Below, piece after piece: positions 1 to 52,682 of a stretch of DNA of 52,682 nt (position 1 is the stretch's first letter; each line of letters starts with the position of its first letter). The stretch is from an uncultured Bacilli bacterium. Lineage in GTDB: Bacteria; Bacillota_I; Bacilli_A; RF39; UBA660. Where the stretch lies: positions 1 through 52,682 of the forward strand of contig CALVSQ010000004.1 in assembly GCA_944359085.1 (NCBI GenBank), given 5' to 3'. Under the pieces are notes generated by a model. It was not told where the DNA came from and ran no database searches. It was given only the letters and a program-made list of their open reading frames with translations. The position numbers and the translations under genes were made by a program.

Positions 1-2349
1 ACTTTACAAGATATTATAATTAGATATAAAAGAATGCAAGGTTATGATGCTTTATGGTTACCTGGTATGGATCATGCTGGTATTGCTACTCAAGCAAAAG
101 TAGATAATAAATTAAAAGAAATGGGTATTAATCCAAGAAGTTTAGATAGAAAAGAATGGCTTAAATATGCTTGGGAATGGAAAGAAGAATATGCAGATAA
201 TATTCATAAACAATGGGCTAAATTAGGTTTATCATTGGATTATAATAAAGAAAGATTTACTTTGGATGAAGGATTATCTCATGCGGTAAAAAAAGTATTT
301 ATTGATTTATACAATGAAGGATTAATTTATAGAGGAGAAAGAATTATAAATTGGGATCCTAAAGCAATGACGGCTTTATCTAATGAGGAAGTTATTTATA
401 AGGAAGTAGAAGGTGCATTTTATCATATTAAATATTTTATTGAAAATAGTGATGAATATTTAGAAGTTGCTACAACAAGACCAGAAACTTTATTTGGTGA
501 TACAGCTGTTGCAGTTAATCCTAATGATGAAAGATATAAAAAATATATTGGTAAAAATGTAGTACTTCCTATAGTTAACAAATTAATTCCTATTGTAGCT
601 GATGAACATGCTGATCCTGAATTCGGAACTGGTGTTGTTAAAATAACTCCTGCTCATGATCCTAATGATTTTGAAGTTGGCAATAGACATAATTTAGAAA
701 GAATTGTTGTTATGAACAAAGATGCAACAATGAATGAAAATGCTATTGGATATACAGGTTTAGATAGATTTGAATGCCGAAATAAATTAGTAGAAGATTT
801 AAAAGAAAAAAATTTATTAATTAAAATAGAAAAGATGAAACACTCAGTTGGACATTCTGAAAGAACTGATGTTATGGTAGAACCTTATTTATCAAAACAA
901 TGGTTTGTTAAGATGCGTCCTTTAGCAGATAGAGTATTAGAAAATCAAAAAAACAAAGATACTAAAGTAAATTTTGTACCTGCTAGATTTGAAAAAATTA
1001 TGAATCATTGGATGGAAATAACTTACGATTGGTGTATTTCAAGACAATTATGGTGGGGACATCAAATACCAGCTTATTATAAAGGTGATGAAGTATATGT
1101 AGGATATGTTGCTCCTAGTGAAGAATGGGTACAAGATTCTGATGTGTTAGATACTTGGTTTTCATCAGCTTTGTGGCCTTTTAGTACATTGGGGTGGCCA
1201 GATACAGATATATCAAGATATTACCCTAATAACTGCTTAGTAACAGGATATGATATCATTCCGTTTTGGGTTAATAGAATGACTTTTCAAGGATTACATT
1301 TTACTAATAATAGACCATTTAAAGATTGTTTGATTCATGGTTTAATTAGAGATAAACAAGGTAGAAAAATGAGTAAGTCTTTAGGCAATGGTGTTGATCC
1401 TATGGATGTTATTGCAGAATATGGATGTGATTCATTAAGATTTTATTTATCAACATCTACAGCTAATGGGACTGATTTAAGATACGATGAAGAAAAAGTT
1501 AGATCAACTTGGAATTTTATTAATAAATTATGGAATGCATCTCGTTTTGTTTTAATGAATATTGAAGATTTTAACTATAGTCTAGGAAATTTATCAGTAA
1601 GCGATAAATGGATATTAAATAAAATGAATAATTTAATTAATAAAGTAACAAAATATATGGATAAGTATGAATTTAATACTGTTGGATCATTATTATATAG
1701 TTTTGTTTGGGATGATTTTTGTGATTGGTATATTGAATTATCAAAAGCTTCTATGAATGATACAACAAAAACAGTATTATTAATAGTTTTAACTAATATA
1801 TTAAAATTATTACATCCATTTATGCCTTTTGTGACAGAAGAAATATATTTGAAATTACCAATTCATGATGAATCAATTATGATAAGTGAATATCCAAAAT
1901 ATGATAAAAAATTTAAATTTGATAGTAATTTAGATTTATTAATTGAATTAATTAAAAAAATAAGAAAAGTTAAATTAGATAATAATTTGGGTAAAGATTA
2001 TTTAATTGTAAGTAATAATGAAATTATATTAGAAAATAAAAATTTATTAAGTAAAATACTTAAAAACGAAAACATTTTAACTAATTATAATGGTAATTAT
2101 AATAAAATAGATATTAATTTTGATAATGATATTGTTTCTATTTATTATGATGGAAGTTTAACTGAAGAAGAAAAAAAATTATTAATAAAAGAAAAAGATA
2201 GATTAATTAACTCTATTGAAAGAAGAAAAAAATTATTATCTAATCAAGGATATATTAATAAAGCACCTAAACAAATAGTTGAAAATGAAAAAAATAGTTT
2301 ACTTAAAGATGAAAAGGATTTGGAATTGATAATTGAAAAATTAAAATAG
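1..2349 (+). CDS. valS: Valine-tRNA ligase, 5' truncated by window edge
   Basis: Class I aminoacyl-tRNA synthetase that charges tRNA-Val, with an editing domain that removes mischarged Thr. The reading frame is open from base 1 ([20 protein letters not shown]), so the start lies upstream and about 65 N-terminal residues, including the HIGH-type motif, are missing. Visible are [10 protein letters not shown], the editing-domain motifs [13 protein letters not shown] and PAHDPNDF, the KMSKS loop at 1366-1380, a DALR-type anticodon-binding domain, and the C-terminal charged coiled coil typical of ValRS (about residues 700-780). The ATG at 34 is an internal Met, not the start. No U-tract terminator follows; a hairpin lies between this gene and the downstream pilin gene. 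Confidence 0.97.
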
Positions 2350-2357
2350 TTCACATA

Positions 2358-2390
2358 TTTTACCTAATTTTGCTCAAAATATAGGTAAAA
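2358..2390 (+). promoter_or_regulatory. Hairpin directly upstream of a pilin ribosome site
   Basis: TTTTACCTA-ATTTT (2358-2371) pairs with AAAAT-(A)-TAGGTAAAA (2376-2390), giving a 14-bp stem with one bulged A and a GCTC loop. It is followed at once by the ribosome site GGTGGTGA (2391-2398) and not by a T-tract, so it looks more like an mRNA 5' stabiliser or processing site than a terminator. No clear promoter is seen between valS and the pilin gene. Confidence 0.5.
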
Positions 2391-2403
2391 GGTGGTGAAA
2401 TAG

Positions 2404-2793
2404 ATGAAAAAAGGTTTTACATTAATTGAGTTGTTAGCCGTAATTATTATTTTAGCAATCGTAGCTTTAATTGCAACTCCAATTATATTAGATGTTGTAG
2501 AAGATGCACGAAAAAGTGCTGCTGCATCTGAAGCTAATATGATTGTAAGTGGTATTAATACCTTTTGTGCTACTGCTGAAATGAAAGCTCAAATCGACAG
2601 TGAATATACTGATATATGTGCTGATGGTGTAACAACTAGTGAAGTTCCGACTATGGTAAACATGGGAAATGCTACATTGGAAGGAAATCCTACATATACA
2701 GATGGAAGAGTAACTGCAATTACTGTTATAAGTAATAATTATAAAGTTGTTATGACAGGAGGTGTATGGGCAGATCCAACAAAGTCAGAATAA
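2404..2793 (+). CDS. Small type IV pilin-like protein (prepilin-type N-terminus), copy 1
   Basis: A 129-residue precursor with a class III (prepilin) signal: MKKG cleaved before FTLIELLAVIIILAIVALIA, with Glu at position 5 of the mature protein. The hydrophobic helix serves as membrane anchor and filament core. The rest is a short head with two cysteines (CATAEMKAQ...DIC) that could form a disulfide. The ribosome site GGTGGTGA lies just upstream. It is a tandem paralogue of the next gene; the N-terminal 45 residues are nearly identical. Such proteins form pseudopili, competence or type IV filaments, but no prepilin peptidase, assembly ATPase or platform gene is in this window, so the apparatus must be elsewhere. 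Confidence 0.85.
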   Translation: MKKGFTLIELLAVIIILAIVALIATPIILDVVEDARKSAAASEANMIVSGINTFCATAEMKAQIDSEYTDICADGVTTSEVPTMVNMGNATLEGNPTYTDGRVTAITVISNNYKVVMTGGVWADPTKSE

Positions 2794-2809
2794 TATTTTG
2801 ACTTTTTTT
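2781..2809 (+). terminator. Intrinsic terminator of pilin copy 1
   Basis: AAAGTCA (2781-2787) pairs with TGACTTT (2799-2805), followed by TTTT. The left arm is inside the last codons of the pilin gene. Confidence 0.7.
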
Positions 2810-2829
2810 CATTTAATTTACACAATTAA

Positions 2830-2858
2830 TTGACTTAGAATTAAAAACAAGGTATAAT
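2830..2858 (+). promoter_or_regulatory. Sigma-A promoter of pilin copy 2
   Basis: TTGACT (2830-2835), 17-bp spacer, TATAAT (2853-2858). A near-consensus promoter that gives the second pilin its own transcription start, separate from copy 1. Confidence 0.8.
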
Positions 2859-2891
2859 GTAAATAGTTAGAAAAGTAAGGTGGTGAGATTA

Positions 2892-3299
2892 ATGAAAAAA
2901 GGTTTTACTTTAATCGAATTGTTAGCAGTTATTATCATTTTAGCAATCGTAGCATTAATAGCAACCCCTATTATTTTGGATGTTGTTGAAGATGCTAGAA
3001 AATCAGCTGCTAAATCAGAAACTAGTATGATTTTAAGTGGTATCCAAAGTTACTGTGCAACTGAAGATATGAAAGTTCAAATGGGAACTGTACAAGCTTC
3101 ATCTGCAAAATGTTCTGGAAAATCTTCAATAACAGCTGCTGATGTAGCAACAATGGTAAATTTAGGAAATGCTGAAGTTACTAATGTAACTGTGTCAGAC
3201 GGAAAATATACTTTCTCTGTACTTTCAAACGGTTACAAATATGATGTTGCAGGTAGTGTAATTCCAGAATCTGGAACTAAAACTACTACACTTCAATAG
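2892..3299 (+). CDS. Small type IV pilin-like protein (prepilin-type N-terminus), copy 2
   Basis: A 135-residue precursor starting MKKGFTLIELLAVIIILAIV, with Gly at -1 and Glu at +5 of the cleavage site. The in-frame GTG at 2880 is part of the ribosome site AAGGTGGTGA, so the ATG at 2892 is chosen. The head has two cysteines (SYCATED and AKCSG) at spacing similar to copy 1, but otherwise diverges after about residue 50. It has its own strong promoter and terminator, so the two pilins can be expressed at different levels. It is likely a pilin or pseudopilin subunit; the specific function is not resolved. Confidence 0.85.
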   Translation: MKKGFTLIELLAVIIILAIVALIATPIILDVVEDARKSAAKSETSMILSGIQSYCATEDMKVQMGTVQASSAKCSGKSSITAADVATMVNLGNAEVTNVTVSDGKYTFSVLSNGYKYDVAGSVIPESGTKTTTLQ

Positions 3300-3312
3300 T
3301 AATAATAAAATT

Positions 3313-3337
3313 GCTTCACAATTTGTGAAGCTTTTTT
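3313..3337 (+). terminator. Intrinsic terminator of pilin copy 2
   Basis: GCTTCACA (3313-3320), ATT loop, TGTGAAGC (3324-3331), then six T. A strong canonical terminator. Confidence 0.9.
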
Positions 3338-3356
3338 CATATAAAGGAGTTTGCTT

Positions 3357-5717
3357 ATGAAAAAACAATTATTATCATTTTTAATTCCTTTTTTCTGTTT
3401 GATTGTTTTATTTACAATAAATAATTTCATATTAGGAGACAATTCTATTTTATATAGTGATTCGCAATATCAATATTATCAATCGTTTGTTTATTTGAAA
3501 CAATTATTAGATAATGGTTCTTTTTATTCTTTTCAAGTTGGATTGGGTATGCCTATGATTGCAACTATTGCATATTATTTGGGACCTATATCTAATTTAT
3601 TAGTTAAATTTTTTGATAATATTGAATTATTTTTAGTCATAACTATTATAATTAAAATAAGTTTATGTGGATTAACAATGTATAATTACTTAAAATATAA
3701 TCATGATAATAAATATATAATAATTTTTTCCACTGCTTATGCTTTATCTTTTTATAGTTTAGCTAATTACTTTCAATTTATGTGGTTAGATGCGTATTTT
3801 TTAAGTCCGTTGTTATTATTAGGTATTGATAAAATAATTAAAGAAAAAAAATATTTATTATATGGAGTTACTTTATTTTTAATTATATTGTCTAATTATT
3901 ATATGGGATATATGTGTTGTTTATTTGCTTTATTATATTTTATATATAAATATTTATTAAGTAATAAAGATAAAAGAAGTATTAAAATATTTATAATAGT
4001 TTCCATATTATTTGGTTTAATGACTATGTTTATACATATACCTAATTTATTAGAATTATTTAAAATAGAAAGAGATAGTGCTAAAGATTATTTATTTAAT
4101 ACAGATATATTAGGGGTTTTATCTAAATTGTTTGTTGGTTCTAACATTGAAGGAGGTATACTTAATTATTATCATCCGTATTTATATATTGGAATTTTTA
4201 ATATAATATTATTATTATTTTATTTCATCAATAAAAAAATAGATAAGAAAGAAAAAATATTATCAGGAATATTTATTTTAATTTTAGTTTTAAATATTGT
4301 TTTTATACCTTTTGATAATTTTTGGCATGCCTTATCTTCACCAATAGGATATAATTTTAGATATATATATTTGTTTAATATTTTCATAATTAGTCTTTGT
4401 TTAAAATCATTTATTAATATAAAATATGTTAATAAAATTTGGTATTATGTAGTATTTTTAATTTTTTTGTTAATAAGTGAATTAGTAATTTTAAGAGATA
4501 TAATGAATTATATTAATATTTATATAAGTATTATGTTGTTTTTAATATATTTAATTATTTTTAAAAGTAATAATAAAGATATAGAATTATTATTTATTGT
4601 TTTAGCTATATCTGAATTGTTTTTTAATGGATATACAATATTTGAAAGGTATGAATTTTCAACAAAAACCTATTTAAATAATATTTATTTAGAAAAAGAA
4701 AATATTTTAGATGATATTAATGATAATTCCTTTTATCGTTTAGAATTTTTTAATAGGTTTGGTTTTAATGATCCGTTGACTTATGGTTATTATGGCGCTA
4801 GTGGATGGTTTTCTAGTGCGTATTTAAATAAAGATTTTTATGATAAAATAGGATATAATACAAATAATAATATGCTTGGTTATAATAATTATTTAGTATT
4901 AGATAGTTTATTTAATATTAAATATGTTGTTTCGTTAAATGAACTAAAACATTATGATTTAATTAGTACTAACAAAATATCAGCTTATTCAGAATCTTTT
5001 CATGGAATGGATTATTATGATAGCTATTTGTATAAAAATCAATACAGTTTAAGCTTAGGTTATATGGTATCTAATAAAATAAAAGAAAGTTTTGAATGTG
5101 ATAATCCTTTTGATTGTCAAAACAAAATTATTAATAATATGACAAGTACAAGTAATAATATATACGAAGAATATTTGTATGATAATAATATTAAATTAAA
5201 AAATAAGGATTTTTATTTGTTGCCAATTATAGATGATTATGATTATAGAAAAAAATATAGTATATGTTTAAATGATAAATGTTTTTATTTTGGAGATGTT
5301 AACAATAGAAGTGTATTCTTTGAAAATAATTTTGATAATATTGAAATAAAAACAGAAAATATAAATGAAATTTATTTAGCTTATTTTAATTTTGATGAAT
5401 TTATAAATAAATATAATATTTTAAAAGAAAATCAATTAAATATAACTAGTTTTAAAGAAAATCATATTAAAGGCAATATTAATGTTGATAATAATAATGT
5501 TTTATTTTTAAGTATTCCTTATGATGATGGATTTAAAATATTAGTTGATAACAAAGAAGTTGATTATTATAAAGTTATTGATAATTTTATTGGACTAGAT
5601 TTGGAAAAAGGTTATCACGATATCGAAATTATTTATGAAGTAAAGGGATTTAAATTAGGATTATTTGTAAGTTTATTATCATTAATTACATTTATACTTA
5701 TAAGAAAACACTTATAA
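3357..5717 (+). CDS. YfhO family polytopic membrane protein
   Basis: A 786-residue protein with many hydrophobic segments (first at about 5-25, then a dense block to about residue 410), followed by a long extracytoplasmic part and a final membrane helix at the C-terminus (about 765-782). Family features include the early YSDSQYQYY loop and the GYYGASGWFSSAY segment. Members are GT-C-like; B. subtilis YfhO is linked to glycosylation of lipoteichoic acid. A role in decorating a cell-surface polymer is therefore inferred. The ATG at 3357 is preferred to the upstream TTG at 3351, because AAGGAG (3344-3349) is 7 bases before it. It follows the pilin terminator closely and may rely on readthrough. 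Confidence 0.8.
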   Translation: MKKQLLSFLIPFFCLIVLFTINNFILGDNSILYSDSQYQYYQSFVYLKQLLDNGSFYSFQVGLGMPMIATIAYYLGPISNLLVKFFDNIELFLVITIIIKISLCGLTMYNYLKYNHDNKYIIIFSTAYALSFYSLANYFQFMWLDAYFLSPLLLLGIDKIIKEKKYLLYGVTLFLIILSNYYMGYMCCLFALLYFIYKYLLSNKDKRSIKIFIIVSILFGLMTMFIHIPNLLELFKIERDSAKDYLFNTDILGVLSKLFVGSNIEGGILNYYHPYLYIGIFNIILLLFYFINKKIDKKEKILSGIFILILVLNIVFIPFDNFWHALSSPIGYNFRYIYLFNIFIISLCLKSFINIKYVNKIWYYVVFLIFLLISELVILRDIMNYINIYISIMLFLIYLIIFKSNNKDIELLFIVLAISELFFNGYTIFERYEFSTKTYLNNIYLEKENILDDINDNSFYRLEFFNRFGFNDPLTYGYYGASGWFSSAYLNKDFYDKIGYNTNNNMLGYNNYLVLDSLFNIKYVVSLNELKHYDLISTNKISAYSESFHGMDYYDSYLYKNQYSLSLGYMVSNKIKESFECDNPFDCQNKIINNMTSTSNNIYEEYLYDNNIKLKNKDFYLLPIIDDYDYRKKYSICLNDKCFYFGDVNNRSVFFENNFDNIEIKTENINEIYLAYFNFDEFINKYNILKENQLNITSFKENHIKGNINVDNNNVLFLSIPYDDGFKILVDNKEVDYYKVIDNFIGLDLEKGYHDIEIIYEVKGFKLGLFVSLLSLITFILIRKHL

Positions 5718-5727
5718 GTTTTTTCTT
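5702..5727 (+). terminator. Weak hairpin at the end of the YfhO gene
   Basis: AAGAAAA-C-ACTTA pairs with TAAGT-T-TTTTCTT, overlapping the stop codon. The loop is tight and the T-tract is interrupted, so termination would be weak. Confidence 0.4.
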
Positions 5728-5754
5728 GTAAATATATATATTTTAATATATAAT
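5726..5754 (+). promoter_or_regulatory. Possible lepA promoter
   Basis: TTGTAA (5726-5731), 17-bp spacer, TATAAT (5749-5754). The start of transcription would lie at about the ribosome site GGTGATT (5761-5767), giving a very short leader. Confidence 0.4.
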
Positions 5755-5771
5755 ATTATTGGTGATTAGAC

Positions 5772-7559
5772 ATGAAACAAGAAAACATCCGAAATTTTTC
5801 TATTATTGCTCATATAGATCATGGTAAAAGTACTTTAGCTGATAGAATATTAGAAGTAACTGGTGCGATTACTGATAGAGAAAAACAAGATCAATTATTA
5901 GATAATATGGACTTAGAAAGAGAAAGAGGAATAACAATTAAGTTAAATGCGGTTCAATTAAAATATAAAGATTATGTGTTGCATTTAATTGATACACCTG
6001 GGCATGTCGATTTTAATTATGAAGTATCAAGATCATTAGCTGCATGTGAAGGAGCTATACTTGTTGTGGATGCTGCTCAAGGAATTGAGGCTCAAACATT
6101 AGCTAATCTTTATTTAGCGTTAGATTCTAATTTAACTATTATTCCAGTTATCAATAAAATAGATTTACCTAATGCTGATATAGAAAAAGTAACTAAAGAA
6201 TTAGAAGAAACATTAGGCTTTGAGAAAAATGAAATTATTTTAACTTCTGCTAAAAATGGAATTGGCATAAAAGAATTAGTTGAAGAGATAGTAAATAAAG
6301 TACCAAGCCCAAAAGGAGATATAAATAAACCATTACAAGCTTTAATATTTGATAGTTTTTATGATGCATATCGTGGTGTAGTTGTATTAATTAGAATAGT
6401 AAATGGTAAGGTTAAAGTTGGAGATAGAATAAAATTAATGGCTACTAATAAGATAGAAGAAGTAGTTGAATTAGGCGTTAATACTCCTAAAGAAGTAAAA
6501 AAAAATGAATTAGTTGCTGGTGAAGTTGGATATTTATGTGCTTCGATTAAAGATATATCTGATATAAAAGTAGGAGATACAATTACTTTAGAAAGTAATC
6601 CTGCTAGTGATATATTACCTGGTTATAAGCCGATGAAACCAATGGTATTTTCAGGAATATATCCAATTGAAACATCAAAATATCCCGATTTAAGAGAAGC
6701 ATTAGAAAAATTAAAATTAAATGATGCATCACTTGAATTTACGCCAGAAACTTCTAAAGCATTAGGCTTTGGTTTTAGATGTGGATTTTTGGGTTTATTG
6801 CATTTGGAAATAATTAAAGAAAGAATTGAAAGAGAATTTAATATTAATTTGATTGTTACTAGTCCATCAGTTATATATGAAGTAGAATTAACTGATAATA
6901 CAATTATTAATATTGATAGTCCAAGTAAAATGCCTGATAAAGTTAGAATTAAAGATATAAAAGAACCTTATATTAGAACTTCTATTTTTGTGCCTTCTAA
7001 TTATATTGGTCCTATAATGGAATTGTGTCAAGATAAAAGAGGAAATTATATATCAATGGAATATATTGATAAGACAAGAGTTAATATTCATTATGAGATA
7101 CCATTATCAGAAATAGTTTATGATTTTTTCGATAGATTAAAAAGTATTTCTAAAGGTTATGCTTCCTTTGATTATGAATTAATAGGTTATAAATCAAGCG
7201 ATTTAGTTAAAATGGATATATTATTAAATGGTGAAGTGGTTGATGCACTAAGTGTTATAGTTCACAAAGATTTTGCTTATAAACGAGGTAAAAATATTGT
7301 TGAAACACTAAGAAAAATGATTCCAAGGCAGCAATTTGAAGTTCCTGTTCAAGCAAGTATTAGTAATAAAGTAATAGCAAGAGAAACTATTAAAGCTGTA
7401 AGAAAAGATGTTTTAGCTAAGTGTTACGGTGGAGATGTTTCAAGAAAAAGAAAATTATTAGAAAAGCAAAAAGAAGGTAAAAAAAGAATGAAAATGGTAG
7501 GCAGAGTAGAAATACCTGAAGAAGCCTTCTTAGCTGTTTTAAAAGTTGATGAAGATTGA
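5772..7559 (+). CDS. lepA: Elongation factor 4 (LepA), ribosome back-translocating GTPase
   Basis: A 595-residue translational GTPase that acts on stalled or mistranslocated ribosomes. The G1 motif AHIDHGKST is at residues 13-21, followed by the RGITIK switch region, DTPGHVDF (G3) and NKIDLP (G4). Then come domain II, the EF-G-like domains III and V, and the LepA-specific C-terminal domain with [20 protein letters not shown], typical of the family. Length matches the usual 595-600. GGTGATT precedes the ATG. The -35 of the spoIIID promoter overlaps its stop codon. Confidence 0.98.
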
Positions 7560-7583
7560 CAAATATAAAAATGAGTGTATAAT
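7556..7583 (+). promoter_or_regulatory. Sigma-A promoter of spoIIID
   Basis: TTGACA (7556-7561), 16-bp spacer, TATAAT (7578-7583). The -35 overlaps the lepA stop codon. This is a vegetative-type promoter and not an obvious sigma-E promoter, which is what drives spoIIID in Bacillus. Confidence 0.8.
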
Positions 7584-7607
7584 ATCGTTCTCAAGGGGGA
7601 AATAAAT

Positions 7608-7862
7608 ATGGTTAAACATATTGAAGTTTATGATCGAGCTTTAAGAGAAGCAAATTATATACTTGAAACTGGGTCAACGATTAGAAAAACTGCACAATTT
7701 TTTAAAGTAAGTAAAACTGTAGTTTATCGAGATGTGACAAAAATTTTATTAGAAAAAGATAGAGAATTATCTGAACAAGTACAAGATGTTTTAAATAAAA
7801 ATAGGTTATCAGGCCAAATTAAAGGTGGCGAAAGTACTAAACAAAAACACTTAAAAAAATAA
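7608..7862 (+). CDS. spoIIID: SpoIIID family DNA-binding regulator
   Basis: An 84-residue helix-turn-helix protein. It aligns along its length with SpoIIID: an N-terminal helix (YDRALREANYILET), STIRKTAQFFKVSKTVVYRDV as the recognition HTH, and the C-terminal basic segment IKGGESTKQKH, which matches the GGEATKLKY motif of the family. B. subtilis SpoIIID (93 residues) switches mother-cell gene expression during sporulation. The ATG at 7608 is chosen because AAGGGGG (7593-7599) precedes it and the sequence upstream is promoter and leader. It stands alone between lepA and hemW with its own promoter and terminator. Whether the organism sporulates cannot be told from the window. Confidence 0.88.
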   Translation: MVKHIEVYDRALREANYILETGSTIRKTAQFFKVSKTVVYRDVTKILLEKDRELSEQVQDVLNKNRLSGQIKGGESTKQKHLKK

Positions 7863-7871
7863 GTGCTTTTT
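7848..7871 (+). terminator. Intrinsic terminator of spoIIID
   Basis: CACTTA (7848-7853), A-rich loop, TAAGTG (7860-7865), then C and five T. It overlaps the last codons and stop of spoIIID. Confidence 0.65.
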
Positions 7872-7879
7872 GTTATAAT
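7871..7879 (+). promoter_or_regulatory. Possible extended -10 promoter of hemW
   Basis: TGT-TATAAT, with no convincing -35. It lies in the T-tract of the spoIIID terminator and 15 bases before the hemW ATG. Confidence 0.35.
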
Positions 7880-7894
7880 AAATGTGGTGATTTT

Positions 7895-8968
7895 ATGTCA
7901 ATTTATATTCATATTCCATTTTGTAGTAATATTTGTTCTTATTGTGATTTTGCTAAATTCTACTATAATTCTAATTGGGTAGATAATTACTTATCATCTT
8001 TAGAAAAAGAAATTAAATCTAATTATAAAGGAGAAATAGTTGATACAATTTATATTGGTGGCGGAACACCTACTTGTTTAGATATAAATCAATTAGAAAG
8101 ATTATTAAAAATAATTAATTTATTTAAAAAAAATGATATTGAATTTACTGTTGAAACCAATGTTGATTTATCTTTAGATAAAATTAAATTATTAAAAAAA
8201 TATGGCGTTAATAGAATAAGTATTGGTGTACAAACAGTAAATCCTAAATATTTAAAATTTTTAAATAGAAATCATACTAAAGAAGATGTTATTAAATTAG
8301 TTAATTTATTAAAAAAATATAATTTTAATATTAATGTTGATTTAATATATGCGATACCAAATCAAACATTAGAAGAATTGAAAGAAGATTTAGATTTTAT
8401 TTTAAATTTAGATGTTAATCATATATCAACTTATTCATTAATAATTGAACCTCATACAAAATTATATATTGATAAAATATCTAATATTGATGAAGATTTA
8501 GATTATCAAATGTATAAATTAATTAATAAAAAATTAAATAAATATCATCATTATGAAATAAGCAATTTTGCTAAAAAAAATTATGAATCAAAACATAATT
8601 TAGTTTATTGGAATAATTTAAATTATTATGGTTTTGGTTTAGGTGCTTCTGGTTATATAGATAATATTAGATATGATAATACAAAATCATATAATAATTA
8701 TATAAATTGCAAATATGTATCAGAAAAACATGAATTAGATTTAAATGAAACTATATCTAATGAATTTATTTTAGGCTTGAGAAAAATAGATGGAATTGAT
8801 GTTAGTGAATTTTATAAAAAATACAATATAGAAATTACAAGTATAGATATTGTAAAGAAAATGTTAAAAGAAAATAAATTGATTTTAACTGATAAATTAA
8901 AAATAAATCCTAAATATATTTATATTTGTAATACTATTTTAGTTAATTTTATTGACTTAAAAATATAA
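7895..8968 (+). CDS. hemW: Radical SAM heme chaperone HemW (HemN-like)
   Basis: A 357-residue radical SAM enzyme. The cluster motif CSNICSYCDF gives Cys10, Cys14 and Cys17. The GGGTPTCL motif follows, then the HemW-type SIGVQT and a C-terminal HemN_C-like domain ending in a winged-helix-type segment. HemW delivers heme to respiratory proteins and lacks coproporphyrinogen oxidase activity; many annotations call it HemN. The role in an organism that may lack respiration is uncertain. The start has GTGGTGATTTT upstream. It follows the spoIIID terminator and precedes thyX. Confidence 0.85.
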   Translation: MSIYIHIPFCSNICSYCDFAKFYYNSNWVDNYLSSLEKEIKSNYKGEIVDTIYIGGGTPTCLDINQLERLLKIINLFKKNDIEFTVETNVDLSLDKIKLLKKYGVNRISIGVQTVNPKYLKFLNRNHTKEDVIKLVNLLKKYNFNINVDLIYAIPNQTLEELKEDLDFILNLDVNHISTYSLIIEPHTKLYIDKISNIDEDLDYQMYKLINKKLNKYHHYEISNFAKKNYESKHNLVYWNNLNYYGFGLGASGYIDNIRYDNTKSYNNYINCKYVSEKHELDLNETISNEFILGLRKIDGIDVSEFYKKYNIEITSIDIVKKMLKENKLILTDKLKINPKYIYICNTILVNFIDLKI

Positions 8969-8980
8969 TTAATATAAAAT
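8952..8980 (+). promoter_or_regulatory. Sigma-A promoter of thyX-tmk
   Basis: TTGACT (8952-8957), 17-bp spacer, TAAAAT (8975-8980). It overlaps the end of hemW. Confidence 0.65.
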
Positions 8981-8999
8981 CAATAATAAGGGTGGTAGT

Positions 9000-10397
9000 A
9001 TGAAAGTAGAATTATTAGGAACTAATGATAAAACTAAATTAGAAGAAAGAATAAAAGTTGTTTCGGCAGCTGGTAGATTATCTAGGTATAATGGAACTGC
9101 TTTTGAAATTTTGGAAAAATTTAATAATTATGAAAAAAATTTAAATTTAATTAAAAGAATAATTAGTATGGGACATGAATCAATAACTGATCATGATTAT
9201 TTGGTATTTGGTATTGAAAATGTTAGTCCAATTGTTGAACAAACAATTATTGAAGAAAGATTTTCTTCTTTTACGATTAAATCAAGAAGAGAAGTTAATT
9301 TTAGTCAAGTAGGTTACTATGTACCAACATTTAAAGATAAAAATGGAAACGTTCTTCCAAATCAAGATGAAATAAAAGAAAAATATCAAAGACATATGCA
9401 ATTCTTATTTAATTCATATCAAAAATTAGTTGATTTAGGTATTCCTATGGAAGATGCAAGATTTGTTTTACCATATTCTTATCATAGTAATATTATCATG
9501 GGTGTTGACGCTCATACTTTAAAGAAAATGATTTTAGAATATACAAAAGGAACTAAAAGTAATATTCCAGAAATAAAAGAATTTGGTGAAAAGTTATATG
9601 AAGTAGTAAAACAAAATATTCCATACTATAAAGAAATTATTGATTTATCAGTTTCCACTACTGATAAAATAAAAGAAAAATTAGATTCTATAGTAGATAA
9701 GTCATACGAAATTATTGATAAATCTGTCTTAATTAATAGTTTTGAAAATATTGATCAAAATATAATCATAGCAGCACTTATTAAAAGATATCAATATTCA
9801 TATGAACAAGCTTTAAAAATATATGAAGAAAAATTAAAGGATAATGTAGAATTATGTCAAGAAATAATGTATGAAATTTATAATGGTGATCAAAAAGAAT
9901 TATCACAAGTTTCTTTTCAATTTCAAATTCCTATTTCTTTAGCCATTTTAACGCATATTACTAGACATAGAACATATTCTCCAATTATTCCAGATTTTGT
10001 ACCAGTTCATGATTTATCTAAATATAAAATACCAAGAACAATAAGTAATAAATGTTTAGAATTATATAATGAAATATATAATAAAAATTTAGAAATTTAT
10101 CAAGAGTTTAAAAAAATGGGAATAAGGGAAGAAGATTTGGTGTATTTTCATTTAAGTGGTAATATGGTTAATATTTTAGCCAATATGGATGGTAAAACAT
10201 TAGCTTGGATTACTCATTTAAGAACTTGTAATAAGGCCCAATGGGAAATAAGAGATATTTTTAATGAAATAAGAAAACAAGTAAAAGATAAGTGTCCTAT
10301 TTATGGAACTATTTTGGGTCCTGATTGTGAAGTAAGAAAAATTTGTAATGAAGGAAAAGAATCTTGTGGAAAGATTAAAGTTTTGGTGAAAAAATGA
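9000..10397 (+). CDS. thyX: FAD-dependent thymidylate synthase, long two-domain form
   Basis: Makes dTMP from dUMP with methylene-tetrahydrofolate and NAD(P)H through FAD. At 465 residues it is about twice the classical ThyX (about 220-250). The first half has GHESITDHDYLVFGIE and the loop ERFSSFTIKSRREVNFS, a drifted form of RHRxxSxNExSxR. The second half (from about residue 255) repeats the fold with SLAILTHITRHRTYSPIIPD, which retains RHR. The C-terminus carries a Cys-bearing tail (CPIYGTILGPDCEVRKIC). It overlaps the thymidylate kinase gene by 4 bases (ATGA), so dTMP synthesis and its phosphorylation are translationally coupled. AGGGTGG precedes the ATG. Confidence 0.92.
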   Translation: MKVELLGTNDKTKLEERIKVVSAAGRLSRYNGTAFEILEKFNNYEKNLNLIKRIISMGHESITDHDYLVFGIENVSPIVEQTIIEERFSSFTIKSRREVNFSQVGYYVPTFKDKNGNVLPNQDEIKEKYQRHMQFLFNSYQKLVDLGIPMEDARFVLPYSYHSNIIMGVDAHTLKKMILEYTKGTKSNIPEIKEFGEKLYEVVKQNIPYYKEIIDLSVSTTDKIKEKLDSIVDKSYEIIDKSVLINSFENIDQNIIIAALIKRYQYSYEQALKIYEEKLKDNVELCQEIMYEIYNGDQKELSQVSFQFQIPISLAILTHITRHRTYSPIIPDFVPVHDLSKYKIPRTISNKCLELYNEIYNKNLEIYQEFKKMGIREEDLVYFHLSGNMVNILANMDGKTLAWITHLRTCNKAQWEIRDIFNEIRKQVKDKCPIYGTILGPDCEVRKICNEGKESCGKIKVLVKK

Positions 10398-11065
10398 GAG
10401 GTAAAATAATAGTAATTGAAGGAACTGATTGTTCAGGAAAAGAAACACAAAGTAAAAAATTAATTGAAAGAATCCCAAATTTAAAATATTTTTCATTTCC
10501 TAATTATGATTCTCCAACTGGTAAAATTATAGGTGGTCCATATTTAGGAAAATCTTATATATGCGATGGTTGGTTTAAAGAAGGTGCTGATGCAGTAGAT
10601 CCTAAAATAGCTTCACTTTATTTTGCGGCAGATAGAAAATATAATATTGCTAAAATTAATCAAATGTTAGATGATGGATATAGTGTTATATTAGATAGAT
10701 ATGTTTATTCTAATATGGCTCATCAAGGTGGAAAAATAAAAGATACTAATGAAAGACATAAAATGTATAAATGGTTAGAACAATTAGAATTTGATTTATT
10801 AGAGTTACCAAAACCAGATATAAAAATATTTTTATATGTTCCATTAGAGGTTTCTATGGAAATAAGAAAAAATAGACCTGAATCTTTTGATCAACATGAA
10901 TCTAATTTAGAACATTTAAAACACGCCGAAAATGCTTATTTAGAAATAGCTGAATTATATGATTTTATTAAAATAAATTGTACTATTGATAATAAAATGT
11001 TATCTATAGAAGATATAAATGAAATTATATATCAACATATTGTAGGAAAACAAAAGGCTTTGTAA
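10394..11065 (+). CDS. tmk: Thymidylate kinase
   Basis: Phosphorylates dTMP to dTDP. It is 223 residues. The P-loop GTDCSGKET is at residues 10-18 (cysteine where most homologues have another small residue), with LDRYVYSN as the DRY/H motif and a LID region at about 150-165 with FDQHESN. The ATG overlaps the thyX stop by 4 bases, and GGTGAA inside thyX serves as ribosome site. It forms a two-gene dTTP-supply operon with thyX. It ends in a terminator that overlaps its stop codon. Confidence 0.94.
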   Translation: MRGKIIVIEGTDCSGKETQSKKLIERIPNLKYFSFPNYDSPTGKIIGGPYLGKSYICDGWFKEGADAVDPKIASLYFAADRKYNIAKINQMLDDGYSVILDRYVYSNMAHQGGKIKDTNERHKMYKWLEQLEFDLLELPKPDIKIFLYVPLEVSMEIRKNRPESFDQHESNLEHLKHAENAYLEIAELYDFIKINCTIDNKMLSIEDINEIIYQHIVGKQKAL

Positions 11066-11080
11066 AATTCAAAGTCTTTT
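11052..11080 (+). terminator. Intrinsic terminator of thyX-tmk
   Basis: AAAGGCTTTG (11052-11061) pairs with CAAAGTCTTT (11069-11078) with one G-U pair, followed by T. The left arm lies within the tmk coding sequence. Confidence 0.8.
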
Positions 11081-11104
11081 TCATATTATTTAATAGGTGA
11101 TATC

Positions 11105-11746
11105 TTGAATATAATTTCTCATAGAGGAGCAAATGTAAGTAAGTATAAAAAAAATACTAAACAAGCTTTATTAACAGCAATCAATTTAGATTTTATTGAT
11201 GGAATTGAATTTGATGTAAGAATTACTAAAGATAAAAAAATAGTAATAATTCATGATCCAATTATTAATTTAGTTAGTAATGGTAGTGGTTTAGTTAAAA
11301 AATTAAAATATAAAAAACTATTAAAATATAATTTTGGAACAAAAGAAAATCCTAGTAAAATATGTTTATTAAAAGAATTGTTAGATAATATTAAAAATAA
11401 TAAAAAAATATTAATTGAATTAAAAGAAGAGAGTAATAATTTTAAAGAATTTGTTGATATTGTTTATAATATAATTAAAAAATATAAGTTAAATATTTAT
11501 ATAGCGAGTTTTAATTATGAGTTAATTAAATATTTTAATTCAAAATATAATAAATGTGGATTAATAATAGGAAATGGCATAAATTTAGATAAAAAATATA
11601 ATAATTTTGATTATAATATTTTAAGTTATAAACATCGTAAAATATATAATAAAAAAGAAACATTTTTATGGACAATTAATGAATATAAACAAGACTTAAA
11701 TAATTATAATATCATTACCGATAATCCTTATTTATTTATAAATTAA
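11105..11746 (+). CDS. Glycerophosphodiester phosphodiesterase family protein
   Basis: A 213-residue TIM-barrel GDPD. It has the N-terminal HRGA, the metal-binding EFDVRITKD with HDP shortly after, and the LIELKEES strand. Near the C-terminus, LWTINEY and IITDNPYLF are the usual final motifs. It hydrolyses glycerophosphodiesters from phospholipid turnover to glycerol-3-phosphate and an alcohol. No signal peptide is visible, so it is cytoplasmic. The start is a TTG at 11105, preceded by AGGTGA; no ATG fits. It is slightly shorter than typical members (about 240). It lies just after the tmk terminator. Confidence 0.85.
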   Translation: MNIISHRGANVSKYKKNTKQALLTAINLDFIDGIEFDVRITKDKKIVIIHDPIINLVSNGSGLVKKLKYKKLLKYNFGTKENPSKICLLKELLDNIKNNKKILIELKEESNNFKEFVDIVYNIIKKYKLNIYIASFNYELIKYFNSKYNKCGLIIGNGINLDKKYNNFDYNILSYKHRKIYNKKETFLWTINEYKQDLNNYNIITDNPYLFIN

Positions 11747-11783
11747 TAGGTTATCTTACTATTTACCTAATAATATTATGTTA

Positions 11784-11812
11784 TTGCATTAAATTGAAAT
11801 ATAGTTTATAAT
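11784..11812 (+). promoter_or_regulatory. Sigma-A promoter, shared-sequence copy A
   Basis: TTGCAT (11784-11789), 17-bp spacer, TATAAT (11807-11812). The block from here to the ATG (TTATTGCATTAA, then AGTTTATAATTATTATAGGT and GATGGTATG) is nearly the same as that before the 14000 gene, so the two surface-protein genes were duplicated with their promoter. Confidence 0.8.
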
Positions 11813-11828
11813 TATTATAGGTGATGGT

Positions 11829-13442
11829 ATGAAAAAAGGTTTTACTTTAATTGAATTAATGGGAGTTATAATTATATTAGGTGTTTTAGCTTTAATAACA
11901 TATCCTGTAATAGATAAATCAATAAAACAAAGTAGAGAAAAAGCTATAGATAGAACAATAGAAAATCTTATTGAGGCATCTTATAATTATAGTATTAAAA
12001 ATGATTTAGGCTATAATTCATATTATAAAAAACTTGAATTTGAAACTTTAGCGCAAGCTGGTTATATAGAAAAAGAAATAATAAATCCAGTTACTAATAA
12101 AAAATTAGAAGGATGTATAATATATAAATGGAATGAATCTAATAATCAATATGAATTTGAATATAGTGAAACTTGTGAAGTTCCTTTAATTTTATATAAA
12201 GATAATAGTGGAGCAAATAGTCCAGAATTATTAAATAATATGATACCAGTATATTATGATGGAACAAATTGGGTTTATGCTAATATATACGAAGAATGGT
12301 ATGATTATAATGCAAAAGAATGGGCCAACGCTGTAGTGTTAACTGATGGCGTTAGTAAAAATGTAGGAGATACAATAAACGAAGATGAAATAGCATTATG
12401 GTATGTGTGGATACCAAGATATACCTATACGATATTTAATGGTAACAATGAAAGTGTAAATGAACAGGAAATACAAATAAAATTTGAAAATGGGACAAAT
12501 AGTAGCGGAACAGTAGAATGTGTCGATGCAATAAGTGGATCAAGAACAAATAGCGAAACTTGTACAGATGATACAAATGGAAGTATAAAAAATGGAACAA
12601 GTACATATACTCATCCAGCATTCACTTTTGGAGATAAAGAATTAACAGGTTTTTGGGTAGGTAAATTTGAATTGAGCACAACTGATACTACTTGTAATAC
12701 TACCCCTAATAAAACAAATTGTGATAAAATACATACAATTAATACTAAGCCAAATATTAGTAGTTTAAGATTTATTAATGTATCTAATTTGTTTACTTCA
12801 ATTCAAAATGTAAGTTTAGATTTTAGTTTAAATGGTGATAGTCATATAATGAAGAATATGGAATGGGGAGCAGTAGCATATTTATCTCATAGCAAATATG
12901 GCATTGGAAATAAAGAAATAGGATTAAACAATAATACTAGCTATATAACTGGATGTGGAGATGAAGAAGGAACTTCTCCAAGTAATGAATGTAATAAATA
13001 TGATACAACGTTGGGAAATTTAGCAAGTACAACAGGAAATATTTATGGAATATATGATATGTCGGGAGGAGCATATGAATATATAATGGGTAATATGGTT
13101 GATACTAATGGTAATTTTTATAATAGCAATGCTGGATTTAATGAAAACTATCCAACTTCAAATTATTATGATAGTTATACATATAATACATCTTATATTA
13201 CTCATGAACGTGGTAAATTAGGAGATGCAACAAAGGAAATTTTAAAATCTTTTGGAACTGCGACTGGAGGATGGTATGGAAACAATTCATATTTTCCAAG
13301 CAATAGTCGTTCATGGTTTATACGAGGAGGAAATAATACTGTTCTTTCTTATCAAGGAATATTTAATTTTTATTATTATTATGGTAATGCTAGTGATTTA
13401 GGAGATTGTTCTAGTCGAATTGTTATAATTAGTAATAGTTAA
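11829..13442 (+). CDS. Pilin-headed surface protein with FGE/C-type-lectin-like C-terminus
   Basis: A 537-residue protein with a prepilin signal MKKGFTLIELMGVIIILGVL (Gly -1, Glu +5) and an N-terminal about 118 residues shared with the 14000 gene, including NPVTN, KLEGC and NQYEFEYSETCE. The rest differs. From about residue 180 it looks like the formylglycine-generating-enzyme/C-type-lectin fold: LWYVWIPRYTY, GFWVGKFELS, MKNMEWGAVAYLSHSKYG, NIYGIYDMSGGAYEY and a terminal SWFIRGG...SSRIVII. That fold is common in ligand-binding surface proteins and in DGR target proteins. Several Cys pairs are present. It probably sits on a type IV-like filament or is membrane-anchored by the pilin helix. The ligand is unknown. 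Confidence 0.75.
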   Translation: MKKGFTLIELMGVIIILGVLALITYPVIDKSIKQSREKAIDRTIENLIEASYNYSIKNDLGYNSYYKKLEFETLAQAGYIEKEIINPVTNKKLEGCIIYKWNESNNQYEFEYSETCEVPLILYKDNSGANSPELLNNMIPVYYDGTNWVYANIYEEWYDYNAKEWANAVVLTDGVSKNVGDTINEDEIALWYVWIPRYTYTIFNGNNESVNEQEIQIKFENGTNSSGTVECVDAISGSRTNSETCTDDTNGSIKNGTSTYTHPAFTFGDKELTGFWVGKFELSTTDTTCNTTPNKTNCDKIHTINTKPNISSLRFINVSNLFTSIQNVSLDFSLNGDSHIMKNMEWGAVAYLSHSKYGIGNKEIGLNNNTSYITGCGDEEGTSPSNECNKYDTTLGNLASTTGNIYGIYDMSGGAYEYIMGNMVDTNGNFYNSNAGFNENYPTSNYYDSYTYNTSYITHERGKLGDATKEILKSFGTATGGWYGNNSYFPSNSRSWFIRGGNNTVLSYQGIFNFYYYYGNASDLGDCSSRIVIISNS

Positions 13443-13465
13443 AAAGTTTCACAATGAAACTTTTT
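13441..13465 (+). terminator. Intrinsic terminator, probably bidirectional
   Basis: AAAAAGTTTCA (13441-13451), CAA loop, TGAAACTTTTT (13455-13465). T-tracts lie on both strands, so it can serve the 11829 gene and the convergent UPF0316 gene. Confidence 0.85.
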
Positions 13466-13469
13466 AATA

Positions 13470-13913
13470 TTATTTAAAAACTAACTGTTTAGCTGATTCA
13501 GATATTATTATAGCTTTGTTATCAATATTTAATATTTTATCAATTATTTCTTTTCTTTTCTTTCTTTTTACCATAATTATCAAAATATCTTTATTAATTA
13601 AATAAGTATTTTCTAATTTACTGATTTTTTTATATTCTTTACTTATTATAAATAACATATTGTTTCCTAAAGCTATTTTTTCTTCTAAAATAGATCCTAT
13701 ATAACTTCCTATTAAAGATCCAATTGCGAATATTAATATTTTATATATATTATTGTTTAAAACAACTAAACTAGTTGATATAATCCATATAAAAGATAAT
13801 ATAAAATTTAATATTGCACCTTCTATTTTTTTTCCATTTGAAACAATTATTAATCTTAAGGTAGCAATACTGTTTTCTAATATTTTGCAAATAAATATAA
13901 ATAGATATATCAT
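13470..13913 (-). CDS. UPF0316 family membrane protein (YebE-like)
   Basis: A 147-residue protein with an N-terminal membrane part (about three hydrophobic segments, residues 1-85) containing IATLRLIIVSNGKK and GSLIGSYIGSILEEKIALG. This is followed by a soluble DUF2179-type C-terminal domain (about 90-147), the layout of UPF0316/YebE. The function of the family is unknown. The first in-frame ATG (13925) overlaps GGTGA, which is well placed for the second ATG at 13913, so the latter is chosen. It lies on the opposite strand between the two large pilin-headed genes, convergent with the first and divergent from the second. Confidence 0.8.
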   Translation of the reverse strand: MIYLFIFICKILENSIATLRLIIVSNGKKIEGAILNFILSFIWIISTSLVVLNNNIYKILIFAIGSLIGSYIGSILEEKIALGNNMLFIISKEYKKISKLENTYLINKDILIIMVKRKKRKEIIDKILNIDNKAIIISESAKQLVFK

Positions 13914-13954
13914 ATAATTCACCATTATTATTATGAATTATTTAAATTAAATTA

Positions 13955-13983
13955 TTGCATTAACTTTAATAATAGTTTATAAT
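13955..13983 (+). promoter_or_regulatory. Sigma-A promoter, shared-sequence copy B
   Basis: TTGCAT (13955-13960), 17-bp spacer, TATAAT (13978-13983), then the same leader and ribosome site AGGTGATGGT as at 11784-11828. Confidence 0.8.
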
Positions 13984-13999
13984 TATTATAGGTGATGGT

Positions 14000-15667
14000 A
14001 TGAGAAAAGGATTTACTTTAATAGAGTTACTAGCAGTTATAATTATATTAGGAGTTTTAGCTTTAATAACTTTTCCTATAATTGATAAATCAATAAAACA
14101 AAGTAAAGAAAGAGCGTTAGAAAGAACGATAAAAAGTGTTGTTCAAGCATCTTATGATTATAGTATTGAAAATGATTTGGGATATGATTCTAATTATAAG
14201 AAACTTGAAATTGGAACTTTAATAAACGCAGGACTTTTAAAAGAAGATATAATAAATCCAGTTACTAATCAAAAATTAGAAGGCTGTGTATTATATAAAT
14301 GGGATGGTGATTATAATCAATATGAATTTGAATATAGTGAAACTTGTGAAATCCCTTTATTTCCAGGTTCACTTATAAATATATTATTATCTCAATATAA
14401 TCCAGATAATACAACAGGCTTAGTAAAAGATAGTGCAAATCCAAATTTATATTATTATAAAGGATCCAATACACAAGTAAGCAATAACTTCTTATGGTAT
14501 GGAGGACATCAATGGCGTATATTAGAGTTTGATACAAGTGCTAAAACATTAACACTTATAACGCAACAGCCATTGACAACAATTCAACCGGCGAGTGCAG
14601 TATGGACAAGTGAATCTGCATATAAATCAAGTTATATAAATACATGGTTAAATGAATATTTTTGGAAAAGTTTAGATAGTAGTATACAAAGTAATATACA
14701 AAAAACAACATTTAATATAGGAATATATACAGACGTAGATGAAATTACAACAGTTCAAAAAGTAGGATTATTAGATGAAGACCAATATAAAAGAGCAGGC
14801 GATGGAACTACTGGACAAAATTCATTTTTAGATATTAAAGATTATTTTTGGTTAGGAAATAGGTATAGTTCGTCTAGCGTTCGCCGCGTGTACAGCAATG
14901 GCCGCCTCGGCAGCGATAGTCCTACGAATGCGGGCGGCGTCCGTGCAGTTATAAAAATTTCTGATATAGCCATCACCGGAGGTGATGGTACTCTTGCAAG
15001 TAATTATCAAGTAGGAAACAAAGCAACAAATACAAATAATGTTCAAGTTGGAGAATATATCAATGTACCATATAGTGAAAATGATAGTGCTTGTGGAAGC
15101 GATAACATGTGTACATTTAGAGTAGTAAGTAAAGATAGTGATAGTATCAAAGTAGTACTAAATGGATTACTTTCAACAACAAGCAAATGGGCGGATAATG
15201 CAAATGATAATATAACAACAAGTGATTTAATATATACAAATGTTTTAAATGGATTTATTGGAAATATTGATAGCAAATATATAACAGTAGGAACATATGG
15301 AGTAGGAATGTATGGAAGTGGAAATAGTTATACAGTGCCACAAAGTACAACTATAACAGCAAATGTTGGATTACCAACAGTGGGAGAGATGTTCAGTGGA
15401 AATGACATTGATTTAAGTACATCAAGTACCAAAACATTTGTAGATGTAAATACAATCGAAAATTCGATAGCATCAAGTTATTATTGGACAATGAATAGAA
15501 ATAGTTCGTTTTACGTTCGCTACGTGAGCAACTTTGGCGACCTCTACGGCCTTAGTCCTGCGAATACGCGCGGCGTCCGTGCAGTTATATATCTGAAGTC
15601 AGGGACTTCAGCCATAACCTTCACAGGAGGTGAAGGTACTCCAAACTCACCATATGTATTACAATAA
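14000..15667 (+). CDS. Pilin-headed surface protein with two DUF6273-like domains and two DGR-type variable cassettes
   Basis: A 555-residue protein. The prepilin signal is MRKG/FTLIELLAVIIILGVL, and the N-terminal about 118 residues are paralogous to the 11829 gene. Two tandem DUF6273-like (C-type-lectin-related) domains follow. The first, about 150-318, has WYGGHQWRILEF, SYINTWLNEYFW, VGLLDEDQYK and WLGNRYS. The second, about 340-530, has CTFRVVSKD, LPTVGEMF and YYWTMNRNS. Each ends in a 29-codon variable cassette and GVRAVI, then a G-G-D/E-G-T motif. The cassettes use CGC, GGC, GCG and GTC codons that are rare in the rest of the window. The likely role is a diversified adhesin or ligand-binding subunit on a pilus-like structure. 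No reverse transcriptase or template is in the window. Confidence 0.8.
   Translation: MRKGFTLIELLAVIIILGVLALITFPIIDKSIKQSKERALERTIKSVVQASYDYSIENDLGYDSNYKKLEIGTLINAGLLKEDIINPVTNQKLEGCVLYKWDGDYNQYEFEYSETCEIPLFPGSLINILLSQYNPDNTTGLVKDSANPNLYYYKGSNTQVSNNFLWYGGHQWRILEFDTSAKTLTLITQQPLTTIQPASAVWTSESAYKSSYINTWLNEYFWKSLDSSIQSNIQKTTFNIGIYTDVDEITTVQKVGLLDEDQYKRAGDGTTGQNSFLDIKDYFWLGNRYSSSSVRRVYSNGRLGSDSPTNAGGVRAVIKISDIAITGGDGTLASNYQVGNKATNTNNVQVGEYINVPYSENDSACGSDNMCTFRVVSKDSDSIKVVLNGLLSTTSKWADNANDNITTSDLIYTNVLNGFIGNIDSKYITVGTYGVGMYGSGNSYTVPQSTTITANVGLPTVGEMFSGNDIDLSTSSTKTFVDVNTIENSIASSYYWTMNRNSSFYVRYVSNFGDLYGLSPANTRGVRAVIYLKSGTSAITFTGGEGTPNSPYVLQ
14867..14953 (+). repeat. Variable cassette 1 (candidate DGR variable region)
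   Basis: Twenty-nine codons (residues 290-318) from AGT TCG to GTT ATA, 61% G+C by count, in a gene that is otherwise strongly AT-rich. It aligns without gaps to 15503-15589: 16 codons are identical and 13 differ. All 20 base differences are at codon positions 1 or 2. The variable codons here include AGC, CGC, CGC, TAC, AGC, AAT, CGC, GGC, GAT, ACG and GCG, consistent with AAC, AAT and ACG template codons mutated at adenine. Confidence 0.8.
14970..14988 (+). repeat. Hairpin downstream of variable cassette 1
   Basis: CCATCACC-GGA-GGTGATGG, a perfect 8-bp stem starting 16 bases after the cassette, inside the coding sequence (I-T-G-G-D-G). It resembles the DNA hairpin that DGR targets carry just after the variable region. 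Confidence 0.7.
15503..15589 (+). repeat. Variable cassette 2 (candidate DGR variable region)
   Basis: Twenty-nine codons (residues 502-530), 54% G+C by count, aligned to cassette 1 with identical third bases in every codon. The residues at variable positions (F, Y, Y, S, N, F, D, Y, G, L, A, T, R) differ from cassette 1 (S, S, R, Y, S, N, R, G, S, D, T, A, G). The constant end GGC GTC CGT GCA GTT ATA is shared and could be the mutagenic-homing initiation site. Confidence 0.8.
15593..15611 (+). repeat. Hairpin immediately after variable cassette 2
   Basis: CTGAAGTC-AGG-GACTTCAG, a perfect 8-bp stem starting 4 bases after the end of the cassette. Cassette 1 has no counterpart at this position. 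Confidence 0.7.
15617..15637 (+). repeat. Second hairpin after cassette 2, homologous to that after cassette 1
   Basis: ACCTTCAC-AGGAG-GTGAAGGT, an 8-bp stem. Compared with 14970-14988, the third stem pair of the shared CC.TCAC/GTGA.GG arms is T:A here and A:T there, a compensatory change. Confidence 0.7.
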
Positions 15668-15717
15668 TCAAATATAGTAGAAATAAATAACAAAGTATAA
15701 ATGAAGTAAAGACATAC

Positions 15718-15787
15718 CTTGACGATAATGTGTCAAGATTAATGTTAATCATAATATAGATGATGTTTTAAATACACATCTTTTTTT
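15718..15787 (+). terminator. Hairpins and T-tract after the 14000 gene
   Basis: Three small hairpins lie in this stretch: CTTGAC/GTCAAG (15718-15737), GATTAA/TTAATC (15737-15750) and GATGT/ACATC (15762-15780). The last is followed by seven T and is the likely terminator, although the stem is short. Otherwise 15668-15814 shows no gene. Confidence 0.5.
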
Positions 15788-15814
15788 GTGAAAAAAATAC
15801 GAAATTTTAATTTT

Positions 15815-15841
15815 TTAGCACTCATATATTGACAATGCTAA
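15815..15841 (+). promoter_or_regulatory. CIRCE operator (HrcA-binding), degenerate right half
   Basis: TTAGCACTC (15815-15823), nine bases, CAATGCTAA (15833-15841). The left half is perfect. The right half matches 7 of 9 against GAGTGCTAA, the changes coming from the overlapping TTGACA -35 box. It indicates autoregulation of hrcA and heat-shock control of the cluster. Confidence 0.85.
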
Positions 15842-15857
15842 CATATAATAGTATAAT
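15829..15857 (+). promoter_or_regulatory. Sigma-A promoter of the hrcA-grpE-dnaK cluster
   Basis: TTGACA (15829-15834), 17-bp spacer, TATAAT (15852-15857). The -35 is embedded in the right half of CIRCE. A 7-bp hairpin TAGCAGT/ACTGCTA (15862-15886) forms the very 5' end of the mRNA. Confidence 0.85.
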
Positions 15858-15900
15858 GAAATAGCAGTTAGAAAAATAGACTGCTAAAAGGTGGTGATTT

Positions 15901-16893
15901 ATGTTAAATGATAGACAAACTAAATTACTAAAAATAATTGTAGAAGATTACATTAAAACAGCTAGACCAGTAAGTTCTAAAGCAATATGTGATATTTTAA
16001 ATTGTTCAAGTGCAACAATAAGAAATGAAATGAGTTATTTAGAAGAAACTGGATTGTTGGAAAAAACACATATATCTTCAGGTAGAGTACCTAGTGAAAA
16101 AGGATATAGATATTATGTTGATCATATTTTAGAGCCTAGAGAATTAAATGGTGAAGATATGTTAAAATTACAAACAATTGTTAATAATTCATCATTAATG
16201 TTAGATGACTATATTTCTAAAAGCATGGAAATAGTATCAGAGATGACTAATTTAACAGCAATCGTTCTAGGTAAGTCTTCTAAAGATAATTGTGTTAGTA
16301 AAGTAGAAGTTGTTCCTATTAATGAACATAATTTAATTGCTATTGTTATTACTGATAAAGGTCATGTTGAACATAAAAATCTAACTATTAAAGAAAATGT
16401 ATCGATAAATGATATTAAACAAACTGTTGATTTGATTAATAAAATGATTATTGGTACACAATTAAATGAAGTAGGTAAAGTATTAGAGTATGAAGTAAAA
16501 CCTATTATTGCTAGATATGTTAAACAACATGAGGTATTATACAATGCTTTTTATACAGCATTTACCGATTTCGCTAAAGAATCTGTTACAATGACAGGAA
16601 GAAAAAATATGTTGATGCAACCAGAGTTTAATAACGCGGATAAGATAAGAGATATTATTAGTAAATTTGAAGATAAAGAAATCGTTGATAAAATAGAAGA
16701 AAATGATAATGGCATTAACATATATATTGGTAGTGAAACAGAATTTGATGATGATGTAACAATAGTTAAGATGAAATACGAAGCAAATGGTGAAGAAGGA
16801 ACTATTGCTTTGGTAGGACCAAAAAGAATGGAATATGATAAAGTTATTGCTTTATTAGAATATATTAAAGAAAATATGAAAGAAGGTAATTAA
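15901..16893 (+). CDS. hrcA: Heat-inducible transcription repressor HrcA
   Basis: A 330-residue CIRCE-binding repressor of chaperone genes. The N-terminal winged helix has the family motifs RQTKLLKIIVEDYIKTARPV, SSATIRNEMSYLEETGLL and SSGRVPSEKGYRYYVD. The GAF-like and dimerisation regions follow, and the C-terminal IALVGPKRMEYDKVIALLEYI is family-typical. HrcA folding depends on GroEL in B. subtilis. AAAGGTGGTGA precedes the ATG. It is the first gene of the heat-shock operon, one base from grpE, and sits under its own operator. Confidence 0.97.
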   Translation: MLNDRQTKLLKIIVEDYIKTARPVSSKAICDILNCSSATIRNEMSYLEETGLLEKTHISSGRVPSEKGYRYYVDHILEPRELNGEDMLKLQTIVNNSSLMLDDYISKSMEIVSEMTNLTAIVLGKSSKDNCVSKVEVVPINEHNLIAIVITDKGHVEHKNLTIKENVSINDIKQTVDLINKMIIGTQLNEVGKVLEYEVKPIIARYVKQHEVLYNAFYTAFTDFAKESVTMTGRKNMLMQPEFNNADKIRDIISKFEDKEIVDKIEENDNGINIYIGSETEFDDDVTIVKMKYEANGEEGTIALVGPKRMEYDKVIALLEYIKENMKEGN

Positions 16894-16894
16894 A

Positions 16895-17521
16895 ATGGAA
16901 GAAGAAAAGAAACATCCAGAACACGAAAATCATAAACCTCATGAACATAAACACGAAGAATGTAAATGTCATGGACATCATGAACATAAACATGATGATT
17001 GCAAATGTCATGAACATCATGAACACAAACATGAAGAATGTAAATGTCATGAACATCCAGAACATAAACATCCTGAACCACCACATGAAAAAAGAATTAA
17101 AGAATTAGAAGATAGTTTATTAAGAAGTAAAGCTGAATTTATAAATTATCGTAAAAGATTAGAAGAAGAACAATCAAGATTATTAAAATATTGTAATGAA
17201 GATTTAATTAAAGAAACACTACCTATTTTAGATAATTTTGAAAGAGCTATTAAAATGGATGATACTAATTTAGATGATGAAGTTTCTAAATTCTTATCAG
17301 GATTTAAAATGATTTATTGTAATTTAGTAAACATTTTAAAAAATTATGGTGTCATTGAAATAGATGGCAACAATAAACCTTTTGATCCAACATATCATGA
17401 AGCTATTATGACTGAGAAACGTGATGGTGTTGAACCAGGTATGGTACTTGAAGTACTACAAAAAGGTTATATTTTAAAAGATAGAGTTATTAGACCAGCA
17501 ATGGTTAAAGTTAGTGAATAA
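16895..17521 (+). CDS. grpE: Nucleotide exchange factor GrpE with His/Cys-rich N-terminal repeats
   Basis: A 208-residue protein that releases ADP from DnaK. The GrpE core runs from about residue 66, with a coiled coil (RIKELEDSLLRSKAEFINYRKR in part), LPILDNFERAI, the beta-domain with PFDPTYHEAIM, and VLQKGYILKDRVIRPAMVKVS. The N-terminal 66 residues are unusual, with 21 His and 6 Cys in near-perfect 13-residue repeats of the type HEHKHEECKCHGH (residues 16-54). GrpE N-termini are normally disordered and acidic. The repeats could bind zinc, nickel or copper; this is inference. The ATG lies two bases after the hrcA stop, and AGAAGG inside hrcA is the ribosome site. Confidence 0.95.
   Translation: MEEEKKHPEHENHKPHEHKHEECKCHGHHEHKHDDCKCHEHHEHKHEECKCHEHPEHKHPEPPHEKRIKELEDSLLRSKAEFINYRKRLEEEQSRLLKYCNEDLIKETLPILDNFERAIKMDDTNLDDEVSKFLSGFKMIYCNLVNILKNYGVIEIDGNNKPFDPTYHEAIMTEKRDGVEPGMVLEVLQKGYILKDRVIRPAMVKVSE
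16940..17056 (+). repeat. Three 39-bp tandem repeats encoding His/Cys units in GrpE
   Basis: Each unit encodes H-E-H-K-H-(E/D)-(E/D)-C-K-C-H-(G/E)-H, with a partial fourth unit (PEHKH) after it. Third-base differences between units are few, which suggests recent duplication. Confidence 0.85.
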
Positions 17522-17531
17522 GGAAAGGTGA

Positions 17532-19352
<1,821 letters not shown>

Positions 19353-19379
19353 GGAAGTTCTAGGTCATCTAGAACTTTC
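19353..19379 (+). terminator. Hairpin after dnaK
   Basis: GGAAGTTCTAG (19353-19363), GTCAT loop, CTAGAACTTTC (19369-19379). The stem is strong, but no T-tract follows, so it may be a processing or 3'-stabilising element that lowers expression of pepF and dnaJ relative to dnaK. Confidence 0.45.
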
Positions 19380-19397
19380 TAGTGTAAAGGAGAATAT

Positions 19398-21191
19398 ATG
19401 GGAAAATTACAAAAAACAAGAGATGAAATAGAAACTAAGTATACATGGGATTTAACATTAATCTATAAGACAGATAAGGATTTTGAAAAAGATTATGAAA
19501 AAGTAAGTAAAGAAATAAATGATATAACTAAATATCAAGGAATTTTAGTTAAAAGTGCTAGTAATTTATTAGGTTATTTAAAATTATCTAACGAATTAGA
19601 AAGAAAATTATATAAATTATATTACTATGCTAATTTAAAAAATGATCAAGATACTACTAATACTAAATATCAAGCAATGTTAGGTAAAGTTAAAAATTTA
19701 TTAACTAAGTTTGAAGAACTAGATGCTTATGCAGAGCCAGAATTAATGAGTATTGATTATAGTTTAATTGAAAAATATTATGAAGAAGAAAAAGAATTAA
19801 AAGAATTTGAATTTGTTTTAAGTAATTTGTTTAGATTTAAAAAGCATATTTTATCTAAAGAAATTGAAGAAGTTTTATCATCTTTAAGTAATTCATTAAA
19901 TAATAGTAGTGAAACTTATGAATTATTAACTGATTCAGATATGAAGTTTGGGAAAATATTAGATGAAAATAATGAAGAAGTAGAACTAACAGAAAGTAAT
20001 TATAGTGTATTTTTACATTCTAAAGATAGAAGAGTAAGAAAAGAAGCATTTAATAAAATATTAACTACTTATGGTGAATATAAAAATACTATTAGTTCAA
20101 CTTTTGCTGGTAATGTTGATACATTAGCAACTTTAGCTAAATTAAAAAAATATGATTCTAGTTTAGAAGCTGCTTTATTTAGCGATAATGTAGATAAAGA
20201 AGTATATAATAATTTAATTAAAACTGTTAAAGATAATTTAAATGTATTATATAAATATTTTAAATTAAAAAAAGATTTCTTAAAATTAGATGAGTTTCAT
20301 TTATATGATCAATATGTTGATTTAGTAGAAGAAAATACTAAACACTATACATTTCTTGAAGCTAAAGATTTAGTAATTGAAGCTTTAAGTGTATTGGGTG
20401 AAGATTATATTAAAAATCTAAATAAAGCTTTTGATGAAAGATGGATTGATGTATATAATAACAAAGGAAAAAGGGGAGGAGCTTATTCTAGTGGCTTTTA
20501 TGATACTAAACCTTATGTTTTATTAAATTATGAAGGCACTATTAACGATGTATCTACTTTAGCTCATGAATTAGGTCATTCTATGCATACTTATTACTCT
20601 TGTTTAAATAATCCTTACCAATATTCTTCTTACAAAATATTTGTTGCTGAAGTAGCATCAACTGTAAATGAATTATTATTGAATTTTCATTTATTAAATA
20701 AAGGAAGTAAAGAAGATAAAAAATATATTTTAAGTAATTTAATGAATTTATTTAAAGCTACTATTTATAGACAAACTATGTTTGCAGAATTTGAAAGAGA
20801 TATGCACAATTTAAAAGAACAAGGTGGCGTATTAACTAACGAAGTATTATGTGATAATTATTACAAATTAAATTTAGATTATTTTGGACCTGATGTAGTA
20901 GTTGATGATGAAATAAAATATGAATGGGAAAGAATACCACATTTCTATTATAATTTTTATGTTTATAAATATGCTATAGGCTTATCTTGTGCATGTTATA
21001 TTGTGGATAACATATTAAATAAAAAAGAGAATGCTTTAGAAAATTATTTAAAATTCTTAAGTAGTGGTGGATCTGATTATCCTATTAATGAACTTAAAAT
21101 AGCTGGTATTGATGTTACTAAAAAAGATGTTATCGAATCAGCAATCAAAATGTTTGATAGCTTTATTGAACAATTTAAAGAACTTATGTAA
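19398..21191 (+). CDS. pepF: Oligoendopeptidase F (M3B metallopeptidase)
   Basis: A 597-residue cytoplasmic zinc peptidase that degrades short peptides. The zinc motif HELGH is at residues 390-394 (in LAHELGHSMH), with the third ligand region in FVAEVASTVNE downstream, and SGFYDTKPYVLLNY just before, as in PepF. Length is typical (about 600). AAAGGAG precedes the ATG. It sits between dnaK and dnaJ, which are usually adjacent, so it may share the heat-shock transcript and help clear peptides after proteolysis. Confidence 0.95.
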   Translation: MGKLQKTRDEIETKYTWDLTLIYKTDKDFEKDYEKVSKEINDITKYQGILVKSASNLLGYLKLSNELERKLYKLYYYANLKNDQDTTNTKYQAMLGKVKNLLTKFEELDAYAEPELMSIDYSLIEKYYEEEKELKEFEFVLSNLFRFKKHILSKEIEEVLSSLSNSLNNSSETYELLTDSDMKFGKILDENNEEVELTESNYSVFLHSKDRRVRKEAFNKILTTYGEYKNTISSTFAGNVDTLATLAKLKKYDSSLEAALFSDNVDKEVYNNLIKTVKDNLNVLYKYFKLKKDFLKLDEFHLYDQYVDLVEENTKHYTFLEAKDLVIEALSVLGEDYIKNLNKAFDERWIDVYNNKGKRGGAYSSGFYDTKPYVLLNYEGTINDVSTLAHELGHSMHTYYSCLNNPYQYSSYKIFVAEVASTVNELLLNFHLLNKGSKEDKKYILSNLMNLFKATIYRQTMFAEFERDMHNLKEQGGVLTNEVLCDNYYKLNLDYFGPDVVVDDEIKYEWERIPHFYYNFYVYKYAIGLSCACYIVDNILNKKENALENYLKFLSSGGSDYPINELKIAGIDVTKKDVIESAIKMFDSFIEQFKELM

Positions 21192-21203
21192 GAAGGTGTT
21201 GTT

Positions 21204-22289
21204 ATGAAAAAAGATTATTATGAAATATTAGGCGTTTCTAAAACAGCTACTCAAGATGAAATAAAATCAGCTTTTAGAAAACTAGCTAAGAAATACCACC
21301 CAGATGTTTCTAAAGAAGAAAATGCCGCTGAAAAATTTAAAGAATGCCAAGAAGCATATGCTGTATTATCCGATGAAACAAAAAGAAAACAATATGATCA
21401 ATTTGGTCATGCTGCATTTGAAAATAATGGAGCTGGTGGATATGATTTCTCTGGATTTGATTTTTCAGATATATTTGGAGACATATTTGGTTCAGGTTTT
21501 GGTTTTAATTTTGGCGGTGGTTCTAGAGGAAAATCAAGAGGTAGAGATAAAGTTATGCGTGTTGACTTAACTTTTGAAGAAGCTGCTTTTGGTACCAAAA
21601 AAACAATTAATTTAGATACCTATACTGATTGTAATGAATGTCGTGGTAAAGGTGGATTTGATGAAGAAGCTTGTTCAACTTGTCATGGTACAGGTACAGT
21701 AGCTGCTGAACAAAGAACTTTATTTGGTACATTTATGACAAAAACAACTTGTCCTAAATGTAAGGGGAAAGGTAGATCTTATAAAAAAAGTTGTAGCAAA
21801 TGTTCAGGTACTGGTAAAGTAAAGGTAAATAAAGATATTGAAGTTAAAATACCTGCCGGAGTTGATACTGGCAATCAACAAAGAGTATCTGGTTACGGAG
21901 AATATAGTGAATATGGTAATGGTGATTTATATTTAGAATATCGTGTATTACCTCATGAATTATTTGAAAGAGATGGTAATGATATTTATTTAGAAGTACC
22001 TTTAACTATTACTGAAGCTGTTTTAGGTTGTAAAAAAGAAATACCTACTATAACTGGTACTGTTAAATTAACTATCGAACCAGGAAGTAATACAGGCGAT
22101 AAACTAAGATTAAAAGGAAAAGGAATAGAAGATGTACATAGTTATCGTAAGGGTGATATGTATGTTGTTCTAAATGTAGTTGTTCCAGATAAATTATCAC
22201 GTGATCAAAAGAAATTGTTTGAACAATTGTCTAAAACTGATTTAGAGACAAAAGAATTTAATAAATTTAATAAATATATGAAAAAATAA
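21204..22289 (+). CDS. dnaJ: Co-chaperone DnaJ (Hsp40)
   Basis: A 361-residue type I J-protein. The J-domain (residues 3-66) has [20 protein letters not shown] and HPD in KYHPDVS. A Gly/Phe-rich linker ([19 protein letters not shown]) follows, then four zinc-finger repeats [24 protein letters not shown] and CSKCSGTG, and the C-terminal substrate-binding domains. It delivers clients to DnaK and stimulates its ATPase. GAAGGTG precedes the ATG, 12 bases after pepF. It ends at a bidirectional terminator. Confidence 0.98.
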
Positions 22290-22315
22290 GAGCTATACGC
22301 TCTTATTTATTTTTA
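22284..22315 (+). terminator. Bidirectional terminator between dnaJ and a convergent gene
   Basis: AAATAAGAGC (22284-22293), TATAC loop, GCTCTTATTT (22299-22308), then ATTTTTA. The A-run on the left acts as T-tract for the minus strand. It overlaps both stop codons; the two genes are 3 bases apart. Confidence 0.85.
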
Positions 22316-23621
22316 TTTCTATAAATTTATAATCGTTTTGATATTGTTCAAAGTAATTTTTAAAGTCCCCTTTTAATTCTGGATTTTCAATAATTGAATA
22401 ACGATTAAATGCTGTAGTAACTAATTTTGGATAACTAGTTTTAAATGTTTCTAACTCGTTTGGATACAACAATTCAATAATAGATAAAATACTATTATAT
22501 GTTAAATTAGATAAATTATCTTTTTCGGCAATAATGATAGTTGTTACATTATCATCGCCTTGTTTATATAATTTTAAATTTCCTTTTTCAAGAGTTATCG
22601 TTCCAGAATCTTTAATAAAACTTTCTTGTTCTTTTAAATAATTAATATCAAAATACATTGTTTTTAAACTTGAAGTATCGATTTTTGTATCAATATTTAT
22701 AATTATTTCATTACCATTCTCTGTTTTTATTAAAGATATTCCATCAACACTAGTTGTAGTTAAATCTATTGAATTTAACAATGTTATTGTTTCAGTTTCT
22801 TCTAGTCCATGTACCATTCCAATACTATCAATTAATGTTAAGGATAATATGTGGTATATTTCATCACTGTTATTTTCTAATATTTTAAAATTTCTATTTT
22901 CTAATGTAAATATATATTGGTTGGTATTATTTTCTAAATTTATCTCATTAACATCTACAATAATTTTGTCATTTTCTGCTTTTGCTATACAATTATATCC
23001 TAAATCTTTTAAATTTTGTAAATTGCTATGACCATTAAATTTATTTACAATATCATTTAATGTAAGTTTTACTTCTGGTTCTTCAGTTGGTGGAGTAGGT
23101 GTAGTTCCAGGCGATGTTTTTGGTTTGTTAAAGAAATTAAAATATATTAAAGCTATTAATCCAATTACTAAAATAATTAACAGTAAAATAATAATTAGCT
23201 TGTTGGATTTTTTCTTTTGTTTATTGTGTGTACTATCATTACCAGTTTCATTTTCTCCTGTTTCTTCTTTAGCTTTTAATTCTTCTGTTCTTAATATTTC
23301 ATCTGGATTTAATGGATTAACTATTTCTAGTTTATTGTTAGGTTGAGTTTGCTGAACAGGTTGAGCTTGTTGAACAGATTGAGCTTGTTGAACAGGTTGA
23401 GCTTGTTGAACAGGTTGAGCTTGCTGAACAGGTTGAGCTTGTTGAACAGGTTGAGCTTGCTGAACAGGTTGAACTTGCTGAACAGGTTGAGCTTGCTGAA
23501 CAGGTTGAACTTGCTGAACAGGTTGAGCTTGTTGAACAGGTTGAGCTTGTTGAACAGGTTGAACTTGTTGAGAATTATCATTATTGTTTTGACTTAAATT
23601 ATTAAACGAATTTTCATTCAT
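22293..23621 (-). CDS. Membrane-anchored protein with cytoplasmic QPVQQA repeats and an extracellular domain
   Basis: 442 residues of unknown function. Residues 1-20 are Asn/Gln-rich. Residues 21-92 are twelve 6-residue repeats (QPVQQA, with V, T or S variants). A charged stretch follows (103-139), then one membrane helix (about 142-163) preceded by KQKKKSNK, so the N-terminus is cytoplasmic. A Thr/Pro linker (about 169-182) leads to an ectodomain of about 260 residues that I do not recognise. Repeats rich in Gln/Pro before a membrane helix resemble flexible spacers of envelope proteins. The start has AGAGGATAG upstream and an extended -10 promoter. Confidence 0.7.
   Translation of the reverse strand: MNENSFNNLSQNNNDNSQQVQPVQQAQPVQQAQPVQQVQPVQQAQPVQQVQPVQQAQPVQQAQPVQQAQPVQQAQPVQQAQSVQQAQPVQQTQPNNKLEIVNPLNPDEILRTEELKAKEETGENETGNDSTHNKQKKKSNKLIIILLLIILVIGLIALIYFNFFNKPKTSPGTTPTPPTEEPEVKLTLNDIVNKFNGHSNLQNLKDLGYNCIAKAENDKIIVDVNEINLENNTNQYIFTLENRNFKILENNSDEIYHILSLTLIDSIGMVHGLEETETITLLNSIDLTTTSVDGISLIKTENGNEIIINIDTKIDTSSLKTMYFDINYLKEQESFIKDSGTITLEKGNLKLYKQGDDNVTTIIIAEKDNLSNLTYNSILSIIELLYPNELETFKTSYPKLVTTAFNRYSIIENPELKGDFKNYFEQYQNDYKFIEIKINKSV
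23346..23561 (-). repeat. Twelve 18-bp tandem repeats (QPVQQA units)
   Basis: 216 bp of 18-bp units, read on the minus strand as CAACCTGTTCAACAAGCT with a few substitutions. Because 18 is a multiple of 3, copy-number change would lengthen or shorten the protein without a frameshift. Confidence 0.9.
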
Positions 23622-23647
23622 ATTTATCTATCCTCTTTTCTCATATT

Positions 23648-23677
23648 ATTATATCATTAATAATAAAAATGATACAA
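23648..23677 (-). promoter_or_regulatory. Promoter of the QPVQQA-repeat gene
   Basis: On the minus strand TTGTAT (23677-23672), 18-bp spacer, TGA-TATAAT (extended -10, 23656-23648). Confidence 0.7.
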
Positions 23678-23708
23678 GAGTAATTACAAAATATTATAAA
23701 TTTTTACA

Positions 23709-25646
23709 TTATTCCTCATATTTTATTGTTGGAATTGCATCATCTAAATTATCAACACTAGATGGTTCAGTTCCTTTTAAATAATATTGAATAACGCTTT
23801 TTTTATCATCTTTACTAGCTAATTTTCCTGTTTGAGGATTAACTAAAACACCAACAACATTATTTGGCATTGTGTACCAATTATCTTCTTTATCTTTTAA
23901 ATAATATTCTATAATATCGGCCCACAAATTTTTATTTGTTGTAGAATCTCCATAAGCTAATTCTCTATTATCATCATATCCTCCCCAAACACCAACAACA
24001 ACATCTTTATTATATCCAAATACTAAGTGGTCATATTCAGTGGTTCCTGTTTTAATAGCATATTTTTTAGTTAATTTATTTGATATTACGTAAGAAGTAG
24101 GGTAAGTATAACCAATAAAATTAGGGTTAGATGTATTCGCTAATAACTCGCTTAAAATGAAAGTTATACTTTTATTTAAAACTGCTTCTTTAGTTGATTT
24201 GTGCTCATATAAAACATTTCCATTTATATCTTCAACTCTTTTAATAAAATAAGGTTCTACTTTATATCCTTCGTTGGCTAAAATAGCATAAGCGTTAGTC
24301 ATTTCTAATAAACTAATCGGTTGACTACCTAAGGCAAGTGATGGGATACTATCTAAATTAGTTTTTACACCAACTCTTTTCATTGTGTCAACTAAAACAT
24401 CACTTCCTAAGAATAAATGTGTTTTAACAGCGTATATGTTATCTGAATAGGCAATAGCAGCAGCTAAAGAAATTTCTTTATTTGGATATTGATCACCATA
24501 GTTAGTTGGACTATATGTTTGATCTTCTGAAAAAACAAATGTTGTTTTTTCACTAGTAAAAGTAGTTGAAGCTGTAAAATTATTTTCTAAAGCTGCATAA
24601 TATAAAAATGGTTTAATAGTAGAACCAACACTTCTATTACTTGATGTTGCTCTATTGTATTGACTTTTACTATAATCAACGCCTCCAACTAAACCTAAAA
24701 CTGCACCATCAGATGGATTCATTATAACACTTGCAACTTGAATATCTGTATCAATATTATTTTTTATTGAGTTTTCAATTGCTTCTTGAGCTAAAGGATC
24801 AAAATTAGTATATATTTTTAAACCACCGGTTTCAATTAAAGAACTTGGTATTGAAGGTATTGATTTTAATTCTTCGATTACAACATCTTGATAGTACATA
24901 ATTGAATTTAATTTTTCTGGATCATCTTTATCATCGAAGACTAATTGTTCATTATAAGCATTATTTAATTCTTCTTCTGTTATGTATCCATCTCTTAACA
25001 TAGAATTTAAAACAACTTTTTGTCTTTTTTTAGCTGAATCTAAACTTACAAAAGGTGAATACTCACTCGGACGGTTAGGAATTCCTGCTAACATAGATGC
25101 TTCTGCTAAAGATAAATCAGACGCACTTTTACCAAAATAATATTTACTAGCATTTTCTATTCCAAAAACGCCACCATAATTAATGGTATTAAGATATCCT
25201 TCTATTATTTCTTCTTTAGAATAATGTGTTTCTAATCTTATTGTTAGCCAGGCTTCATTAATTTTTCTTTCCCAAGTTTTATCAAAGTCTAGGTATAAGT
25301 TTTTAGCGTATTGTTGAGTTATAGTAGAGGCTCCTTCATTATTTGATTTACTTTTAAAGTTGTTATATAAAGATTTAATAATTCTTAAATAATCAAAGCC
25401 TTTATGATCAAAAAAATGTCTATCTTCAATAGCAATGGTTGCATTGATAATATCTTGATCTAAGGATTCATAACTAATCCATTCATCAGTGCCTGTAATT
25501 AAATCTTCATTTTTATCATAAAAATAGTAACTTTTTGCACTGTTGACAGCTAATTTAGGACTCATCCATGCATATAAATATAATCCGACATAAAATAATA
25601 ATCCTATACTAGCTATTATTATAAATATTTTAATTATTTTTTTCAC
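23709..25646 (-). CDS. Class A penicillin-binding protein (transglycosylase/transpeptidase)
   Basis: A 645-residue bifunctional peptidoglycan synthase. It has an N-terminal membrane anchor (about 5-27), then a GT51 glycosyltransferase domain with AIEDRHFFDHKGFD (catalytic Glu 74) and GASTITQQYAKNL. The transpeptidase domain has SVGSTIKPF (Ser 342, Lys 345), YSDN (Ser 401, Asn 403) and KTGTTEYD (532-534). All key residues are present. The GTG at 25655 lies inside the ribosome site AGGTGATT, so the GTG at 25646, five bases after it, is chosen. The short C-terminal tail has no extra domain. Confidence 0.94.
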   Translation of the reverse strand: MKKIIKIFIIIASIGLLFYVGLYLYAWMSPKLAVNSAKSYYFYDKNEDLITGTDEWISYESLDQDIINATIAIEDRHFFDHKGFDYLRIIKSLYNNFKSKSNNEGASTITQQYAKNLYLDFDKTWERKINEAWLTIRLETHYSKEEIIEGYLNTINYGGVFGIENASKYYFGKSASDLSLAEASMLAGIPNRPSEYSPFVSLDSAKKRQKVVLNSMLRDGYITEEELNNAYNEQLVFDDKDDPEKLNSIMYYQDVVIEELKSIPSIPSSLIETGGLKIYTNFDPLAQEAIENSIKNNIDTDIQVASVIMNPSDGAVLGLVGGVDYSKSQYNRATSSNRSVGSTIKPFLYYAALENNFTASTTFTSEKTTFVFSEDQTYSPTNYGDQYPNKEISLAAAIAYSDNIYAVKTHLFLGSDVLVDTMKRVGVKTNLDSIPSLALGSQPISLLEMTNAYAILANEGYKVEPYFIKRVEDINGNVLYEHKSTKEAVLNKSITFILSELLANTSNPNFIGYTYPTSYVISNKLTKKYAIKTGTTEYDHLVFGYNKDVVVGVWGGYDDNRELAYGDSTTNKNLWADIIEYYLKDKEDNWYTMPNNVVGVLVNPQTGKLASKDDKKSVIQYYLKGTEPSSVDNLDDAIPTIKYEE

Positions 25647-25667
25647 AATAATCACCTATATTTATTA

Positions 25668-25697
25668 TTGATAAAAATAAAAAAAATATGATATAAT
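25668..25697 (+). promoter_or_regulatory. Extended -10 promoter of the DUF1934 gene
   Basis: TTGATA (25668-25673), 18-bp spacer, TGA-TATAAT (-10 at 25692-25697). Confidence 0.7.
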
Positions 25698-25718
25698 TAC
25701 CGAAAGAGTGTGATTAAT

Positions 25719-26066
25719 ATGAGTAAAATAAATATAAATGTAACAATAAAAAGTAATGGTGAAGAAGTAGAAGAAAATTATTTAGCTTTAAAAAATAATA
25801 ATAAAATAATTTATCAAGAAAAAAATTGTAAAACTACAATTGATTTGGATGAATTTAAAATAAAAAGAGAAAATGAAGAATCTTTATTAGAAATGAATTT
25901 TATTCCTGATAAAGAAACAAATGGTAGATATTTATTAAAAAAAGAAAATAGTTTAATAAATTTAACTATTTTAACTGATTATTTAATAATTGAAGATAAT
26001 TTAATAATTTTAAAATATAAAGTAATAACTACTAATCAAGATGTTATTTTTAAATTAAAAATGTAA
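25719..26066 (+). CDS. DUF1934 family protein (YwiB-like beta-barrel)
   Basis: 115 residues. Its pattern of alternating beta strands (INVTIKSNGEEVEE, CKTTIDLDEFKIKRE, KYKVITTNQDVIFKLKM) and its length match the DUF1934/YwiB family, small calycin-like barrels of unknown function often found near rpoE in Bacillota. Here rpoE is the next gene, which supports the call. The ATG at 25719 is chosen over the GTG at 25710, which lies in the ribosome-site region. It has its own promoter, divergent from the PBP gene. Confidence 0.65.
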   Translation: MSKININVTIKSNGEEVEENYLALKNNNKIIYQEKNCKTTIDLDEFKIKRENEESLLEMNFIPDKETNGRYLLKKENSLINLTILTDYLIIEDNLIILKYKVITTNQDVIFKLKM

Positions 26067-26114
26067 AATTTTTAGTATATTTTATGAAAGTTACAACATA
26101 TTATAAAAATAGTA

Positions 26115-26142
26115 TTGACACATTTTGAAAATATGCTAAAAT
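26115..26142 (+). promoter_or_regulatory. Promoter of rpoE
   Basis: TTGACA (26115-26120), 16-bp spacer ending TGC, TAAAAT (26137-26142). Confidence 0.75.
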
Positions 26143-26174
26143 GGGTATGATATTTTATCAAGGAGGTAATTATA

Positions 26175-26612
26175 TTGATTAAAAATATGCCAAAGGAAGA
26201 GTTAGAAATTTTATCTTATTCTGATTTAACAGAATTGATTTTAAAAGAAGAAAATAAACCTTTAAATACACCAACAATTTTTAGAAAAATATGCGATATT
26301 TTAGGTTATGATGATGAAGAATATACTAATAAAATAGGTGATTATTATACTTCATTAACTACTGATAAAAGATTTGTCTTTTTAGATACAAATGAATGGG
26401 ATTTAAGAGAAAAAAATCCTGTTGATATTGTTATGGATGAAGACGAAGATGAAGAAGAAGTTGATGATGAAGAAATGAATGAAGAAAATCAAGAAGAAAC
26501 TTCAGAATATGAAGATGAAATTGATACAATGATGGAAGACGAAGATATAGTTGATGATGAAGAATTAGATGACTTATCTATTTTATCCGATGAGGAATTA
26601 GAAGAACACTAA
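26175..26612 (+). CDS. rpoE: DNA-directed RNA polymerase delta subunit
   Basis: 145 residues. The N-terminal HARE-HTH-type domain (residues 1-88) has LSYSDLTELIL, PLNTPTIFRKICDILG and the family's final KRFVFLDTNEWDLRE. A highly acidic, disordered tail follows (Asp/Glu run from about 89). Delta increases RNA polymerase recycling and promoter selectivity in Gram-positive bacteria. The start is a TTG at 26175, placed 8 bases after AGGAGG; the ATG at 26187 is too far. The 3' end overlaps the convergent carboxypeptidase gene by 35 bases. Confidence 0.93.
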   Translation: MIKNMPKEELEILSYSDLTELILKEENKPLNTPTIFRKICDILGYDDEEYTNKIGDYYTSLTTDKRFVFLDTNEWDLREKNPVDIVMDEDEDEEEVDDEEMNEENQEETSEYEDEIDTMMEDEDIVDDEELDDLSILSDEELEEH

Positions 26613-27777
26613 TTCCTTTTATTATTATAAATAATATTAAACATGTAATAGGAATAGATATTATAAGATTATCAAGATATAAACTAATAAAAGAAAATGT
26701 TAATCCACCACTATAAATAATTGGGATAGTTTCAATTATTTCGTTATCCAATTTTATATTTAAAGTTCCAATTTGACCTTCATCGGTAAAATAATCTACT
26801 TCTTTTAATCCACTATAATCAAATGTAAAATCATTTTTTGTAATTTCATTATTTAAATATTTTGAAATTGTTTCATTAGCTTTTATTTCTAATTTGCCTT
26901 CTTTACTATTTTTAGTATCTAATGCTATTAATGTATCACTTTTATTTATAATGTCTAAATAATGATAATTGCTTGTATAATAATCATATATCATTTGGGC
27001 ATCCATAATATGTAAAGGATAATTACTTGTTCCATCAGCATTAGTTGTTATTAACATATATTCTACGCCATCATAATTTGCTATTGTTGACAGGCAATAA
27101 CCTGCTAAAGTGGTATATCCAGTTTTTGAACCATAAACATATTTATTTTCTAAATCGTATCTATTTAAATAATTAGAATAAACGCTTTTAAAAGTTAAAG
27201 AGTTGTCACTTGTAGTATATTTGTTAGTTGTATAAATTTCTTTAAACGTTTCATTTTGTAAGGCGTATTTTAAAACAATACTCATTTCTCTTACTGTTGA
27301 ATAATGATTATCAGTATCTAACCCTGATGTGTTAGCGAAATGAGTATTAGTTAAACCTAATTCTTCAGCTTTTTTATTCATTAAATCAACAAAATTATCT
27401 TCACTACCAGCTATGTAATAAGCTACTGTTTTAGTAGCATCAGCTCCTGATGGAAGTAAGATTCCATATAACAAATCTTTATAGGTTACTTTTTGACCTA
27501 ATCTAAATCCAGCAACAGAAGCATTAGCTTCGATCAATCCTTCTAATCCTTCATAAGGAATAGTAACATATTCATTTATATCATCGATATTTTCAATTGC
27601 TACTATAGTAGTCATAATTTTAGTTAAACTAGCTATATAAGTTCTAGTATCAGCATCTTTTTCATATAAAACCATATCTTCATTCATATTGTATAAAATT
27701 GCATGATTAGAATTTATTTCTAAAGCATTAATATTAATTGGTATTAACAAAAATAAAAAAATTATTAAATATTTCAT
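26578..27777 (-). CDS. D-alanyl-D-alanine carboxypeptidase (peptidase S11, DacA-like)
   Basis: 399 residues. It has an N-terminal signal peptide (about 1-19), then the S11 domain with catalytic SLTK (Ser 50, Lys 53), SGAD at 110-113 in the place of the usual SGN triad, and SKTGYTTLAGYC. A C-terminal beta domain and a terminal hydrophobic helix (about 370-390) probably anchor it. It trims the terminal D-Ala of peptidoglycan stem peptides. Ala where Asn is usual in the second motif is notable, but SGAD variants of this family occur. It overlaps the upstream YigZ-family gene by 4 bases. Confidence 0.9.
   Translation of the reverse strand: MKYLIIFLFLLIPININALEINSNHAILYNMNEDMVLYEKDADTRTYIASLTKIMTTIVAIENIDDINEYVTIPYEGLEGLIEANASVAGFRLGQKVTYKDLLYGILLPSGADATKTVAYYIAGSEDNFVDLMNKKAEELGLTNTHFANTSGLDTDNHYSTVREMSIVLKYALQNETFKEIYTTNKYTTSDNSLTFKSVYSNYLNRYDLENKYVYGSKTGYTTLAGYCLSTIANYDGVEYMLITTNADGTSNYPLHIMDAQMIYDYYTSNYHYLDIINKSDTLIALDTKNSKEGKLEIKANETISKYLNNEITKNDFTFDYSGLKEVDYFTDEGQIGTLNIKLDNEIIETIPIIYSGGLTFSFISLYLDNLIISIPITCLILFIIIKGISVLLIPHRIK
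26593..26620 (+). terminator. Intrinsic terminator of rpoE
   Basis: AGGAATTAG (26593-26601) pairs with CTAATTCCT (26609-26617), then T. It overlaps the last codons of rpoE and the 3' end of the convergent gene. Confidence 0.75.
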
Positions 27778-28334
27778 AATTCCTCCACATATACTTCTTT
27801 AATTATATCGTATTTAATTTTTAGTTTATTTAATTCTTCTTTAGTTATTTTAGCAATATAATAAGGATTTTCATTAAAATTCTTTTGAATTATAATACTA
27901 TTATTTAATTGATATTCAATTTGTTTAATATTGTTATAATCAATATCAACTTTAATTAGATAACCTTTATTATATTTCTTTGTAATTATAGCTTCTTTAG
28001 TAGCATTAGAATAAGCTCTTATTAATCCGCCAGCACCTAATTTAATACCTCCAAAATATCTTACAACAACACATAATACATGATTTAAATTTTCTTTTTT
28101 TAAAACATTTAAGATAGGAAGACCAGCTGTACCTGATGGTTCACCATTGTCATTAGCTTTTTCAAAATTATCTAAGATATAAGCATAACAATAATGAGTA
28201 GCATCCTTATATTTTTTTTTAACTTCTTCTATTTTTTCATTTATTTCGTCTATATTATCAATGTGATAAGTTAAAGCAATAAATTTAGATTTATTAATAA
28301 TAATTGTATTTATATTATCTACTACTGAAATCAT
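27774..28334 (-). CDS. YigZ/IMPACT family protein
   Basis: 186 residues. The UPF0029/Impact N-terminal domain has SKFIALTYHI, DATHYCYAYIL, NDNGEPSGTAGLPIL, VVVRYFGGIKLGAGGLIRAY and SNATKEAI, all family signatures. A short C-terminal ferredoxin-like DUF1949 domain follows. Relatives (YigZ, YvyE, eukaryotic IMPACT) are linked to translation regulation, but the biochemical role is not settled. GGTGATT precedes the ATG. It is the first gene of a two-gene reverse-strand operon with the carboxypeptidase. Confidence 0.9.
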   Translation of the reverse strand: MISVVDNINTIIINKSKFIALTYHIDNIDEINEKIEEVKKKYKDATHYCYAYILDNFEKANDNGEPSGTAGLPILNVLKKENLNHVLCVVVRYFGGIKLGAGGLIRAYSNATKEAIITKKYNKGYLIKVDIDYNNIKQIEYQLNNSIIIQKNFNENPYYIAKITKEELNKLKIKYDIIKEVYVEEL

Positions 28335-28350
28335 TTAATCACCATATTTA

Positions 28351-28379
28351 ATTATATCTTATTATTTAAAATAAGTCTA
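28351..28379 (-). promoter_or_regulatory. Promoter of the YigZ-family operon
   Basis: Minus strand TAGACT (28379-28374), 17-bp spacer, TATAAT (28356-28351). It overlaps the divergent promoter of the radical SAM gene. Confidence 0.5.
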
Positions 28380-28393
28380 GAATGTGATAAAAT
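28365..28393 (+). promoter_or_regulatory. Extended -10 promoter implying a leaderless radical SAM mRNA
   Basis: TTAAAA (28365-28370), 17-bp spacer ending TGA, TAAAAT (28388-28393). Transcription should begin about 7 bases later, at or next to the ATG at 28401. Confidence 0.45.
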
Positions 28394-28400
28394 AGTAAAT

Positions 28401-29171
28401 ATGAAAAAGTTTAAAAAGATTTATATTGAAATAACTAATATTTGTAATTTAAATTGTCCTTTTTGTTCTAAGGATAATAGAAAAAAACAAGAGATGAGTT
28501 TAGATGATTTTGAACATATTTTAAAACAAATAAATGATTATACTGATTATTTGTATTTACACATTAAAGGTGAACCATTAATTCATTCTAAAATAGAAGA
28601 TATTTTAAATTTATGTTTTAAATATAATAAACAAGTTAATATTACAACTAATGGAACTTTATTAAGTAAAAAATACAAATTATTAGATAAAGTTAGACAA
28701 ATTAATATCTCACTACATAGTTTAAATGAAGAAAAACTTTTAGATGTTTTAAAATGTGGTGATTATTTAAGTAGTAAAGGAGTACAAATAGTTTACAGAT
28801 TCTGGACAAATGATAATTTATTGAATCAAGTTTTAAAATATTATGATTATAAAGATGAAATAACTAATAATTTCAAATTAAAAAATAATATTTATTTAAA
28901 TAGAGATAAAGAATTTACTTGGCCAAGTTTAAATAATAAATTTATATCTGATAGAGGAACTTGTTATGGTTTAAAAACTCATTTGGGTATATTAGTTGAT
29001 GGAACAGTAGTTCCTTGTTGTTTAGATACAGGTATAATTAATTTAGGTAATATATTAAAAGAAGAATTTGGTGATATTTTAAATAAAGAAAGAACTAAAA
29101 ATATTATAACTAATTTTAACAATAATAAATTAGTAGAAGAATTATGTCAAAAATGTGATTTTAGGAAGTGA
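28401..29171 (+). CDS. Radical SAM protein with SPASM-like C-terminus
   Basis: 256 residues. The radical SAM cluster motif CNLNCPFC gives Cys15, Cys19 and Cys22. KGEPLIHSK, NITTNGT and ISLHSL follow as in the SAM-binding barrel. The C-terminal Cys set (GTCYG, VVPCCLD, LCQKCDF) fits a SPASM or twitch auxiliary-cluster domain. Such proteins modify peptides or carry out maturation steps; the substrate cannot be told and no small precursor peptide gene is obvious beside it. No ribosome site precedes the ATG. uvrC begins 4 bases after the stop. Confidence 0.8.
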   Translation: MKKFKKIYIEITNICNLNCPFCSKDNRKKQEMSLDDFEHILKQINDYTDYLYLHIKGEPLIHSKIEDILNLCFKYNKQVNITTNGTLLSKKYKLLDKVRQINISLHSLNEEKLLDVLKCGDYLSSKGVQIVYRFWTNDNLLNQVLKYYDYKDEITNNFKLKNNIYLNRDKEFTWPSLNNKFISDRGTCYGLKTHLGILVDGTVVPCCLDTGIINLGNILKEEFGDILNKERTKNIITNFNNNKLVEELCQKCDFRK

Positions 29172-29175
29172 TAGA

Positions 29176-30942
29176 ATGATTAAAGAAAAATTATCTTTAG
29201 TACCTCAAAAACCCGGGTGCTATTTAATGAAAAATAAAGATAATAATATTATTTATGTTGGTAAAGCAAAAAAATTAAAAAATAGATTAAGTTCTTATTT
29301 TAGAGGAACACATTTTGGTAAGACAGCTAAATTAGTAAGTGAAATAAAAGATTTTGATTATGTTGTTGTTAATAGTGAAATGGAAGCATTAATTTTAGAA
29401 AACAACTTAATTAAACAATATAATCCTAAATATAATATATTATTACGTGATGATAAAAGTTATCCTTATATTGAATTAACAGATGAAAAAGTACCTAGGT
29501 TATCAATTGTAAGAACAATTAATAGAAAGAAAAATACTAATCATTTATATGGGCCTTATCCTAATGTTACGGCTGCTAGAAATACCGTTAATTTATTAAA
29601 TAGAATTTATCCTTTAAGAAAATGCACTACTTATAACAAGAAACCTTGTTTATATTATCACATTAACCAATGTTTAGGTTATTGTACCAACAATGTTGAT
29701 ATTAATAAAATAAATGAAATGAAAAATGAAATAGTTAAATTTTTAAAAGGTGATCATAGTATTGTATCTAATAAAATTAAAGAAGAAATGTTAAAAGAAA
29801 GTGAATTAATGCATTATGAAAAGGCTAAAGAATTAAAAGAATTATTAGATTATATTGAACTAGTTTTAACTAAACAACAAGTTGAAATGGGTGATAACGT
29901 TGATCGAGATGTCTTTGGATATTATACTGATAAAGGATATTTATCAATTGAAGTATTTTTTATAAGAGGATCTAAATTAATTGGGAAGCATTCTAAAATA
30001 TTTCCATTAATTGATGAAGTAGATGATACATTAAATAGTTATATATCTAAATTTTATGATAAAGATATTATTAAACCAAAAGAAATATTGGTAACCGATA
30101 ATATTGATACTAACTTATTAAGTGAATATTTAAATATTAAAGTTTTCAGTCCAATAAAAGGTGATAAGAAAAAAATAGTTGATATGGCATGTAATAATGC
30201 TAAAATATTATTAAATGAAAAATTTGAATTAATCAAAAAAGATGAAGAAAAAACAAGTATTGCTAATGAAGAATTAAAAAACATTTTGAAACTAGATAAA
30301 CTAGATCGCATTGAAATATTTGATAATTCTAATTTGTTTGGTAATTTTAACGTATCTGGGATGGTTGTTTATATCGATGGAAAAGAAGCTAAAAATGAAT
30401 ATCGTAAATATAAAATAACTGTAGATAAAAATGATGATTATGGTACAATGAGAGAAGTTATATATAGAAGATACTTTAGAGTATTAAAAGATAATTTAGA
30501 TAAACCAGATTTAATAATTGTTGATGGTGGAATAGGGCAAATGCATATCGCTCGTGAAATATTAAGTCAATTAAATTTAGATATCATGGTTATAGGATTA
30601 AAAAAAGATGATAAACATGCTACTAGTAAGTTATTAGCTTTTGATCCAATAATTGAAATAGATATTGATAAAAAATCTAATTTGTTTCATTATTTGGAAA
30701 GAATGCAAGATGAAGTTCATAACTATACTATTAATTATCACAAACAATTAAGAAGTAAAGGAAGTTTAGAAAGCGTATTAAGCAATATTGAAGGAATAGG
30801 GGAAAAAAGAAGAACTTTATTACTTAAAAAATATAAAAGTTTAAATAAATTAAAAGAATTAAGTTTAGAAGAACTAGAAAGTATTTTACCAAAAGATGTT
30901 GCTTTTAATTTACACGAATATTTAAAAGAATTTGACAAATAA
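29176..30942 (+). CDS. uvrC: UvrABC excinuclease subunit C
   Basis: A 588-residue nuclease that makes the two incisions of nucleotide excision repair. The GIY-YIG domain has KPGCYLMKN and NIIYVGKAKKLKNRL. The Cys set RKC...PCLYYHINQCLGYC and the UVR segment (KIKEEMLKESELMHYEKAKELK in part) follow, then the RNase H-like 5' nuclease domain with IEIFDNSNLFG, LIIVDGGIGQ and the C-terminal HhH (IEGIGEKRRTLLLKK). The ATG at 29176 is chosen because AGGAAGTGA sits just before it; the upstream GTG at 29155 lies within the preceding gene. It is co-transcribed with the radical SAM gene. Confidence 0.97.
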   Translation: MIKEKLSLVPQKPGCYLMKNKDNNIIYVGKAKKLKNRLSSYFRGTHFGKTAKLVSEIKDFDYVVVNSEMEALILENNLIKQYNPKYNILLRDDKSYPYIELTDEKVPRLSIVRTINRKKNTNHLYGPYPNVTAARNTVNLLNRIYPLRKCTTYNKKPCLYYHINQCLGYCTNNVDINKINEMKNEIVKFLKGDHSIVSNKIKEEMLKESELMHYEKAKELKELLDYIELVLTKQQVEMGDNVDRDVFGYYTDKGYLSIEVFFIRGSKLIGKHSKIFPLIDEVDDTLNSYISKFYDKDIIKPKEILVTDNIDTNLLSEYLNIKVFSPIKGDKKKIVDMACNNAKILLNEKFELIKKDEEKTSIANEELKNILKLDKLDRIEIFDNSNLFGNFNVSGMVVYIDGKEAKNEYRKYKITVDKNDDYGTMREVIYRRYFRVLKDNLDKPDLIIVDGGIGQMHIAREILSQLNLDIMVIGLKKDDKHATSKLLAFDPIIEIDIDKKSNLFHYLERMQDEVHNYTINYHKQLRSKGSLESVLSNIEGIGEKRRTLLLKKYKSLNKLKELSLEELESILPKDVAFNLHEYLKEFDK

Positions 30943-30959
30943 AATAATTTTGCTATTAT
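30932..30959 (+). promoter_or_regulatory. Promoter of the kinase-like gene
   Basis: TTGACA (30932-30937), 16-bp spacer ending TGC, TATTAT (30954-30959). It overlaps the last codons of uvrC. Confidence 0.65.
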
Positions 30960-30978
30960 ATATGATCGGTGGTTAGTC

Positions 30979-31683
30979 ATGAAAGATATGCATTTTCAAA
31001 GTGAAGAGCATTTAAATTGTTTTATTAAAAATTTGCAATTTATTGGTCTTGGTTCTGAAGGTAGTTGTTATAGACTTGATAAAGGAACTGTTTTTAAACA
31101 TTTATGTGGCCCAAATTATGAAAAAAGAGAAAAAGAAGAAATATTACAGTTTAAAGATATTAATATACCGAATTATGTATTTGTTCAAAATATAGCTTAT
31201 TTAAAAAATGAAATTGTTGGTGTTTTAATGCAATATATAACTGGTGAAAATCTTGAAACACAAAATCTTTATCGCATAAGAATTATTAGTTTAATTAAAA
31301 TGTTTGATGATTTAATTGAAGCAACAAAAAAATTATCTAATTTAGGGGTTAGTGTTTTCGATGTCTGTTCTGTTAATGTTATATATAATAAAACTAGATT
31401 ATATTTAATAGATACTATGGATTATAGTAGAGTAGATATTGATTCAGAAAAACTTTTTAAAGAAAATATGTCAAGAATAACATGGAATATTCATAATACA
31501 ATATTTCCTTTTTCTATCATAAAATTTATATCTTCAATTCCTGAATTAAAAGATTTTAAACATGATAAAGAATTATTAAGTAATCCTAGTTATTTTTTAA
31601 AAATTTTATTAAAAGAATTAAATGAATATATTGGATATGAAGTTAAAACATTAGAAGAGGCTAGTAAAAAATTAAAATGCTAG
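30979..31683 (+). CDS. Protein-kinase-fold (kinase-like) protein
   Basis: 234 residues, with the layout of a compact protein or small-molecule kinase. It has a Gly-rich loop LGSEGSCYRL (residues 24-33), a Lys in VFK (40), a hinge-like VLMQYITGENLE, a catalytic-loop-like FDVCSVNV with Asp and Asn at the right spacing but without the usual His or Arg, and LIDTMDYS in place of DFG. The catalytic residues for Mg-ATP are therefore plausible, but activity and substrate are unknown. It has its own promoter, and tRNA genes follow. Aminoglycoside-phosphotransferase-like kinases are the other option. Confidence 0.55.
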   Translation: MKDMHFQSEEHLNCFIKNLQFIGLGSEGSCYRLDKGTVFKHLCGPNYEKREKEEILQFKDINIPNYVFVQNIAYLKNEIVGVLMQYITGENLETQNLYRIRIISLIKMFDDLIEATKKLSNLGVSVFDVCSVNVIYNKTRLYLIDTMDYSRVDIDSEKLFKENMSRITWNIHNTIFPFSIIKFISSIPELKDFKHDKELLSNPSYFLKILLKELNEYIGYEVKTLEEASKKLKC

Positions 31684-31700
31684 TTTTTTTTAGGTTATTT

Positions 31701-31709
31701 TGTTATAAT
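31701..31709 (+). promoter_or_regulatory. Extended -10 promoter of tRNA-Arg
   Basis: TGT-TATAAT nine bases before the mature tRNA 5' end; the -35 is not clear. Confidence 0.5.
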
Positions 31710-31717
31710 ATTTTTAT

Positions 31718-31793
31718 GTCCACGTAGTTCAATGGATAGAATATTCCTCTCCGAAGGGAAAGATTGTAGGTTCAACTCCTAACGTGGACACCA
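31718..31793 (+). tRNA. tRNA-Arg, anticodon CCG
   Basis: A 76-nt cloverleaf. The acceptor GTCCACG (31718-31724) pairs with CGTGGAC (31783-31789), and ACCA is encoded. The anticodon stem TTCCT/GGGAA encloses loop CTCCGAA with anticodon CCG at 31751-31753. The T-loop is TTCAACT on a stem of four pairs with a G-A at its base. It decodes CGG, a rare codon in this AT-rich genome. Confidence 0.93.
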
Positions 31794-31849
31794 TTTATTA
31801 AAATAATTTGTTAGAAAATGATAAAATTTAAGAAAAACAAAATAAATTC

Positions 31850-31887
31850 TTGACAAGCATTAGTAATATATGCTATATTATTAATGC
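31850..31887 (+). promoter_or_regulatory. tRNA-Ala promoter inside a long inverted repeat
   Basis: TTGACA (31850-31855), 18-bp spacer ending TGC, TATATT (31874-31879). A 14-bp inverted repeat with one mismatch (31857-31870 and 31874-31887, centre TGC) covers the spacer, -10 and start region. Confidence 0.7.
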
Positions 31888-31891
31888 ACTT

Positions 31892-31968
31892 GGGGAATTA
31901 GCTCAGTTGGCTAGAGCATCTGCCTTGCACGCAGAGGGTCAGGGGTTCGAGTCCCCTATTCTCCACCA
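31892..31968 (+). tRNA. tRNA-Ala, anticodon TGC
   Basis: 77 nt. The acceptor GGGGAAT pairs with ATTCTCC, with ACCA encoded. The D-arm is GCTC/GAGC. The anticodon stem TCTGC/GCAGA encloses loop CTTGCAC, with TGC at 31926-31928. The T-arm is AGGGG-TTCGAGT-CCCCT. A canonical tRNA. Confidence 0.97.
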
Positions 31969-31980
31969 AGTTTGATTATT

Positions 31981-32004
31981 AACGACTTTTATAGTCGTTT
32001 TTTT
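31981..32004 (+). terminator. Terminator of the tRNA-Ala gene
   Basis: AACGACT (31981-31987), TTTAT loop, AGTCGTT (31993-31999), then T to 32004. Confidence 0.9.
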
Positions 32005-32039
32005 AATATCTATGATATAATAATTAAAGGTGAAAAGTT

Positions 32040-34574
32040 ATGGAAAAGATAATATTAGTTGATGGTAATAATCTATTATTTAGAAGTTATTATGCTACTG
32101 CTTATAATGGCAATTTTATGAAAAATAGTAAAGGCTTTCCTACTAATGCTTTATTTGGATTTGCTAATATGATGAACAAAATAATCGATGAAGAAAAACC
32201 TACTTATATAATGGTAGCTTTTGATAAAGGAAAAACGTTTAGACATGATAAGTATGATTTTTATAAACAAGGAAGAATAGAAACACCTAATGAATTAAAA
32301 CTACAATTTCCTAAAGCTAAAGAATTATTAAATGCTATGGGAATTAAATATTATGAAATAAATAATTATGAAGCTGATGATATAATTGGAACATTCGCTG
32401 AATATTGTAATAAAGATCCTAAATTTATTGGAACAATTATTAGTAGTGATAAAGATTTATTACAATTAATAAGTAATGATATCGATATTAAATTATTAAA
32501 ACAAAAAGATTATTTAAGATATAATGAAGATACATTTACAAAAGAATATGGAATTAAACCAATTAATATTATTGATTTAAAAGCTTTAATGGGGGATGCT
32601 TCAGATAATATTCCCGGTGTTAAAGGAATAGGAGAGAAGACTGCTTTAAAACTATTACAAGAGTATAAAACATTAGATGGTATATATGAACATATTGATG
32701 AAATAAAAGGTAAAACAAAGGAAAAATTAGTAATTGATAAAGATAATGCTTATATGAGTTATGAAATAGCTACTATTTATAAAAATGTACCAATTGATAT
32801 TAATGTTGAGGAATTAAAATATTTAGGTAGTACTGATAAATTAAATAGTTTATATGAAGAATTGGAATTTTATTCATTTCTAAAAAAAGAAAAGAAAAAA
32901 GAAGAAGATATTAATATTACAATTATTGATGATGTAAGCAAAATAAAAATTGATAAAGAATGTGCTATTTATTTAGAATTAAATGGCACAAATTATCACA
33001 ATTCTAATATTATAGGTATAGGGATATATAATAAAGATGTTGCTTATTATATAAAAAACATAACAAATTTAGATTTTTTAAATGGTTTAGATGTATTTAC
33101 ATATGATTTAAAAAAACTTTACGTTTCTTTGAAATATAAAAATATAAAAATACCTGACATTAAAAATGATTTAATGATAGCTGCTTCATTATTAGAGTAT
33201 AACACTAAAGATGATATTGCTTATCTAGCTAATCAATTTAACTATAATATTCCTTTTTATGAAAGTGTATTAAAACAAGATGATATATCTAAAATAGTTG
33301 TTAGTAAAGCTAAATTTATCTATGAAATAAAAGATGAATTATTAAATAAAATAAAAGAAGAAAATATGGAAGAATTATATAATGAAATAGAGATTCCTTT
33401 AACTTATGTTTTGGGGGATATGGAATATGATGGTGTAGTTGTTGATAAAGATATTTTAAATGAAATGGGTAATGAAATTAAAATTAAATTAGAAATATTA
33501 AGTAAAGATATTTATAATTTAGCTGGTACTTCATTTAATATATCATCACCTCAACAATTAGGTGAAATCTTATTTGAAAGGTTAAATTTACCTCATGGTA
33601 AAAAAGGTAAAACAGGTTATTCTACAGCTGTTGATGTTTTAAATAAATTAGTTAATAAACATCCAATTATTGAAAAAATATTAGAATATCGTATGTTAAA
33701 TAAATTATATACGACTTATGTTGAAGGATTAATTAGTACAATTAAGGATGGAAAAATTCATACAATTTATACCCAAACATTAACAAGAACAGGTAGATTA
33801 TCTAGTATTGAGCCTAATTTACAAAATATTCCTATTAGAACAGAATATGGTAGATTAATTAGAAAAGCTTTTGTACCATCACCTAATTCAATTATTATAA
33901 GTGGTGACTATTCTCAAATTGAATTACGAATTTTAGCGCATATGGCAAATGTTCCAGCTTTAATAGAAGCTTTTAATAATGATTTAGATATTCATAGTAA
34001 AACTGCTTCTGATATTTTTAAAACAGATGTTGTAACTAAAGAGATGCGAAGAATAGCTAAAGCAGTTAATTTTGGTATTATCTATGGTATTAGTAGTTTT
34101 GGTTTATCTGAAAATTTAAATATATCTACTAAAGAAGCGAAACAATTTATTGATGAATATTTAAAAACATATCCTGGTATTAAAGAATATATGGATAATA
34201 CAATTAAAAATGCTTATGAATGTGGATATGCCAAGACATTATTTAATCGAAAAAGAAATATTGATGAATTAAAAAATACTAATTATATGATTAGACAATC
34301 AGGAGAAAGAATGGCTTTAAATACACCTATTCAAGGTACTAGTGCAGATATAATAAAAAAAGCAATGGTTTTAATTCATCAAAAATTAAAAGAAAACAAT
34401 TTAAAATCTAAATTAATAATTCAAGTTCATGATGAATTAGTGTTTGATTGTTTAAAAGAAGAACAAGAACAAGTTATTAAAATCATGAAAGATGTTATGG
34501 AAAATGTAATTAAATTAAAAGTACCATTAAAAATTGACGTCGAATATGGCAATAATTGGTACGAAGCGAAATAG
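32040..34574 (+). CDS. polA: DNA polymerase I, proofreading domain degenerate
   Basis: 844 residues. The 5'-3' exonuclease domain (1-about 290) has DGNNLLFRSYYA, YEADDIIG and GDASDNIPGVKGIGEKTA. The middle 3'-5' exonuclease-like domain (about 300-450) lacks the DxE motif (IYLELNGT instead) and so is probably inactive, as in Bacillus and Taq Pol I. The polymerase domain has motif A SGDYSQIELR (Asp 623), motif B RRIAKAVNFGIIYG and motif C QVHDELVFD (Asp 798). It works in Okazaki fragment maturation and repair. AAAGGTGAA precedes the ATG. Confidence 0.97.
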   Translation: MEKIILVDGNNLLFRSYYATAYNGNFMKNSKGFPTNALFGFANMMNKIIDEEKPTYIMVAFDKGKTFRHDKYDFYKQGRIETPNELKLQFPKAKELLNAMGIKYYEINNYEADDIIGTFAEYCNKDPKFIGTIISSDKDLLQLISNDIDIKLLKQKDYLRYNEDTFTKEYGIKPINIIDLKALMGDASDNIPGVKGIGEKTALKLLQEYKTLDGIYEHIDEIKGKTKEKLVIDKDNAYMSYEIATIYKNVPIDINVEELKYLGSTDKLNSLYEELEFYSFLKKEKKKEEDINITIIDDVSKIKIDKECAIYLELNGTNYHNSNIIGIGIYNKDVAYYIKNITNLDFLNGLDVFTYDLKKLYVSLKYKNIKIPDIKNDLMIAASLLEYNTKDDIAYLANQFNYNIPFYESVLKQDDISKIVVSKAKFIYEIKDELLNKIKEENMEELYNEIEIPLTYVLGDMEYDGVVVDKDILNEMGNEIKIKLEILSKDIYNLAGTSFNISSPQQLGEILFERLNLPHGKKGKTGYSTAVDVLNKLVNKHPIIEKILEYRMLNKLYTTYVEGLISTIKDGKIHTIYTQTLTRTGRLSSIEPNLQNIPIRTEYGRLIRKAFVPSPNSIIISGDYSQIELRILAHMANVPALIEAFNNDLDIHSKTASDIFKTDVVTKEMRRIAKAVNFGIIYGISSFGLSENLNISTKEAKQFIDEYLKTYPGIKEYMDNTIKNAYECGYAKTLFNRKRNIDELKNTNYMIRQSGERMALNTPIQGTSADIIKKAMVLIHQKLKENNLKSKLIIQVHDELVFDCLKEEQEQVIKIMKDVMENVIKLKVPLKIDVEYGNNWYEAK

Positions 34575-34584
34575 GTGATTAAAT

Positions 34585-35445
34585 TTGAAAATAACTAAAG
34601 TTTTATTGGTTAGTTCAATAACCAATATCTTTTTATCTATAATTAAAATATTATTTGGATTTATTGGTAAGTGTAATGCTTTAGTAGCTGATGGAATTCA
34701 CTCTTTGAGTGATCTATCAACTGATTTTGTAGCTATATTTGGTAATCATTTATCACTAAAACCTGCTGATAAAAAACATCCTTTTGGACATGGTAAAACA
34801 GAATATCTTACTAGTATGATAATTGGTATTGTAATTATAATATTAGGGTTAAGTTTAATTTATAATACATTTAATAAAGAAATTATAATACCTGATTTAA
34901 TAATGATTTTAGTTAGTTTGTTTACAATCATTTCTAAATTATTGTTATCTAATTATATTTATAAAAAAGGAGTTTTATATTCAAATAATATTTTAATTGC
35001 TTCTGGTAAAGAAAGTAGAGCCGATGTATATAGTTCAATATTTGTTTTGTTGTCTATTGTATTAATGCAATTTTCTAATGAAGTAAGTGTATTAAAATAT
35101 GCTGATATGTTTAGTACAATAATTATAGCTTTATTTATTATAAAAACAGGATTTAATATATTAAAAGATAATATAGGCATATTATTAGAAGAACAAGTGT
35201 TAGATAAAAAATATTTAAAAGAAATAAAAAATATAATTACATCTTTTGATGAGATAGTTGAAATAAAAGACTTATATGTTTTAAGATATGGTCCTTATTA
35301 TAAATTGGTATCCAATGTTATAATGAAAGATTTACTGTTAACTGATGCTCATAATGTTATAGATGAAATAGAAAATAAATTAAAAGAAAAAGATTCTAGA
35401 ATAAAATATGTGTTTATTCATATGGAACCGATTGACAAATTCTAA
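34585..35445 (+). CDS. Cation diffusion facilitator family transporter
   Basis: 286 residues. An N-terminal block of about six membrane helices contains the metal-site motif ADGIHSLSDLSTD (Asp 36, His 39, Asp 43, Asp 47) and HPFGHGKTEY (64-73). Helix 5 has GKESRADVYSS in place of the usual HxxxD site: the His position carries a non-ligand residue while the Asp is kept. The cytoplasmic C-terminal domain (about 210-286) has DAHNVIDEIENKL and VFIHMEP. It exports divalent metal (Mn, Fe or Zn) by proton antiport. The start is a TTG 10 bases after polA with AGGTGATT before it, suggesting co-transcription with polA. Confidence 0.88.
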   Translation: MKITKVLLVSSITNIFLSIIKILFGFIGKCNALVADGIHSLSDLSTDFVAIFGNHLSLKPADKKHPFGHGKTEYLTSMIIGIVIIILGLSLIYNTFNKEIIIPDLIMILVSLFTIISKLLLSNYIYKKGVLYSNNILIASGKESRADVYSSIFVLLSIVLMQFSNEVSVLKYADMFSTIIIALFIIKTGFNILKDNIGILLEEQVLDKKYLKEIKNIITSFDEIVEIKDLYVLRYGPYYKLVSNVIMKDLLLTDAHNVIDEIENKLKEKDSRIKYVFIHMEPIDKF

Positions 35446-35459
35446 AAAAGTGATATGAT
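35432..35459 (+). promoter_or_regulatory. Promoter of the 35485 gene
   Basis: TTGACA (35432-35437), 16-bp spacer ending TGA, TATGAT (35454-35459). It overlaps the end of the transporter gene. Confidence 0.65.
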
Positions 35460-35484
35460 AATTCAAATTCAACAGGGGGTTATT

Positions 35485-36483
35485 ATGCCAAGTAAATATC
35501 AATTTGGAGAAATGATTATAAAGTTAGAGGAATTAGTTGATTTGTATAAAAATACAGATTATCGGTATAATGTTAATAAATTATATCTATCAGATGGGAA
35601 TGTTTTAAATTTTAGTTTTGCTAAAGAGAATATACCACATCTATTAGGAATAAATATAGTAAATTTACGAACAAGTAAAGTTTTAACTGCGACAACACCA
35701 TTTGAAATGTTAGAAGAATTAATATCAAGGTATAACGCAATTTATGATAAAATGGTAAGAGGAGAATTGAATTATCGTGATATTTTTTCACCATTTATTG
35801 AAGATAAGATAAAGTCATTTGAAAAAGCTTTAACATTTAAACTGGAAGATATATTTTTTGCTTGTAATTATTCTAAAGAACGATCTTATGTTAATGGTAT
35901 GGAATATAACTTTGGTTGTCAATATTATGTTTGCTTAAAAGGAGAAAATGATGATTTAATCTTTTTAGGATTAAATAAAAAAGAATATGAACGTTGTTAT
36001 TCTCCATCATCTTTACTTGGATGTTTTGATAAGCAAAAAGGTTCAAAAATGATAGAGGATATGATTACTAATCAGCAAATAATGCTAGTTAATTGTGTTG
36101 AAATTGTAAACTTAAAAAAAACTAATTATTTGGATAATAAAATAAAATTACAATTAGCTAAAGTATTGATTAATTTATCTAATAGATATGGAAGTAGTTT
36201 AATAATTACTAAAGATTATATTTTTGCTTTAAGTAAATTGATTACTGCATATGAAAAAGAAAATAAAATGAAAAATTTTATTTTAGATTTTATCTCTGCA
36301 ATTTCTAAAGGTAAGAAATTAAAAACAGATACTACTTTTGATAGTGATATTAAAGATTTAACAAAACTTTATAATGATGAATTGCAAAGAAGAAGACAAA
36401 GTGATTTAGAAGAATTAAGAAATTTGAGAAAAGAAGTAATAGAGTTAAAAATGCAATTAGAAAAAGTAAAAGTTAAAAAATGA
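35485..36483 (+). CDS. Hypothetical protein, possibly PBECR4-like
   Basis: 332 residues, soluble, with a C-terminal Arg/Lys/Glu-rich coiled coil (about 290-332). The N-terminal half has YRYNVNKLYLSDGNVLNFSF and NIPHLLGIN, followed by FEMLEELISRY. This pattern recalls the PBECR4 group of barnase/EndoU/RelE-like predicted nucleases, but I cannot confirm it. The middle has GCQYYVCLKGENDDLIFLGL. The ATG at 35485 is chosen because a CAGGGGG ribosome site precedes it. It lies alone between a metal transporter and the T-box-serS unit with its own promoter. No toxin-antitoxin partner is evident. Confidence 0.45.
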   Translation: MPSKYQFGEMIIKLEELVDLYKNTDYRYNVNKLYLSDGNVLNFSFAKENIPHLLGINIVNLRTSKVLTATTPFEMLEELISRYNAIYDKMVRGELNYRDIFSPFIEDKIKSFEKALTFKLEDIFFACNYSKERSYVNGMEYNFGCQYYVCLKGENDDLIFLGLNKKEYERCYSPSSLLGCFDKQKGSKMIEDMITNQQIMLVNCVEIVNLKKTNYLDNKIKLQLAKVLINLSNRYGSSLIITKDYIFALSKLITAYEKENKMKNFILDFISAISKGKKLKTDTTFDSDIKDLTKLYNDELQRRRQSDLEELRNLRKEVIELKMQLEKVKVKK

Positions 36484-36486
36484 TTG

Positions 36487-36515
36487 TTGACAATACAAAT
36501 TTAAAATGATAAAAT
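36487..36515 (+). promoter_or_regulatory. Promoter of the serS T-box transcript
   Basis: TTGACA (36487-36492), 17-bp spacer ending TGA, TAAAAT (36510-36515). Confidence 0.8.
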
Positions 36516-36521
36516 ACAATC

Positions 36522-36716
36522 AAACGAAAAAGGAACTAAGTAATAAATATATTATTTAATAGAAAGTTAGTGGTTGATGGAAACTAATAATAATTATTTG
36601 TGAAATCTACTCCTTTAGTGAAATGTAAACATTTCCGGGTAAAACCGTTATCTCTTAATTAAGACTATTTTAGGATGGCACCGTATTTTGTATACTCCTA
36701 ATAAGATAGTCTTTTT
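36522..36716 (+). promoter_or_regulatory. T-box riboswitch controlling serS
   Basis: A leader of about 195 nt. The T-box sequence ATGGCACCGT (TGGCACC at 36676-36682) lies in the loop of the terminator AAGACTAT (36661-36668)/ATAGTCTT (36706-36713), which is followed by T. Stem I occupies roughly 36530-36625. A plausible specifier is TCT (Ser) at 36606-36608 in the context GAAATCTAC. Uncharged tRNA-Ser would stabilise the antiterminator and allow serS transcription. Confidence 0.85.
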
Positions 36717-36738
36717 ATTTTTAGAAAGGAAAGATATT

Positions 36739-38016
36739 ATGATCGATATTAAATTAATAAGAGAAAATAGTGAATTAGTAAAAGAAAATATTAAGAAAAA
36801 ATTTCAAGATAAGAAATTAGGTGTTGTTGATGAAGTAATTGAACTTGATAAACAATTTAGAGAATGTAAATTAAAAGGTGACAATTTAAGAGCTTTAAAA
36901 AACAAAAAAAGTTCTGAAATTGGTATTTTAATGAAAGATGGCAAAAAAGAAGAAGCTAATAAAATTAAAGAAGAAATTAGTAGTTATGCTAATCTTATGA
37001 AAGAATTAGAAGAAAAGGAAATTGTTTTAGAACAACAAATTAAAGAAAAAATGATGGTTATTCCAAATATTATTGATGATTCTGTTCCTGTTGGTAAAGA
37101 CGATAGTGAAAATGTTGAAATTGAAAAATTTGGTGAACCAGTAGTTCCTGATTATGAAATACCATATCATGCTGATATAATGAAAAATTGTTTAGATAAA
37201 GAATCTGCAGGCAGAACTAGTGGTAATGGATTTTATTATTTAATAGGTGATATAGCTCGTCTTCATTCTGCTATGTTATCTTATGCTAGAGATTTTATGA
37301 TTGATAAAGGATTTACTTATTGTATTCCACCTTTTATGATTAGAAGTGATGTTGTTAATGGTGTTATGTCATTTGAAGAAATGGATGCTATGATGTACAA
37401 AATAGAAAATGAAGATTTATATCTAATTGGTACTTCAGAACATTCTATGATAGGCAGATTTAAAAATCAAATTGTTAAAGAAAATGAATTACCTATTACA
37501 TTAACAAGTTATTCACCATGTTTTAGAAAAGAAGTAGGAGCTCATGGTATTGAAGAAAGAGGAGTATATCGTGTTCATCAATTTGAAAAACAAGAAATGG
37601 TAGTTTTATGTAAACCAGAAGATTCTATGGACTGGTATAATAAAATGTGGTCTTATACAGTTGAATTCTTTAGATCATTAGATGTTCCAGTTAGAACTTT
37701 AGAATGTTGTTCAGGTGATTTAGCAGATTTAAAAGTTAAATCATGTGATGTTGAAGCATGGAGTCCAAGACAAAAAAAATATTTTGAAGTTGGATCTTGT
37801 TCTACTTTAGGTGATGCTCAAGCAAGAAGATTAGGTATTAGAACCAAAAATGATAAAGAAACATATTATTTACATACTTTAAATAATACAGTTCTTGCTA
37901 CACCACGTGGATTAATAGCTGTATTAGAAAATAATTATCAAGAAGATGGTAGTATAAAAATACCTAAGGCTTTACAACCTTATATGGGTGGAAAAGAAAA
38001 AATTAACATTAGTTAA
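36739..38016 (+). CDS. serS: Serine-tRNA ligase
   Basis: A 425-residue class II synthetase. The N-terminal tRNA-binding coiled coil (about 25-110) has RALKNKKSSEIG. The catalytic domain has GTSEHSMIGRF, motif 2 CFRKEVGAHG with VHQFEKQE, the Ser-binding CSGDLADLK, and motif 3 NNTVLATPRGLIAVLEN. Length is typical. The ATG at 36739 (MIDIKLIREN) matches the family N-terminus and has AGAAAGGAAAG before it; upstream in-frame sequence is the T-box terminator. It is controlled by the T-box leader. Confidence 0.98.
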   Translation: MIDIKLIRENSELVKENIKKKFQDKKLGVVDEVIELDKQFRECKLKGDNLRALKNKKSSEIGILMKDGKKEEANKIKEEISSYANLMKELEEKEIVLEQQIKEKMMVIPNIIDDSVPVGKDDSENVEIEKFGEPVVPDYEIPYHADIMKNCLDKESAGRTSGNGFYYLIGDIARLHSAMLSYARDFMIDKGFTYCIPPFMIRSDVVNGVMSFEEMDAMMYKIENEDLYLIGTSEHSMIGRFKNQIVKENELPITLTSYSPCFRKEVGAHGIEERGVYRVHQFEKQEMVVLCKPEDSMDWYNKMWSYTVEFFRSLDVPVRTLECCSGDLADLKVKSCDVEAWSPRQKKYFEVGSCSTLGDAQARRLGIRTKNDKETYYLHTLNNTVLATPRGLIAVLENNYQEDGSIKIPKALQPYMGGKEKINIS

Positions 38017-38058
38017 TTTTTTCTAATTGCATAATATAAATTAGAAAAAGGTGATTGT

Positions 38059-38751
38059 ATGAAAATAGGAGTGTTTGATTCTGGGGTTGGAGGATTAACA
38101 GTTTTAAAAGAATTACTTAAATATAAAAATGAATATTATTATTTTGGTGATAATATAAACATTCCTTATGGAACTAAAACGAAATATGAATTACAAATAT
38201 TAGCGTCCAAAATAGTTGAATTTTTAATATCAAAAGATGTAGATATGATTATAATAGCATGTGGTACAGTAAGTTCTAATGTTTATGAATATTTAAAAAA
38301 TAAATATGATATTCCAATATATGATATTATTGGCCCAACCTTAAACTATTTAAAAGATAAAACATATTATACATTTGCAACTCCAATGACATGCAAAAGT
38401 AAAATATTTAATAATGCTATTGAATGCTCTTTACTAGTACCATCAATTGAAAATAGTGAAGATGTAATACCTGCTTTAAAAGAATATTTAGATAAAATTC
38501 CATTAAATTCAAATTTAGTTTTAGGTTGTACTCATTATCCTATTTTAACTAATGAAATATTAACTTTAAGACCAGATTTAAATTTAATTAATATGGGAAA
38601 AGTTTTATTTGATTCTCTTGATTTAGAATCAAATAAATTAAAAGTAAGATTATATTTTAGTAAAGTAGATCATAATTTAATTAATAACATAGAAAAGATA
38701 ATTGATGTTGATTATCAATTGGAGGAATTATGCCTGAATTACCAGAAGTAG
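38059..38751 (+). CDS. murI: Glutamate racemase
   Basis: 230 residues. It makes D-glutamate for peptidoglycan. The N-terminal IGVFDSGVGGLTVL gives the catalytic-site Asp7/Ser8, PYGTKT follows, and the two catalytic cysteines are in ACGTVSSN (Cys 68) and LGCTHYP (Cys 157). The first motif is usually ACNT; here Gly replaces the Asn that helps bind substrate. The protein is shorter than B. subtilis RacE (about 270). AAAGGTGATT precedes the ATG. Its 3' end overlaps mutM by 22 bases. Confidence 0.88.
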   Translation: MKIGVFDSGVGGLTVLKELLKYKNEYYYFGDNINIPYGTKTKYELQILASKIVEFLISKDVDMIIIACGTVSSNVYEYLKNKYDIPIYDIIGPTLNYLKDKTYYTFATPMTCKSKIFNNAIECSLLVPSIENSEDVIPALKEYLDKIPLNSNLVLGCTHYPILTNEILTLRPDLNLINMGKVLFDSLDLESNKLKVRLYFSKVDHNLINNIEKIIDVDYQLEELCLNYQK

Positions 38752-39542
38752 AAACAGTAAAAGAAGTTTTAAAAAAACAAATATTAAATCAAAAAATATT
38801 AGATGTTATAGTTAATTATCCTAAAATGATTGAACAAATTAACGTAGATGATTTTATTAATAAACTTAAAAATCAAACAATAATTGATATTAAAAGAAGA
38901 GGTAAGTGGTTATTGTTTGAATTAAATGATTATTATTTGTTAAGTCATTTAAGGATGGAAGGTAAATATTATATCAAAAATTTTAATGATGAAGTTACTA
39001 AACATCAACATGTTATATTTAGATTCAAAGATTTTGAATTAAGATATAATGATACTCGTAAATTTGGTAGAATGTATTTGTTAGATAAAAATAATATTTA
39101 TAATACTAAACCTTTAAATGAATTAGGTTATGAACCATGGGATGATAAATTAGATATAGAATATTTAAAAACAAAATACAAAAATAAAAGATTACCAATT
39201 AAAACGGTATTGTTAGACCAATCTATAATAGTAGGGATTGGCAATATTTATGATGATGAAATATTATTTTTAAGTAAGATTAATCCATATAAAAAAGCAA
39301 GTGAATTAACTGACATAGAATTAAATAATATTATTAATAATACTAAAATAGTATTGGAAAAAGCTATAAAATTAGGTGGCACAACTATTAAAACTTATAC
39401 CTCTAGTGAAGGGGTACATGGTAGATTTCAAAATGAATTGTTAGTACATACTAAAGTAGAATGCCCTACATGCCATAAAAAATTGAAAGTTGAAAAAATA
39501 AATGGAAGAAGTACATATTATTGTGAAGAATGTCAAAAATAA
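38730..39542 (+). CDS. mutM: Formamidopyrimidine-DNA glycosylase (Fpg)
   Basis: 270 residues. It removes 8-oxoguanine and other oxidised purines. It starts PELPEVETV with the catalytic Pro2 and Glu3. It has KRRGKW (Lys 59), SHLRMEGKY, NIYDDEILF after GIGN (helix-two-turn-helix) and a C-terminal zinc finger with CPTC and CEEC. All catalytic residues are present. The ATG is within the 3' end of murI, with GGAGGA ahead, so the two are translationally coupled. Confidence 0.96.
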   Translation: MPELPEVETVKEVLKKQILNQKILDVIVNYPKMIEQINVDDFINKLKNQTIIDIKRRGKWLLFELNDYYLLSHLRMEGKYYIKNFNDEVTKHQHVIFRFKDFELRYNDTRKFGRMYLLDKNNIYNTKPLNELGYEPWDDKLDIEYLKTKYKNKRLPIKTVLLDQSIIVGIGNIYDDEILFLSKINPYKKASELTDIELNNIINNTKIVLEKAIKLGGTTIKTYTSSEGVHGRFQNELLVHTKVECPTCHKKLKVEKINGRSTYYCEECQK

Positions 39543-39577
39543 AAGCAATTACTTATAATTTAAGAATTGCTTTTTTT
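39541..39577 (+). terminator. Bidirectional terminator between mutM and rnj
   Basis: AAAAGCAATT (39541-39550) pairs with AATTGCTTTT (39565-39574), then TTT. The A-run at the left serves as T-tract for the minus strand. Confidence 0.85.
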
Positions 39578-41209
39578 AATTTCCATAATTACTGGTAAAA
39601 TAATAGGATTTCTTCCTGTTTTGTCAAAAATATAATTTGATAATTCAGAAATAATAGTAGATTTTAATTCTGAAACATTTTTGTTTTGAATAATATTTTT
39701 GGTTTTATTTTCTAAATCATGTAATAATTCCATATTATCGTTAACTAATACAAATCCACGAGTTGTAATGTTAGGGTTTACAATTAATTTGTTGTTTTTA
39801 ATTGGTAAAGTAACAATTACAATACCATCTTGACTCATTGCTTTTCTTTCTTTCATTACAATATTATTCATATTACCAATTTTATTACCATCTACATATG
39901 AATTGCCTGTGTCAATTTTTTCACCTAAACTAATTTTACCATTTTTCATGTTTAATACATCACCATTACTTAAAATAAATGTATTTTGTTTAGGTATATC
40001 ACACATGATACCAATATCAGCATGTTTTTTTAACATTCGATATTCACCATGAATAGGCATAAGGTATCTTGGCTTAATTAATCTAATCATAAGTTTTAAT
40101 TCTTCTTCATTAGCATGTCCAGAAGTATGAACATCAGATAATGATGTATTAGTATATACTTTAACCCCTTTTAAGTATAATTTATTAATAGTTCTTGATA
40201 TACTCACGGCATTACCAGGAATAGCTGAGGAAGAAAATACTACAGTATCATTTCCTTTTAATTTAATTTGTTTATGATTACCATTAGCTATTCTACTTAA
40301 AGCTGCTAGTGGTTCACCTTGAGATCCAGTACATAATAAACAAACTTTATGATCAGGCATACTATTTGCTTCTTCTGGTGTAATAAATATTTCTTTATTT
40401 TTTATATATCCACCTTCGATAGAAATTTCAATGTTATTGTTCATACTTCTACCAAAAACAGCAATTTTACGATTATTTCTTTTGCAAGTATCAACTATAT
40501 GTTTTAAACGATATATATTAGAAGCAAAAGTAGCTATAATTATTCTTCCATTATGTTTTTTAAATATATCTGATAAAGCTTCATCTACTTTAGATTCACT
40601 AATAGAAAATCCTGTGTTTAATGCGTTTGTACTTTCACTTAGTAATAATGTAACTCCTTTTTTGCCTATTTCAGCCATTTTATGAATATTTGCCATAGGC
40701 CCAATTGGAGTTAAATCAAATTTAAAATCTCCAGTTTCAACTATAGTACCATTTGGAGTATGAATGCATATTCCGTGACTATCAGGAATTGAGTGAGTTG
40801 TCATAAAGAACTCTACCATCATATGTTTGAATTTTATTTTAGATTTTTCATTATAAACAAATAAATTTTTATATTGAATATTTCTTTCTTCTAATTTTTT
40901 TCTAATTAGTCCTATTGCTTGATTAGGTGCATATATAAATGGTACATTTACATTTTGTAATAAAAACGGAATAGCACCTATATGATCTTCATGACCGTGA
41001 GTTATAAATAAAGCTTTAATTTTTCTTTCATTTTTCTTTAAAAAAGTAAAATCAGGAATAATATAATCTACACCTACAACGTCATCAGGAAATGTGACTC
41101 CGGCATCTATTATAATTATCTCGTTTTCATGCATAACACAATACATGTTTTTACCAACTTCACCTAATCCACCTAAAGCAAATATTTTAGTAACATTTTC
41201 TTTAAACAT
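39560..41209 (-). CDS. rnj: Ribonuclease J
   Basis: A 549-residue metallo-beta-lactamase/beta-CASP ribonuclease with endo- and 5'-3' exonuclease activity for mRNA decay and rRNA maturation. The N-terminus has FALGGLGEVGKNMY, the zinc motif HGHEDH (71-76) and SIPDSHG. The beta-CASP domain has GRSMNNNIEIS and LCTGSQGEP. SDVHTSGHAN and MPIHGEYRML follow, then the C-terminal domain. Only one copy lies in this window; most Bacilli have J1 and J2. AAAGGAGG precedes the ATG, with a consensus promoter upstream. Confidence 0.97.
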   Translation of the reverse strand: MFKENVTKIFALGGLGEVGKNMYCVMHENEIIIIDAGVTFPDDVVGVDYIIPDFTFLKKNERKIKALFITHGHEDHIGAIPFLLQNVNVPFIYAPNQAIGLIRKKLEERNIQYKNLFVYNEKSKIKFKHMMVEFFMTTHSIPDSHGICIHTPNGTIVETGDFKFDLTPIGPMANIHKMAEIGKKGVTLLLSESTNALNTGFSISESKVDEALSDIFKKHNGRIIIATFASNIYRLKHIVDTCKRNNRKIAVFGRSMNNNIEISIEGGYIKNKEIFITPEEANSMPDHKVCLLCTGSQGEPLAALSRIANGNHKQIKLKGNDTVVFSSSAIPGNAVSISRTINKLYLKGVKVYTNTSLSDVHTSGHANEEELKLMIRLIKPRYLMPIHGEYRMLKKHADIGIMCDIPKQNTFILSNGDVLNMKNGKISLGEKIDTGNSYVDGNKIGNMNNIVMKERKAMSQDGIVIVTLPIKNNKLIVNPNITTRGFVLVNDNMELLHDLENKTKNIIQNKNVSELKSTIISELSNYIFDKTGRNPIILPVIMEIKKSNS

Positions 41210-41242
41210 TTTTTCCTCCTTTCTTTAAAATTTGACTTTATA

Positions 41243-41271
41243 ATTATACATTTTTTATTTGAATTTGTCAA
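41243..41271 (-). promoter_or_regulatory. Consensus promoter of rnj
   Basis: Minus strand TTGACA (41271-41266), 17-bp spacer, TATAAT (41248-41243). The leader is about 30 nt. Confidence 0.85.
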
Positions 41272-41326
41272 AAGATATTAAATTTATTGGATAAAGTAAG
41301 AAATATTTACTAGATTATTTAAGTAT

Positions 41327-41414
41327 ATAATGATAAATATGAATACAGGCTTATAAATTAACAGGTTTATCAATAAAAAAATAAAAGATATGTTGCTTTA
41401 AACTATCTTTTTTT
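41327..41414 (+). ncRNA. Possible short transcript between rnj and ffh
   Basis: A TATAAT at 41327-41332 (weak -35) is followed by a hairpin TGATAAA/TTTATCA (41332-41338 and 41366-41372) and an intrinsic terminator, with no open frame of note. As rnj points away, this terminator has no other transcript to end, which suggests a small RNA or a short leader. It does not contain the conserved GGAA/GGAAGC core of the SRP RNA. Confidence 0.3.
41383..41414 (+). terminator. Intrinsic terminator upstream of ffh
   Basis: AAAAGATA (41383-41390) pairs with TATCTTTT (41404-41411), followed by T to 41414. The loop and T-tract overlap the ffh promoter. Confidence 0.65.
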
Positions 41415-41422
41415 GATATAAT
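41393..41422 (+). promoter_or_regulatory. Extended -10 promoter of ffh
   Basis: TTGCTT (41393-41398), 18-bp spacer ending TGA, TATAAT (41417-41422). Confidence 0.6.
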
Positions 41423-41439
41423 TTTAAAAGGTGATATAA

Positions 41440-42744
41440 ATGTTTGAAAATTTAGGAGATAGATTAACTAGTGTTGTAAATAAAATAAAAGGTTATGGAA
41501 AAATAACTGAAGAAAATATTAGTGAAATTACAAGAGAATTAAGACTTGCTTTACTTGAAGCAGATGTTAATTATCAAGTTGTAAAAGAATTTATTAATAA
41601 TGTTAAAGAAAAAGCTTTAGGTGAAGAAGTATCTAACAGTTTAAAACCTAGTGAATTGTTTATTAAAATAGTAAAAGATGAATTAGTAGAATTATTAGGT
41701 GGAGAAAAAAAAGATTTGGTTACTAATAAAGATTTAAATATTTTAATGTTAGTTGGTTTGCAAGGTAGTGGTAAAACTACAACAATAGGTAAATTAAGTT
41801 TATTATTAAGAAAAAAATATAATAAAAAACCATTGTTAGTAGCATGTGATGTATATAGACCAGCAGCTATTGATCAATTAAAACAAATAGGTAAGGAATT
41901 AAATATTGAAGTTTATGAAGAAGGTAAAAAAGATCCTAGAGAAATAGTAACTAATGCTATTAAATATGCGAAAGAAAATAATTTTAATTATATTTTAATA
42001 GATACAGCTGGTAGATTACACATCGATGAAGAATTAATGAATGAATTAAATGATATTAAAGATATCGTAAATCCAGATGAAATATTATTAGTAGTAGATT
42101 CTATGACTGGACAGGATGCTATTAATGTTATAACAGGGTTTAATGATAAATTAGAGTTGACAGGAGCTATTTTGACTAAATTAGATGGTGATACTAAAGG
42201 TGGTGTTGCTTTATCTGTAAGACATTTAACTAATGTTCCAATTAAATTTGTTGGTGTTTCAGAAAAAATGGATGGATTAGAAGAATTTTATCCTGAAAGA
42301 ATGGCTACTCGTATTCTAGATATGGGCGACATAATGAGTATGATTGAAAAAGCTGAAGGTATTATGGATGATGAGGCAGTTGAATCAGCTAAAAAAATGC
42401 AAAAAGGTAATTTTGATTTAGAAGACTTCTTAGTTCAATTAAAACAAATAAAAAAACTAGGACCTTTAGAAAATATATTAAAAATGTTACCTGGTGCTAA
42501 AGAAATGGGATTAAATAAGATTCAAATTAATCCTAAAGATATGTTGCATATCGAAGCAATTATTTTATCAATGACACCTTATGAAAGAAAACATCCTGAA
42601 GTATTAAAAGCTAGTAGAAAACAAAGAATTGCTAAAGGTAGTGGTAGAAGCGTTGAAGAAGTAAATAGATTATTAAAACAATTTGAACAAATGAAATTAT
42701 TAATGAAACAATTTAAAAATGGTAATTTTAAATTACCATTTTAA
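41440..42744 (+). CDS. ffh: Signal recognition particle GTPase Ffh
   Basis: 434 residues. The N domain precedes a G domain with GLQGSGKTTTIGK, DVYRPAAIDQL, DTAGRLHID and TKLDGDTKGG. A Met-rich M domain (about 300-434) with GAKEMG, MTPYERKHP, ASRKQRIAKGSG and MKLLMKQF binds SRP RNA and signal peptides. It targets nascent membrane and secreted proteins with FtsY, which is not in the window. AAAGGTGATA precedes the ATG. Confidence 0.97.
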   Translation: MFENLGDRLTSVVNKIKGYGKITEENISEITRELRLALLEADVNYQVVKEFINNVKEKALGEEVSNSLKPSELFIKIVKDELVELLGGEKKDLVTNKDLNILMLVGLQGSGKTTTIGKLSLLLRKKYNKKPLLVACDVYRPAAIDQLKQIGKELNIEVYEEGKKDPREIVTNAIKYAKENNFNYILIDTAGRLHIDEELMNELNDIKDIVNPDEILLVVDSMTGQDAINVITGFNDKLELTGAILTKLDGDTKGGVALSVRHLTNVPIKFVGVSEKMDGLEEFYPERMATRILDMGDIMSMIEKAEGIMDDEAVESAKKMQKGNFDLEDFLVQLKQIKKLGPLENILKMLPGAKEMGLNKIQINPKDMLHIEAIILSMTPYERKHPEVLKASRKQRIAKGSGRSVEEVNRLLKQFEQMKLLMKQFKNGNFKLPF

Positions 42745-42747
42745 AAA

Positions 42748-42778
42748 AAATAGGCACTGAATTAATCAGTGTCTATTT
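42748..42778 (-). terminator. Bidirectional terminator between ffh and the anti-sigma gene
   Basis: AAATAGGCACTGA (42748-42760), ATTAA loop, TCAGTGTCTATTT (42766-42778), with one G-U pair. The minus strand has the better T-run (eight T), so it mainly ends the reverse-strand operon. Confidence 0.85.
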
Positions 42779-44108
42779 CATATTCAATAATTTCACCTGT
42801 AGTAGCATTAATTTCATAACTATATTCTTTATTATTAGCATCAAACTCAATTTCGTATTTATTATCATCTAATTCAATTTCATAATTAGTTATATTAGTA
42901 ACGTTAGCATGATCTAAAGCGATTTGCTTAGCTTCATCTTTACTAATTATAGGATTAGGTTCTTTATAGTTGCTATCAATAGAATATTTAATTATTTTAC
43001 CTGTAGTAGCATTAATTTCATAATCATATTCTTTATCATTTGCCTTAAACTCAATTTCATATTTGTTATTATCTAATTCAATTTCGTAATTAGTTATATT
43101 AGTAACATTAGCATGATTTAAAGCAATTTGCTTAGCTTCATCTTTAGTTATTTTATCAGTTGTTGTATTGTTTGAATTATTATTTGAATTGTTATTTGAT
43201 ACTTCATTATTATCAATTTCATATTCAATTATATCTCCAGTTAAAGCATTAATTTCATAATCATATTCTTTATTATTAGCTTTAAATTCGATTTCATAAA
43301 CCATAACATCATCAAAATCTAATTCAATTTTATAATTAGTTATATTAGTAACATTAGCGTGATTTAAAGCAATTTCTTTAGCTTTATCTTCACCAATATA
43401 AGCTTTTTGACTAGCACTACCAGTAGTATTTTCATTATCCTTTAAAATTAAATTTAATTCATTAATAGATAGATCAGCTAATTGATCAAAAGTTAATAAA
43501 TTGTTATTAGCCATTATTTGTTTAATTATTTTTACTTTACCTAAAGAAATATTATATTGGTTAGCTAAATCAGTTAATTCTTTTTCTTTGTTAACAGTTT
43601 GGCTAATAATTGAAATGTTTTCCATATTAATTTGATTTAAAATTTCTTGTCTTAAAGTTTCAGCTTTAGTATTATCATTGTTTTCAACTGATATTAAAAT
43701 TGAGTTAGCTAATTCAGTAATATATCCATTTTTAACCATAGATCCAATTAATGCGTTAACAGCTACATTAATATCACTACCTTTTAAATCCATATCACTA
43801 ATAATTTTTTCTCCATCTTCATTATTAGCAACAACTTCTAAAACTTTTTCTTTTTGATTGATTTTTAATTCAACGCTTGGATTAACATCGATTCCTACTT
43901 TTGAAGTAACTTTATAATTATTATTATAATATAATCCCCCTATAAACAATAAGCATATTACACAAAGTGTACTGATTGTTGCCAAAATAGGCAATTTTCT
44001 TTTCTTTTCCATATAAACATATCCTTTCTTTTCTAAATTATTTAAATCGAACTTAGGAAGTTTAATATTATTTAAATTTTTATTAATTCTTTTTTCAATA
44101 CTATTCAT
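42762..44108 (-). CDS. RsgI-like membrane anti-sigma factor with three PepSY domains
   Basis: 448 residues. There is a short cytoplasmic N-terminus (1-38) and one membrane helix (about 39-61). An extracellular domain follows with VGIDVNPSVELKINQ (71-85), the RsgI-type segment whose Asn-Pro bond (76-77) is self-cleaved in characterised RsgI proteins. Then come a helical region (to about 235) and three tandem PepSY repeats (237-299, 319-378, 387-446) with the unit HANVTNITNYEIELD...YEINATTG. The gene overlaps the ECF sigma gene by 8 bases. It is inferred to hold the sigma factor at the membrane until an envelope signal is sensed by the PepSY array. PepSY domains are often linked to peptidase control. 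Confidence 0.8.
   Translation of the reverse strand: MNSIEKRINKNLNNIKLPKFDLNNLEKKGYVYMEKKRKLPILATISTLCVICLLFIGGLYYNNNYKVTSKVGIDVNPSVELKINQKEKVLEVVANNEDGEKIISDMDLKGSDINVAVNALIGSMVKNGYITELANSILISVENNDNTKAETLRQEILNQINMENISIISQTVNKEKELTDLANQYNISLGKVKIIKQIMANNNLLTFDQLADLSINELNLILKDNENTTGSASQKAYIGEDKAKEIALNHANVTNITNYKIELDFDDVMVYEIEFKANNKEYDYEINALTGDIIEYEIDNNEVSNNNSNNNSNNTTTDKITKDEAKQIALNHANVTNITNYEIELDNNKYEIEFKANDKEYDYEINATTGKIIKYSIDSNYKEPNPIISKDEAKQIALDHANVTNITNYEIELDDNKYEIEFDANNKEYSYEINATTGEIIEYEIDTD
42771..43400 (-). repeat. Three tandem PepSY-encoding repeats
   Basis: Units of about 60 codons encode HANVTNITNYxIELD and YEINAxTGxII. Units 2 and 3 are nearly identical. Unit 1 has a 3-residue insertion (DFDDVMV for DNNK) and is followed by an Asn/Ser-rich spacer (301-316). 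Confidence 0.9.
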
Positions 44109-44610
44109 TTTTTCCCTCCTTTGTAAGTTCTTTTAATTTTTTGATTGCTCTATGATATTTAGAGAGAGTAGTAGTTAATTTTAAATCTAAAATCTTAGCA
44201 ATCTCATAAAATTTAAATCCATTCATAGCATGTAAGATAACAATACTTCTTTCGTCGTCATTTAAATTATTTAGTAAATATTCTATCAATATTTTATCAT
44301 CGTGATTAGGTTTAGATATAAATTCAATTTCATCAACATTAATTGTTTTTTTATTACTTTTAATTTTATTATAGGCAATATTTTTAGTAATTGTTAAAAT
44401 CCAAGCCATTGGTTTATTTTGATTTTGATATTTAAAAGCATTGTGATAGATCGTGATAAATACATCTTGTGTAACATCTAAAGCATCTTCGTTGTTTTTT
44501 AAAATACTAAGAGCAAAGCTATAAATATTATTATTAATTAAGTTATATAGTTCATTAAATGCTTCAATATCGTTCATTGCAATTCGTTCTAAGTAGTTGC
44601 TAACTTCCAT
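44101..44610 (-). CDS. ECF-type RNA polymerase sigma factor
   Basis: 169 residues. Sigma region 2 has FNELYNLINNNIYSFALSIL and DALDVTQDVFITIYHNAFKY, then AWILTITKNIAYNKIKSN. Region 4 has LNDDERSIVILHAMNGFKFYEIA and a helix-turn-helix KLTTTLSKYHRAIKKLKEL. Size and layout are those of small ECF sigma factors. The downstream RsgI-like anti-sigma gene overlaps it by 8 bases, so the two are coupled. GAGAGGAG precedes the ATG. It probably controls an envelope-stress regulon and may also drive its own transcription. Confidence 0.92.
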   Translation of the reverse strand: MEVSNYLERIAMNDIEAFNELYNLINNNIYSFALSILKNNEDALDVTQDVFITIYHNAFKYQNQNKPMAWILTITKNIAYNKIKSNKKTINVDEIEFISKPNHDDKILIEYLLNNLNDDERSIVILHAMNGFKFYEIAKILDLKLTTTLSKYHRAIKKLKELTKEGKNE

Positions 44611-44672
44611 TTTTTTACTCCTCTCAATATAATAACAATTATGAGTATTATTTTATTGCATAATTTTTTTAA

Positions 44673-44701
44673 AATATATCATATTTTTTTTAATTAGTCA
44701 A
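44673..44701 (-). promoter_or_regulatory. Promoter of the sigma/anti-sigma operon
   Basis: Minus strand TTGACT (44701-44696), 17-bp spacer ending TGA, TATATT (44678-44673). It is sigma-A-like and divergent from the marR promoter. Confidence 0.65.
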
Positions 44702-44709
44702 AAATAGTA

Positions 44710-44738
44710 TTGACATTAAATTTATAATTACATATAAT
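44710..44738 (+). promoter_or_regulatory. Promoter of the marR-ABC operon
   Basis: TTGACA (44710-44715), 17-bp spacer, TATAAT (44733-44738). Confidence 0.85.
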
Positions 44739-44759
44739 TATATAGCGTGCTATATAATT
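44736..44759 (+). promoter_or_regulatory. Perfect palindromic operator, probably for the MarR protein
   Basis: AATTATATAGC-GT-GCTATATAATT, with 11-bp arms and a 2-bp centre, overlapping the end of the -10 and the start of transcription. Size and place fit a MarR dimer site giving autorepression of the operon. Confidence 0.8.
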
Positions 44760-44771
44760 GGAGATGATTAA

Positions 44772-45200
44772 ATGGATCGACATATTGGTTTTTATTTTAA
44801 AAAAATTTTTCAGATAATGGAAAAAAATATGAATAAAAAATTAGAAAAAATTGATTTAACTAATAGTCAAGCGAGTATATTAATTTATTTATATAAAAAT
44901 AAAGAAATAGTTAATCAAAGGGATATTGAAAAAAAGTTTGATTTAACCAATCCGACAGTCAATGGCATATTAAATAGATTAGAAAATAAAGGTTTTATCA
45001 AACGTACTATTAGTATGAAAGATGCTAGAAATAAAGAAATTCATTTAACAGAAAAGAGTATATCTTTAATAAATGAAATGCGAAATGAAGCAAAACAATT
45101 AGAAAAAGAATTAATAGCAGGCATATCAAAAGAAGAATTAAATATTTTTAAAGAAGTTTTAAAAAAAGTATTTAATAATTTACAAGGAGGAATAAAATGA
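44772..45200 (+). CDS. MarR family transcriptional regulator
   Basis: 142 residues. Its winged helix has LTNSQASILIYLYKN, VNQRDIEKKFDLTNPTVNGI, LNRLENKGFIKR and a wing with SMKDARNKEIHLTEK. N- and C-terminal helices would form the dimer. It is the first gene of an operon with two ABC exporter genes (4-base overlap with the next) and sits behind a perfect palindrome, so it most likely represses the operon and is released by a ligand or drug. GGAGATGATT precedes the ATG. Confidence 0.93.
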   Translation: MDRHIGFYFKKIFQIMEKNMNKKLEKIDLTNSQASILIYLYKNKEIVNQRDIEKKFDLTNPTVNGILNRLENKGFIKRTISMKDARNKEIHLTEKSISLINEMRNEAKQLEKELIAGISKEELNIFKEVLKKVFNNLQGGIK

Positions 45201-47377
45201 AACATATATTAAAAACATTAAAAAAGTATATTTTTCAAATAATACTAGTATTTGTATTACTTTTTATGCAAGCAATGTGTGATTTAAGTTTACCAGAATA
45301 TACTTCTGATATAGTAAATATTGGTATTCAACAAAGTGGTATTGAATCTTCAGTTCCTGAAGTAATTAGAGAAAGTGAATATGAAAAATTATTGTTGTTT
45401 GTAAATAATGAAGATAAAGAAATTATCAATAGTAACTATACTTTAATAACAAAAGATGATACACAGTATTTAGAAAAATATCCATTATTAAATGAAGAAA
45501 ATTTATATGTTTTAACTGGTGATGATGAGTTAAATGATATAATGACTTTACCGATTATAATGGTATATAGTTTTTCTAATAATACAATTGAAATACCAGA
45601 ATTAAATATTCCAGATGGTATGACTATTTTTGATGTCTTAAAAAATATGGATGAAGAGACACATAGTCAATTTTTAAATAAATTAAAAGAGAATTATTCT
45701 AATGAAAAGGTTAGTTTATTAGAACAAATGGCTACAGTTTATTTAAAAAACGAATATACCGAAATAGGTATTGATGTATCTAATTTACAAATTAGTTATA
45801 TTGCTAAAACAGGAGTTAAAATGTTAGCTGTTGCTTTAGCTGCTATGGTATTAACTATCGTAACAGTATTTTTATCAAGTCGTATTGCAGCTTTCTTTAG
45901 TAGAGATTTAAGAAGTCAAGTAGTTAATAAAGTTATGACTTATTCAAATAAAGAATTTGAAAGTTTTTCAACAGCTTCTTTAATTACTAGAAGCACTAAT
46001 GATATTCAACAAGTTCAAATGTTAGTTGTTATGTTACTTAGAATAGTATTCTTTGCCCCAATTATGGGAATAGGTGCTTTAACTAAAGTTAGTGGTAATG
46101 AAATGAGTTGGATAATCGGTTTAGCTGTATTAGTAATTATAAGCTTTGTAATTATATTATTTAGTATTGCTATGCCTAAATTTAATAAAGTTCAAAAGTT
46201 AATTGATAGAGTAAATTTAGTAGCTAGAGAAATCTTATCAGGTATTCAAGTTATAAGAGCTTTTGGTACTGAAAAACATGAAGAAGAAAGATTTGATAAA
46301 GCCAATAAAGATTTAATGAAAGTAAATTTATTTGTAAATAGAACAATGACAATTATGATGCCAACAATGATGTTTATTATGAATGGTGTTAGTGTTTTAA
46401 TCGTTTGGGTAGGTGCTAGTAAAATAGATGCTGGTACAATTCAAGTTGGTACTTTGTTAGCATTTATTACTTATACTATGCAAATAATTATGTCATTCTT
46501 AATGATTTCAATGGTTTCTATTATGGTTCCACGTGCATTTGTTTCAATGGAAAGAATAGGGGAAGTATTAGATAAAGATACTTCAATCAAACAAAAAGAT
46601 AAATGCTTAAAATTTAATAATAATTTAAAAGGTACAGTTGAATTTAAAGATGTTTATTTTAGATATCCAGATGCTGAAGAAGATGTTTTACAAAATATCA
46701 GTTTCAAAGCAACTAAAGGAACAACAACAGCATTTATCGGTTCAACTGGTTCAGGTAAATCAACTTTAATTAATTTAATCCCAAGATTTTTTGATGTTAC
46801 AGGTGGTAAAATTTTAATTGATGGAATTGATATAAGAGATGCTAATATCAAAGAATTAAGAGATAAAATTGGTTATGTACCACAAAAAGGAATATTGTTT
46901 ACTGGTACTATTGAATCTAATATTGGTTTTGGATTACACAAAAAAGATGATGAAGTAATTAAAAAAGCAGCTAAAATAAGTCAAGCTGAAGAATTTATTA
47001 ATGATAAAAAAGATAAATATGAAAGTGCTATATCACAAGGTGGTACTAATGTATCAGGTGGTCAAAGACAAAGATTAGCAATTGCAAGAGCTATTGCAAC
47101 AGATCCAGAAATATATATTTTTGATGATAGTTTTTCAGCATTAGATTATAAAACAGATGCTAAATTAAGAAAAGAATTAAATAAAGTAACTAAAGATTCT
47201 ACTATATTTATTGTTGCTCAAAGAATAAGTACTGTTATGAATGCTGATCAAATTATTGTTTTAGATAAAGGTCATATAGTAGGAATTGGTAAACATAAAG
47301 ATTTATTGAAAAACTGTGATATTTATAAAGAAATAGCTTACTCACAATTATCAAAGGAGGAGTTAGAAAATGAATAG
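45197..47377 (+). CDS. ABC exporter half-transporter, degenerate-site subunit
   Basis: 726 residues. TM1 (about 12-30) is followed by an enlarged loop of about 165 residues, predicted extracytoplasmic, before TM2 (about 205); most exporters have a short loop here. After the six-helix domain comes an ATPase domain with Walker A GSTGSGKST, Q-loop VPQKG, a canonical signature VSGGQRQRL, Walker B IFDDSFSALD with Asp in place of the catalytic Glu, and the switch AQRIST with Gln for His. This is the noncanonical half of a heterodimeric exporter. It overlaps marR (4 bases) and the next gene (8 bases). Confidence 0.92.
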   Translation: MKHILKTLKKYIFQIILVFVLLFMQAMCDLSLPEYTSDIVNIGIQQSGIESSVPEVIRESEYEKLLLFVNNEDKEIINSNYTLITKDDTQYLEKYPLLNEENLYVLTGDDELNDIMTLPIIMVYSFSNNTIEIPELNIPDGMTIFDVLKNMDEETHSQFLNKLKENYSNEKVSLLEQMATVYLKNEYTEIGIDVSNLQISYIAKTGVKMLAVALAAMVLTIVTVFLSSRIAAFFSRDLRSQVVNKVMTYSNKEFESFSTASLITRSTNDIQQVQMLVVMLLRIVFFAPIMGIGALTKVSGNEMSWIIGLAVLVIISFVIILFSIAMPKFNKVQKLIDRVNLVAREILSGIQVIRAFGTEKHEEERFDKANKDLMKVNLFVNRTMTIMMPTMMFIMNGVSVLIVWVGASKIDAGTIQVGTLLAFITYTMQIIMSFLMISMVSIMVPRAFVSMERIGEVLDKDTSIKQKDKCLKFNNNLKGTVEFKDVYFRYPDAEEDVLQNISFKATKGTTTAFIGSTGSGKSTLINLIPRFFDVTGGKILIDGIDIRDANIKELRDKIGYVPQKGILFTGTIESNIGFGLHKKDDEVIKKAAKISQAEEFINDKKDKYESAISQGGTNVSGGQRQRLAIARAIATDPEIYIFDDSFSALDYKTDAKLRKELNKVTKDSTIFIVAQRISTVMNADQIIVLDKGHIVGIGKHKDLLKNCDIYKEIAYSQLSKEELENE

Positions 47378-49169
47378 AGGTCCAGGTGCAATAGGCAGTG
47401 TTGAAAAAGCCAAAGATTTTAAAGGAACATTAAAAAAATTATTCAAAAGTATGAGCAAATATAAAGTACAATTAATAGTTATATTTATATTTGCTGTTGC
47501 TAGTACTATATTTTCAATAGTAGGACCTAAAATATTAGGTAATGCTACAACTGAATTATTTAATGGGATAATAAGTAAATTATCTGGTGGTGCTGGTATT
47601 GATTTTGATAAAATTGCTTCTATTTTAATATTTTTGATAATTTTATATATTATAAGTGCATTATTCTCTTATGTTCAAGGATTTATAATGACGGGTATAA
47701 GTCAAAAATATACATATAATTTAAGAAAAAAAGTATCTATTAAAATAAATAAATTACCTATTTCTTATTTTGATAAGAAAACACATGGTGAAGTTTTATC
47801 TATTATAACTAATGATATTGATACAATGAGTCAAAGTTTAAATCAAAGTGCAACTCAATTGATAACATCTATTACAACTATTATTGGTATATTAGTAATG
47901 ATGTTATCAATAAATGTTACAATGACTATTGTTGCTATATTAATTTTACCAATTGCATCATTTATAACAATGTTTATTGTTAAACATAGTCAAAAATATT
48001 TTGCTAAGCAACAAGAATATTTAGGCCATGTTAATGGTAAAATTGAAGAAATGTATTCTGGTCAAAATGTTATTAAAGTATTTAATGCTGAAAATAAAGT
48101 TTTGAAAGAATTTGAAAAAGATAATACTTATTTAAGTAATGTTGGATGGAAGAGTCAATTTTTCTCTGGGATGATGCATCCAATTATGAATTTTATTGGT
48201 AATTTAGGATATGTGGTAATTGCAATATTAGGTGGATATTTTACTATTTTGGGTAAAATAACAGTTGGTAATATTCAATCATTTATTTCTTATACTAAAA
48301 ACTTTACAAATCCAATTGCTCAATTAGCTCAAGTATCAAATATGATTCAATCAATGATTGCAGCTAGTGAAAGAGTGTTTGAATTCTTAGATCAACCAGA
48401 AGAAAAAGAAGTTAAAAATCCACTTAAAGTAGATAATATTGAAGGAAATGTTACTTTTGATCATGTAAAATTTGGTTATAATGAAGATCAAATAATTATT
48501 AAAGATTTCAGTGCTGATGTTAAAAAAGGACAAAAGATTGCTATAGTAGGACCTACTGGAGCAGGAAAAACAACAATGATTAAATTGCTTATGAGATTTT
48601 ATAATGTTAATGATGGTTCTATATTAGTAGATGGTAAAAATATCAATGATTTTAGAAGAAGTGATTTAAGACATATCTTTGGTATGGTTTTACAAGATAC
48701 TTGGTTGTTTTCAGGAACTATCATGGAAAACTTAAGATATGGTAAATTAGATGCAACTGATGACGAAATAATTGAAGCAGCTAAAAAAGCTCATGTTCAT
48801 CATTTTATTCAAACTTTACCAGATGCATATAATATGGAATTAAATGAAGAAACAAATAATATATCTCAAGGACAAAAACAATTATTAACAATTGCTCGAG
48901 CTATTTTAGCTAATCCTAAAGTATTAATATTAGATGAAGCAACTAGTAGTGTTGATACAAGAACAGAAATATTAATTCAAAAAGCAATGGACGAATTAAT
49001 GAAAGGAAGAACATCTTTCATAATAGCTCATAGATTATCAACTATTAGAGATGCAGATTTAATATTAGTGATGAATAATGGTGATATTGTAGAACAAGGA
49101 AATCATGAAGAATTATTAAAGAAAAATGGTTTCTATGCTAATTTATATAATTCACAATTTGAACAATAA
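47370..49169 (+). CDS. ABC exporter half-transporter, catalytic subunit
   Basis: 599 residues. Six membrane helices precede an ATPase domain with Walker A GPTGAGKTT, Q-loop VLQDTWLFSG, Walker B LILDEATSSVD with the catalytic Glu, and the His switch IAHRLST. Its signature is ISQGQKQLL, not LSGGQ. These features complement the upstream subunit: one composite ATP site is catalytic (this Glu and His with the partner's VSGGQ) and one is degenerate, as in BmrCD or LmrCD. Probable substrates are drugs, lipids or peptides. AAAGGAGGAG precedes the ATG. Confidence 0.93.
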   Translation: MNRGPGAIGSVEKAKDFKGTLKKLFKSMSKYKVQLIVIFIFAVASTIFSIVGPKILGNATTELFNGIISKLSGGAGIDFDKIASILIFLIILYIISALFSYVQGFIMTGISQKYTYNLRKKVSIKINKLPISYFDKKTHGEVLSIITNDIDTMSQSLNQSATQLITSITTIIGILVMMLSINVTMTIVAILILPIASFITMFIVKHSQKYFAKQQEYLGHVNGKIEEMYSGQNVIKVFNAENKVLKEFEKDNTYLSNVGWKSQFFSGMMHPIMNFIGNLGYVVIAILGGYFTILGKITVGNIQSFISYTKNFTNPIAQLAQVSNMIQSMIAASERVFEFLDQPEEKEVKNPLKVDNIEGNVTFDHVKFGYNEDQIIIKDFSADVKKGQKIAIVGPTGAGKTTMIKLLMRFYNVNDGSILVDGKNINDFRRSDLRHIFGMVLQDTWLFSGTIMENLRYGKLDATDDEIIEAAKKAHVHHFIQTLPDAYNMELNEETNNISQGQKQLLTIARAILANPKVLILDEATSSVDTRTEILIQKAMDELMKGRTSFIIAHRLSTIRDADLILVMNNGDIVEQGNHEELLKKNGFYANLYNSQFEQ

Positions 49170-49187
49170 CGTTTGTTATTGTTTTTT
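49162..49187 (+). terminator. Terminator of the marR-ABC operon
   Basis: AACAATAAC (49162-49170), GTTT loop, GTTATTGTT (49175-49183), then T to 49187. It overlaps the stop codon. Confidence 0.85.
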
Positions 49188-49199
49188 ATAATTTACTTA

Positions 49200-49228
49200 T
49201 TGATAAAATATAAAAAATAGGGTATAAT
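49200..49228 (+). promoter_or_regulatory. Promoter of the 49255 gene
   Basis: TTGATA (49200-49205), 17-bp spacer, TATAAT (49223-49228). Confidence 0.7.
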
Positions 49229-49254
49229 GTTTATTAGAATATGAGGGATGAATA

Positions 49255-50634
49255 ATGAAGAAAACAGTTTTATTTTTAATGAATGGTTTTGGAATTGAAC
49301 AATTAAATTCATATAATATATATAGTGCTAATTTGATGCCTAATTTGGATTTTTATACTAAAAATTATTTGTTCACATCTATTGAATCAAAAGCTCATGA
49401 TTTAATTAGTGGATATAGAACTTTTAGTACAGGATCTGATTTACCACTCACTTATTCTTTAATAGATAATTATGTGGATAATTTTAGTAATAATAAAAAT
49501 TTTGATTTTTATTTGAATGGTATTAAACCAGAAAATAAAATTCATTTGTTTTTATCATTAGAAAGTGATAAGTGTTATGATCATTTAAAAGCATTTATAA
49601 AATTTATTAGAACTAAAAAAAATAATCCTATATATATTCATTTGGTTTTAACGGCAAATAATACTAACAATTATAAAACAATTGAAAAAATTATCAATAA
49701 AATTTCATATGATATGAAAGAGTGCAAAATAGGAATGATAGTTGGATTGAATGCATTAAATGCTATTAATTTAACTGCTTTTATGAATTTATATAAAAAC
49801 GAAGTTGGTGAAAAATGGCGCGAAATTACTAAAAAAATAAGTGCTTTAGTAAATGCTAAAACAAAACCTTTTAATGTTAAAGAATTTTATATGAATGAAG
49901 GATTTAAAATAAATAATGATGATAGTTTATTTTTCTTTAATTATGAATATTGTGATTTAACTAATTTTATTAATAATGTAAGTAAAGGATTTAATGTTAA
50001 TTTTTATTCTTTGTTTGGTATAAATGGAATAAAATATACGATGTTTGCTTATCCTAAATCTGGAATTTCAATGCTAAATAGTTTAAATAAGATTGATGCT
50101 AAAGCTTTAATTTTAACTAATAAAGATAGTATTAAATTTTTAAATTATTATTGCTGTGGATTAGAAAACGTTTTATCAGAAAGAATATTTTTTACTAAAA
50201 CAGATAATGGATTAAACCCTAATTTGTTAAAATCAATAATTAAAGATTCGGATTATGATTTAATTATAATTAATTATCAAGTAGATAATGTAGAAAAAGT
50301 TGATGAACTAAAAGACAAATTAAGTAAATTAGATTCTATATTAAAAGTTATTCATGATTTTTGTGTTGAAAAAGAAATATCATTGTTTATTTCTTCATTA
50401 TATGGAATGCAAAAAGAATTAGCTGTGGATAACTTTGTTAAGGCTGTAGTTGATTTTTCGGGTAAAGTTCCATTTATCGTTGTTGACCCAATATTTAATA
50501 AAAGTAATTTTATGGTTACACAAGGTAATATATTTAATTTAGCTGATACTGTTTATACTAATATTAATAATAAATATAATGGTATAGTTTTAATAAGAAA
50601 AAAGGGATATATTACAAAAATGTTAAAAAAATAA
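49255..50634 (+). CDS. Degenerate phosphoglycerate-mutase-like (alkaline phosphatase superfamily) protein
   Basis: 459 residues. The order of motifs follows cofactor-independent phosphoglycerate mutase, but metal ligands are lost. FLMNGFGIEQ aligns with the LDGWG start (Asp replaced by Asn). LMPNLDFY aligns with TPNLD. ISGYRTFSTGSDLP sits where the catalytic Ser is. IIINYQVDNVEKV stands where NPDMVGHTG is expected (His lost), and ISSLYGMQKE where ADHGNAE is expected (Asp and His lost). It is probably not a mutase; a structural or regulatory role is possible. Assignment rests on motif order and is tentative. GAGGGATG precedes the ATG. Confidence 0.5.
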   Translation: MKKTVLFLMNGFGIEQLNSYNIYSANLMPNLDFYTKNYLFTSIESKAHDLISGYRTFSTGSDLPLTYSLIDNYVDNFSNNKNFDFYLNGIKPENKIHLFLSLESDKCYDHLKAFIKFIRTKKNNPIYIHLVLTANNTNNYKTIEKIINKISYDMKECKIGMIVGLNALNAINLTAFMNLYKNEVGEKWREITKKISALVNAKTKPFNVKEFYMNEGFKINNDDSLFFFNYEYCDLTNFINNVSKGFNVNFYSLFGINGIKYTMFAYPKSGISMLNSLNKIDAKALILTNKDSIKFLNYYCCGLENVLSERIFFTKTDNGLNPNLLKSIIKDSDYDLIIINYQVDNVEKVDELKDKLSKLDSILKVIHDFCVEKEISLFISSLYGMQKELAVDNFVKAVVDFSGKVPFIVVDPIFNKSNFMVTQGNIFNLADTVYTNINNKYNGIVLIRKKGYITKMLKK

Positions 50635-50662
50635 TTGACTAATTTAGAAAAAGTACTATAAT
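50635..50662 (+). promoter_or_regulatory. Promoter of the glyS T-box transcript
   Basis: TTGACT (50635-50640), 16-bp spacer, TATAAT (50657-50662). The -35 overlaps the end of the preceding gene. Confidence 0.75.
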
Positions 50663-50667
50663 ATATT

Positions 50668-50790
50668 TATCAATGCGATGACGGAGCTTGGAAACTCTCG
50701 AGCAATATATAAAAAAAGCGATTCTATTAGAATAAATAAGGTGGAACCACGGTAATGCGTCCTTATAGTTTCTAGTAGAATTTTATTATA
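50668..50790 (+). promoter_or_regulatory. Short T-box riboswitch upstream of glyS
   Basis: The T-box core is AAGGTGGAACCACGGTAA (TGGAACC at 50742-50748), with GCGTCCTT closing the antiterminator. The competing terminator pairs ATTCTATTAGAA (50721-50732) with TTCTAGTAGAAT (50770-50781), followed by TTT-ATT. Only about 50 nt lie between the predicted start of transcription and the terminator arm, with a small hairpin GCTTG/CGAGC (50686-50703), so Stem I is far shorter than the usual about 100 nt. The specifier is not certain; GGA (Gly) occurs at 50683-50685 and 50690-50692. Confidence 0.75.
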
Positions 50791-50802
50791 TGGGGGAATA
50801 AT

Positions 50803-51228
50803 ATGAAATATAGAATGCTTTTTTTAATAAAACTTAGTTATTATTTGGAGGGCAAAAAAATAATTTTAAATTCTGAATTATATAGTTTATTTGTTAATTT
50901 TATTTTTGAATGTTCATTTTTAAAAGAACAAATAAAAGTGATTAAAAAAATGATGATTTTAAAAGAAAATAATTTAGAATTTAGTTATGATTCATTTTTA
51001 AAATCTTATAATTATATAAAAGAAAAAATATGTGATGAAAATATGAATTATTTGGGTGTTAAAGATGGATTTTATCAATTATTTACTGAAAAAGAACTAA
51101 AAATTATGAATGATTTAGTATGGTATTTTTATAATTATTATTCTTTATATTTGGATAAATTAAGTAACGGCAAAGAAAAATTACCATACGATTATAGAAA
51201 TAATACAAAAATATATGTTTTATCTTAG
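50803..51228 (+). CDS. Hypothetical protein between T-box and glyS
   Basis: 141 residues, mostly helical, rich in Lys, Tyr, Leu and Phe, with no signal peptide and no motif I recognise. Segments LNSELYSLFVNFIFECSF and LVWYFYNYYSLYLDKL are amphipathic. The ATG has TGGGGGAATA upstream. It is the first gene after the T-box leader and ends 11 bases before glyS, so it is expressed under glycine-tRNA control with it. Its conserved position could mean a translation-linked role, but there is no direct evidence. Confidence 0.55.
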   Translation: MKYRMLFLIKLSYYLEGKKIILNSELYSLFVNFIFECSFLKEQIKVIKKMMILKENNLEFSYDSFLKSYNYIKEKICDENMNYLGVKDGFYQLFTEKELKIMNDLVWYFYNYYSLYLDKLSNGKEKLPYDYRNNTKIYVLS

Positions 51229-51239
51229 GAGGAATATTT

Positions 51240-52601
51240 ATGACAATGGAAAAAATGGTTAATTTATGTAAACAATATGGATTTATATTTCAAGGTAGTG
51301 AAATATATGGTGGTTTGGCTAATACTTGGGATTATGGACCTTTAGGTTCAAGATTAAAAAATAATATTAAAGATGCATGGAGAAAAAGATTTATTCAAGA
51401 AAGAAAAAATAGTTATGAAATAGATGCAGATATTTTAATGCATCCAAGAGTTTGGGAAGCATCTGGACATGTTAGTTCTTTTTCTGATCCATTACTAGAT
51501 TGTAAAGAATGTAAAAGTAGACATAGAGCTGATAATTTGATTGACGATTTTGATGCTAATGCTCATGCTGATGGCATGACTCAAGAAGAAATGATTAATT
51601 ATATCAAAGAACATAAAGTGCCTTGTCCAAAATGTGGCAAATCTAATTTTACAGATATTAGACAATTTAATTTGATGTTTCAAACTTATCGTGGAGTTAC
51701 TAATGATGCTAAATCAGTAGTATATTTAAGACCAGAGAATGCACAAGGAGAATATGTAAATTTCTTAAATGTTCAAAGAAGTATGCGTGCTAAATTGCCT
51801 TTTTCAATTGGTCAAATTGGTAAAGCATTTAGAAATGAAATAACACCAGGTAACTTTACTTTTAGAACAATTGAATTTGAACAAATGGAATTTCAAACAT
51901 TTTGTAAAGAAGGAACTGATTCAGAAATCTATAATTATTTTAAAGAATATGGTAAAAAATTCTTTATGGATTTAGGGTTAAAAGAAGAAGATTTAAGATT
52001 TCATGATCATGAGAAATTAGCGCATTACGCCAAAGAAGCTTGTGATATTGAATATAAATTTCCATTTGGTTGGGGAGAAATAAATGGTACTCATAATAGA
52101 ACTAATTTTGATTTATCTAGACATCAAGAATATAGTGGTGAATCTCAAACTTATTTAGATCCTGATACAAATGAAAAATATATTCCTTATATCATTGAAT
52201 CAACATATGGATTAGATAGAACTTTTTTAGCCGTTATGTTTGCTGCTTATCATGAAGATACTTTAGAAGATGGTACAACTCGTGAAGTTTTAAGTTTATC
52301 TCCTTTCTTAGCACCTTATAAAGTGGCTGTATTACCTTTAATTAAAAAATTACATTCTGCTAAAGCATTAGAAGTTTATGAGAAATTATCTAAACATTTT
52401 ATGACTAATTATGATGAAGCAGGTAATATTGGTAAAAGATATAGAAGAAATGATGTTATTGGTACACCATTTTGTATAACTATTGATGATGAAACAATTA
52501 ATAATAATACAGTTACATTAAGAGATAGAGATACTATGGAACAAATAACTATTAGTTTAGATGAAGTTGTTGACTATGTTAATGAAAGACTAAAATTTTA
52601 A
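51240..52601 (+). CDS. glyS: Glycine-tRNA ligase, homodimeric type
   Basis: A 453-residue class IIa synthetase of the alpha2 type (not the alpha/beta form). The N-terminal GFIFQGSEIYGGLANTWDYG and PLGSRLKNNI are followed by a Cys pair set (CKECKSRHRAD and CPKCGKSNF) that may hold zinc. Motif 2 is GKAFRNEITPGNFTFRT with EFEQMEFQTF, then YLRPENAQGEY and motif 3 ESTYGLDRTFLA. The C-terminal anticodon-binding domain has APYKVAVLPL and GKRYRRNDVIGTPFCITID. AGGAGG (51227-51232) is well placed for the ATG at 51240. Confidence 0.97.
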   Translation: MTMEKMVNLCKQYGFIFQGSEIYGGLANTWDYGPLGSRLKNNIKDAWRKRFIQERKNSYEIDADILMHPRVWEASGHVSSFSDPLLDCKECKSRHRADNLIDDFDANAHADGMTQEEMINYIKEHKVPCPKCGKSNFTDIRQFNLMFQTYRGVTNDAKSVVYLRPENAQGEYVNFLNVQRSMRAKLPFSIGQIGKAFRNEITPGNFTFRTIEFEQMEFQTFCKEGTDSEIYNYFKEYGKKFFMDLGLKEEDLRFHDHEKLAHYAKEACDIEYKFPFGWGEINGTHNRTNFDLSRHQEYSGESQTYLDPDTNEKYIPYIIESTYGLDRTFLAVMFAAYHEDTLEDGTTREVLSLSPFLAPYKVAVLPLIKKLHSAKALEVYEKLSKHFMTNYDEAGNIGKRYRRNDVIGTPFCITIDDETINNNTVTLRDRDTMEQITISLDEVVDYVNERLKF

Positions 52602-52611
52602 TATTTTAGTC

Positions 52612-52640
52612 AGACTGTTGACAAAGTCAATGGTCTTTTC
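52612..52640 (+). terminator. Terminator after glyS
   Basis: AGAC-TG-TTGAC (52612-52622), AAA loop, GTCAA-TG-GTCT (52626-52636), with an internal TG/TG mismatch, then TTT. Confidence 0.75.
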
Positions 52641-52658
52641 TTTTTTTAAAAAATGTTG

Positions 52659-52664
52659 TATAAT
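52659..52664 (+). promoter_or_regulatory. Possible -10 box for a gene beyond the window
   Basis: TATAAT near the window end, with no clear -35 in the T-rich stretch before it. The 52602-52682 tail holds no other feature that can be supported. Confidence 0.3.
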
Positions 52665-52682
52665 AAATATGCGAGATAAAAC

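Follow-up and report, generated by a model that had tools for sequence, protein, structure and literature searches.

A short T-box leader before glyS in uncultured Bacilli, with a predicted terminator built on Stem III

The known T-box leaders fall into four classes, in which the binding of tRNA is augmented by the IDTM, by Stem II or by both (PMC10482949). According to PMC7583486, transcriptional T-boxes generally need the IDTM because the tRNA must bind before the polymerase passes, and the 3' strands of their A1/A2 helices serve as the 5' strand of the terminator. Class II, represented by glyQS of Bacillus subtilis, is like the leader described here in being glycine-specific and transcriptional and in having a k-turn and a single-stranded linker instead of Stem II (PMC10482949; PMC7583486), but its Stem I is long, with an elbow-binding IDTM and an internal specifier loop, whereas the Stem I of our leader lacks the IDTM and is closed by an 8-nt specifier hairpin loop. 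The class II terminator as published uses the A1/A2 3' strand, while that of the leader appears to use Stem III. Class III, the ileS T-boxes of Nocardia and Mycobacterium, shares with the leader a short Stem I, a k-turn and a specifier in the apical loop (PMC7583486; PMC10482949). Class III, however, needs Stem II, is mostly translational and has a 5- or 6-nt specifier loop (PMC10482949), in contrast to the leader and its relatives, which lack Stem II, have a terminator and loops of 7-10 nt, and are specific for glycine. A transcriptional short form had been called odd beside the translational ileS T-boxes in an initial annotation of this DNA, and the comparison upholds that remark. Among literature titles and the first lines of abstracts, neither a transcriptional T-box with an apical specifier loop and no Stem II nor a T-box terminator made from Stem III was recognised.

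The leader was found in a stretch of 52,682 nt (hereafter the window), which is contig 4 of a 1.13-Mb assembly that is 68% complete. The nearest named records, judged by relatives of its GlyRS, are uncultured Bacilli and 'Candidatus Faecisoma', placed in Mycoplasmatota by NCBI. A phosphoglycerate mutase-like ORF (49255-50634, weak similarity) is followed by a promoter, the T-box leader, a 141-aa ORF and glyS, which is thus the second gene behind the leader. The features, with the evidence for each, are as follows.

50635..50662, + strand: sigma-70-like promoter, TTGACT-16 nt-TATAAT (11 of 12 consensus bases)
50674..50704, + strand: minimal Stem I (covariation, with UA<->AU, GC<->AU and GC<->UA exchanges)
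50674-50676/50702-50704, + strand: Stem I lower helix, UGC/GCA (covariation)
50677-50681/50700-50701, + strand: putative kink-turn, GAU-GA/GA (conserved GAUGA...GA pattern)
50683-50686/50695-50698, + strand: Stem I upper helix, GGAG/CUCU (covariation)
50687..50694, + strand: 8-nt specifier hairpin loop, CUUGGAAA (specifier GGA at 50690-50692)
50705..50715, + strand: single-stranded linker where Stem II would otherwise stand (range 9-15 nt and median 11 nt among the 83 members measured, of 146)
50716..50735, + strand: Stem III with flanking purines, AAGCG, AUUCU (50721-50725)/AGAAU (50729-50733), AA (RRRxG-StemIII-AA motif)
50737..50765, + strand: antiterminator hairpin, A1 UAAGG/CCUUA and A2 ACG/CGU (RF00230 alignment, covariation)
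50742-50748, + strand: antiterminator bulge, UGGAACC (UGGA complementary to the UCCA end of both tRNA-Gly)
50720..50782, + strand: predicted nested terminator helix, 13 pairs, then UUAUUAU (50720-50732, the opened Stem III, with 50770-50782; encloses the antiterminator)
50792..50797, + strand: Shine-Dalgarno-like GGGGGA (sequence reading; outside the helices of the model)
50803..51228, + strand: 141-aa ORF, first gene behind the leader (no credible family)
51240..52601, + strand: glyS, dimeric glycyl-tRNA synthetase, 453 aa (NF003211, E 7.4e-191)

The search of the 141-aa ORF against Pfam and NCBIfam returned no credible family (one match, E 0.078). Judged by eye, an ORF with a similar start is found in the nearest relatives L039, L040 and L048, and other relatives have a different gene, or none, at this position.

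The leader proper (50674-50765, about 92 nt) lies directly behind the promoter. A covariance-model search had been proposed as a check of its identity, and RF00230 (T-box) indeed aligns with it end to end (50669-50767, 38.1 bits, E 2.7e-7 for the genome). This score is below the curated cut-off of 93 bits, which is why the default scan of the window passes over the short form; three ordinary-length T-boxes of the same genome also score below 93 bits, so the cut-off limits the search and does not define the T-box. In the relative L011, the k-turn base, Stem III, the antiterminator and the UGGN bulge likewise align end to end. The core T-box trait, A1/A2 helices with a 7-nt UGGN bulge, is present at 50737-50765, and the amino acid of the specifier matches the regulated gene, with GGA (Gly) before glyS. 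On these testable core features the leader family counts as a T-box, one that falls outside all four published classes.

Related loci were fetched through GlyRS and searched by pattern for the T-box core, and a covariance model (R1) was built from 33 aligned short elements (L012 was omitted from 34). R1 scores 101.5 bits on the window and 45.3 bits on the next match in the same genome (L120). In a sample of the order, 106 of 146 genomes match at E<=1e-8, all 106 in the family of the window, and the matching genomes in the samples of the class (38 of 395) and the phylum (13 of 392, at E<=1e-7) also belong to this family without exception, although R1 is tuned to the family and distant analogues in these two samples could escape it. 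At E<=1e-3, 191 of the 193 genomes in the family sample are matched, but many of the weak matches are probably other T-boxes that share the antiterminator, as is seen in the genome of the window itself, and the tally thus overstates the short form. A second search with R1 of 100 places from the family sample and 52 loci gave 156 matches, 153 of them distinct, and the removal of five ordinary T-boxes left about 148 distinct short-form sequences, all from one family of uncultured Bacilli/Mycoplasmatota. The element could be located in 47 of 55 loci (four of the eight unplaced loci are other T-boxes of the genome of the window); glyS lies downstream on the same strand in 45, within 150 nt in 33 and at 475-888 nt in 12, and by coordinates about 1.45-1.5 kb downstream, beyond the fetched stretch, in the remaining two. 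Since 106 of the 146 genomes in the order sample carry the element at E<=1e-8, with compensatory changes, chance can be excluded.

The model of Stem I is comparative. In a MAFFT alignment of 33 sequences, 98% of the cells of the lower helix are paired, and UA/AU as well as GC/AU exchanges occur in it; for the upper helix the share is 82.5%, and all three pairs show two-sided changes. Two of the five measures, the pair counts and the pair-type counts, are equalled by about one shuffle in ten. One hundred further sequences, aligned to the model and hence biased toward it, show two-sided changes at 16 of 19 pairs and pairing in 96.1% of cells, compared with 39.8-50.8% for slid partners, and no shuffle equals any measure. 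A possible extension of the lower helix (columns 3-5/43-45) is paired in 73.5% of cells with a two-sided change in one sequence only, and is not claimed. When Stem I is folded alone, the ViennaRNA MFE (GAGCUU/..GAGC) conflicts with the comparative hairpin, and the latter was kept because it covaries. GAUGA facing GA is a standard k-turn pattern, and the GAUGA/GA between the two helices is read here as a k-turn.

The specifier codon had been reported as not obvious, a statement that no longer holds, for GGA stands at 50690-50692 in the 8-nt loop and only glycine codons occur at this place in the relatives. In 145 parsed members of 148, the codon is GGA in 125, GGC in 15, GGG in 3 and GGU in 2, and it is immediately preceded by U in 144 of 145. 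The parse required GGNA, so that neither the two G nor the A after the codon is independent evidence; the test rests on the third base, which was left free, and on the fit of the pattern to 145 covarying hairpins. GGCG stands in two of the three sequences that could not be parsed, and a cruder count over 153 sequences, ordinary T-boxes included, gave GGA in 108, GGC in 23, GGG in 10, GGU in 5 and none in 7. The loop has 8 nt in 72 of the 145 members, 7 in 41, 9 in 30 and 10 in 2, under a parse in which a small penalty favours 8-nt loops. The incomplete genome encodes tRNA-Gly(UCC), with the anticodon loop CUUCCAA, and tRNA-Gly(GCC); both end in UCCA, and both have U73 as the discriminator, opposite the A of UGGA. 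In a genome whose leader has the specifier GGC (G082, L155), tRNA-Gly(GCC) is present. The bulge reads UGGG instead of UGGA in L218, L219, L249 and L351.

The very short Stem I described earlier, with about 50 nt before the antiterminator, is borne out: about 68 nt separate the antiterminator from the 5' end deduced from the promoter. It could be asked whether the leader is the visible end of an ordinary class II (glyQS-type) T-box, the full Stem I of which begins upstream inside the preceding gene, and three relatives (L330, L350 and L353) do have a longer Stem I. The promoter, however, begins directly 3' of the stop codon of that gene and places the probable transcription start near 50669, which makes a longer upstream Stem I unlikely. 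Of the 148 members, 112 have such a promoter, with 9 or more of the 12 bases and its end 9-19 nt upstream of Stem I; 50 mononucleotide shuffles gave 19.2 on average and never more than 26. Covariation also shows the lower helix and the hairpin of the short form to be a unit closed in itself. A transcription start further upstream giving a full Stem I, which had been named as a refuting outcome, is contradicted by this promoter position here and in most relatives, and a class II leader is extremely improbable. Taken overall, the promoter scan did not exceed chance, with 10 weak promoter-like sites against 9.0 in shuffles.

Selection on the short form also bears on the question of whether it is a decaying remnant, with glyS expressed constitutively in these bacteria. 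Thirty further loci of the family, chosen mostly for a weak or absent R1 match, comprise 24 in which a pattern search of about 500 nt before glyS finds no T-box core, three short forms (L327, L332 and L351) and the three longer forms; the element can thus be lost. The two-sided changes at 16 of 19 pairs in the 100 sequences, the restriction to glycine codons and the covarying terminator arms described below nevertheless point to continued selection, and a remnant is very unlikely. The elements themselves, their helices and covariation, the codon and the taxonomic spread are all read from the sequences, and on these the short leader is confirmed as a conserved form and not a truncated reading.

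In addition to the distal part of Stem I, the leader lacks Stem II, as the short linker to the Stem III purines (listed above) leaves no place for it, a feature that the initial annotation had missed and that is shared with class II. Stem III is flanked by the purines of the RRRxG-StemIII-AA motif (PMC7583486), and among the 140 of 146 members with a locatable arm, the exact RRRxG occurs in 102 and AA in 140. In 14 of the 146, no local fold of Stem III reaches -1 kcal/mol; two of these 14 (L152 and L252) are mis-parsed, and no Stem III can be drawn in L247 (the same element as L025) and L251 or, by eye, in L327, L332 and L248.

The antiterminator and terminator had been described as complete, and both are, but the terminator is not of the usual T-box type and reaches back to Stem III. 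What had escaped notice is this wiring: Stem III supplies a strand of the terminator, and the antiterminator is nested within. The published trait, a terminator 5' strand formed by the A1/A2 3' strand, fails in the leader family, and in the window no complement to CGUCC lies shortly downstream of it before the T run. The arms were compared in 146 members, that is the 153 distinct sequences minus the five ordinary T-boxes, L168 (without a T run) and L248 (without a recognised core). L152 and L252, in which the core pattern was matched too early, were left in and scored 0. The duplex of a member's own arms has a mean energy of -11.4 kcal/mol, compared with -7.4 (sd 0.16) for arms exchanged among the genomes, and the best of 10,000 permutations reached -8.0. 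The same comparison for the 99 arm pairs whose Stem III sequence is not that of the majority gives -11.4 and -6.5 (sd 0.21), and the result holds with 145 distinct pairs. In 142 of the 146 members the nested duplex has an advantage of at least 2 kcal/mol over the classical hairpin, and in none is the classical hairpin ahead by that margin; the MFE holds the nested terminator and the antiterminator together in 142 of 146, and a contiguous helix of at least 8 pairs ends by the T run in 125 of 145. Of the 147 members whose core was recognised, 146 have a T run behind the terminator arm, and only L168 has none by the rule applied; since a T run was required for entry into the arm analysis, finding it in these 146 adds no independent support.

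In the window itself, the energies of the two states are -9.3 kcal/mol for Stem III and -22.8 for the terminator, and the observed energy was attained in 6 of 2,000 shuffles of the 3' arm. Stepwise folding suggests that Stem III and the antiterminator form first (to 50769), that the 3' arm begins to pair with the 3' half of Stem III once 6 more nt have emerged, and that at 50782 the full 13-bp helix displaces Stem III and keeps the antiterminator inside (-19.8 kcal/mol for 50705-50782).

Sequestration of the ribosome site was the first idea, suggested by GGGGG before the start codon, and was dropped as the terminator arms covary. A translational T-box in this genus would pair the 3' strand of the antiterminator (UCCUUAUA) with UAUGGGGGA and hide the ribosome site when the tRNA is charged. 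The window permits such a pairing on paper, and the fold of 50748-50810 contains it; the U tract (UUUUAUUAU) is interrupted here and in the closest relatives, and elsewhere a short Stem I is a feature of translational T-boxes. The 13-bp terminator arm, on the other hand, covaries across the family with a T run behind it in all but one member, the Shine-Dalgarno sequence lies outside the terminator helix in the MFE of 50666-50810, and the near relative L048 loses the drawn pairing and keeps, by eye, the nested arm and six T. A translational mode is accordingly judged unlikely, and the earlier suggestion of a transcriptional short form before glyS gains support from the covarying arms and the downstream glyS of the 47 placed loci. 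By eye, the closest relatives L039, L040 and L048 have an unusual GGGGG(G) ribosome site, and many other members have AGGAGG.

The reading favoured here, to which we give a probability of roughly three in four, is that of a transcription-attenuating T-box for tRNA-Gly, reduced to two tRNA contacts, with the terminator built on Stem III; in it, the binding of tRNA, the sensing of its charging and termination are deduced from sequence alone. The polymerase would make first Stem I, then Stem III and then the antiterminator hairpin. Two pairings would hold the tRNA: that of its UCC anticodon with the GGA loop of the k-turned Stem I and, if it is uncharged, that of its UCCA end with the UGGA bulge. 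In the absence of tRNA, or with glycyl-tRNA, the next 13 nt would invade and unfold Stem III and pair along its length, and the resulting long hairpin with its U residues would stop transcription, the antiterminator still folded inside. The moving part would thus be Stem III and not the antiterminator strand. An antiterminator without Stem III showed no appreciable tRNA binding (Li et al., 2019, as told in PMC7583486); since the antiterminator needs Stem III for tRNA, the pairing of the terminator arm with Stem III and the docking of tRNA on the discriminator would be mutually exclusive. In the members without a drawable Stem III, exchange of strands with Stem III cannot explain everything, and there the tRNA may hold the strand rather than the hairpin, by tertiary contact.

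The strength of binding is a problem for this proposal, given that a truncated Stem I is described as hardly binding tRNA without Stem II (PMC7583486). The loop sequence UUGGAAA is complementary, beyond the codon, to the stretch UUCCAA of the anticodon loop, so an extended loop-loop pairing may supply affinity. Alternatively, the short Stem I may work only with a helper, such as an L7Ae/YbxF-type protein; proteins of this type bind T-box k-turns (PMC7583486), and the k-turn is strongly conserved in the family (GAUGA). A helper would alter affinity and not wiring, and is compatible with the nested terminator; we consider its necessity rather doubtful.

Taking the proposed switch further, we lean slightly toward a fifth architectural class of T-boxes, of about 90 nt, transcriptional and without IDTM or Stem II, in which the terminator would invade Stem III while the antiterminator stays folded, and aminoacylation would be read by the tRNA keeping Stem III closed, with affinity perhaps supplied by the extended loop-loop pairing, in a lineage that is shrinking its T-boxes in general. 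The last point is drawn from the occurrence of short tyrosine forms with a nested terminator. This leader family, which is conserved in many genera within one bacterial family, seems to break three rules, namely those of an affinity booster (IDTM or Stem II), of the IDTM for transcriptional T-boxes and of the antiterminator strand as part of the terminator. Such a leader would represent a natural minimum of about 90 nt for the sensing of tRNA and offers a direct way to separate tRNA binding from switching, and comparison with the three longer forms would allow the role of the distal Stem I to be tested.

These longer forms have the same k-turn and UGGAAC specifier strand. Rfam, run on 20 of the 30 loci, supports L330 and L350 (L353 was not among the 20), and the terminator of L350 and L353 is also nested by eye, which fits a loss of the distal Stem I from a longer form that was already nested. 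The ordinary T-boxes of the family were classified by a similar rule in 37 cores, from 28 other family loci and the seven other T-boxes of the genome, with 23 classical, 9 nested, 4 unclear and 1 without a T run; two cores look spurious, and four of the classical ones (L311, L312, L320 and L323), for which a later T run had been used, look nested by eye. The 9 nested cases imply that the nested platform is not confined to glyS and is nearly universal only there. The three glyS T-boxes examined from Clostridia (L071, L084 and L086) have a classical terminator.

At 169-223 nt, the genome's seven other T-boxes have the usual length. A second T-box of the window (36518-36702, 64.2 bits, UGGC bulge) lies before serS (36688-38016, E 3e-121), and its best terminator is also nested (-9.7 vs -0.6). 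L120, on the minus strand of G000 contig 10, is an ordinary T-box interrupted by the end of the contig, so that only its 3' half is present and the RF00230 list does not include it; by eye, its terminator is nested on Stem III. L354 and L355 (G007 and G012, minus strand) are T-boxes with a shortened Stem I before tyrosyl-tRNA synthetase genes (fragments match tyrS, E 2.3e-8 and 2.5e-20); L354 has a 5-bp hairpin with UAC inside a 9-nt loop, and the MFE folds of both contain a terminator nested on Stem III.
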